From positions 1 through 32,094 of IMG/VR virus record IMGVR_UViG_3300030101_002237: DNA of 32,094 bases, one strand, 5' to 3'. Position 1 is the stretch's first letter; each line of letters begins with the position of its first letter. This document shows positions 1-32,094 of this stretch, piece by piece. Position numbers and translations under genes: made by a program. The notes below the pieces were generated by a model. That model saw only the letters and a list, made by a program, of their open reading frames with translations, was not told the origin of the DNA and did not search any database. The DNA is from a virus.

Positions 1-1799
1 TTCTCATTTCCTTCGGTTATATTAAAAAGAGTATCTGCACCAACAGCTACATTAGAATCACCAGTAGTGATGCTTCGCATTACCGCAAATCCAATTCCAG
101 TATTACGTTCTGCCGCACCAACATTACCAGAACCCATTGCTTCTTGACCAAAAATCGTGTTATGATCTGCTCCTACATTACCTGACTGTTGCCAAGCAGT
201 ATGTCCAAATATTGTATTGCCTGTGTTGCCACCATCATTATTCGATAGTGAGATAACGGAGTTGCTGTCTAAAATAATTCTTTTTGTATTAGTACCAGCT
301 ACCTTTACATAAAAGTTATCTGCACCATGGTCATATCCTACTCTTCCTTGTTGGTTTCCACCATCATCTCCAAAGTGAATGATTCCGTGACTTGTATTTC
401 CACTTAAAATATTGATACCAGCTAAACCGCTATTCTCAATAGTTAACTGTGCTTCAGAAGTGGCAGTTATTGATCCAGCACTTGCTTGTAAAATGTGAAG
501 CTTCGTGTCTGGATTATCTTGATTTATACCAACATTTCCTCCAAATTTCAGAGTAAGTATTTTATCTGAACCAGCAAAGCTATTTCCTGTGGTTGCATCA
601 TCAACATAAAAGTCTACTCTGTCATTTGCCCCATCAGCGTACATTGCAAACTTTCCAGAATTGTTTATTAATTGCAATCCAGAATCTGCACTTCCAGAGT
701 CGTGGACAACTAAACCAGCAGGAACACCATCTAATGAACTATTTGTACCTTTAATTTCTAAGTTAGATATCGGAGAGCTACTTCCTATACCAACAGATGA
801 AGAAAAAGTAGCTGAACTATCATTAGAAAGAGTTAATATTGAATGTTGAGTACCATCACTTGCTTCTGTATGAAATTTTATATCACCACCGTGCCTTAAA
901 CTTCTTATGTTTAAGTCACCAGTGTTTAAATGGTCAAGGTATGAGTTACCGCCATCGTGATATATTTGTATATCTTCACTTGCACCAAGTTTTAAAACAC
1001 CACCAGAACCACTTGCATCTGATAAAGTTAAATGACCAGAAAAAGTAGCATCACCAGAAGGTACAATTACGAGTGCATCATTATAACCATTATTTTCCAA
1101 AACAGAAAACGTCAAAGACGCATCCATATTTGCACCAGTAGAAAAGTCTGCTTCTTTTTTAGCAGTTATCTTTGCACCACCTCTAATATTTGAACCATCT
1201 CCTAAATTAAGACGTAAGGCGGCTGTTTCATTTACAGATGAACTGCCACCAGTAACATTGTTAAGTGCTATATAAGCATCACCATCTACACTTTGTGAAA
1301 AAGTAGCCGATTGATCTGAACCTATGGTGAGTGCAACAGCGTTATTTACAAAAAAATCTAAACTGTCATCTGCATGGTCGTAATCTATTGCACCTATTTC
1401 TTCATTATCATTATCTCCAAACCACAGTCTGCTATTTTTAGTATTTAGAGCTTTTATTAGTATGCCTGTATCAGCATTTGTGCTTTCAAATAATGCTTTA
1501 ACATCACTTCCTGACGATTCACAATGAATAAGTCTTTCTGGACTTGACGTTCCTATGCCAACCCTTGAGTTAGTTGTATCTACAACAAATACATCACCCC
1601 CATCACCATTAGCTCTCACCAATAAGGCTTCTGTGCTAGTGACATCTATTACTTGTGTACCTTCTATTATCTCATCAAATGATAATGATCCACCACCATC
1701 TACCTGGAGATCACCATTGATGACCAAGTCTCCTGTGATCGTACCGCCAGAAGAAATTTGCGCTGATGTGTTGCTAATTAAATTTTTAAAAGATGCCAT
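1..1799 (-). CDS. Tail fibre protein, N-terminal part (cut by window end)
   Basis: Open from ATG at 1799 to the window edge, about 599 residues with no stop. The start has a good ribosome site (TAGGAG, 6 nt spacing). The product begins MASFKNLISNTSAQ and is rich in Ser, Gly, Asn and Asp. It contains several motifs of the type VGIGTSSPERLIH and VGINQDNPDTKLH, typical of phage and bacteroidete fibre/adhesin beta domains. The end turns into YadA-like left-handed beta-roll repeats (TGDSNVAVGADTLFNIT). The peptidase S74 C-terminus expected for such a fibre is missing here but is present at 30841-32094 on the same strand, so this is very probably the first part of one gene of about 1,020 codons. 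Role: receptor binding at the tail tip (inferred from the family). Confidence 0.85.
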   Translation of the reverse strand, partial: MASFKNLISNTSAQISSGGTITGDLVINGDLQVDGGGSLSFDEIIEGTQVIDVTSTEALLVRANGDGGDVFVVDTTNSRVGIGTSSPERLIHCESSGSDVKALFESTNADTGILIKALNTKNSRLWFGDNDNEEIGAIDYDHADDSLDFFVNNAVALTIGSDQSATFSQSVDGDAYIALNNVTGGSSSVNETAALRLNLGDGSNIRGGAKITAKKEADFSTGANMDASLTFSVLENNGYNDALVIVPSGDATFSGHLTLSDASGSGGVLKLGASEDIQIYHDGGNSYLDHLNTGDLNIRSLRHGGDIKFHTEASDGTQHSILTLSNDSSATFSSSVGIGSSSPISNLEIKGTNSSLDGVPAGLVVHDSGSADSGLQLINNSGKFAMYADGANDRVDFYVDDATTGNSFAGSDKILTLKFGGNVGINQDNPDTKLHILQASAGSITATSEAQLTIENSGLAGINILSGNTSHGIIHFGDDGGNQQGRVGYDHGADNFYVKVAGTNTKRIILDSNSVISLSNNDGGNTGNTIFGHTAWQQSGNVGADHNTIFGQEAMGSGNVGAAERNTGIGFAVMRSITTGDSNVAVGADTLFNITEGNE

Positions 1800-1808
1800 G
1801 CTACGCTC

Positions 1809-2141
1809 CTATGCTAGTACGATGCGCACAGTTGATGTCGCACCTTTGCCGAGTAAGTGTAAAAAAACCGCTGAACCAATACCATGAGGTACATTAAGTT
1901 CGTATATGGTGTCTCCGCCCGCTAAATACAGGCTATTTGACGCGTTTATCATATCACTGGCACTACTACTGAATCCATAATAAATATCGCTACTAGGCTG
2001 TAATATGACGCTGTGTACCGAGCTTACATCTAGATTATATTCTGAGCCTGTGGCAACACTTTGCGCGGATTGTACTGAATGATTTGCAGAACTGCTGATA
2101 TTCAGTGATTCAACCACTGAATGTTTGGATAGATCAGCCAT
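1809..2141 (-). CDS. Small probable virion protein
   Basis: 110 residues with a strong ribosome site (AAGGAG, 7 nt before ATG). The protein is Ser/Val/Ala rich with no long hydrophobic segment and looks all-beta (alternating hydrophobic residues in SEYNLDVSSVHSVILQ and STVRIVLA). It sits between the capsid genes and the tail fibre and ends 9 bp before the fibre start, so it is co-transcribed with both. A decoration, head-fibre or fibre-attachment role is possible from position alone. I do not recognise the family. Confidence 0.75.
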   Translation of the reverse strand: MADLSKHSVVESLNISSSANHSVQSAQSVATGSEYNLDVSSVHSVILQPSSDIYYGFSSSASDMINASNSLYLAGGDTIYELNVPHGIGSAVFLHLLGKGATSTVRIVLA

Positions 2142-2198
2142 CTTGTTTCTCCTTTCTGAATGCCTTACCGAGCGTGACTTGTCTCATGGGCATTTCGG

Positions 2199-2384
2199 TT
2201 ATTCTATGATGTTTTGTTCTCTTAAACTTGCATCACTTATTGTTTTCATATGAATAATTGGACTTGCTATCAACTTGCGAACTTTTATAGAACTGCATTT
2301 TGGGCAAGTAATTTTATCATCCTTGGACCATAATTGTTCCCACTTATAGTTGCAACGATGACAAAGAAAATCGTTTGTTTTCAT
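2199..2384 (-). CDS. Small zinc-ribbon protein (FmdB-like)
   Basis: 61 residues. The first half carries CHRC at residues 8-11 and CPKC near residues 27-30, a four-cysteine zinc ribbon (C-x2-C ... C-x2-C) as in FmdB-type regulatory or structural ribbons. The ATG overlaps the stop of the preceding gene (ATGA), so translation is coupled. The second half is short and has no recognisable domain. Function in phages is unknown. It lies in the late structural operon just after the capsid gene. Confidence 0.75.
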   Translation of the reverse strand: MKTNDFLCHRCNYKWEQLWSKDDKITCPKCSSIKVRKLIASPIIHMKTISDASLREQNIIE

Positions 2385-2542
2385 TTTTTCTTTTTCAAAC
2401 TTATCTTTCTCTTTGGCTTTTTTACTTCACCTTTTTCATTGCAAGGTTCACAGCCATCTTTGATGTATGCATCAATCTGTTCTTTACTAATTGAATCTAG
2501 CTTACCAAAAACTGATCCATCTTTTCTTTTAAAATATTTCAT
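2381..2542 (-). CDS. Small basic hypothetical protein after the capsid gene
   Basis: 53 codons from ATG 2542 to TGA 2381. It starts MKYFKRKDGSVFGKLDSIS, has a CEPC pair near residue 31 and ends in a Lys-rich tail (SLKKKK). The ribosome site is textbook (AAGGAG, 5 nt before ATG). The stop overlaps the start of the zinc-ribbon gene (ATGA). The gene lies directly behind the hairpin at 2559-2582, so its expression probably depends on read-through from the capsid gene. Function unknown. Short proteins of this kind often follow the capsid gene in marine phages. Confidence 0.7.
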   Translation of the reverse strand: MKYFKRKDGSVFGKLDSISKEQIDAYIKDGCEPCNEKGEVKKPKRKISLKKKK

Positions 2543-2558
2543 TTTATCTCCTTAAAAC

Positions 2559-2582
2559 TGGGTGGGCCATAAGACCCACCCA
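2559..2582 (-). terminator. Hairpin terminator/attenuator behind the major capsid gene
   Basis: TGGGTGGG and CCCACCCA form a perfect 8-bp stem with an 8-nt loop, starting 11 bp past the capsid stop codon. On the minus strand the stem is followed by AGTTTTAAGG, only four U residues, so it is probably a partial terminator. This would give high capsid expression with reduced read-through into the downstream small genes and fibre. Confidence 0.6.
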
Positions 2583-2593
2583 ATTATTATTCC

Positions 2594-3463
2594 TTACGGA
2601 TTGTTGAAGTTTACAACTCCAAGTGACGTGCTAGAAGCACCATGTGACAACGATGCGCCAAACAAAATGTCGGCAACCACGCTGGTCGCCAGGTGGTCAA
2701 TGTCGTAGGCCGACTGCACCCTTGGTGCAATCTGCATAGCCATGTACACTGCTTCTTTTTTGAATATGGACGCTGTTTCATCTCCACTTCCACCATCATC
2801 ATCCCAATCTGTACTAATGAAAGTTGGCATTCCATAAATCATGCCTACGCCACCAGATACGTTAGGATTCTGCTCATCACCTCTACGAGATGAATCGAAG
2901 AAGTCTTGAAGACCTAACAATCCCATATATGCAGCAGGAGAAGCATACAAGTATGTTTCACCATCAGCATAATCAAAACCTGCGTCAAGCAGTTTTTGTA
3001 AACCACTACGTAACAACGCAGAGGTTATGGTATTATCACTTGATAAACTTACATCATTACCAGTTGCAGACTGAAGTACGTCTACTGCCAAGTAGTTTTC
3101 AACCTTCTTAGCTAATGCATAACCCATAGATTGCGCATATGCTCCAAAGAGGTTTGCTGACTCCTGGACTCTGACAATATCTTCTATTCTCTTCGCTTCA
3201 TAATGATGTTGATCAACAGTAATGGTGACCTCACCATCAGTGTTGTTTTGATACGTTACCGCACTTCCTGCGGATTTTGCAGCAGCAGTTTCCTCTGTTA
3301 CCTTTGGTATATGAAGCACATCTCCAGAAGGTAGCTCAGAAGAAAAATCCATCACTTGATTACGCAACTCAAACTTACGTTCTGCATAATCCAGAATAGC
3401 GTCACGCCATAGCTCTGGGATGAATACTGCCGCGGTAGTGGTTGTTACATTACCATCAGCCAT
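2594..3463 (-). CDS. Major capsid protein
   Basis: 289 residues, start supported by AAGGA 7 nt upstream. The N-terminal part (VFIPELWRDAILDYAERKF) and the following GDVLHIPKV segment resemble HK97-fold coat proteins of uncultured marine phages. A central part (YLYASPAAYMGLLGLQDFF ... YGMPTFISTDWDD) and a late part (KKEAVYMAMQIAPRVQSAYD) also match the usual coat pattern. Context is decisive: it follows a coiled-coil scaffold and precedes a terminator hairpin. It forms the icosahedral shell. The family call is from pattern recognition and position, not a search. Confidence 0.88.
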   Translation of the reverse strand: MADGNVTTTTAAVFIPELWRDAILDYAERKFELRNQVMDFSSELPSGDVLHIPKVTEETAAAKSAGSAVTYQNNTDGEVTITVDQHHYEAKRIEDIVRVQESANLFGAYAQSMGYALAKKVENYLAVDVLQSATGNDVSLSSDNTITSALLRSGLQKLLDAGFDYADGETYLYASPAAYMGLLGLQDFFDSSRRGDEQNPNVSGGVGMIYGMPTFISTDWDDDGGSGDETASIFKKEAVYMAMQIAPRVQSAYDIDHLATSVVADILFGASLSHGASSTSLGVVNFNNP

Positions 3464-3477
3464 TTTTTATTCCTTTT

Positions 3478-4026
3478 TTAAGTTCCTTTGCGTTTATAGG
3501 ATTCCAGTATGTTGCTCCAATTCATGCGCCTGTCTTCGTCTTTTATCTTTCTTAACTCTACATTACCATCATTTACTGGCGCAGATGGTGCGCTGGAAAC
3601 CGCAACGCGTTGTGTTCTAAGTTTCTTTACTACAGCACGCAATGCTTCTATGGGTAACTCCCCAAATGTTGCGTGTTCGTCCTCTGGTATCTCATTTAGA
3701 AGTTCAGCGCGAAGCGATGCTTCTTGCTTGGTAGCTCTTTCAACAATGGGTTCGAGTTCTGCGAGCTTGGATGCACGCTCCTCGGCAAGATTCTTCCATT
3801 GTTCCTGCTCTTCCATTTGAGATATTCGAGTATCCTCGATTTCTTTGCGGAGCTTAGAGAGTTCTGTTTCCGCTGCTTGTGCGCGTCCACGATACTTTTT
3901 TGACTCTGCAATCAGATTACCAACTTCGAGTTGCTGTTGGTCCTGTTCTTGGGTTTGTTCTGGTCCTACAGGATCAACTGTAGGTTCAGGCACTGACTGT
4001 GCAACTTGTGTTTGTTCTTCGGACAT
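3478..4026 (-). CDS. Capsid scaffolding protein
   Basis: 182 residues, acidic and Glu/Gln rich. Residues about 35-115 form a long predicted coiled coil (heptads in AAETELSKLRKEIEDTRIS and LAEERASKLAELEPIVERA). The C-terminus is basic (YKRKGT), as in scaffolds whose basic end contacts coat protein. It sits immediately upstream of the capsid gene (14 bp gap) with its own AGGAG site. Known role of such proteins: template procapsid assembly, then leave or are cleaved. No protease domain or separate protease gene is seen. Confidence 0.82.
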   Translation of the reverse strand: MSEEQTQVAQSVPEPTVDPVGPEQTQEQDQQQLEVGNLIAESKKYRGRAQAAETELSKLRKEIEDTRISQMEEQEQWKNLAEERASKLAELEPIVERATKQEASLRAELLNEIPEDEHATFGELPIEALRAVVKKLRTQRVAVSSAPSAPVNDGNVELRKIKDEDRRMNWSNILESYKRKGT

Positions 4027-4036
4027 ACTGTCACTC

Positions 4037-4501
4037 CTATATGTTTACTTTAACGTGTGTCTTGCTCATACGTGATAGGTTCTTGCCAATTATATTGGCG
4101 AAGTCTTTGACGATACCTTCTTCTACTTTATCGCCTAATTCTTGATTTTCAGCAATGGAACGCTTTGGTAATCCTGTTTCTGGAACACCTGTATTATGCT
4201 GCATCATTTTCGTTCCTTGCTTATTCTTTTTAATACCATATAAAAACTGTATTTCTTGGTTCTTTTTTACTTTTGTGCGTTGCACACCAAACGCATTTAA
4301 CATTTTACCAGTTAGTTTTAAATTAACGCTATCTCTACTAACGCCTTTGCGCTTTGCATATTTAGGTGAATATTTCTCAAATGGTTTGTTGGAAAAATCT
4401 TTTCCACTAGCAATTTGTTGTTTAGTACGCCTAACCGTATTCTCTGCCATCTTTTTTACGTCAGGCTCTCTAAACTTTAATATGTCTTGTAGCTTAAACA
4501 T
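4037..4501 (-). CDS. Virion morphogenesis protein (Mu gpG / tail-completion-like)
   Basis: 154 residues from ATG 4501, which has GGAG 8 nt upstream. An earlier in-frame ATG at 4555 lies inside the upstream gene and has no good site. Features typical of phage virion morphogenesis proteins are present: FEKYSPKYAKRKG, LKLTGKMLNAF (the 'LxxTGxLLxS' element), YGIKKNKQGTKMMQHNTG in place of the usual YAxxHQxG, and LPKRSIAEN like 'PxRPFLG'. Such proteins act in head completion or head-tail joining. The call rests on motif spacing and position between minor head and scaffold genes. Confidence 0.65.
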   Translation of the reverse strand: MFKLQDILKFREPDVKKMAENTVRRTKQQIASGKDFSNKPFEKYSPKYAKRKGVSRDSVNLKLTGKMLNAFGVQRTKVKKNQEIQFLYGIKKNKQGTKMMQHNTGVPETGLPKRSIAENQELGDKVEEGIVKDFANIIGKNLSRMSKTHVKVNI

Positions 4502-5165
4502 CAACAGGACTCCAGTAATGCCTGCATCGATGCCCACCACCATGTTCAAATCCATCTGATTTTACTTGTCTTATCTCATTAATAGTAAGTGGATCACTAG
4601 ATAAGTATGTTCTGCATACAGGACGATTTTTTTCGTCATCTGGTCCAATGTATCTATATAGCGTATCTTCTGGTAAATCCATAGCCATCGCTCCAATCAC
4701 TGCACGTCTATAATCACCCAGCATTGTGTAGATTATATTTTCTACTCGTGGCGTGTTTGTGCGAACCGCGTTACGCATAATATTTTTTAATTCAACACCT
4801 TTGAGTCCACTGTTTACGCCAGCTATCATTGCATTCTGCATCGCATTACTCACTTGCCTGGTGACACCTTCAATACCTTGGCGTTGGAGAGTCTGGAGAG
4901 CCACGAGTTGTACCTCGCTTGTACGCCCAAAACTCGGCAAATCAACAAGAATATCCTCCGTAGTAGCCATGAAGGAGTTGATTGCGGTAGAGAAGCGTAG
5001 CTCCTCAACAAAATAGGTCGCAAAGTCAATTGCAGCGATAACTCCCAGTATTTCAGTTGTAGATAAACCTTCTTCTTCAAGTTGTTCAACATCCTGTTGA
5101 AATCCATTGATGGCATCTTCAATACTATTTTCATACGAATTAACTGTCTGGTCTATTGTTGGCAT
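4494..5165 (-). CDS. Minor head protein (Mu gpF / SPP1 gp7-like)
   Basis: 223 residues. The C-terminal part has the signature of the phage head morphogenesis domain: YRYIGPDDEKNRPVCRTYL followed about 25 residues later by HGGGHRCRHYWSPV, with Cys and His placed to bind a metal. The middle part (NAMIAGVNSGLKGVELKNIM) also fits. It overlaps the portal gene's end by 26 bp, the usual portal-minor head order. No clear ribosome site precedes ATG 5165, so translation may be coupled to the portal. Role: internal or portal-associated protein in procapsid assembly and DNA ejection. Confidence 0.78.
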   Translation of the reverse strand: MPTIDQTVNSYENSIEDAINGFQQDVEQLEEEGLSTTEILGVIAAIDFATYFVEELRFSTAINSFMATTEDILVDLPSFGRTSEVQLVALQTLQRQGIEGVTRQVSNAMQNAMIAGVNSGLKGVELKNIMRNAVRTNTPRVENIIYTMLGDYRRAVIGAMAMDLPEDTLYRYIGPDDEKNRPVCRTYLSSDPLTINEIRQVKSDGFEHGGGHRCRHYWSPVDV

Positions 5166-6501
5166 TTAGAATATTTAATAATCTGTTCTGTGGTGCAGGT
5201 TCTTCAACTTCAGCCTGTTGTGCTTCAAACCTAGCTCTATCATCTGGACTTGCGTCAGGATTGTGGTAATCAAACCAATCCATCGGTGTACTAAGCTGCC
5301 TGTCAAATCTCCAACTCCACAGCATAATTTCCGCTTCTGGAGTCAATGCATAGTTCGGCTCTAGGAAGTCAACGCTGTATTCGTCACCTACGTTAACATT
5401 TGCTTCTATTTCAATAATTCTTTTGTCTACTTGATACCTGCGCTGTTCCCAAGGCCGCCATGTGTCTTCAGTCATTGCACTGCGCTCGTCCATGTTTTCC
5501 ATTTCTAGTATGGATAAACTTGCTGCGCTTGGTGCGTTGCCTGAGTCATCTCTAGCGTATTTGGCGCGGATATGGTTGTTGTTCAATGTGGTTTCTACTA
5601 AGAATCTAGTCGAATCCACTATGTCGTTGAGATTCCCGCCACTTGAGGTAACACCAAAGTTTGCCTGTTCTGGCAGGTATAATATCTTATCTGTGCCAAT
5701 CGATATGCGTGATGGGTCATCAACACCGCTAATAAACTTAATTCCGAGACAGCCATAGCGTATCGCAAGATTTAGCTCCAACAATGCAACATTCACTGCA
5801 AGATCGGTTTGAGCCACGTCCATTGCGTTGCCTACGTGGTAGTCTCGGATTGGTGGATAGCGATGACAAAAGGTTACTGGCAACATGCCATATGGATTGA
5901 TGTCGTTTTCGTTGACACTCATCACTTTACCTTCTTCATCAACAAGGAAATGTCTTCCTGGTACACCGTAGCGTTCCTCAGTCCAAACCGCGTGCATCAC
6001 ATTAGATGATCTTGCATTGCCTTGGTTTTCAATTGGATACATAACTCCAATCGGTTTCTCTCTTGAGTCACCTGCCAAGAATAGCGGTGTGAAATGAGAA
6101 AGGATTTCATACTCAATCTTTTGCTCTACCTCATTCCACTTACTCCTAAATGCCATTGTACCAAGCAGAAATGTCAAACGCTCTAGTATCCTGCGCTGCG
6201 CATTCAGTCCATGTTTGTCTATAATAGACAAGTAGGATTCGCTAGTACGCATGCGCGGTGGGCGTTTGTATGTCATCGAACGTAGACTGCAAACACGTCT
6301 GGTGAGATTATTTTGCGGGATGACTGTCTGGCGCAATGTTTCTGGGCCAAAGTAATCGCTCACATAGTGTTCTAGATTGATGCCTTCATAGAAGTCCATC
6401 AAATAGTCACGTTCGCGAGTACGCTCATCCTCGATATATTTTAACTGTTCTTGTAATGCGCTAACTATCGCGCCTTCGGATTGATCTTGAATTGTAAGCA
6501 T
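5140..6501 (-). CDS. Portal protein
   Basis: About 453 residues from ATG 6501. This start has AAGGT 5 nt upstream and lies 7 bp after the TerL stop; an in-frame codon at 6528 would overlap TerL and is less likely. The N-terminal YIEDERTRERDYLMDFYEG and the TRRVCSLRSMTYKRPPRM segment resemble portal proteins of the SPP1-like/HK97-like class. Position directly after TerL and before a gp7-like minor head protein is diagnostic. It forms the dodecameric ring through which DNA is packaged and ejected. Confidence 0.87.
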   Translation of the reverse strand: MLTIQDQSEGAIVSALQEQLKYIEDERTRERDYLMDFYEGINLEHYVSDYFGPETLRQTVIPQNNLTRRVCSLRSMTYKRPPRMRTSESYLSIIDKHGLNAQRRILERLTFLLGTMAFRSKWNEVEQKIEYEILSHFTPLFLAGDSREKPIGVMYPIENQGNARSSNVMHAVWTEERYGVPGRHFLVDEEGKVMSVNENDINPYGMLPVTFCHRYPPIRDYHVGNAMDVAQTDLAVNVALLELNLAIRYGCLGIKFISGVDDPSRISIGTDKILYLPEQANFGVTSSGGNLNDIVDSTRFLVETTLNNNHIRAKYARDDSGNAPSAASLSILEMENMDERSAMTEDTWRPWEQRRYQVDKRIIEIEANVNVGDEYSVDFLEPNYALTPEAEIMLWSWRFDRQLSTPMDWFDYHNPDASPDDRARFEAQQAEVEEPAPQNRLLNILNANNRPDS

Positions 6502-6508
6502 ATCTACC

Positions 6509-7816
6509 TTAAAAGAAATCGATGACACCAGCGTGTCGGTTTTTCATTGGAAATAAGTTTGTCAACAGAAAACGTAATGCATCACATGCATGATCAAACT
6601 TACCATCTTTTTTTGGTTCGTGACGTAAGGTTTGATCTTCGCGATGTTCTGGATAGTGATAATTTTCGTACGCTTCGATGCTTTTTTCGCATTTTGGGTG
6701 AATAAATAAGTGTGGATCGCCATTTGCATCCTCAAACCATCTGCGTACGTGAGATACGCCAGATACTACGTTTCTGGTCACTGCATCGCGTTTTATATTT
6801 ACGCGAAGTCCTTGATTGGCAAATACCTGTATATCACTAATTCCTGACTGTAAATTTGTACCACTTCCCGCAGGATCGCCCCAAATACCAGTATATTCGT
6901 AGCCAAGCGACTTTAATTTGTTCGCAAACTCTTCTGTGCGCGTGTTTTGCAGGTTTACCTCGTCAATTTGATGCACATCAGCAAAATTCTTCTCTTTATT
7001 GTGTAACTGGACAATATTTGCGTGACTGTGGCGATAACCAAAGTCTAAACCAACATATACTGGTTTAGATGGGTCGTATTGTACGTCTTCTCGGACCTGC
7101 GTGGTTCGATCTAAAGGAAACACCTTACCCGCATAGCTCTGGAACTCGCAGAGAATCTCCTGGAGATAGGTTTCCTTGGTCAGTGTGCGCTTTAATTCTT
7201 CGTGATCATCCTTGAAGTATGGTGACAAGGTACTGGGAAAACGCCAAGATTCCCAATCTGGGTGTTCTTCGCTTTTTCCAAACTCGTATAGCTTGTGTAA
7301 ATAGTTGAATCCGCGTGGAGTGGAGCAGAATAACGCCCATCCTTGTCTGTCGGATAGCGTTGGGCGCAGGTACATCTCAAATGTGTTTCTAGGTATCAAA
7401 GCCATTTCATCGCATACCAAGTAGTCAATTCCTTCTCCAATCAATGAATCTGATGCGTCCGCTGATTTTACAACTAGCTCGCTTTGTAAGCCTGCGAGTT
7501 TCATGTAGTACAGGTCACCAGATATTTCTTTTTTACTTTCAAGTGGCAGTTTAAGCTCTGTCATCACTACGCGTTTTACCTCACGCGCTATCTTATTAGC
7601 AAGTGAGTAGTTTGGCCCTACGATCCAGCCACGCGTTCTGGGCGTAAGCAACCAGGGCAGGATTTCGTGCGCTGCCATAAAGGATTTGCCACTGCGTCTA
7701 CCCATGAGACAGACACGCCAACGCTTATTACTATTATGAACTTGCAGTTGTTGTGGAGTCGGGTGATACCCCAAAAGACTCCAGAGCTTTTGCTTGTTCA
7801 GTATTTGCTTTATCAA
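6509..7816 (-). CDS. terL: Terminase large subunit
   Basis: ATP-driven packaging motor plus headful or site nuclease. From the start used here, Walker A is GRRSGKS (about residues 39-45), Walker B is YLVCDE (about 132-137) and the coupling motif is FCSTPRG. The C-terminal RNase H-like nuclease shows YVGLDFGYRHSHA, IWGDPAGSGTN and KFDHACDALRF, each with the conserved acidic residue. Start choice: TTG 7816 has GAGGA 8 nt upstream. An upstream TTG at 7831 has no ribosome site. Either way the gene overlaps TerS by more than 80 bp, which is unusually long. Length (about 435 residues) is normal. Confidence 0.95.
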   Translation of the reverse strand: MIKQILNKQKLWSLLGYHPTPQQLQVHNSNKRWRVCLMGRRSGKSFMAAHEILPWLLTPRTRGWIVGPNYSLANKIAREVKRVVMTELKLPLESKKEISGDLYYMKLAGLQSELVVKSADASDSLIGEGIDYLVCDEMALIPRNTFEMYLRPTLSDRQGWALFCSTPRGFNYLHKLYEFGKSEEHPDWESWRFPSTLSPYFKDDHEELKRTLTKETYLQEILCEFQSYAGKVFPLDRTTQVREDVQYDPSKPVYVGLDFGYRHSHANIVQLHNKEKNFADVHQIDEVNLQNTRTEEFANKLKSLGYEYTGIWGDPAGSGTNLQSGISDIQVFANQGLRVNIKRDAVTRNVVSGVSHVRRWFEDANGDPHLFIHPKCEKSIEAYENYHYPEHREDQTLRHEPKKDGKFDHACDALRFLLTNLFPMKNRHAGVIDFF

Positions 7817-8132
7817 TTGGATTATCCTCAAACCCGCACTGCTGTAACACAGTTTGCAGGTTACCAGTCATGTCAACAGCGGTCTTATCACTCATACCAA
7901 GGTAGTTTTTAGCCATAAATATCTGCATTGCGATTGCGTTGTTTTCGATTGCGCTTACCCACATGGCGCGTCTGAGTTTAAACTTCATCTCTTCGCGACC
8001 TGCTTCGTACTGTGGTTTAAAGTTTTGGCGTATATATGCTTCAGAAACTTCAAAGTATTTGCCGATTTCGGCAAAATCACATCCAAATGATGCAAGCATT
8101 CTTACTTTATCTTTATCTACTTTACTTTTCAT
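7734..8132 (-). CDS. terS: Terminase small subunit
   Basis: 132 residues from ATG 8132 (AGG 9 nt upstream). An alternative ATG at 8156 adds eight residues and has a weaker site. The N-terminal helix-turn-helix reads MLASFGCDFAEIGKYFEVSE. Next comes the element typical of many small terminases, LRRAMWVSAIENNAIAMQIF then MAKNYLGMSDK. It would recognise packaging-site DNA and regulate TerL. Gene order (just upstream of TerL) agrees. The 3' end overlaps TerL in another frame. Confidence 0.88.
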   Translation of the reverse strand: MKSKVDKDKVRMLASFGCDFAEIGKYFEVSEAYIRQNFKPQYEAGREEMKFKLRRAMWVSAIENNAIAMQIFMAKNYLGMSDKTAVDMTGNLQTVLQQCGFEDNPIDKANTEQAKALESFGVSPDSTTTASS

Positions 8133-8454
8133 CAATATTAGCCTGTTCGATGACATTCTTTATTTTTATTAGTGTTCTGCGCCAGTATTCTTTTACACTG
8201 GACTCAGTTATTTCCATTTCCTTTGCTATGCTAACAAAGGTGTGGCCGAGTGTGCGCTGTTTGAACACGCGGAGTTCCTGTGGAGACATAAGATCATAGA
8301 ACTTATGTGCGCTAATTTGCAGGTTGCGCAGGTGTGGTTCAATCAGTCCGCTTCGGAATACTAGCATGTGGAGGTGGTAGCGGTCTGCGCGGTCGATGGC
8401 GTGCAGCCATTTGTCTGTATTTTCATCAGTTAGATTCGACCAAACCTCTTCCAT
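8122..8454 (-). CDS. Sigma-region-4/LuxR-like HTH protein, putative late regulator
   Basis: 110 residues. The C-terminal half (LMSPQELRVFKQRTLGHTF, then IAKEMEITESSVKEYWRR) has the shape of sigma70 region 4 or LuxR-type helix-turn-helix domains. The N-terminal half shows no known domain. It is the first gene of the minus-strand late block, directly upstream of TerS, where late regulators of the ArpU/RinA kind often sit. An alternative is that it forms part of the packaging recognition complex. The ATG has no visible ribosome site, and the mRNA may be leaderless. Confidence 0.75.
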   Translation of the reverse strand: MEEVWSNLTDENTDKWLHAIDRADRYHLHMLVFRSGLIEPHLRNLQISAHKFYDLMSPQELRVFKQRTLGHTFVSIAKEMEITESSVKEYWRRTLIKIKNVIEQANIDEK

Positions 8455-8460
8455 TATCTG

Positions 8461-8497
8461 AATTTAAGCATAAGGTGTTGACAAAAACGAAAGTAAA
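8461..8497 (-). promoter_or_regulatory. Weak candidate promoter for the late block
   Basis: Minus-strand TTTACT (8497-8492) and TATGCT (8472-8467) lie 19 bp apart, just ahead of ATG 8454. The spacer contains TTGTCAACAC, the same 10-mer that forms half of the operator at 18749-18781. A start near 8460 would give an almost leaderless message. Spacing is not ideal, so this is tentative. Confidence 0.35.
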
Positions 8498-8506
8498 AAT
8501 TTTAAG
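8475..8506 (+). promoter_or_regulatory. Candidate early promoter with operator half-site
   Basis: GTGTTGACAA (8475-8484) contains a consensus -35 TTGACA (8478-8483). Seventeen bases later is TTTAAG, a 4/6 match to the -10 consensus. The 10-mer is identical to one arm of the repressor-gene operator. It points toward the plus-strand early genes about 320 bp away and overlaps the divergent late-promoter candidate. Confidence 0.45.
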
Positions 8507-8741
8507 ACGCGGTAAGTGGGGCAAATGCCTTGCTGCCTTGGTATACCCAAAAAGTTATACATAATGTATGTTATATGCAATTTTTTTGAGGTGTAACATT
8601 TTGATATATCTAGCAATATCAACAGTTAGAAATTTACGCGGGTTTTATGCGGTATGATTTGCGCGGGTTTTGTGTCATTGTGGCGTAGTTCGTGTTACTT
8701 TCTTTTTGTTTTACTTGGATAGATAATTTTTATTTTTAATG
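8507..8741. other. Non-coding control region, AT-rich
   Basis: No open frame with a ribosome site on either strand. It holds two direct copies of GCGGGTTTT (near 8639 and 8672) in GC-rich islands within AT-rich DNA, and a short palindrome TACATAATGTA near 8560. I see no terminator-like hairpin. It probably serves as the leader and control region between the late (minus) and early (plus) genes. Confidence 0.5.
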
Positions 8742-8773
8742 GTGTTGACACATATATATATATAAACTAAATT
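8742..8773 (+). promoter_or_regulatory. Probable main early promoter
   Basis: GTGTTGACA (8742-8750) gives a perfect -35 box. A 17-bp spacer of alternating AT (catatatatatata) leads to TAAATT (8768-8773), a 4/6 -10 match. GGTGTTGACA here is repeated exactly at 8474-8483. The first early gene starts at 8829. The shared sequence suggests control by the XRE repressor encoded at 18558-18746. Confidence 0.55.
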
Positions 8774-8798
8774 TATGAGCGCATTGAGAGAGCGCAAT

Positions 8799-9025
8799 TA
8801 ACTAAACAACAAAAGAGAGAGTAAAACAATGGACACAAAAGAATATTATGATTTATTATTAGAATATGAAATTGCAACTGAGCAAGAAATTAATTTAGTG
8901 GTCAATATTAATGGTTGGTCTAATGATACGTTGGATTCAATAGTTTATGCGAGAACAGGATATCGAGATTTTGAACAGTATTATAAATGTGAATTAATCT
9001 ATAACTAAACAACAAAAGAGAGAGT
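8799..9025 (+). repeat. 24-bp direct leader repeat (8799-8822 and 9002-9025)
   Basis: TAACTAAACAACAAAAGAGA followed by GAGT occurs identically before the genes at 8829 and 9032, each ending 6 nt before the ATG. A related TAAACAACAAAAAAAGAGAG precedes the gene at 10589. The GAGAGAG part serves as the ribosome site. The identity outside it suggests a duplicated leader or a regulatory RNA target. Confidence 0.8.
8829..9008 (+). CDS. Small early protein, unknown
   Basis: 59 residues, acidic and Tyr-rich, starting MDTKEYYDLLLEYEIATEQE. The segment TLDSIVYARTGYRDFEQYY looks like a motif found in small early proteins of marine phages, function unknown. It is the first gene of the plus-strand operon behind the promoter at 8742, with an AAAGAGAGAG ribosome site inside the 24-bp leader repeat. 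Very AT-rich. Confidence 0.65.
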   Translation: MDTKEYYDLLLEYEIATEQEINLVVNINGWSNDTLDSIVYARTGYRDFEQYYKCELIYN

Positions 9026-9031
9026 GTAATA

Positions 9032-9235
9032 ATGCAACAAGACAAATATAAAAATATAGACTTTCACGCGGGCGTTAAAGTTAATAAAAATGGTTCTTTG
9101 ACAATGTATGCAACAATATATAATACAGATTTGTTTAAAATGACTTATTATGATTATGATATTGAAACCGCTAGAAGTCTATTTAAAAAAGAATGTATAA
9201 AAGAGAGAGATCAATATTTTACAAATATAGATTAA
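9032..9235 (+). CDS. Small early protein, unknown
   Basis: 67 residues. It begins MQQDKYKNIDFHAGVKVNKN and is likely alpha/beta with a beta hairpin (GSLTMYATIYNTDLFKMTYY) and a basic C-terminal helix. No known domain. It is preceded by the second copy of the 24-bp leader repeat. Composition is very AT-rich like its neighbours. Confidence 0.65.
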   Translation: MQQDKYKNIDFHAGVKVNKNGSLTMYATIYNTDLFKMTYYDYDIETARSLFKKECIKERDQYFTNID

Positions 9236-9317
9236 GTTTAGTAAAAAATATTTAAAAATTATACATATTCTTTATTAATTAAAGATTTTAAACCACAACT
9301 AACAAAAGAAATAGAAA

Positions 9318-9617
9318 ATGCAAGTAAAAATTAGACAATCAACATTTGATTCATTATTTAAAAATGTTTTATCTGTTAATTATTGCCATAATTGGAAAAG
9401 TAAAACAATTAAAGATAATTGTTTAAATCCATTGATTGTTTTTAAAACAAAAAAAATTAAAAAGTTATTAAAAATTTGTAATGAATTTGTATCAAATTTT
9501 AATCATTTACCATTAGATGATAATTATCCTTTAGAGGTTGGCGCAATAAAAGGATTTATTATACAATGTGAGACAAAAATTAAACATGAAAAAAAGGAGA
9601 GTAACAATGTATTATAA
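9318..9617 (+). CDS. Early hypothetical protein
   Basis: 99 residues, Lys/Asn rich with a middle basic helix (VFKTKKIKKLLKICNEF). The leader has only a degenerate form of the repeat (ACAACTAACAAAAGAAATAG) and a poor ribosome site, so expression may be low. Its last codons contain the AAAAAGGAGAG ribosome site of the next gene, with which it overlaps by 11 bp. No family recognised. Confidence 0.55.
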   Translation: MQVKIRQSTFDSLFKNVLSVNYCHNWKSKTIKDNCLNPLIVFKTKKIKKLLKICNEFVSNFNHLPLDDNYPLEVGAIKGFIIQCETKIKHEKKESNNVL

Positions 9618-9939
9618 AGAGAGAGAAATAAAAGAATATATTTTAGATTATTTATATGATAATGAATCATATCTAAAAAATAATAATTATGATTTACATG
9701 AATTGCATAATGAGATTTTTAACACTGATTATTATTTAATTGGTTATTACAATTGTGAGCAGTGGTTAAAAGGCCATGCTTTTGAATGTATGGATATTAT
9801 AAAAGAATATGAAGAGTTTAATTTCGGTGAATTATACACAGATTTAACAAACTCTGAAAAAGTTGTTAATATGTATGTTTATATAATAGGTGAAGAATTA
9901 TTGTATAACATGGAAAAGGAACTAAAAAAGAGAGGTTAA
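9607..9939 (+). CDS. Early protein of a small phage family (unknown function)
   Basis: 110 residues from ATG 9607, chosen because AAAAAGGAGAG precedes it; an in-frame ATG at 9568 has no such site. The protein is acidic. The segments FNTDYYLIGYYNCEQWL and DLTNSEKVVNMYVYIIGEEL resemble a family of short early proteins in cyanophages and other marine phages with no assigned function. The C-terminus ELKKRG is encoded by a 21-bp sequence that also supplies the next gene's ribosome site. Confidence 0.7.
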   Translation: MYYKEREIKEYILDYLYDNESYLKNNNYDLHELHNEIFNTDYYLIGYYNCEQWLKGHAFECMDIIKEYEEFNFGELYTDLTNSEKVVNMYVYIIGEELLYNMEKELKKRG

Positions 9940-9942
9940 AAA

Positions 9943-10491
9943 ATGATAAAAGAAAGCAAAATTACAAGAATATTTAAACATATTCAAAACACGCCTAAAT
10001 TAACTTATAAAGAGTTAATTACATTCATATGTAATATGAACGGGCGCGAATATCAAAACGGGTATTATAGCACTATTTTAACAAACTTACGCCACCGCGG
10101 GCGGTTTTACACTAATAAACAAGGCTATGTAAAATTGACCGCGCTTGGTAAAAAAATGATAAATACGCCATGCGCGAAAACACCGCAAGAAAAGAAAGAG
10201 GACATGGAAAGAAGAATATATTATAAAATTAGGCGCGAAGTTGAAAATCATTTGAGAAAAGAAGAAAAAAGAAACGTGCAATGGAACTTGGAAAAAATAG
10301 AGGAACGCGGACACGTTGAAACCATTGGCGAACTCATTTATTTTTTAAAGAGTTTTGATTCTTATGACAAAATAGAACTTTCAGTTGATGAAGAGGGCAA
10401 CGCGTTTGGTAAAATACATTGGCAAGTATTTTATGATAAGTTAGACGGTTGGCAAAATAAAGTAACTTTAGTTCCATTAGTTAGGTATTAA
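9943..10491 (+). CDS. Early protein with winged-helix-like N-terminus
   Basis: 182 residues. Residues 1-75 (RIFKHIQNTPKLTYKELITF ... STILTNLRHRGRFYTNKQGY) look like a winged helix, with a recognition helix followed by a beta wing and KLTALGKKM. A charged helical stretch (about 85-120) and a small alpha/beta part follow. It might be an early DNA-binding regulator; this is inference. It uses more GC codons (GCGC, CGCG) than upstream genes. Its stop codon lies inside stem I of the hammerhead ribozyme, so self-cleavage would trim this message's 3' end. Confidence 0.65.
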   Translation: MIKESKITRIFKHIQNTPKLTYKELITFICNMNGREYQNGYYSTILTNLRHRGRFYTNKQGYVKLTALGKKMINTPCAKTPQEKKEDMERRIYYKIRREVENHLRKEEKRNVQWNLEKIEERGHVETIGELIYFLKSFDSYDKIELSVDEEGNAFGKIHWQVFYDKLDGWQNKVTLVPLVRY

Positions 10492-10492
10492 A

Positions 10493-10554
10493 CCATACTG
10501 ATGAGCGCGGACGGTTACCGCGCGAAATCCCGCGTATTTGCGCGGGATATATGG
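10493..10554 (+). ncRNA. Type I hammerhead ribozyme
   Basis: All conserved core positions are present in order. Stem I 5' arm is CCATA (10493-10497), then CTGATGA (10498-10504). Stem II is GCGCGG/CCGCGC (10505-10510, 10518-10523) with loop ACGGTTA. GAA (10524-10526) follows. Stem III is ATCCCGCG/CGCGGGAT (10527-10534, 10541-10548) with loop TATTTG. The cleavage nucleotide is A 10549 (AUA, a valid NUH), then stem I 3' arm TATGG (10550-10554). Stem I can continue past an internal loop (10487-10492 against 10555-10556) as GGT/ACC (10484-10486, 10557-10559), giving the loop-bulge contact partner type I ribozymes need. Predicted cut: between 10549 and 10550, separating the gene ending at 10491 from the gene at 10589. 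Confidence 0.88.
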
Positions 10555-10588
10555 AAACCATAAACAACAAAAAAAGAGAGGTTAAAAT

Positions 10589-10756
10589 ATGTTTGTATTA
10601 GTTGTTTTACATGATAGTACAGACCCTTGGACATATGGCCCGTATAACACCATAAACCAAGCGCAAAAAGCAAAAAAAGACTACCAAAGCACTTGGACTC
10701 ATAGAGATTGGGACGCAATGAGCGTAGAGATATGCGAACTAAAAAAGAGAGGTTAA
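10589..10756 (+). CDS. Small early protein, unknown
   Basis: 55 residues starting MFVLVVLHDSTDPWTYGPYN. It looks like a small alpha/beta protein (beta strand FVLVVLH, helix TINQAQKAKKDY, late strand SVEICEL). Short phage proteins of this pattern are common but unassigned. It sits 39 bp downstream of the predicted ribozyme cut site, with a GAGAGG ribosome site. Its 3' end is the 21-bp repeat also found at 9919-9939. Confidence 0.65.
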   Translation: MFVLVVLHDSTDPWTYGPYNTINQAQKAKKDYQSTWTHRDWDAMSVEICELKKRG

Positions 10757-10759
10757 TGA

Positions 10760-10837
10760 ATGATAAGTAAAATACTTACCGTATATGTCAAAATATGCGC
10801 GATAATTTGGATAATACGCGCATGTTTTGGTTTTTAA
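10760..10837 (+). CDS. Possible 25-residue membrane peptide
   Basis: ATG 10760 follows the upstream stop by 3 bp and uses the GAGAGG site in the 21-bp repeat. The predicted peptide (MISKILTVYVKICAIIWIIR ending ACFGF) is one hydrophobic helix with a few basic residues. Size makes it uncertain, but ribosome site and position are good. Confidence 0.4.
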   Translation: MISKILTVYVKICAIIWIIRACFGF

Positions 10838-10887
10838 TTTATGTCACTTTTGGCATACTTTTTATTTTATGGTATGAATTAGAATAA
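10822..10887 (+). CDS. Possible 21-residue membrane peptide
   Basis: ATG 10822 overlaps the preceding small frame. The peptide MFWFLIYVTFGILFILWYEL plus E is almost entirely hydrophobic. No ribosome site of its own, so it would need coupling. It may be chance in AT-rich DNA. Confidence 0.25.
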   Translation: MFWFLIYVTFGILFILWYELE

Positions 10888-10905
10888 ACCAAAAACCAAC
10901 AAATT

Positions 10906-10930
10906 AACCCGCATTTATGCGGGTTTTTTT
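10906..10930 (+). terminator. Rho-independent terminator of the early operon
   Basis: AACCCGCA/TGCGGGTT (8-bp stem, loop TTTA) runs directly into seven T residues ending at 10930. It is strong and unambiguous and closes the plus-strand early operon. Confidence 0.92.
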
Positions 10931-11098
10931 GTGTCTAAAATTGGTACAAATTTCACTGTCAAAATTTTTACTATACATAACATTTTTTACGCGCAATTTT
11001 TTAAATGAGCTTTTTTTATCGATTTTTTGGCGCAAATATGGAAAAATATCTCAAAATTATATTATACTGGCAGGGTTAATTATATTAATGGGCCAGGG
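10931..11098. other. AT-rich intergenic stretch with a second hairpin
   Basis: No convincing gene. At 11067-11096 CTGGC/GCCAG encloses TTAAT/ATTAA, and the plus strand continues into GGTTATTTTTTC, so a backup plus-strand terminator is possible. The GGCAGGGTTA and GGCCAGGGTTA segments are imperfect direct repeats. Confidence 0.4.
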
Positions 11099-11302
11099 TT
11101 ATTTTTTCTTTAGCATTCGGTTGCGCCACGCCAATTTGTCACGCGTCCACATGCGCAACCAACACCGATCTAAATTGCAAACTCTAGTGTCTTCGTACCA
11201 CTCCAAAACCAGCGCGCAACGCTCACCATCACTGGCAATTTGTACAAATTCGCAGGACTTGTCTTCTTTTTTAGAAAGTGAGCATTTTTGAGCTAAAATC
11301 AC
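11099..11302 (-). CDS. Possible small Cys/Trp-rich protein
   Basis: Minus-strand frame of up to 67 residues from GTG 11302. The composition looks like a real small domain (CEFVQIASDGERCALVLEWY, then VCNLDRCWLRMWTRDKLAW), with conserved-looking Trp and Cys residues and a beta-hairpin-then-helix shape. The start is doubtful: only TAGG lies 7 nt upstream of GTG. It would be the last gene of the minus-strand replication operon, beyond the repeat cluster. Function unknown. Confidence 0.45.
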   Translation of the reverse strand: MILAQKCSLSKKEDKSCEFVQIASDGERCALVLEWYEDTRVCNLDRCWLRMWTRDKLAWRNRMLKKK

Positions 11303-11317
11303 CTGCGCACCTAGGAA

Positions 11318-11446
11318 GGAGAATATAGAGAATATGGAGAATATGACTCTCTCTCTCCTCTATAACTACAGTTTTCCATATTCTCTTTTTTTACTCCCAA
11401 GGAGAATTTGAAATGCTCCAAATTCTCCAAATTCTCCAAATTCTCC
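11318..11446. repeat. Cluster of GGAGAATWT iteron-like repeats
   Basis: Three copies of GAGAATAT with 9-bp period (11319, 11328, 11337) are followed by an inverted copy CCATATTCTC (11376-11385). GGAGAATTTG (11401-11410) forms a perfect 10-bp inverted repeat with CAAATTCTCC (11419-11428), loop 8. The 9-bp unit CTCCAAATT is repeated exactly three times (11416-11442) plus a partial copy. It lies between the primase-helicase stop (11464) and the small frame at 11099. The layout resembles a replication origin with iterons, though binding sites for an RNA-level or repressor function are possible. Confidence 0.75.
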
Positions 11447-11463
11447 ATTCTCTCTGCACGCGC

Positions 11464-13314
11464 CTATTCGCTCAAACCATCTAGTTCAGTCTCTAATTTG
11501 ACGTATTGACCATGACCAATCTTACTAATTAAGCCTTGTTTTATCATACGTTCCAACCAATTAGACACTGCGTTATTACTACTCATTCCAACTATGGATT
11601 CCAGCGCAGCCTTAAACATTTCTCTGCTAAAGTTATGCCCTTCTGTCGCAATCGACTGCAAGACTTTTTCTTCCACCGACTCTTTCGGATCAGTATACCA
11701 AAACATTTCATTCTTTGGAAGCGGCTTCAAATACTCAAAGTACAATGGCCCATCATTAACATTATGCAACTTGACTCCAACTGGCACTCCATGAAGATCA
11801 TTCTGACTGCGCACCTTCGTAATCTTCATTACCTTCAATCCAGGTAAACGCTGACTACTAGCAAGTTGCACAATCCCATCCAAGTGATTCGTATACGCAC
11901 TACCGCCCAACATCATACTGACATCAAGTGGACTCGCTTCACCCAGCTTCTTATGATGCGACACAATCAAAATCGCAACCTTATGCTTATTCTTTAAATT
12001 TACCATCGTCCGCAACAAATCCATCACATCATCATTTTTGCTTACATTCTTATTAGTACTCGTATACAAATTATCTACCACCAACACTTCGCATGGGTCA
12101 AACGTCAAATTTGCGTCCATTTCTTCCCACTTATCGGTAAACACATTGTCTTGCCCACTGCTCAAAATACTAAGATTCTGCTCAAACCGTTCTGCTTCTA
12201 CTGGATACTTGTCAACAAAATGCATTGCGGTCCGCTCAATCAACTGCTTAAAACTCTCGTCTTTCAACTCAAACTGTACATGCATAACCTTCCTTGCCTT
12301 TGGTATCCTAAACCCTAGGAACGGCACACCTAACGCCAAACACGTAGACAACTGCAAGCTCATCACCGACTTACCCACGTTCGTACCGCCTGCAAGGCCC
12401 ATAATATCCTTCTCAAAGAACAAGTCATCAATGATAGGCTCTGGCATTTTTACAAAGGTTTTAGCAAACTGCGAAGGACTGAAACTGCGCATTCCGCCAA
12501 TGTCCTCTGGTTTATCACCAAACCGCACACAGCACGCCAACAACTGATCCAAACTATGACCATCACTAAACCAGTCAGTAAGATCATACCTGGAAGGCTT
12601 ATCTTCCCACTTCATCACATAAAGCTCTACCTTATGCGCAAATAGCCTTTTTGCCAGTTTTTGCGCACCTAGCTCGCCTTTTTCGTCATTATCGTACACG
12701 ATGTATACCTTATTATATCTAGATGGCAAGGTTATTTTAGCAGGCAGCGCACCCGCACCTGACGTAAATGTCAAGGCGGATGCGCCATTGCAGTATGCGG
12801 TGACAACGTCCTTTTCACCTTCGCAGATCACAAGGCTGGAGAGAGATAGATGCGGAGTATCAAACACCTTGCATTCTGCGTCACCAAACTGCGGTCCTTT
12901 ATGAAATTTTACATGATTCTCATTAATCTGAAACACCAACTGCGCATTCTTCTTTTCATCGCGCCTGACACCTATTGACAGGTCCAGACACTTGTCATTC
13001 CAAGGCAACTCAAGCTCATCTATAGCCTTTTGCCAATGGGTAACAAACGTAGCACGGGCCTGTGAATATCCGCTCTTTTTGACCTCTTTTGACTCAACTT
13101 TAACCTTGGTGTTGGTCAGTTTATATTCTACCCGCGGGGTTTTTATCTTCTCTTCGCTGAAATCCCAACTAAACTGGCACTTGTGGCAGTAAGCGTACTC
13201 ACCATTAATCTGCACTGTGCCTTGCTTACGTGATGTAGCATCGTCACACTCAGGACACCAAGCGCGCTTACCATTGTGAGTTATTCTAGAGAAGACATTC
13301 GATGCACTCCTCAA
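11464..13314 (-). CDS. Primase-helicase (zinc ribbon, TOPRIM, RecA-like helicase)
   Basis: 616 residues. Domains in order: a zinc ribbon CPEC/CHKC (Cys 20, 23, 43, 46) as in T7 gp4-type primases; a TOPRIM domain with EGEKD (165-169) and DND (208-210); a RecA-like helicase with Walker A GGTNVGKS (309-316) and Walker B VLVVD (410-414), closest in style to RepA/AAA_25 helicases; a C-terminal winged-helix-like segment (about 555-605). It primes and unwinds DNA at the phage fork; no polymerase is encoded, so host enzyme is probably used. The start appears to be TTG overlapping the previous stop. It is the downstream end of the replication operon, next to the repeat cluster. Confidence 0.92.
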   Translation of the reverse strand: MRSASNVFSRITHNGKRAWCPECDDATSRKQGTVQINGEYAYCHKCQFSWDFSEEKIKTPRVEYKLTNTKVKVESKEVKKSGYSQARATFVTHWQKAIDELELPWNDKCLDLSIGVRRDEKKNAQLVFQINENHVKFHKGPQFGDAECKVFDTPHLSLSSLVICEGEKDVVTAYCNGASALTFTSGAGALPAKITLPSRYNKVYIVYDNDEKGELGAQKLAKRLFAHKVELYVMKWEDKPSRYDLTDWFSDGHSLDQLLACCVRFGDKPEDIGGMRSFSPSQFAKTFVKMPEPIIDDLFFEKDIMGLAGGTNVGKSVMSLQLSTCLALGVPFLGFRIPKARKVMHVQFELKDESFKQLIERTAMHFVDKYPVEAERFEQNLSILSSGQDNVFTDKWEEMDANLTFDPCEVLVVDNLYTSTNKNVSKNDDVMDLLRTMVNLKNKHKVAILIVSHHKKLGEASPLDVSMMLGGSAYTNHLDGIVQLASSQRLPGLKVMKITKVRSQNDLHGVPVGVKLHNVNDGPLYFEYLKPLPKNEMFWYTDPKESVEEKVLQSIATEGHNFSREMFKAALESIVGMSSNNAVSNWLERMIKQGLISKIGHGQYVKLETELDGLSE

Positions 13315-13967
13315 AACTTCCTACGTAGGTTATACAGCGCACACAAATGACGAAACGCCTGCGCACCCGCATCCAACTTATCACGATCAATGACATGTTT
13401 ATGAAACTTTCCATCTTCTTTACCAAAGCGCATAATAATACCATACTTAACATCTGCTCTAGGCTGCGCAGCTTCGTACATCATCGTGTACGCACCTAAT
13501 TGGATCATCATTTCTGGGTATGGCCCACCTTTACTGGTTTTCCAGTCTACCACCACAAGTTCGTCATCTATCTTGCCAATACAGTCCACTGTACCGCCAA
13601 CGCGTAACTCTTCATTCACCAGCGCAAGCTCGGCAGCAAGTACCTTAAAGTTTGCCTTATCATACCATGTTTTAAATCCAAAGAATGCTTTTAATGCCCG
13701 CTCTTCCTGGTTAGGTGTATAATCCCGCGTATCTACATCAAAACCTTGAAGATAACCTTGTATAAGGATATGTGTTAATGTGCCTTCGTGGCCCGCTTCT
13801 CGCATGACTGCATCCGCATCTTCGCCCTGCGCAGTAACACGCTTGGCCCATGCAATCAGCGTATTCTTATTCCATCCTAACTGGTTGTTAATAATGGTGG
13901 TCACACTTGCCGCGCGCTTACCGTCTTTTAGCACGTAGTTCTGACCATGTAACTTTGTTTTACTCAT
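13311..13967 (-). CDS. RecB/Cas4-like PD-(D/E)XK exonuclease
   Basis: 218 residues with the RecB-family nuclease pattern: His 66 (GTLTHILIQ), Asp 128 (GGTVDCIG), Asp 141 and Lys 143 (VVVDWKTSKG), then Gln 156 and Tyr 160 (QLGAY). Such phage proteins act in recombination, end processing or host DNA degradation. It starts inside the end of the small membrane gene (8-bp overlap) and ends overlapping the primase-helicase start, so the three are translated together. Confidence 0.88.
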   Translation of the reverse strand: MSKTKLHGQNYVLKDGKRAASVTTIINNQLGWNKNTLIAWAKRVTAQGEDADAVMREAGHEGTLTHILIQGYLQGFDVDTRDYTPNQEERALKAFFGFKTWYDKANFKVLAAELALVNEELRVGGTVDCIGKIDDELVVVDWKTSKGGPYPEMMIQLGAYTMMYEAAQPRADVKYGIIMRFGKEDGKFHKHVIDRDKLDAGAQAFRHLCALYNLRRKF

Positions 13968-14094
13968 CGATGTATCTCTCCTTTAATTCAGTTAGTATTA
14001 AAAACGCAACTCCAAATGCCAATGCCCAGAACAACAGTCCCAAACCTAACACTAGTATATTTGCTACCCACTCTGCTATGTCGAACATGATCAT
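13960..14094 (-). CDS. Small membrane protein in the replication operon
   Basis: 44 residues, start ATG 14094 with a perfect AAGGAG 5 nt upstream. One long hydrophobic helix (NILVLGLGLLFWALAFGVAF) is followed by a charged tail ELKERYIDE. It overlaps both neighbours (ATGA with the methyltransferase, 8 bp with the nuclease). Function unknown. A membrane anchor for replication or an anti-host peptide are both guesses. Confidence 0.7.
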   Translation of the reverse strand: MIMFDIAEWVANILVLGLGLLFWALAFGVAFLILTELKERYIDE

Positions 14095-15329
14095 AGTAAC
14101 TCCTTTTCTTTTATGATTGTGGCAACTGCCTGTACAACATCCACCGTCACTGCGTTGCCTGCCTGCTTATATCTTTGTGTGTCGCTAATCTCCACTACTT
14201 TATCATCTATAATACCGTATTCATTATGATTATCAGCAAAACCTTGCAATCTCATACACTCAACTGGTGTTAGTCTGCGAATGCTTGTGTTAATTTTTAC
14301 TCCATGCTGATCTTGTTTCGTTAACGTAAACATATCCTCACCATCTTCTTCAAATCTTCTACCATTTTGTTTTTTTTCTGCACGATTTGGAGTTAATACT
14401 GGTTGGACTTGATACAACCCAGTTTTATTATCGTTATTACCACCATCGCCCGCCAATGTTTTAGCAATACCTTTATCACTATAAACTCTAGAATTAAAAT
14501 CGTAAGAATCTTGATTGCGTTCTAATGTATGTACTTGATACAATCCAGTTTTCGCTCCCATACCGCCACCATCCTTAATAGTTCTTGATATTCCATTAGC
14601 ATCATATACTCGTGTGGCTTCGCTATCTTTTCCTATTGTGCCGATTTGATTTAATTCTGCAATCATTGTCATTTCTCTGTAGTTTCCACCAGAGTGACCT
14701 AAGTGTTGGAGTGTATTTGCGACTTTTGTATTCCTGTGGTCATTGCTTTGACTTGGTTCTCCGATAGGAAATACTTGTGGTCCACCTCGGTTTCCAATAT
14801 ATCCGACAATGTATATCCGCTCTCTATTTTGGGGTTTCCACCAGCGAGTATTAAGTAATTGGAACTCAACGGTATACCCAAGGTTATCAAGAACTCTGTA
14901 GATTGTAGCAAATGTTCGTCCATTGTCGTGAGAAAGTAAGCCTTTAACATTTTCGAGTAAAAAACAGGAGATTGGCTTTCCAACGTCTCGGTAATGTCGG
15001 AGAATCCTTGCGATTTCAAAAAATAAAGTACCTCTGGTGTCATCAAATCCGAGTCGCTTTCCAGCCACGCTAAATGCTTGGCATGGAAATCCTCCACAAA
15101 GGATGTCAATGTTATCTGGTGTATCTCTTCCTGGTTGAATAGTTGTAATGTCACCGAGTTCCTCACTTTCTTTATAATTATATTTATACACCGCACTGGC
15201 ATATTTGTCTATCTCGCTAAAACCTACCCAATCAAACTGGTAGCCTGCGCGCCTAAAACCTTCGTGGAATCCACCGATACCACTGAATAAATCGAGCATG
15301 TTTAAACCCGACATGGTAGCGTACACCAA
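14091..15329 (-). CDS. DNA (cytosine-5) methyltransferase
   Basis: 412 residues with all key C5-methyltransferase motifs: I DLFSGIGGF (13-21), IV PCQ with catalytic Cys 83, VI ENV (126-128), VIII QNRER (167-171) and X GNAVTV near the end. The target-recognition region holds two similar segments (about 239-265 and 280-307, each RVY...GI.(K/R)T(I/L)...KTGLYQV). No restriction partner gene is clear, so it probably protects phage DNA from host enzymes. The start is uncertain: TTG 15329 has AAGGA 10 nt upstream; ATG 15314 or 15299 are alternatives. Confidence 0.93.
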   Translation of the reverse strand: MVYATMSGLNMLDLFSGIGGFHEGFRRAGYQFDWVGFSEIDKYASAVYKYNYKESEELGDITTIQPGRDTPDNIDILCGGFPCQAFSVAGKRLGFDDTRGTLFFEIARILRHYRDVGKPISCFLLENVKGLLSHDNGRTFATIYRVLDNLGYTVEFQLLNTRWWKPQNRERIYIVGYIGNRGGPQVFPIGEPSQSNDHRNTKVANTLQHLGHSGGNYREMTMIAELNQIGTIGKDSEATRVYDANGISRTIKDGGGMGAKTGLYQVHTLERNQDSYDFNSRVYSDKGIAKTLAGDGGNNDNKTGLYQVQPVLTPNRAEKKQNGRRFEEDGEDMFTLTKQDQHGVKINTSIRRLTPVECMRLQGFADNHNEYGIIDDKVVEISDTQRYKQAGNAVTVDVVQAVATIIKEKELL

Positions 15330-15347
15330 GCCAATGTCATCCTTTTT

Positions 15348-15593
15348 CTATGCATTCGCACTTTTGTCGGGTTTGCATTTTTTACAAATCTTTCTCGGTT
15401 TTCCATAGCTTACAAAATCTTCATAATATTCAGTGCGATTATGCCAGTTGACTCTGGATGGTTCATAACACCGCCTACACTCTGTACAATAAAAAATAGT
15501 CTTATCTGCAAGTTCCGCATCTAAATTCTTCTTGTGACGTAGTTTTTTAATTGGCCTACTTTTACGTCTACCAAATACAATAAAGTTATTCAT
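15348..15593 (-). CDS. Small zinc-ribbon protein
   Basis: 81 residues. A basic N-terminus (RRKSRPIKKLRHKK) is followed by YCTECRRCYEP and ICKKCK, forming a C-x2-C ... C-x2-C zinc ribbon with an intervening Trp/Tyr-rich stretch (NWHNRTEYYEDFVSYGKPRK). Proteins of this form are frequent in phage early or middle regions without assigned function. DNA or RNA binding is plausible from the basic charge. It overlaps the upstream gene by 8 bp. Confidence 0.75.
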   Translation of the reverse strand: MNNFIVFGRRKSRPIKKLRHKKNLDAELADKTIFYCTECRRCYEPSRVNWHNRTEYYEDFVSYGKPRKICKKCKPDKSANA

Positions 15594-15804
15594 CGATTAA
15601 TTCCTTTACTTTTTCAGTAATGTCATTCTCTTTGCCTTGTCCATCTATATATGCAGCAAAAAACACTTCTGCATTCTTTCTGCGACCCATAAATGCTTTC
15701 ATATCCTTGCACAAATCTTCAATAGTAAACGCCATAAACTGCGCGTCTTCCCACTCGTCATGCTCGTTATCATAGGCAACACTGCCTGCAAAATGTCTTT
15801 CCAT
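15586..15804 (-). CDS. Hypothetical protein
   Basis: 72 residues, acidic, starting MERHFAGSVAYDNEHDEWED. It has a helix-rich middle (FTIEDLCKDMKAFMGRRKNA), a strand (EVFFAAYIDG) and an acidic C-terminus. No family recognised. The start shares a base with the upstream stop (TAATG), so it is translationally coupled to the nuclease at 15804-16190. Confidence 0.65.
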   Translation of the reverse strand: MERHFAGSVAYDNEHDEWEDAQFMAFTIEDLCKDMKAFMGRRKNAEVFFAAYIDGQGKENDITEKVKELIDE

Positions 15805-16190
15805 TAGCTAAACTCAGGAAACCGCTCATATGAATAGAACCACTTCCTACCTTTTGTTTGATTGTTTTTACCAGTTGTCAACGCAAGACTTAGCGCATGC
15901 TTATTATCGTATGGATAGTATGCAATGATATCTTTAGGTAAAAAGTACACTGCAACTACGTCAATACGATTAGTATCTTTATACTTAGTAAGGTTTACCT
16001 CTACTGCTGTGCCACGTTTCAGTGTCATTACTGTTTTAATCTGTACCTTTTTCATACTACCGTTACCCAGCTCTACAATAAGGTCAACTTGATCAACATC
16101 TACTACTGGCGCGTAAATATTATATCCTTGGCGTATCAAATCTTTTTGCACCGCAAGCTCGCCAAGTGCGCCTTTATTTAGACTATGCAA
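15804..16190 (-). CDS. PD-(D/E)XK endonuclease (group I intron-associated type)
   Basis: 128 residues from TTG 16190, chosen because GGAG lies 7 nt upstream and the conserved domain begins at once (LNKGALGELAVQKDLIRQGY). An open frame extends upstream to 16526 but that part only mirrors the neighbouring gene in another frame. Active-site pattern: Glu 11, Asp 36 (QVDLIVE), Gln 50-x-Lys 52 (VQIKT). This fits the family named for group I intron-associated PD-(D/E)XK enzymes, which also occurs free-standing in phages. Probably a DNA-junction or repair nuclease here. No intron is seen. Confidence 0.78.
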   Translation of the reverse strand: MHSLNKGALGELAVQKDLIRQGYNIYAPVVDVDQVDLIVELGNGSMKKVQIKTVMTLKRGTAVEVNLTKYKDTNRIDVVAVYFLPKDIIAYYPYDNKHALSLALTTGKNNQTKGRKWFYSYERFPEFS

Positions 16191-16650
16191 AAAGCAACTC
16201 CATAGGTTGTAGCTGACTTTGCTCCAGTATATATTTTGCACCGTAACCCATATCTTGTATATTAACTTGTTGTAGTAAGTCCGCTGATTGCACACCACCA
16301 AGTATTGTGAAGCGTGGAAATGATGCATGTACCAGTATAAAAACATCACAATCGCTTGGGTTTTTTTTGGTCTTAGCTTGTAAGTATCCTGGATCATAGG
16401 TGGTTGTTTTAACGTCAACCTTCTTACCTTTGACTTTAAGGTCGTAACCACTAAAATGTGGTCCAATACTGAGGTCGGGGTATCTATTAAAGTATTTACA
16501 TACTGCAATCTCGCCACCTGCACCATTGATGTCAGGTTCGAGTTTGCGCGGTCCGCGTGAGATCACTCCATTGGTCTGGTTCTGAAGCATTCTCGCTGTT
16601 CCTGTCTGCACCGCTATCTGCGCCTCCAGGTAGTTCAGTGTTATTTGCAT
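16183..16650 (-). CDS. PD-(D/E)XK nuclease-like protein
   Basis: 155 residues, start supported by GAGGA 8 nt upstream of ATG 16650. The pattern GAGGEIAVCKYF (Glu 47), SGYDLKVKGKKVDVKTTT (Asp 70, Asp 79-x-Lys 81) matches the PD-(D/E)XK core. A following strand-rich part (CDVFILVHASFPRFTILGG) is typical of the fold. It overlaps the upstream gene by 119 bp and the next gene by 8 bp. The role is unknown: it could be a repair or restriction-like nuclease working near the methyltransferase, but this is inference. Confidence 0.72.
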   Translation of the reverse strand: MQITLNYLEAQIAVQTGTARMLQNQTNGVISRGPRKLEPDINGAGGEIAVCKYFNRYPDLSIGPHFSGYDLKVKGKKVDVKTTTYDPGYLQAKTKKNPSDCDVFILVHASFPRFTILGGVQSADLLQQVNIQDMGYGAKYILEQSQLQPMELLFA

Positions 16651-16960
16651 GTGGTTGTTCCTCGTAGTCTAGTGCGGCATACAGCACCATATAATTTACC
16701 ACATCAAGACATCTTTGGTATGTGGTTTCATCACTATAGGTCTTGCCTGTTTTTGCATCGTTGCATAGTGCATCGACATGTTTTAAGATATACACCATCA
16801 TCGCCTGCTTTGCTGTGCTTCCAAGACGCTCCGCAACGTGCTTGAAATTGTAGAATTTATCTTCGTTACTGATGGTATATTCTATTGATTTATTATCGCT
16901 GATTTCCGATGCAATATTAAAAAATTTTTTTCTAAACTTGTTGTAATCTTCGTATTTCAA
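16532..16960 (-). CDS. Protein resembling nucleotide-modification-associated domain (DUF1599-like)
   Basis: 142 residues from TTG 16960, which has AAGGAGAG 6 nt upstream and overlaps the preceding stop (TTGA). Residues 40-105 (AERLGSTAKQAMMVYILKHV, GKTYSDETTYQRCLDVVNYM) have the helical pattern of DUF1599-like proteins. The C-terminal 40 residues are low-complexity, hydrophilic and shared with the next gene's frame, so they may be poorly constrained. The assignment is tentative. Confidence 0.6.
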   Translation of the reverse strand: MKYEDYNKFRKKFFNIASEISDNKSIEYTISNEDKFYNFKHVAERLGSTAKQAMMVYILKHVDALCNDAKTGKTYSDETTYQRCLDVVNYMVLYAALDYEEQPHANNTELPGGADSGADRNSENASEPDQWSDLTRTAQTRT

Positions 16961-17190
16961 TTTACTCTCTCCTTTTTTATTACTTCATCATACTCATTTT
17001 GTAAAATTTGAAATGCTAGTTTAATAAATGCAATCACGCCTAATAAAGTAAATTCGTGAGTAGACTTTCCATTTTTATCCTCTAACTCAATTGGTATAAT
17101 TTTTGTTTTATTTGGATATAAATCTGGATTTGCTAAACTTATTAAAAACAAAGCATGTTTTTCGCCATTGGATAAATCATCTTTTTTCAC
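16957..17190 (-). CDS. Hypothetical protein
   Basis: 77 residues starting at GTG 17190 (GGAGAG 5 nt upstream, overlapping the previous stop as GTGA). The sequence begins KKDDLSNGEKHALFLISLAN. A hydrophobic helix (LLGVIAFIKLAFQIL) near residues 49-63 is amphipathic rather than clearly membrane-spanning. No family recognised. Confidence 0.65.
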   Translation of the reverse strand: MKKDDLSNGEKHALFLISLANPDLYPNKTKIIPIELEDKNGKSTHEFTLLGVIAFIKLAFQILQNEYDEVIKKERVN

Positions 17191-17363
17191 TCTTTCTCTC
17201 CTTTTTTATCTATTCTCCTTAGTATTTCATCGCAGGCATCCATGCATACGTCTAATCTTTGTTCCTCGCTTACAAGCACCTTTTTGAGCGCATTATCAAC
17301 ACATTCACTAACCAGTGCAACCATTGCTGCCTTTGCGTTTTGTTTCTTCATTGGATATGGCAT
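17187..17363 (-). CDS. Small helical hypothetical protein
   Basis: 58 codons, ATG 17363 with a perfect AAGGAG 5 nt upstream. The product starts MPYPMKKQNAKAAMVALVSE and is predicted helical throughout, with CVDNALKKVLVSEEQRLDVC and a charged C-terminus RRIDKKGEKE. It is coupled to the next gene by a GTGA overlap. Function unknown. Confidence 0.65.
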   Translation of the reverse strand: MPYPMKKQNAKAAMVALVSECVDNALKKVLVSEEQRLDVCMDACDEILRRIDKKGEKE

Positions 17364-17372
17364 TCTCTCTCC

Positions 17373-17750
17373 TTATAGTTTAGCGGGGTCACGACTATCA
17401 CGATCATTAGACACGCCATCTTCGGGTTTATGGGTTTCTAAGACCCCGCTATTAAATAAATTCTTCATCCACTCATGCTTGACTATCCAAAGCCAAGGCT
17501 TTCTATCTTGGCGGACCATCACTACGTCCGCATTCTTAAAATCTAAAAATCCTGCAATCTTTTTTCTGCGCTTAACCTGCACACGAATAGTTAAGTCACC
17601 TTTAGTGGCCTTAACATCAATATCGCTCTTTTCACCAAAGCTACGACCATCACTGCCCCAACTGCGTTCGGCTATGAAGCCGAGATCGCGGAGCAATTCA
17701 ACGACCTCGACTTCACCTTTGTAGCCTTTACGGGATGCGGATGAAGGCAT
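17373..17750 (-). CDS. Holliday-junction-resolvase-like (Hjc-type) nuclease
   Basis: 125 residues. The core matches archaeal Hjc-type PD-(D/E)XK resolvases: RKGYKGEVEVVELLRDLGF (Glu 13), SDIDVKA (Asp 43/45) and IRVQVKRRKK (Gln 58-x-Lys 60), followed by FKNADVVMVRQDRKPWLWIV. It would resolve branched DNA in recombination or before packaging. It follows the SSB gene with a TGATG overlap, forming an SSB-resolvase pair. Confidence 0.82.
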   Translation of the reverse strand: MPSSASRKGYKGEVEVVELLRDLGFIAERSWGSDGRSFGEKSDIDVKATKGDLTIRVQVKRRKKIAGFLDFKNADVVMVRQDRKPWLWIVKHEWMKNLFNSGVLETHKPEDGVSNDRDSRDPAKL

Positions 17751-18250
17751 CAGAACGGTAGCTCTTCCTCGCCTTCCGCGGTTGGCGTACTCTCAAAAAC
17801 CTTTTCAGGTTCGTAGGTTTTCTTAAACTCTGCATACGCATTTTTTATTTCCTCACTAAGAGGTGCTTTTGGGCATGGTGTAACAGTGTACGTAGTGTCC
17901 ATGCCATCACCACTGCGTGTAACGATCACATCATATTCTGTCAGGTTACCCCATTCAGAGTTGCGATCCAACTCTGTTAACTGCTTTTGTACAGTAGCTT
18001 GGGTCACATCCAATACTTTGATTGAATTTCCATCCCACACTGGTATCTGCCAAAAATGTTTTGGCTTCTCACCTGCGGGTGCTTCACCTGCTGTTTTGAT
18101 GCGAACTGGCGTACGATCATCCTGCCAATACTGATAACCAAATACTGGTGTACCTAATATTCGGAATCTGTTTTCGCCTTTTACAAATTTCATAAAGCTA
18201 CTCTCACCAGTGCTTGGCACATCGTAGGTAGGCTCTAGTAGTCCACTCAT
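17750..18250 (-). CDS. Single-stranded DNA-binding protein
   Basis: 166 residues with ribosome site AGGAG 5 nt upstream. The strand-rich, aromatic core (RFRILGTPVFGYQYWQ, HFWQIPVWDGNSIKVLDV, YDVIVTRSGDGMDTTYTV) is OB-fold-like. The C-terminus is acidic and ends EGEEELPF, a close match to the SSB tail (DDIPF type) that recruits host replication proteins. It would coat single strands during replication and recombination. The genomic setting with resolvase and primase-helicase supports this. Confidence 0.8.
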   Translation of the reverse strand: MSGLLEPTYDVPSTGESSFMKFVKGENRFRILGTPVFGYQYWQDDRTPVRIKTAGEAPAGEKPKHFWQIPVWDGNSIKVLDVTQATVQKQLTELDRNSEWGNLTEYDVIVTRSGDGMDTTYTVTPCPKAPLSEEIKNAYAEFKKTYEPEKVFESTPTAEGEEELPF

Positions 18251-18252
18251 CG

Positions 18253-18471
18253 TTACTCCTTTATTATGTTATAGGTATATCCATGGCGATCGAGTAAGGC
18301 AAGTATTTTCTTATACGTTTTATCATCTGTATTGGCCTTGACACCGATGTCTGATTTATAGACTTTTCGCGCACCTGGAATGTATGTTTGGGATTGACCC
18401 AAGAGTTTGCGCACCTTATGTGCAAAATTTATTCTCTCTTGTTTATCTGGTATGTGTATGGTGAGGAGCAT
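18253..18471 (-). CDS. Small basic hypothetical protein
   Basis: 72 residues from ATG 18471 (MLLTIHIPDKQERINFAHKV). An in-frame TTG at 18477 is less likely because AGG would be too close. Basic and Lys/Arg rich, with TYKKILALLDRHGYTYNIIK at the end. No family recognised. Its start codon lies in the 3' arm of a long hairpin (18469-18542), suggesting translational control. Confidence 0.65.
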   Translation of the reverse strand: MLLTIHIPDKQERINFAHKVRKLLGQSQTYIPGARKVYKSDIGVKANTDDKTYKKILALLDRHGYTYNIIKE

Positions 18472-18542
18472 GGGCAATGCCTAATGACGTAAAAGAGAGA
18501 GAGTGTAGTTGTGAAACGTCACTTCAATCAGCACTGCCCATG
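18469..18542 (-). promoter_or_regulatory. Long structured RNA leader over a start codon
   Basis: On minus-strand RNA, CATGGGCAGTGC (18542-18531) pairs with GCATTGCCCATG (18480-18469) over 12 bp including one G-U. Inside, AGTGACGT (18523-18516) pairs with ACGTCATT (18490-18483) over 8 bp including one G-U. The 25-nt loop is pyrimidine-rich (CACTCTCTCTCTTTT). The ATG at 18471 and its AGG are in the 3' arm or junction. Both imperfect pairs are G-U on this strand but A-C on the other, which favours a minus-strand RNA function. Confidence 0.65.
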
Positions 18543-18557
18543 ATACATGACAAATAT

Positions 18558-18746
18558 TTAATAAGGCCACTGGATAAACTCCATCTTGATGCCAAGAACT
18601 CTGGCAATCCTAACCTTATGTTCATAACGAAACTTACGCTTACCACGCATCATAAGTGAGAGCATAGATTTATCCAGCGCAATCTCGCGCGCTAATTGAT
18701 TTTGTGAAAAACCACACTCTCTCATATGTTGTTGTAAATCTTTCAT
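18558..18746 (-). CDS. XRE/Cro-CI-type repressor
   Basis: 62 residues from ATG 18746. Helix-turn-helix of the XRE family: MRECGFSQNQLAREIALDKS then MLSLMMRGKRKFRYEHKVRI and ARVLGIKMEFI. It is HTH only, with no oligomerisation or cleavage domain, so closer to Cro than to CI. No ribosome site precedes the ATG, and the predicted transcript start is about 5 nt upstream, so it is probably leaderless. It is the first gene of the replication operon and probably binds the palindrome at its own promoter. No integrase is seen, so a lysogenic role is unsupported. Confidence 0.82.
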   Translation of the reverse strand: MKDLQQHMRECGFSQNQLAREIALDKSMLSLMMRGKRKFRYEHKVRIARVLGIKMEFIQWPY

Positions 18747-18748
18747 AA

Positions 18749-18788
18749 GTGTTGACAAAGTATAATAACGCTTGTCAACACTAAGCAA
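18749..18788 (-). promoter_or_regulatory. Repressor/replication-operon promoter with palindromic operator
   Basis: GTGTTGACAA (18749-18758) and TTGTCAACAC (18772-18781) form a perfect 10-bp inverted repeat with a 13-bp spacer. On the minus strand TTGCTT (18788-18783) and TATACT (18764-18759) are 18 bp apart. One operator arm therefore lies in the promoter spacer and the other at the transcript start, the classic layout for repression. Confidence 0.75.
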
Positions 18789-18801
18789 GAACTATTTTAT
18801 A

Positions 18802-19902
18802 TTAGAACTCTTCTTCTATGCGCATACCCACATTATATACGTCTGGCGCGACTTGCTGCATGTCTAAACTATTCTGTGCAAATCGTGCAAACATATGTTC
18901 AGATTCTGCATTTGTTCCTTCGCTGCTTTTATCACAAGAAAAAATAAAAGGAAGCATATTTCCATTTGTCATATTCCAAATATCTTCAACAACTGCATCA
19001 TCGTCAAAATCTTTTTTAGAATACTCATCTGGCATAACATCTGTAGATGATAAAAAACTAAAATTTAAATTATAAATTAATCTACCACCATACACATGTT
19101 TTAAACCTGTGGCAGTATTGAAAGGAGAAAGTGATGTTGATGAACCAAATCTGCCTATATTTGTTGTCGTGCCATATCTTTGACCGCCAACAGATTGTTG
19201 AATGTTGACAGAATCAAATATTACTGATCTTGTCAAAGATAAGTCTGGAGAATGTGGCATATCATAATGTTCACCTAAAAAAATACCACCAATACTTAAA
19301 TCATTAAATTCATTAAATATTCCATTTACTGCTCCGCTATTTGTTTGAGTATGTGTACCTTCAAATTGTATACCCCAATATCTCAATTGAGTTTCTGGAA
19401 ACCTTACAATCGTAGTGCCATTTGATGCAGGAGTAATAGTACAGCTTTTATTGTCCGATGCAACTGCTCTTGTTTCTCCATTTACTACATTGGTTACAGT
19501 AACTCCTGACCAGTCAATATCGCTAGTATCTGCATTGCCACCATTAACAGCGGTGACATCTGAAGATTCATTACCAGCAAACAATCTTATTTTACCTTGA
19601 GATGATACGAGATTATGATTAAGAATAGCAACGAAAGATTGTTTTGGATTTGCGCTACCTAAATTAATAGTAATTAAAACACGACTGTCAACATCACCAC
19701 TTGTGTCAAAAGAAACTAAATTTAAAGGTTTTCCATCAAATAATTCTGATTCTGTTCCATTTTGTAAACCTCTTGTAGCTGTTGCACCCGATCCACCTGT
19801 TGCAGTTACATCAAAATTCCCATTTTGCGCTTCACCTCTACTTAATAAATATTGTATATAATCAATGTAAAATCTTGGTGTTCTGATATTCATATTTGCC
19901 AT
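18802..19902 (-). CDS. Tail-associated structural protein
   Basis: 366 residues. The start overlaps the upstream stop (TAATG) and has GAGGTAGG ahead. It begins NIRTPRFYIDYIQYLLSRGE and then becomes strand-rich with many Gly/Asn/Thr, including VRFPETQLRYWGIQFEGTHT, IGGIFLGEHYDMPHSPDLSL and YDMPHSPDL-type elements seen in distal tail or baseplate proteins of marine siphophages. It is the last gene of the tail block. Probably part of the tail tip; the family is not named with certainty. Confidence 0.7.
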   Translation of the reverse strand: MANMNIRTPRFYIDYIQYLLSRGEAQNGNFDVTATGGSGATATRGLQNGTESELFDGKPLNLVSFDTSGDVDSRVLITINLGSANPKQSFVAILNHNLVSSQGKIRLFAGNESSDVTAVNGGNADTSDIDWSGVTVTNVVNGETRAVASDNKSCTITPASNGTTIVRFPETQLRYWGIQFEGTHTQTNSGAVNGIFNEFNDLSIGGIFLGEHYDMPHSPDLSLTRSVIFDSVNIQQSVGGQRYGTTTNIGRFGSSTSLSPFNTATGLKHVYGGRLIYNLNFSFLSSTDVMPDEYSKKDFDDDAVVEDIWNMTNGNMLPFIFSCDKSSEGTNAESEHMFARFAQNSLDMQQVAPDVYNVGMRIEEEF

Positions 19903-22079
19903 TAGCCTACCTCACGTGCTGTTATACTCACTTTTCCTAATGAGCGTTTTAAATCTGTAATCATATAATAATCTCCCCAGTTATCTCCAAATGGTTCTAT
20001 TGGCATTTCACCTGACGTATTAGAAAATTGTATTATATCTCCTGTTTCTAACATATATCCTTTTGCTGGATTAACAATATCACAACTTATTATCTTTTTA
20101 ATATCACCATAAATATTCATATAATAATCGGCAAAACCATCATTCGGATTACCACCACCAACATCAGCATTACCTGCTTTGTTAACATTATAATCTAAAT
20201 TAACCTGCTTAACATTCTCTTTTGCTCCAATATTTAAATTAGAACGCGTTGAGTTGGTAGAATCCTCAGATGTTACGCTACTAATGTAAGAACTTTGTGC
20301 AGGATGCTTTTCAAAGCTAATCTCCATTTTAGTTATTAATTCACTAAATGGTGTTGTAGAAATATTAATATTACTAACATCATTACCTTGTAATGTGGTA
20401 GCAACATCGCTAGAACTATATGAATTTTTTATGTACCAATATGAACCAGAACCATCGGCACGAAACTTAAATATAAAACTAAATTCGAATTGTATTTTCT
20501 CTAAAATCTTTTTTAATGAGGTTGGTTCTAAAAACCAAGATCGTATATTCCACGCGCTTGCATCAATTCTTGCATCTTCAATATCTAAATTACTATTCCA
20601 ATTATAAATATTTCCATCTATATCATCATATCCAGTAAAGCGAACCAACAAATCTCTGTGTGCTTCTAATCCACATGTTGCAGTACCACTACCGCCATTG
20701 TAACTCTTTTCTAAACCATCACCACCACAATATAAAAATTCAATACTTTTTAATGCTTGATAGCCTTGATCTTTGTCAGTAAAATCTATTTCGGTAGATA
20801 CAGAACTACGTATATCATATATTCTTGGAGTAAAAGTACATGTGCCTGAATCTACTCCAGAATTTGCTATTTTAACTTGTATATGTGTTAAATCACTCCA
20901 ACCATTTGTACTGTCAAATGCAGATAACATACTTGCACTTGTGTCTGTAGTAACTGATACAGAGGTTGTTCCAGATGTAGTCGATTTAGATGAATTATCT
21001 GTATTGTCAAACGTATCGTTGAAACCCCAAGTCTTATTTACAAAGCTACAATCTTGCGATCCTGACTCACCTAAAGTACGTGAAATAGTCCAGGCAAACA
21101 CAATGGTCATATTTACTGCATCAACTTTATGATCTGGTCTTGTCCATTTTGCTTTGTATGATCTTGTAGTAGTGCCACTTCCTGTCCTTGAAAACTGTAT
21201 TTGAGTAAATGTACTGTCTTCGCTAGCTAGTGGTGTATCAATTGCATTATCACCATTAGTCCAACTATCTGTTGACACATCTTCAACAGGCTTCATCTTA
21301 AATTTTTTAGGTATCTTATGATAAGCTCGTACTGCAAAACCGTTTTTATAACTTTCATTAGCAGTATCAAAACTTGAGAAATCATCTACGTATACTGGTA
21401 AAAACCTATCTAAGTTGCGATCATAGTAATGAGGATATGCAGTGCTTAAAATACTATGTATACCAGTTAACGCGAACACCTCATCACCACGTATTTCATT
21501 TACAGGGATAGGAAATACAGTCATATTAGCTCTATAGTCTTGCGATGTGCTATTTGCAGTATAGTTACCATAAGATACTGGAAAATATTTATTAGTATCA
21601 GATGCCTTAGTTTGTGGTATTTCTATATTATCCCAAGGTGATCTCTCTACAATCATTAAATTTATTTGATTATTATTATGAGATATATCAACTAATCTAC
21701 CATTATATATCTGTAAACAATTTGACAGCGTACTGTCTCCATTTAATTGGCTATATATTTTTACAGTGCGATTTAAATAGCTATTAGAACCACCAAAAAT
21801 TTCAGCAGAAAAATCATCACCTTTATATTTGAAATTTGCCAACGTAATAGAAATATTTCCTGTTTTAGCAGTGCTGTTAGATAAATTGATTGAGCTTCTT
21901 ATTGTTAAATTGCTATTCGTTACAACACCATGATAAAAAACATTGCCTACAGTCGTATTATTTAATGAAATAGGAGTAAAGTTACTTTCATCTCCATAAT
22001 ATAATTGTATAATCCAATTTTCAACAATGTTACTTGCTTTTGATGCTGCACTGTAAACTGCGGGTAATGTTAAGCTCAC
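19902..22079 (-). CDS. Tail tip / hub protein
   Basis: 725 residues, GTG start overlapping the tape-measure stop (GTGA). The N-terminal part (VENWIIQLYYGDESNFTPIS; GNISITLANFKYKGDDFSAE; RTVKIYSQLN) looks like a distal-tail/hub beta domain. The C-terminus (GYMLETGDIIQFSN, DYYMITDLKRSLGKVSITAR) is the typical end of hub proteins that close the tail tube ('v. s. D.I.F' pattern). The position right after the tape measure supports a central hub or baseplate role. Confidence 0.75.
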   Translation of the reverse strand: MSLTLPAVYSAASKASNIVENWIIQLYYGDESNFTPISLNNTTVGNVFYHGVVTNSNLTIRSSINLSNSTAKTGNISITLANFKYKGDDFSAEIFGGSNSYLNRTVKIYSQLNGDSTLSNCLQIYNGRLVDISHNNNQINLMIVERSPWDNIEIPQTKASDTNKYFPVSYGNYTANSTSQDYRANMTVFPIPVNEIRGDEVFALTGIHSILSTAYPHYYDRNLDRFLPVYVDDFSSFDTANESYKNGFAVRAYHKIPKKFKMKPVEDVSTDSWTNGDNAIDTPLASEDSTFTQIQFSRTGSGTTTRSYKAKWTRPDHKVDAVNMTIVFAWTISRTLGESGSQDCSFVNKTWGFNDTFDNTDNSSKSTTSGTTSVSVTTDTSASMLSAFDSTNGWSDLTHIQVKIANSGVDSGTCTFTPRIYDIRSSVSTEIDFTDKDQGYQALKSIEFLYCGGDGLEKSYNGGSGTATCGLEAHRDLLVRFTGYDDIDGNIYNWNSNLDIEDARIDASAWNIRSWFLEPTSLKKILEKIQFEFSFIFKFRADGSGSYWYIKNSYSSSDVATTLQGNDVSNINISTTPFSELITKMEISFEKHPAQSSYISSVTSEDSTNSTRSNLNIGAKENVKQVNLDYNVNKAGNADVGGGNPNDGFADYYMNIYGDIKKIISCDIVNPAKGYMLETGDIIQFSNTSGEMPIEPFGDNWGDYYMITDLKRSLGKVSITAREVG

Positions 22080-23905
22080 GCAAGATTCCGATTCGTTGCT
22101 TTGTTAATTGCAGGTATGATGTGATCTATAACTGTTTCATCAACTAATGGTGCAGAGATATTGACCGTCACTCCACCTGCATCGCCAGTGCGATTCATCT
22201 GCGCTAAGTTTTGTACACCAATATTTTGTACCGCTTCTCTGCGCATAACAAACTCACCTGCCTGGGCCATAATGGGTACGTTATCTTGACCTTGGACCAC
22301 ACCGCCATTTGCGAAGCGTTGTATACCTCTATTAGTTATCAGTCCACCAGTATGCGCAAAGAAACCAGATAATAGACCTAATCCTGCACCGCCAACTGCA
22401 TTCCCAGATAATGCAACAAATTGTCCTATGGTGCTTAATAAAAATCCAAAAGTTTGCGATGCGTCCATAGAATTATTTCTTAATTTCGATATCGCATTGG
22501 CAAAAATATTAATTGATGCAGCAGCATTTTTCGATGACGTGCTTGTTTGATTTATATTGTTGTTATTTGCAGCAATAACACTAGTAGCATTACTTTGTTC
22601 AGAGTTTAAAAAAGCTATTGCGGCTTCTGATTGAAGAAATAAATTGATTTGTTCTTTTAGTAGCGCAATAAACTTTGATCTTTCAATAATATCTTCAGAC
22701 AAAACATCTAACTGTTCAAGCTGACCATCTTTTCCACTTAAAAAGGCAGCGGTTAATTCTGGAAGACTTTGTTGCACTAGACCTTGATTTTGAGCAATTA
22801 ATGATTCCATTAATGCTTGAGCTTCTTCTAATGCGAAATTAAATTCCCCACTAATAATCCTTCCACCTCTTCCTGCAAAGTTAACCGCAAAGTTCTCTAA
22901 CAAACCAAATTTTTCAGCCATTATTTGTAAGTCTTCATTTCTTGCCACAAGATTTTTTATTTCATCATTTATATCTGAAAATCTATCTTGTGTTTCTTCC
23001 TGTATGACTGAAATTTCTAACGCACTTAAGGCGTTTGCTTCAACGCCAAGTTCCTTCATGCGCCTTAACAATTGCTCTGCTTCTGTTTCTGTGAGTCTTG
23101 CTAAAGAATCGGTTATGGCATCTCCAATATCTCCAATGCTAATTACTATTGATTTTATAGAAGGAAGAACCACATCTCCAATCTCAGCACTTAGTCGAGT
23201 AAGGCTATCTTGCATATTACTGAATGCACCAACAAAAGTCCTAGATAGTCGATCTGTACTTCCAGAAATACCCGCTACAGGGTCTTGCAACGAATTAAGT
23301 AATGCTTCGCGAAATTCTGGAAGAGTAATCTTTGTTAAATCTGTTATACCTTGCGAATCTTTAATTAACTGTAATATTCCTCTCTCTCTTAATATGTCAG
23401 CCGCACCAGCTCCTCCAGCAAACGCACGACCTAGCGCACTTGCTGCTTCAGTAGCGGTTGTACCCATAAATGCAGCCAAATCAGTCGTAGCTTTTAATGT
23501 ATTTTCAGATTCTAATCCAAATGCTTCTAACTGCGCACCTGCGTTTACAACATCATTTAGAGTAAAAGGTGTCGTAGCTGCAATCTTATTAAATTGATCG
23601 AAAGCACGTCTAGCCTGTATTACTCCACCAGTCAAACCAACCAATCTTACTTTTACCATTTCAAATTGTGATGATGCATTTATAAATCTACCCATCGCAC
23701 TCAAAGCACCGCCGATGGCAAACGTATATACTAAAATACTATTTCTTAAAGCACCAATTGATCCTGCAAGTCCAGTAGAACTTCTACGCATTCTTCGTTG
23801 CGTTTTATCAAAATTACTTGAGCTTTTATCTAGTTTATCAAAATCTCTAGTAGCTCGTGAAAAGCCTTTGGTGCGAACCTCAATTATAAATCTTTTTTCA
23901 GCCAT
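22076..23905 (-). CDS. Tape measure protein
   Basis: 609 residues. It begins with a charged helical region (RATRDFDKLDKSSSNFDKTQ), followed by one hydrophobic stretch (NSILVYTFAIGGALSAMGRF) and a tape-measure N-domain (SQFEMVKVRLVGLTGGVIQA; ATTPFTLNDVVNAGAQLEAF). Long helical parts follow, then the conserved tail end FANGGVVQGQDNVPIMAQAG and EFVMRREAVQNIG. It sets tail length: at roughly 0.15 nm per residue, about 90 nm. It overlaps the tail chaperone by 8 bp. Confidence 0.92.
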   Translation of the reverse strand: MAEKRFIIEVRTKGFSRATRDFDKLDKSSSNFDKTQRRMRRSSTGLAGSIGALRNSILVYTFAIGGALSAMGRFINASSQFEMVKVRLVGLTGGVIQARRAFDQFNKIAATTPFTLNDVVNAGAQLEAFGLESENTLKATTDLAAFMGTTATEAASALGRAFAGGAGAADILRERGILQLIKDSQGITDLTKITLPEFREALLNSLQDPVAGISGSTDRLSRTFVGAFSNMQDSLTRLSAEIGDVVLPSIKSIVISIGDIGDAITDSLARLTETEAEQLLRRMKELGVEANALSALEISVIQEETQDRFSDINDEIKNLVARNEDLQIMAEKFGLLENFAVNFAGRGGRIISGEFNFALEEAQALMESLIAQNQGLVQQSLPELTAAFLSGKDGQLEQLDVLSEDIIERSKFIALLKEQINLFLQSEAAIAFLNSEQSNATSVIAANNNNINQTSTSSKNAAASINIFANAISKLRNNSMDASQTFGFLLSTIGQFVALSGNAVGGAGLGLLSGFFAHTGGLITNRGIQRFANGGVVQGQDNVPIMAQAGEFVMRREAVQNIGVQNLAQMNRTGDAGGVTVNISAPLVDETVIDHIIPAINKATNRNLA

Positions 23906-24296
23906 TTTGTTTCTTTATATCTTCTGATTGGAGTGCATTAAATTCTTCATCTATAGCCGAAAAGATGACTAAGCGGTGATAATCTGCTTCATCTATGGTA
24001 TTTGCTAAAGATAAATTAAATCTTTTCATAGCCATGTACTCCTCAAGCGCAAATACAGTCTCAGGCGTTAGAAAGTACGTTGAATCGGAACAAAATACTA
24101 ATGAATGATATAACGCTGCACCAAGCGTAAATTTTCCATCTTTGCTATCATCTACGATACGCCATATCTCATTCCATAGTTCATCTTCGTCATAGGTGAT
24201 GGTTTTTTTTAGCGTAGGAGACTGCGCTTGGTATGGAAAATGCAGGTTGCGACTAGGTTGGTTTCTATAACTCATCCACATCGCAACGCGGTGCAT
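23898..24296 (-). CDS. Tail assembly chaperone, frameshift extension (gpT-like)
   Basis: 132 residues if started at ATG 24296, but the frame is probably read mainly as the -1 extension of the preceding gene: slippage at A AAA AAG joins ...DQKK to VVMHRV. It starts with an aromatic, basic part (MWMSYRNQPSRNLHFPYQAQ), and the rest is helical and acidic. Placement between the G-like frame and the tape measure is the lambda G/GT arrangement. Fusion length would be about 221 residues. Confidence 0.8.
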   Translation of the reverse strand: MHRVAMWMSYRNQPSRNLHFPYQAQSPTLKKTITYDEDELWNEIWRIVDDSKDGKFTLGAALYHSLVFCSDSTYFLTPETVFALEEYMAMKRFNLSLANTIDEADYHRLVIFSAIDEEFNALQSEDIKKQNG

Positions 24297-24562
24297 TACG
24301 ACTTTTTTTGATCTACGTCCTTGTAAGCATTGTATATAGTCATTAGTATTTCATCAATAACATTGTCATCAAACTTACCTAATGACTTTTCTGGATCGGT
24401 AAATGCGTAGTTGGTAATCCAATCAAGAACATCGAAAAACTTTGCAGTGTCGATTTCACCTTCTTTGGTGATTGCTTTGACTTCTAGTTTATGTAGTTCT
24501 CTACGCGCTTTAAAGGTTATATCTGGTACATCAAATGCACCATGGTCTGTTTTTACTTTCAT
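24296..24562 (-). CDS. Tail assembly chaperone (gpG-like)
   Basis: 88 residues (MKVKTDHGAFDVPDITFKAR ...). Small, acidic, helical, with VLDWITNYAFTDPEKSLGKF and a C-terminal slippery site before the stop. Lies 31 bp after the tail-tube gene and directly before its frameshift partner and the tape measure, exactly where siphovirus tail chaperones occur. It would coat the tape measure during tail assembly. Confidence 0.8.
   Translation of the reverse strand: MKVKTDHGAFDVPDITFKARRELHKLEVKAITKEGEIDTAKFFDVLDWITNYAFTDPEKSLGKFDDNVIDEILMTIYNAYKDVDQKKS
24302..24308 (-). promoter_or_regulatory. Programmed -1 frameshift site
   Basis: The minus strand reads GAT CAA AAA AAG TCG TAA TGC in the first frame, giving the slippery heptamer A AAA AAG two codons before the stop. 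A -1 slip leads through GTC GTA ATG into the downstream frame. Downstream CACCGC GTT GCGATGTG can form a short bulged hairpin that might stimulate slipping. Confidence 0.8.
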
Positions 24563-24593
24563 TTTGCATCCTAGAAAGATGAAAATGGCGTGA

Positions 24594-25613
24594 TTAGTTT
24601 GCGATCGTGATTGAAATTATTGGATTTGTTTCTTGATCAGTTCCTTTAGCAGCAAACGCTCTAAATGGAATGGTTTGCAACAAGAAATCGCCTACTTCTG
24701 GCTTTGAATTATCTATCATTATTTTAGGACATGATATATTTAAATTAGCTGTAGTGCTGTCTATCAGTGACAATGCAATGCCTGCGCTGTCGCCTTTTAT
24801 ATGATCAGCAATGTCATTAATAGAATCATCTCTTTTAGCTGTAATTGATCCAGTCACTTCATATGGTCCTGTTTGTACATAACCATTTGGATCAAAACTT
24901 GCACTTCCTGGCTGAAAATGAACTCGCGCTAGTGGCCTTACAATACTAATTTCAAAGCTATTCATTGTTAACGCTTTAGTATCAATGGTAGATGTTCCAA
25001 TATCAAAAATATTTCTTGGACTACCTTCATCTACTGTAGGTGATGTAGGATTTAAATTTTCTTCAGATGGTTGATAAGCAGTGACAAATGTAGTTTCTAC
25101 AACCATTTCACCACCATTTGTTCCTACATCTTGACGCAAAACCATTGACGTTGCAAAACATCCTTTCATAACCACATCGTCAAATGGAGTTGACTCTGAG
25201 GAATCAGAACCTGCATTAGCAAACACAATTGTAAATTGACTGGCATTAGCAGTGCCATGGGTCATATCGCCTGTATTATCACTAGGATCTAATACAGCAG
25301 CACTAGAGCTAGTACCGAATAATGAAAGACAACTTTGTAAAACAGCAGTAGTCGTACCTCTCATTGTCAACGTTACTTCATACATTTGATTATCTGGTCT
25401 GTGATGACCTTGACTTTCTATCTGACCATAAATGCCACTCCTTGAAGGTGCAACATCTATAGGCGCGCTTGCGTGTTCAATATTGTAATCAATTACTTGT
25501 AATTTATGCCAAGTGTCACCTGCTGCATGTGCTGTGCCAACAGCTTTTGGAGAACTTGCTGCTGTACCAAGAATTACTTGTACATCACTTCTTGATTGAA
25601 AATTAGTTGCCAT
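24594..25613 (-). CDS. Major tail (tube) protein
   Basis: 339 residues; ribosome site AAAGGA and TAATG overlap with the small upstream gene. Strand-rich with few charged residues: VQVILGTAASSPKAVGTAHA, YEVTLTMRGTTTAVLQSCLS, MVVETTFVTAYQPSEENLNP, PYEVTGSITAKRDDS. Overall pattern, length and location between the tail terminator and tail chaperones fit a tail tube protein. Polymerises to form the tail tube. Confidence 0.85.
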   Translation of the reverse strand: MATNFQSRSDVQVILGTAASSPKAVGTAHAAGDTWHKLQVIDYNIEHASAPIDVAPSRSGIYGQIESQGHHRPDNQMYEVTLTMRGTTTAVLQSCLSLFGTSSSAAVLDPSDNTGDMTHGTANASQFTIVFANAGSDSSESTPFDDVVMKGCFATSMVLRQDVGTNGGEMVVETTFVTAYQPSEENLNPTSPTVDEGSPRNIFDIGTSTIDTKALTMNSFEISIVRPLARVHFQPGSASFDPNGYVQTGPYEVTGSITAKRDDSINDIADHIKGDSAGIALSLIDSTTANLNISCPKIMIDNSKPEVGDFLLQTIPFRAFAAKGTDQETNPIISITIAN

Positions 25614-25801
25614 TACTTATCTTCCTTTAATTTCTTTTTTGATTCTGCGCTCTGTAAATGTTTTATTAATGATTTAGGTGGCTCGGTTATCTCTATACTG
25701 CGGCCAGCCATTAGCTTATTATGTTTTGCTGGGTCAGAAAACGCATTAAAGTTTTCACTGTCTTTAAGTTTAAAATAAGATTCTTTTGCTTTGTAAATCA
25801 T
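25613..25801 (-). CDS. Small tail-module protein
   Basis: 62 residues, charged, with PAKHNKLMAGRSIEITEPPK followed by a Lys-rich helix. Short proteins of this pattern often lie between tail-terminator and tube genes of marine siphophages. Function unknown. Coupled to both neighbours (ATGA and TAATG). Confidence 0.7.
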   Translation of the reverse strand: MIYKAKESYFKLKDSENFNAFSDPAKHNKLMAGRSIEITEPPKSLIKHLQSAESKKKLKEDK

Positions 25802-26229
25802 CCTATAATCTCCATTGCTGATACTACAGCAGTCATGTTAGCGCGCAATAAATCTGGATTGTCTTCATCGCGCTCATATACAGTAGAGTCGATGACAGCA
25901 TTATAAAACTGCCTTACTCCTGACTCGCTAAAGTTTCTGTTATTATACATTAATCTCTTTAAACGCTCTGCCACTAATGACACTTGCCTAAAACTTTCTT
26001 TGGTGTAATTACCTGCAAAATCCACTTGATAACTGATAAGGATCGTATAATCTCGAACCATCCCAGTATTAATCTCTTCATTAAGATCATCGGATACTGG
26101 TTGGATAAGAAAACTTTGATTGCCTTTATGGTCATCATAAAATATCTGTATCCCAAATTCATTTGCAATGATACTGTGAAGATTGTCAATGACTCGATCA
26201 TAGATGACATTATTAAATGTGATTGCCAT
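25798..26229 (-). CDS. Tail terminator / neck protein
   Basis: 143 residues. Alpha/beta pattern seen in tail-completion proteins: YDRVIDNLHSIIANEFGIQI, a mid-strand RDYTILISYQVDFAG, helix SFRQVSLVAERLKRLMYNN and final ANMTAVVSAMEII. Position between the head-tail adaptor and the tail-tube genes fits. The start shares bases with the upstream stop. Confidence 0.75.
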   Translation of the reverse strand: MAITFNNVIYDRVIDNLHSIIANEFGIQIFYDDHKGNQSFLIQPVSDDLNEEINTGMVRDYTILISYQVDFAGNYTKESFRQVSLVAERLKRLMYNNRNFSESGVRQFYNAVIDSTVYERDEDNPDLLRANMTAVVSAMEIIG

Positions 26230-27200
26230 TATCTATAAATCTGCCCACTGCGCACAGTTCCCATTTGTATATCATCAGATTGAAAAGTTATGGACCACTC
26301 ATCGTTTAATGTATAAACACCTGCTTGAAATCTGATTAGTGCGCCATATGCAAGTGCTTGGTAATCACCATTCATCACTTCAGCATCTACTGACTTATGC
26401 CTACGTAAACCAGTATCGTTTTTGGTAAACACATCATACTTAACTGTACTTGCAGTTCCAGGAGAAAACGTACCTGCTGTGCTGATTACAACGCGAACCT
26501 CATCGTAATCAGTGCTTGGTGGTCCAAACATTTTAATATCTTCTATGTATCCAGTGGTTGACCCATTGACGCTTACTTCTCTTATGACACCAGATTCACT
26601 ACGAAATGATGTTTCATTCCACATAACATAATCGCGTCTTTTTAGCTTTACTAATAATCCATCTTCACCAAGTACGCGCTCCTCAAGCTCGTCTGCTTTC
26701 TCTGGGTCTTGACTGCGCACTAAATCAGCGCAGGCCAGTATTGCATTGCAACGTATAACGATGAAGTCATATGGTCTGTCTGCTGCGCCTTGATAGTTTG
26801 TGTTACCACGCTTATATATAGGTCTATTTAAAAAACTACGCATATGATCAGCTTGTTCTTTTACAACGCGATTTTTGAGGTCTTCCCAATCTTGACCTGC
26901 TTCAAATACGCTACTGTTAAGTGCATTTACTGAGCTAGATGCTAAAAAGAAATCAACAGAATCATTTGACCCAGAATATTTAAATTCGTTATCTGCGTTT
27001 GGAGTATCAGCAACTTTAGTCATTTCAACTCCATCCTTGTACAAGTTTTCTATATATCCTGTGTTACTTAACCTATATAAATTTGAACTAGGATTGCTCC
27101 AATTTGACATTAACACTCGCTTGCGATCAAAACGATCAATATCACTAACTATTGCTTGTAAATCAGTGGTTGTATTACAGAATGCTTCTTGGTAACTCAT
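26229..27200 (-). CDS. Head-tail adaptor / connector protein
   Basis: 323 residues. The N-terminal part (YQEAFCNTTTDLQAIVSDID) resembles gp6/DUF1320-type adaptor proteins, followed by a strand-rich inserted part and a helical part with EAGQDWEDLKNRVVKEQADH. The C-terminal third (EDIKMFGPPSTDYDEVRVVI, ALIRFQAGVYTLNDEWSITF) is strand-rich. It stands at the head of the tail block and overlaps its neighbours by ATGA. Longer than simple adaptors, so it may combine adaptor and neck domains. Confidence 0.7.
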   Translation of the reverse strand: MSYQEAFCNTTTDLQAIVSDIDRFDRKRVLMSNWSNPSSNLYRLSNTGYIENLYKDGVEMTKVADTPNADNEFKYSGSNDSVDFFLASSSVNALNSSVFEAGQDWEDLKNRVVKEQADHMRSFLNRPIYKRGNTNYQGAADRPYDFIVIRCNAILACADLVRSQDPEKADELEERVLGEDGLLVKLKRRDYVMWNETSFRSESGVIREVSVNGSTTGYIEDIKMFGPPSTDYDEVRVVISTAGTFSPGTASTVKYDVFTKNDTGLRRHKSVDAEVMNGDYQALAYGALIRFQAGVYTLNDEWSITFQSDDIQMGTVRSGQIYR

Positions 27201-27394
27201 GCTTGTGCTATCTCACTTATATTACTATTAGTAGGTAATATGGTGACATCAGGTACATCAGCGCAGATAATCAGCGCAATAATCGTAGCCAGTGTCACGT
27301 CCACATCGTTGCGTGGGTCTTCAAGGTTTTTAGTTAGTTCTTTTAGTTCAAACATCAAGTGAATTAACCTATCTATTTTACCTGCTTCATCCAT
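27197..27394 (-). CDS. Small hypothetical protein
   Basis: 65 residues. A helical first half (KIDRLIHLMFELKELTKNLE) is followed by a hydrophobic stretch TLATIIALIICADVP, perhaps an amphipathic helix or short membrane segment. It starts inside the end of the lysozyme-like gene. Function unknown. Confidence 0.6.
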   Translation of the reverse strand: MDEAGKIDRLIHLMFELKELTKNLEDPRNDVDVTLATIIALIICADVPDVTILPTNSNISEIAQA

Positions 27395-27863
27395 ATTTCT
27401 GTACTATTTCACAATATTTTTCTGGAGTACCTTTTCCTTTTGCAGTGTTATAATAGGTCTTCCATTGTTTTGCTTGTTCTTCTAAAGTTCTAGGCAGTTT
27501 CTTAGGTATTCTCCGCAGATGCAATCTGCAAAATACTATTTGAGCTGCTATGTTTGTAGTAAGAATATACTCCCAGTCTTTTTCTTTTGGAGCAGTAAAA
27601 TATGACCAATCTAAATAACAAGTACTCGCAACTAACTTCATCAAGTCTGGGCGATACTGTAAATAGTTTTTAATAATATCAACGCCCACCCAGCTTTCGC
27701 ATTGAAACATGCCGCGAGCTGGCCCTTTTATCTGCTCCAAATAGACGTACTTTGACTCTACCAAACCGATGTTATAAATGAACTCTGCTGCTTCAGGAGA
27801 ATATAAATCTATCTTCTGTAAGACACGCTTTATAAGTCCTTTCATTTGGCTTGGATTAATCAT
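27387..27863 (-). CDS. Lysozyme-like / transglycosylase endolysin
   Basis: 158 residues. Pattern of a phage lysozyme-like family: IGLVESKYVYLEQIKGPARG then MFQCE, with Glu 36 in the GLVES context as likely catalytic acid, followed by NYLQYRPDLM, the ICRLHL-like element IVFCRLHLRRIPKKLP and the end KQWKTYYNTAKGKGTPEKY. Cleaves peptidoglycan, for lysis or entry. No signal peptide, so release would need a holin. Overlaps the 31-residue basic gene by ATGA. Confidence 0.72.
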   Translation of the reverse strand: MINPSQMKGLIKRVLQKIDLYSPEAAEFIYNIGLVESKYVYLEQIKGPARGMFQCESWVGVDIIKNYLQYRPDLMKLVASTCYLDWSYFTAPKEKDWEYILTTNIAAQIVFCRLHLRRIPKKLPRTLEEQAKQWKTYYNTAKGKGTPEKYCEIVQKYG

Positions 27864-27955
27864 CTACGCTTCATCTTTTTCATCATTTTTTTCTTCTTTT
27901 TCTTTTTCTTTGGTCTACCCATTTTTGACCCATATGATCCTATTCCTCTTGGCAT
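27860..27955 (-). CDS. 31-residue Lys-rich peptide
   Basis: Starts MPRGIGSYGSKMGRPKKKKK and ends in KMKRR; more than half its residues are Lys or Arg. The MPRGIGSYGSKMGRP beginning is a pattern I recognise from other marine phages. TAATG and ATGA overlaps link it tightly to both neighbours, which supports real translation. Possibly a DNA- or RNA-binding peptide packed with the genome; function unproven. Confidence 0.65.
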   Translation of the reverse strand: MPRGIGSYGSKMGRPKKKKKKKKMMKKMKRR

Positions 27956-28203
27956 TATCTTGCACTCCTTACTTTGCTTCTTGTTCTTTTACTGTATTTT
28001 GCGCGTTGCTTACCTCGTTTGCTTGCAGCGCGCTTTAGCCTATTCTCATAAGCTCTCTGTGATTTTGTTAAGCCTTTGCGAACACTAGCAGGTAAGTACC
28101 TACCTCGCTTTCTACGTGGCTTTTTCTCGTCACCTTTTGTGACGTAACCCCATTTTTGCTTTGTCCATTTACGTAAACTTTTCTGTGACTTCTTCAACGC
28201 CAT
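27955..28203 (-). CDS. Small very basic protein
   Basis: 82 residues, about 40 percent Lys/Arg. The beginning SQKSLRKWTKQKWGYVTKGD and the RGRYLPASVRKGLTKSQRAY segment resemble a family found in cyanophages and other marine viruses, with unknown function. Coupled by TAATG to both neighbours. Nucleic-acid binding is likely from charge alone. Confidence 0.7.
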   Translation of the reverse strand: MALKKSQKSLRKWTKQKWGYVTKGDEKKPRRKRGRYLPASVRKGLTKSQRAYENRLKRAASKRGKQRAKYSKRTRSKVRSAR

Positions 28204-28391
28204 TATTTGTATCCACCGCCTGCGCGTTTATATGCCAAGGCTAGCATCTGTGCCTTTCTAGCACTCCATTGCCCTGGGCGTCCACCTTTGTTACCTGCTT
28301 TAATACGATTAAAAATTCTTTTACGAAGCGCAGGCTTTGTATAGTTACCTGCTTCGTTAACTCGCGACTTTCTTCTTTTCTTTTTTCTCAC
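28203..28391 (-). CDS. Small basic protein (DUF5872-like)
   Basis: 62 residues, GTG start overlapping the previous stop, AGAAGG 7 nt upstream. The NYTKPALRKRIFNRIKAGNK, GGRPGQWSARKAQMLALAYK and final GGGYK pattern matches a small protein family common in marine phages and large viruses (DUF5872, as I recall; not verified). Function unknown; possibly virion- or DNA-associated. Confidence 0.75.
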   Translation of the reverse strand: MRKKKRRKSRVNEAGNYTKPALRKRIFNRIKAGNKGGRPGQWSARKAQMLALAYKRAGGGYK

Positions 28392-28561
28392 TTACCAACC
28401 TTCTTCATAGCTCGTGAATGTGATTGTCCAAACGTAGCTCCTTTGCGCATCGCTGCTACCATAGATCGTAAATGCTTTGCAGTGTGATGCCTTGCATGTC
28501 TACGCATTGCAGCTACCTGACGTTTACTTAATCCTGTTACACTAACACCTTTTACTTTCAT
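28388..28561 (-). CDS. Small basic protein
   Basis: 57 residues from ATG 28561, chosen because GGAG lies 5 nt upstream and the previous gene stops 2 bp before; a longer frame from 28630 overlaps its neighbour. His/Arg-rich helix (LSKRQVAAMRRHARHHTAKH) and a C-terminal SHSRAMKKVGK. The LSxRQxxAMRRHxxHHT pattern recurs in marine phages. Function unknown. Confidence 0.7.
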   Translation of the reverse strand: MKVKGVSVTGLSKRQVAAMRRHARHHTAKHLRSMVAAMRKGATFGQSHSRAMKKVGK

Positions 28562-28562
28562 G

Positions 28563-28862
28563 TTAACTCCATTTGACTCGATTTGCCCAATAACTTCCAG
28601 ACATTCTACCTTTTGCAATTCCTCTAGCATGTCTTGCTCTAAACGATCTGCGCTTTGCCTTCATCCTAGCTGACTCACTTTTGCGCGGTTTACCTGCGGT
28701 TTTAGCACCTTGCTGACCAAAGCGTATTAACTTATATCTGTTACCAGACTTTGCCATTACTACGTGTGACTTAGTCTTATGTCCAGGAGTCCGCTTTGGC
28801 TTATTCACCCCGCGTAGGCCTAGCCTACGCATGGTTGCTTTAACTCGCGCAGGTACTGCCAC
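28563..28862 (-). CDS. Small basic protein (DUF6321-like)
   Basis: 99 residues, GTG start overlapping the previous TAG. Basic throughout; the end RSFRARHARGIAKGRMSGSY followed by WANRVKW resembles the small family I know as DUF6321 (from memory, unverified). The middle SGNRYKLIRFGQQGAKTAG is another repeated phage pattern. Largest of the five basic proteins in this block. Confidence 0.72.
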   Translation of the reverse strand: MAVPARVKATMRRLGLRGVNKPKRTPGHKTKSHVVMAKSGNRYKLIRFGQQGAKTAGKPRKSESARMKAKRRSFRARHARGIAKGRMSGSYWANRVKWS

Positions 28863-29038
28863 TATAATCCTATTTTTTTAAGTAGCACGCTTTTAATTAC
28901 TTTCCAGAGTGCTTCTAAGATTGCTTTTTCGGTTTTCTCAGAAATAATAGGTATGTCTACTGCGCGGTTAATTTCATCAATAATTTCTTCACCAGTTTTG
29001 TCGGATAGTAATTCATCCGCTATCATTTTCATTAACAT
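28862..29038 (-). CDS. Small helical hypothetical protein
   Basis: 58 codons from ATG 29038 (AAAGGA 7 nt upstream) to TAG, which overlaps the next GTG. Starts MLMKMIADELLSDKTGEEII and ends with an amphipathic helix ALWKVIKSVLLKKIGL. Function unknown. Lies between the membrane genes and the basic-protein block. Confidence 0.65.
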   Translation of the reverse strand: MLMKMIADELLSDKTGEEIIDEINRAVDIPIISEKTEKAILEALWKVIKSVLLKKIGL

Positions 29039-29039
29039 G

Positions 29040-29177
29040 TTATTTTCCTTTTTTTATGTTCATTACTAATAAAATAATCGATAACAAAGCAACAACCACT
29101 TGTAATAACTCATGTACTTGAGTTAATCCAATTGCGTAATTACTAAAACTGATTGCTGCTATTTTTAAAGTATCCAT
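29040..29177 (-). CDS. Small membrane protein
   Basis: 45 residues, ATG 29177 coupled to the upstream stop (TGATG). A single hydrophobic helix (LLQVVVALLSIILLVMNI) is followed by KKGK. A small holin or holin regulator is possible because it sits directly after a BhlA-like gene. Not proven. Confidence 0.65.
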   Translation of the reverse strand: MDTLKIAAISFSNYAIGLTQVHELLQVVVALLSIILLVMNIKKGK

Positions 29178-29470
29178 CAATGCCTGCCATTTGTTAATTT
29201 TGCTTTAATAAAAGATAAATCATCGCTGATTTCTCTCCAAAATTCTTCTCGTTTCTCATCACCTCTGTTCATACGATCGACTAACTTAATGGAAATGTTT
29301 TGTATGTTGGCAATTTGAGTTTCTATTTTACTTATAGACTGCTTTATGGATTCTAAATCATCGCTTTGCTCTTTCTGGCTCTGTATTAAGTTATAAATCA
29401 TAAAACCAAATAGGACTGCTATAAACCCTGCGGATCCTAATTGTAAGTATAGATCTGCTATGTCAGTCAT
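29177..29470 (-). CDS. Holin-like membrane protein (BhlA/UviB-like)
   Basis: 97 residues. N-terminal membrane helix (GSAGFIAVLFGFMIYNLI) followed by a coiled coil (KEQSDDLESIKQSISKIETQ) and a charged C-terminus. This is the shape of BhlA/UviB bacteriocin or holin-like proteins. AAGGA precedes the ATG closely, and the start overlaps the upstream gene. Candidate holin for the lysozyme-like enzyme at 27387. Confidence 0.65.
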   Translation of the reverse strand: MTDIADLYLQLGSAGFIAVLFGFMIYNLIQSQKEQSDDLESIKQSISKIETQIANIQNISIKLVDRMNRGDEKREEFWREISDDLSFIKAKLTNGRH

Positions 29471-29756
29471 TGTCCTTACCTAATACCTTGTCTAATAAAC
29501 TTTTATTCATCTCTGCCAGTCTTTGTTCTCGTTCTGATTCAAGTGGCTCTAATCGCTCATCTAAGTTTTGTTCAAATTCTATTAACGCTTCTTTTATATG
29601 CTGTATTTCTTTCACATTACTTTCTATGTTTGCATTGATTGTAAACCATGCACCAGTAAGTGTAAACACTAAAAACAATATCTGCACCGCCCACTTAACT
29701 GATATGTGTATCTGTAATTCATCGTTTAGTGTTTTAGTTTTCAATTCTCTGTACAT
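29463..29756 (-). CDS. Membrane-anchored coiled-coil protein
   Basis: About 97 residues from ATG 29756; an ATG at 29810 would overlap more of the neighbour. N-terminal cytoplasmic part, then one membrane helix (WAVQILFLVFTLTGAWFTI), then a long coiled coil (NVKEIQHIKEALIEFEQNLD ...). Could be an inner-membrane spanin-like or holin-regulating protein, given the lipoprotein-like neighbour at 29734. Start uncertain: GAGG is directly adjacent to the ATG. Confidence 0.6.
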   Translation of the reverse strand: MYRELKTKTLNDELQIHISVKWAVQILFLVFTLTGAWFTINANIESNVKEIQHIKEALIEFEQNLDERLEPLESEREQRLAEMNKSLLDKVLGKDND

Positions 29757-29967
29757 CCTCAAATTGGTTATGCAACCAACACCAATTCTGCGTAGGATAT
29801 AATCTATCATAATAATAATGCACTACTGAATCAGTATCCATAATTTCTATAAACTCTATATTAGAATCACTAGGCGATATTTGCCACCCAGCAACACTCC
29901 AACCACCAGAACAATTAAGACTGGAAAGTGTAAGTAACAGAAATATCATAAGATGTACTAATTTCAT
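29734..29967 (-). CDS. Small exported protein, possible lipoprotein
   Basis: 77 residues with a clear signal sequence: MKLVHLMIFLLLTLSSLNCS. The Cys at residue 19 after LSSLN resembles, but does not match, a lipobox. The mature part is Trp/Tyr/Asp rich (GWSVAGWQISPSDSN; DTDSVVHYYYDRLYPTQNW). It overlaps the next membrane gene by 23 bp, the kind of overlap seen in spanin gene pairs, so it is a weak outer-spanin candidate. Confidence 0.6.
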   Translation of the reverse strand: MKLVHLMIFLLLTLSSLNCSGGWSVAGWQISPSDSNIEFIEIMDTDSVVHYYYDRLYPTQNWCWLHNQFEDVQRIEN

Positions 29968-29988
29968 AATTTACTTCATAATTTATTT

Positions 29989-30279
29989 TCATATGACCAT
30001 CCACCAAGCTATAGCAGTTTCTACGATAATATCCGCAATAGTATTATATGCCCATCGTCTTTTGCTGCCATATGGTTTCCAATTTTCTATGTAATATTCA
30101 AATACTTCCCATAGTACGCCAATAATAAACACACCCATGACACACCAGAAGTTTGTCCAACCCCACCATTGGAATACTTTACATAGAAATGCACCAGCGG
30201 CAATATGGTATGCGGTCCAACCATCTAACTGCCCAGTCTTGAGTTGCCATGATACTAGTCTTGATAGCGGACTTTTCAT
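29989..30279 (-). CDS. Integral membrane protein
   Basis: 96 residues, Trp-rich, with two or three hydrophobic helices (AYHIAAGAFLCKVFQWWG; FWCVMGVFIIGVLWEVFEYY; NTIADIIVETAIAWWMVI). Conserved-looking acidic residues in WEVFEYYIENWKPYG and NTIADI recall VanZ-like proteins, weakly. In phages such proteins often lie in lysis regions. ATGA overlap with the upstream gene. Confidence 0.6.
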   Translation of the reverse strand: MKSPLSRLVSWQLKTGQLDGWTAYHIAAGAFLCKVFQWWGWTNFWCVMGVFIIGVLWEVFEYYIENWKPYGSKRRWAYNTIADIIVETAIAWWMVI

Positions 30280-30566
30280 CGATTGACTACCTTGTTTTCA
30301 ATAATTTTATGTTTTACAATATCAATGCGCCCATGATTATCTGAATCTTTCAAAGATTCGCACTGTTTTACGTACTCTTCTTCGATCGTTTTGAAGCTGT
30401 CTGATCTTTTAATTATCTCCTCACCAACGCGTAAAAAATACTTTTTACTGTTTGGATAGGTTAACGAGAATAGTGTACCATCATTTAGCTTTAAATTTTT
30501 AATCATGCCTTGCTTGCTATTCAAGTGGATCACAACATCATTATCATGGGCGCATCTAATAATCAT
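30276..30566 (-). CDS. Hypothetical protein
   Basis: 96 residues. Strand-rich start (MIIRCAHDNDVVIHLNSKQG, LKLNDGTLFSLTY), then charged helices with a Cys at about residue 69. No family recognised. TAATG and ATGA coupling with neighbours. Confidence 0.6.
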   Translation of the reverse strand: MIIRCAHDNDVVIHLNSKQGMIKNLKLNDGTLFSLTYPNSKKYFLRVGEEIIKRSDSFKTIEEEYVKQCESLKDSDNHGRIDIVKHKIIENKVVNR

Positions 30567-30820
30567 TAGTCGTTCTCATCTCCTGGGTCATGCGGTGAAT
30601 GGTCTTTTGATTTTGCAAGTGATTCTTCTAGTATTCTTACAAATCCATCTCTACTCACTCCAAGCTGTTCTTGAATAAAGTTATTACTATTGATTTTGTC
30701 ATCAATGTTTTTCAAATGTAAGTACAGTCTTTTTTGCTCGTCATTAAAGTCCTTATTGACATCATACTCGACACCATTAAGAGTTAGAATAACTGGCGAT
30801 TGTTTTTCTTTTTTAGCCAT
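30566..30820 (-). CDS. Small protein next to tail fibre (DUF6447-like)
   Basis: 84 residues, ribosome site AGGAG 6 nt upstream. The pattern ILTLNGVEYDVNKDFNDEQK, YLHLKNIDDKINSNNFIQEQ, then a short C-terminal acidic tail resembles small proteins (DUF6447 type, from memory) encoded beside tail fibres in cyanophages and other marine phages. It starts 20 bp after the fibre stop. Possibly a fibre assembly helper. Confidence 0.65.
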   Translation of the reverse strand: MAKKEKQSPVILTLNGVEYDVNKDFNDEQKRLYLHLKNIDDKINSNNFIQEQLGVSRDGFVRILEESLAKSKDHSPHDPGDEND

Positions 30821-30840
30821 TATTTTCTCCTGTTAGTTAA

Positions 30841-32094
30841 TTATTTCTTTTCTAATTCTTCTACTCTTGCAGATAATTCTTGTACTGCTTTTACCAGTAA
30901 TGGAACAAGTTTAGATTGGTCAATTCCTTGTGGGTCTATGTCACCGTTATCATCAACTGCATCTTTATCACCACTAATTGCTTCAGGTACAATTTCTGCA
31001 ACCTCGTGGGCAAAAAATCCATCTACAGTTTTATCTTTATCTGCTTTAAAATTGAATCTGTAAGGTTTTAATTTGCCAAGTCTTTTTAGTGCATCTGGCA
31101 TTGTAACTTCATTCTCTTTAAGTCTATAATCAGATGATGTATTAAATTGGGTTGCAGAGCCAGTTGTTTTAATAGTACCAACATTACCATTGGCATTAAA
31201 AAAATTCATTCTGGTGTCTAATGAAGTACCATCTCCTCCAATATCAACTTGTCCGTGTGAAGAGCCGTGTATTCTTACAAATTTAGTTCCAGAGCTATCA
31301 TTTGCTCCAAACAATGCTCCATTTGTATCAATATCTGCATTAGTAATATCTATTGCACTGCAATGAACTGTAGCACCACTATCTGATGCCATATAAACAT
31401 CAGTTATATCTGAATTACCAATTGTTGCTTTATTTGCACCAACCCCTGTCACCCCATATCCTAATACTATTTCATTACCTGAATCTATAGCACTAATATC
31501 TGAATCCGCTCCAACAATAACATTTTGAACACCAGCTGTAATATTAAACCCAGAAGAAGTACCGACTGCAACATTAGAATCTCCTGTAGTAACTTTAGTT
31601 AATGAACTCCATCCAACTGCTGTATTAAAGTTTGCACCATTCATAGGAGCATCTAATGAATAATTTCCAATACCTACATTTTGTTGACAAACTGCTGTAG
31701 TCCAAGTTCCACCACCAGCATCAAATCCAAGAAAAGTATTGTCATTAGAGTTATTTACAGTTACCCCACCATTTCCATCCATTGCCCCATTACCAATGGC
31801 AATATTTCTATTGCCTATCGTATGACCTAACAGGGCATCTTTACCTATGGCTAAATTATTTGCTCCTGAAGTCAAAGATGTAAGGGCTGAATAACCTATT
31901 GCCACAGTCCCAGTAGCGGCAGTAGTAACATTTCCAGTCCCAATAGCATTTACACCAACAGCAACCATCTTAGTTCCAGAAACAGATACGGCTCCAGCAT
32001 TCATTCCTATAAAAGTATTTTCTGAACCATCTTGCATCTCTAGTCCAGTTTGCCTACCATAGAAACTATTACTATCTCCAGAAGTTAAACTATG
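30841..32094 (-). CDS. Tail fibre protein, C-terminal part with peptidase S74 chaperone (cut by window end)
   Basis: Open from the window edge to TAA 30841, about 417 residues. The first part consists of YadA-like repeats (TGDSNSFYG; NTFIGMNAG; NNLAIGKDALLG; TGDSNVAVGTSSGFNIT). The last 98 residues are the intramolecular chaperone: SDYRLKENE with Ser (31134-31132) and Lys five residues later as the self-cleavage pair, GFFAHEVAEIVPEAISG, and a C-terminal coiled coil LVKAVQELSARVEELEKK. This domain trimerises and cuts itself off to leave a mature fibre. Very probably the same gene as 1-1799. Confidence 0.88.
   Translation of the reverse strand, partial: HSLTSGDSNSFYGRQTGLEMQDGSENTFIGMNAGAVSVSGTKMVAVGVNAIGTGNVTTAATGTVAIGYSALTSLTSGANNLAIGKDALLGHTIGNRNIAIGNGAMDGNGGVTVNNSNDNTFLGFDAGGGTWTTAVCQQNVGIGNYSLDAPMNGANFNTAVGWSSLTKVTTGDSNVAVGTSSGFNITAGVQNVIVGADSDISAIDSGNEIVLGYGVTGVGANKATIGNSDITDVYMASDSGATVHCSAIDITNADIDTNGALFGANDSSGTKFVRIHGSSHGQVDIGGDGTSLDTRMNFFNANGNVGTIKTTGSATQFNTSSDYRLKENEVTMPDALKRLGKLKPYRFNFKADKDKTVDGFFAHEVAEIVPEAISGDKDAVDDNGDIDPQGIDQSKLVPLLVKAVQELSARVEELEKK

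Follow-up and report, generated by a model that had tools for sequence, protein, structure and literature searches.

The DNA considered here (the window) spans positions 1 to 32,094 of the IMG/VR virus record IMGVR_UViG_3300030101_002237. It carries on its plus strand an operon of small genes, which lies on the strand opposite to the structural genes and for which the term 'early' is plausible. Two consecutive genes of this operon are separated by a gap that holds only a ribozyme and a ribosome-binding site (RBS; table 1). The preliminary description of this DNA had placed a self-cleaving ribozyme in an intercistronic position, and this is where it lies, its first stem beginning after a single nucleotide beyond the upstream stop and its predicted cut falling 39 nt before the next start.

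The protein encoded upstream matches no PHROG or Pfam family above the cut-off. Homologues of its gene are found in seven loci of other phages (L026, L027, L029, L030, L046, L047 and L048), and the one in L029 (4498-5043; 52% identity) matches phrog_2440, 'transcriptional regulator', with E 2.8e-4. A phrog_1392-type protein, which we take to resemble the phage Gp88 family, recurs near the gene preceding the ribozyme (L029:5129-5710, L012:8053-8631, L048:3715-4644). The RBS motif AAAAAGAGAGGTTAA is repeated at the junctions 9920-9945, 10571-10588 and 10737-10756, where it is read as the C-terminal KKRG of the preceding ORF.

Table 1. Features of the ribozyme-bearing junction, in window coordinates.
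Feature	Positions	Strand	Remarks
Upstream gene, 182 aa, stop TAA 10489-10491	9943-10491	+	from the ORF list; one nucleotide lies between stop and stem I
Stem I, 5' strand CCATA	10493-10497	+	pairs with 10550-10554; invariant in 16 loci
Catalytic core CUGAUGA, C3-A9 (CTGATGA)	10498-10504	+	invariant in 16 loci except N7 (T/A/C)
Stem II GCGCGG/CCGCGC with 7-nt loop ACGGTTA (10511-10517)	10505-10523	+	both-sided changes at 4/6 pairs
Loop II pseudoknot strand GGUU	10513-10516	+	partner AACC 10556-10559
Core G12 A13 A14 (GAA)	10524-10526	+	invariant in 16 loci
Stem III hairpin ATCCCGCGT / GCGCGGGAT	10527-10548	+	both-sided changes at 5/9 pairs; 97% of cells paired
Predicted cleavage site after H17 (A10549), triplet AUA	10549/10550	+	position taken from the hammerhead consensus alignment
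Stem I, 3' strand TATGG, and pseudoknot strand AACC (10556-10559)	10550-10560	+	
Ribosome-binding region of the downstream gene (AAAGAGAGGTTAAAAT)	10571-10588	+	motif repeated at the operon's other junctions and after the ribozyme in relatives
Downstream gene, 55 aa	10589-10756	+	start 39 nt past the cut; homologues follow the ribozyme in L010, L013, L031 and L047
Terminator-like hairpin with T run	10906-10925	+	probable operon end

Anatomy of the ribozyme

A complete hammerhead lies at 10493-10560, with all defining nucleotides in place and with A15.1 (10527) and U16.1 (10548) forming the base of stem III. It belongs to type I, since loops close stems II and III whereas stem I is left open. 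Folding of 10484-10559 for minimum free energy (MFE) gave the three-helix hammerhead (-29.8 kcal/mol, z -3.7), and none of 200 shuffles was equally stable. With a descriptor that demanded the core, A15.1-U16.1, H17 and the three stems, the window scored 21; the maximum among 3000 dinucleotide shuffles was 16, only two of them reaching at least 15. A second copy was looked for in the window and none was found. The AUA cleavage triplet is not the commonest one in hammerheads.

The earlier claim of a type I hammerhead with all invariant nucleotides is borne out by these results, and so is the proposed cut between 10549 and 10550, which agrees with the consensus alignment and with the identity of H17 in relatives. 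The extent proposed at the time, 10484-10559, has to be redrawn to approximately 10493-10560, 10484-10491 being the end of the upstream ORF.

Conservation and covariation among related loci

Relatives were collected through the primase-helicase of the window (11464-13314, minus strand), which led to 42 loci of related IMG/VR phages, and through the upstream gene, which led to three more. From these, 16 distinct ribozymes were gathered by the motif CCATACTGANGA .. GAAA .. TATGGAAAC, pairing in stems II and III not being demanded (alignment A3). The core is invariant in all 16 loci, variation being confined to N7 (T, A or C) and H17. At H17 the relatives have A, C or T but no G, in searches that did not demand it, which fits the hammerhead rules. 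The paired positions of A3 are indeed paired in 95.8% of cells, as compared with 26-52% when partners are slid, and both-sided changes in stems II, III and the pseudoknot amount to 43 cells versus 16 in shuffles. Across the 16 loci, compensatory changes are seen at four stem II pairs and at five in stem III. Both checks on relatives suggested at the outset, namely core conservation and compensatory changes, were therefore answered in favour of a hammerhead. Stem I does not vary in this subfamily, so it supplies no covariation and speaks neither for nor against; it varies with compensation in a larger type with a GATTAA stem I (see below), where pairing was part of the selection.

The stem II pair 10.1-11.1 (columns 13 and 31 of A3), normally G-C in hammerheads, is non-standard in seven of the 16 loci, being U-U in L010, L011, L013, L026, L027 and L032 and A-C in L004; a non-standard pair at this place is unusual. 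Tandem hammerheads are found in L173 (3499-3556 and 3864-3922) and also in L181, one with the CCATA stem I and a different loop II, and these may link the type of the window to others. A loose pattern without the full stem I, applied to IMG/VR, returned mostly chance matches (3 of 80 loci confirmed). The species-genome collection held no member of the window's ribozyme subfamily, and a search of phage records for cultured relatives gave no useful match.

At the gathering thresholds of Rfam 15 there is no match in the window, RF00163 (Hammerhead_1, threshold 34 bits) giving none and the best sub-threshold match being RF03152 (RAGATH-1-hammerhead; 29.5 bits versus the 56.3 needed, E 0.0034 on 276 bases). 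Nothing passed these thresholds in 125 kb of other hammerhead-bearing loci either, clear ones included, so that the silence of Rfam says little here and such copies are missed by annotation pipelines. A hold-out covariance model, built on 13 relatives with the window, L004 and L047 left out of training, finds the ribozyme as its sole match in the window (86.1 bits, E 7.9e-17), and it is still detected at 24.5 bits (E 5e-4) by a model whose training set was confined to the GATTAA type. The covariance check proposed earlier thus fails at the curated Rfam thresholds and succeeds with the models built here. Chance resemblance, to which a short stem I and the lack of an Rfam match at thresholds might point, is refuted at the sequence level by a descriptor score that none of 3000 shuffles reached and by the covariation in 16 loci, and its probability is negligible.

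The loop II pseudoknot and the stability of stem I

In the 16 loci, loop II pairs with an AACY strand just 3' of stem I, 94% of cells being paired over five pairs. Most relatives have AGUU in loop II, and most have AACU on the 3' side of stem I; the window, L004 and L047 have GGUU and AACC at these places, and L005 too has GGUU in loop II. The variable pair is accordingly A-U in ten loci, G-C in three (the window, L004 and L047), G-U in one (L005) and unpaired in two (L011 and L013, in which loop II reads UGUU). The alignment supports this pseudoknot as the tertiary contact of a type I hammerhead. Pseudoknots of this kind were reported by Perreault et al. (2011, PMC3088659) to be common and to matter for speed. 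The pseudoknot takes the place of the contact first proposed, between loop II and an internal loop of stem I: the outer helix which that proposal needs (GGT/ACC, 10484-10486 with 10557-10559) is full in only three of the 16 loci, and 10484-10491 is coding. A switch in which AACC would pair with the GGUU of the RBS was also considered and is not conserved.

With 40 nt of flanking sequence included, the probability that ViennaRNA assigns to stem I of the window is close to zero, and low values are found in several relatives. In the window this is due to CATTAGT of the upstream ORF, which can pair with the core, and to TATGG, which can pair with the CCATA at 10558-10562; the resulting hairpin TATGG-AAA-CCATA (10550-10562) competes with the 5-bp stem I, and its full 5-bp form is absent from the sequences of the other members. 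Stems II and III, which are GC-rich, formed in all sequence contexts that were tried. The energy models omit the pseudoknot, so the fold evidence against stem I is weak but real; they omit ordered folding too, and a translating ribosome would cover the upstream strand. On these models it is possible that the particular copy in the window has low activity.

The gene junction and its neighbours

The layout in the relatives is stop, ribozyme, RBS and start; in 14 of 16 loci the upstream stop is separated from stem I by 0-5 nt, and the median distance from cut to start is 30 nt. The genes on either side are interchangeable, seven upstream and six downstream families occurring in 12 combinations in the 16 loci. 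A gene of the MKREKG family follows the ribozyme in L004, L009 and L025 and follows a plain RBS, with no ribozyme, in L023. The close relatives L012 and L043 are without the ribozyme, and a degenerate hammerhead was not found in them even with filters off; its absence from several close relatives implies that it is not essential.

Two other roles were rejected. Its hairpins are not followed by the T run of a terminator, a terminator-like site being present further on (table 1), and the ATG at 10551, within TATGG, is in frame with the next gene, as a leaderless start would be, in some relatives only, where the frame results from the RBS being read as KRG..M.

The larger GATTAA/TTAATC type

In L029 and L048 the homologues of the upstream gene (52% and 41% identity, respectively) are followed by a hammerhead with a GATTAA/TTAATC stem I and quite different stems, and in L048 a hammerhead lies on each side of that gene. 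A scan of IMG/VR for this stem I with the core (GAUUAA/UUAAUC in RNA) found at least 120 stretches; the control pattern, with G5 changed to C, found three, none of which scored with model R3. This loss of pattern matches, at least 40-fold, bears on the notion of a non-catalytic structured spacer, whose strong hairpins would insulate translation, block exonucleases or be cut by a host or phage RNase. The robust folding of stems II and III and the intergenic position would suit such a spacer, which however explains neither the effect of changing G5 nor the invariance of CUGANGA, GAA and A15.1-U16.1 and the absence of G17 alongside varying stems, and it appears quite improbable.

Among the fetched loci, 176 of 219 GATTAA-type matches lie outside called genes, as against 13% of random positions, and 143 of 165 are co-directional with both neighbours. 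These counts are approximate because a greedy, simple ORF caller was used; small antisense ORFs and early alternative starts account for many of the 'inside' cases. The upstream stop codon overlaps ribozyme nucleotides at 102 of the 148 junctions with a clear upstream ORF (56 being the UAA of stem I and 13 the UGA of the core CUGA), although not all junctions are independent, some contigs being near-duplicates. From the cut to the next start the median distance is 25 nt, and the median junction measures 71 nt with a ribozyme versus 3 nt for the others of the same loci.

Copies of this type are often clustered, with nine in 4.3 kb of a 51-kb contig (L186) and seven in 5 kb of an 83-kb contig. 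In L205 (an 82.7-kb contig), L186, L225 and L273, the five to nine hammerheads are confined to one small-gene region each. L319 (JAAGZR010000219.1, 5798 bases), filed under an Aliivibrio metagenome-assembled genome and looking like a phage fragment, has eight in 4 kb (541-4565), nearly one per junction. The Mucilaginibacter genomes L318 and L320 have a single one each, that of L320 lying upstream of a gene judged by eye to be an ISXO2/IS1595-like transposase, with no obvious prophage. Model R3 had no match in MW202828 or in Cellulophaga phage phi38:1, which have GroEL in common with one array contig.

Clusters of three to nine, common as they are, and the two hammerheads around one gene in L048 could also be seen as pairs that release an RNA, to be ligated into a circle or to act separately, rather than as a means to separate mRNAs. 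Such release is very improbable for the window, where the copy is single, and spliced or circular products were sought by Perreault et al. and none were found (PMC3088659).

Within clusters, stem I and the core are alike while stems II and III differ, only their structure being kept, which indicates that the copies are not recent duplicates. This is relevant to another view of the element, as an active ribozyme kept as a recombination joint for accessory cassettes, or as a small selfish element that spreads into gaps. One ribozyme shared among seven upstream and six downstream families, its patchy presence and its many copies per cluster in other phages are what would be expected of either. 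A joint, however, would need neither an invariant catalytic core nor compensation in stems II and III, dead-core versions are rare and the clustered copies have diverged, so that this view is considered unlikely, if less so than a spacer or a released RNA.

Proposed function

On the sequence evidence, the element of the window is a real, conserved and most likely active type I hammerhead at a gene junction, which probably acts in cis to cut a polycistronic phage transcript between two ORFs. The presence of the same device in the gaps of related and unrelated phages suggests that it would serve to cut long mRNAs into single-gene pieces. This mRNA-processing reading is based on structure, conservation, covariation, position and gene shuffling, from which we infer cleavage, the chemistry of the ends and an effect on expression.

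In the proposed sequence of events, RNA polymerase would make the 5' strand of stem I, the core, stems II and III and then the 3' strand of stem I with AACC; the latter would pair with loop II, and the folded ribozyme would cut after A10549. Hammerhead cleavage leaves 2',3'-cyclic phosphate and 5'-OH ends. By this known chemistry, a 2',3'-cyclic phosphate would terminate the upstream mRNA behind a pair of GC-rich hairpins, and the downstream mRNA would carry a 5'-OH, followed by an open leader of 39 nt that contains its RBS. Ends, decay and translation would in this way become separate for the two cistrons. RNase E is stimulated by a 5'-monophosphate, and a free 3'-OH is needed by many exonucleases, so that both cleavage products may be stabilized.

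A further and tentative idea, which we regard as rather doubtful, is that self-cleavage is gated by translation. A ribosome terminating at the upstream stop would cover stem I and the core, and the ribozyme would then cut only those transcripts whose upstream cistron is not just being finished. If true, such gating would couple the cutting of mRNA to the translation load of each individual gene throughout the phage gene clusters.

With respect to junction cutting itself, the retention of the ribozyme while the genes on either side are swapped, together with the many cluster junctions whose ribozymes keep a constant spacing to the stop and start codons, speaks for a single generic task, and the swapped-neighbour lineage and the cluster junctions provide constructs for its direct test. 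The reason for the enrichment of ribozymes such as hammerheads in the vicinity of certain bacterial and phage genes is still called unknown (PMC10085705).

Comparison with known systems

With Rfam RF00163 (Hammerhead_1) the ribozyme of the window shares its topology; some GATTAA-type copies match this family at 14-30 bits, but its threshold of 34 is unreached by any copy tested and the window is unmatched. The core, and an A/U-rich sequence preceding stem I, are shared with RAGATH-1 (RF03152), whereas the 5' hairpin of that model is unconvincing in the window and the gathering score is not attained. The theta (HDV-like) ribozymes of gut phages are also self-cleaving, reside in phage genomes and have a proposed processing role, but belong to another ribozyme class and have tRNA 3' trailers, not gene junctions, as their proposed target (PMC10879173).

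The closest precedents are the phage and prophage hammerheads of Perreault et al. (2011, PMC3088659), which have the same type I order, core and loop II pseudoknot, and which lie beside or between phage genes, with several copies flanking genes, as in the phages described here. Such phage clusters flanking genes cleave in vitro, and a hammerhead triple of A. tumefaciens cleaves when transcribed in E. coli; cleavage, though no benefit, was shown in that work, whose authors call the biological function unproven (PMC3088659). In the early region of the haloviruses HF1 and HF2, a hammerhead variant precedes a helicase gene by 13 nt (PMC3088659). The subfamily of the window differs from the 2011 set in its CCATA/TATGG stem I, its AUA, AUC and AUU triplets, its 7-nt loop II and several U-U pairs at 10.1/11.1, and the searched text of PMC3088659 contains no description of its constant spacing between stop codon and stem I. 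Thus, elements of this kind have been known since 2011, whereas, as far as is shown by the searchable open-access literature, outside which most subscription journals lie, the subfamily and its strict stop-ribozyme-RBS-start layout are new.
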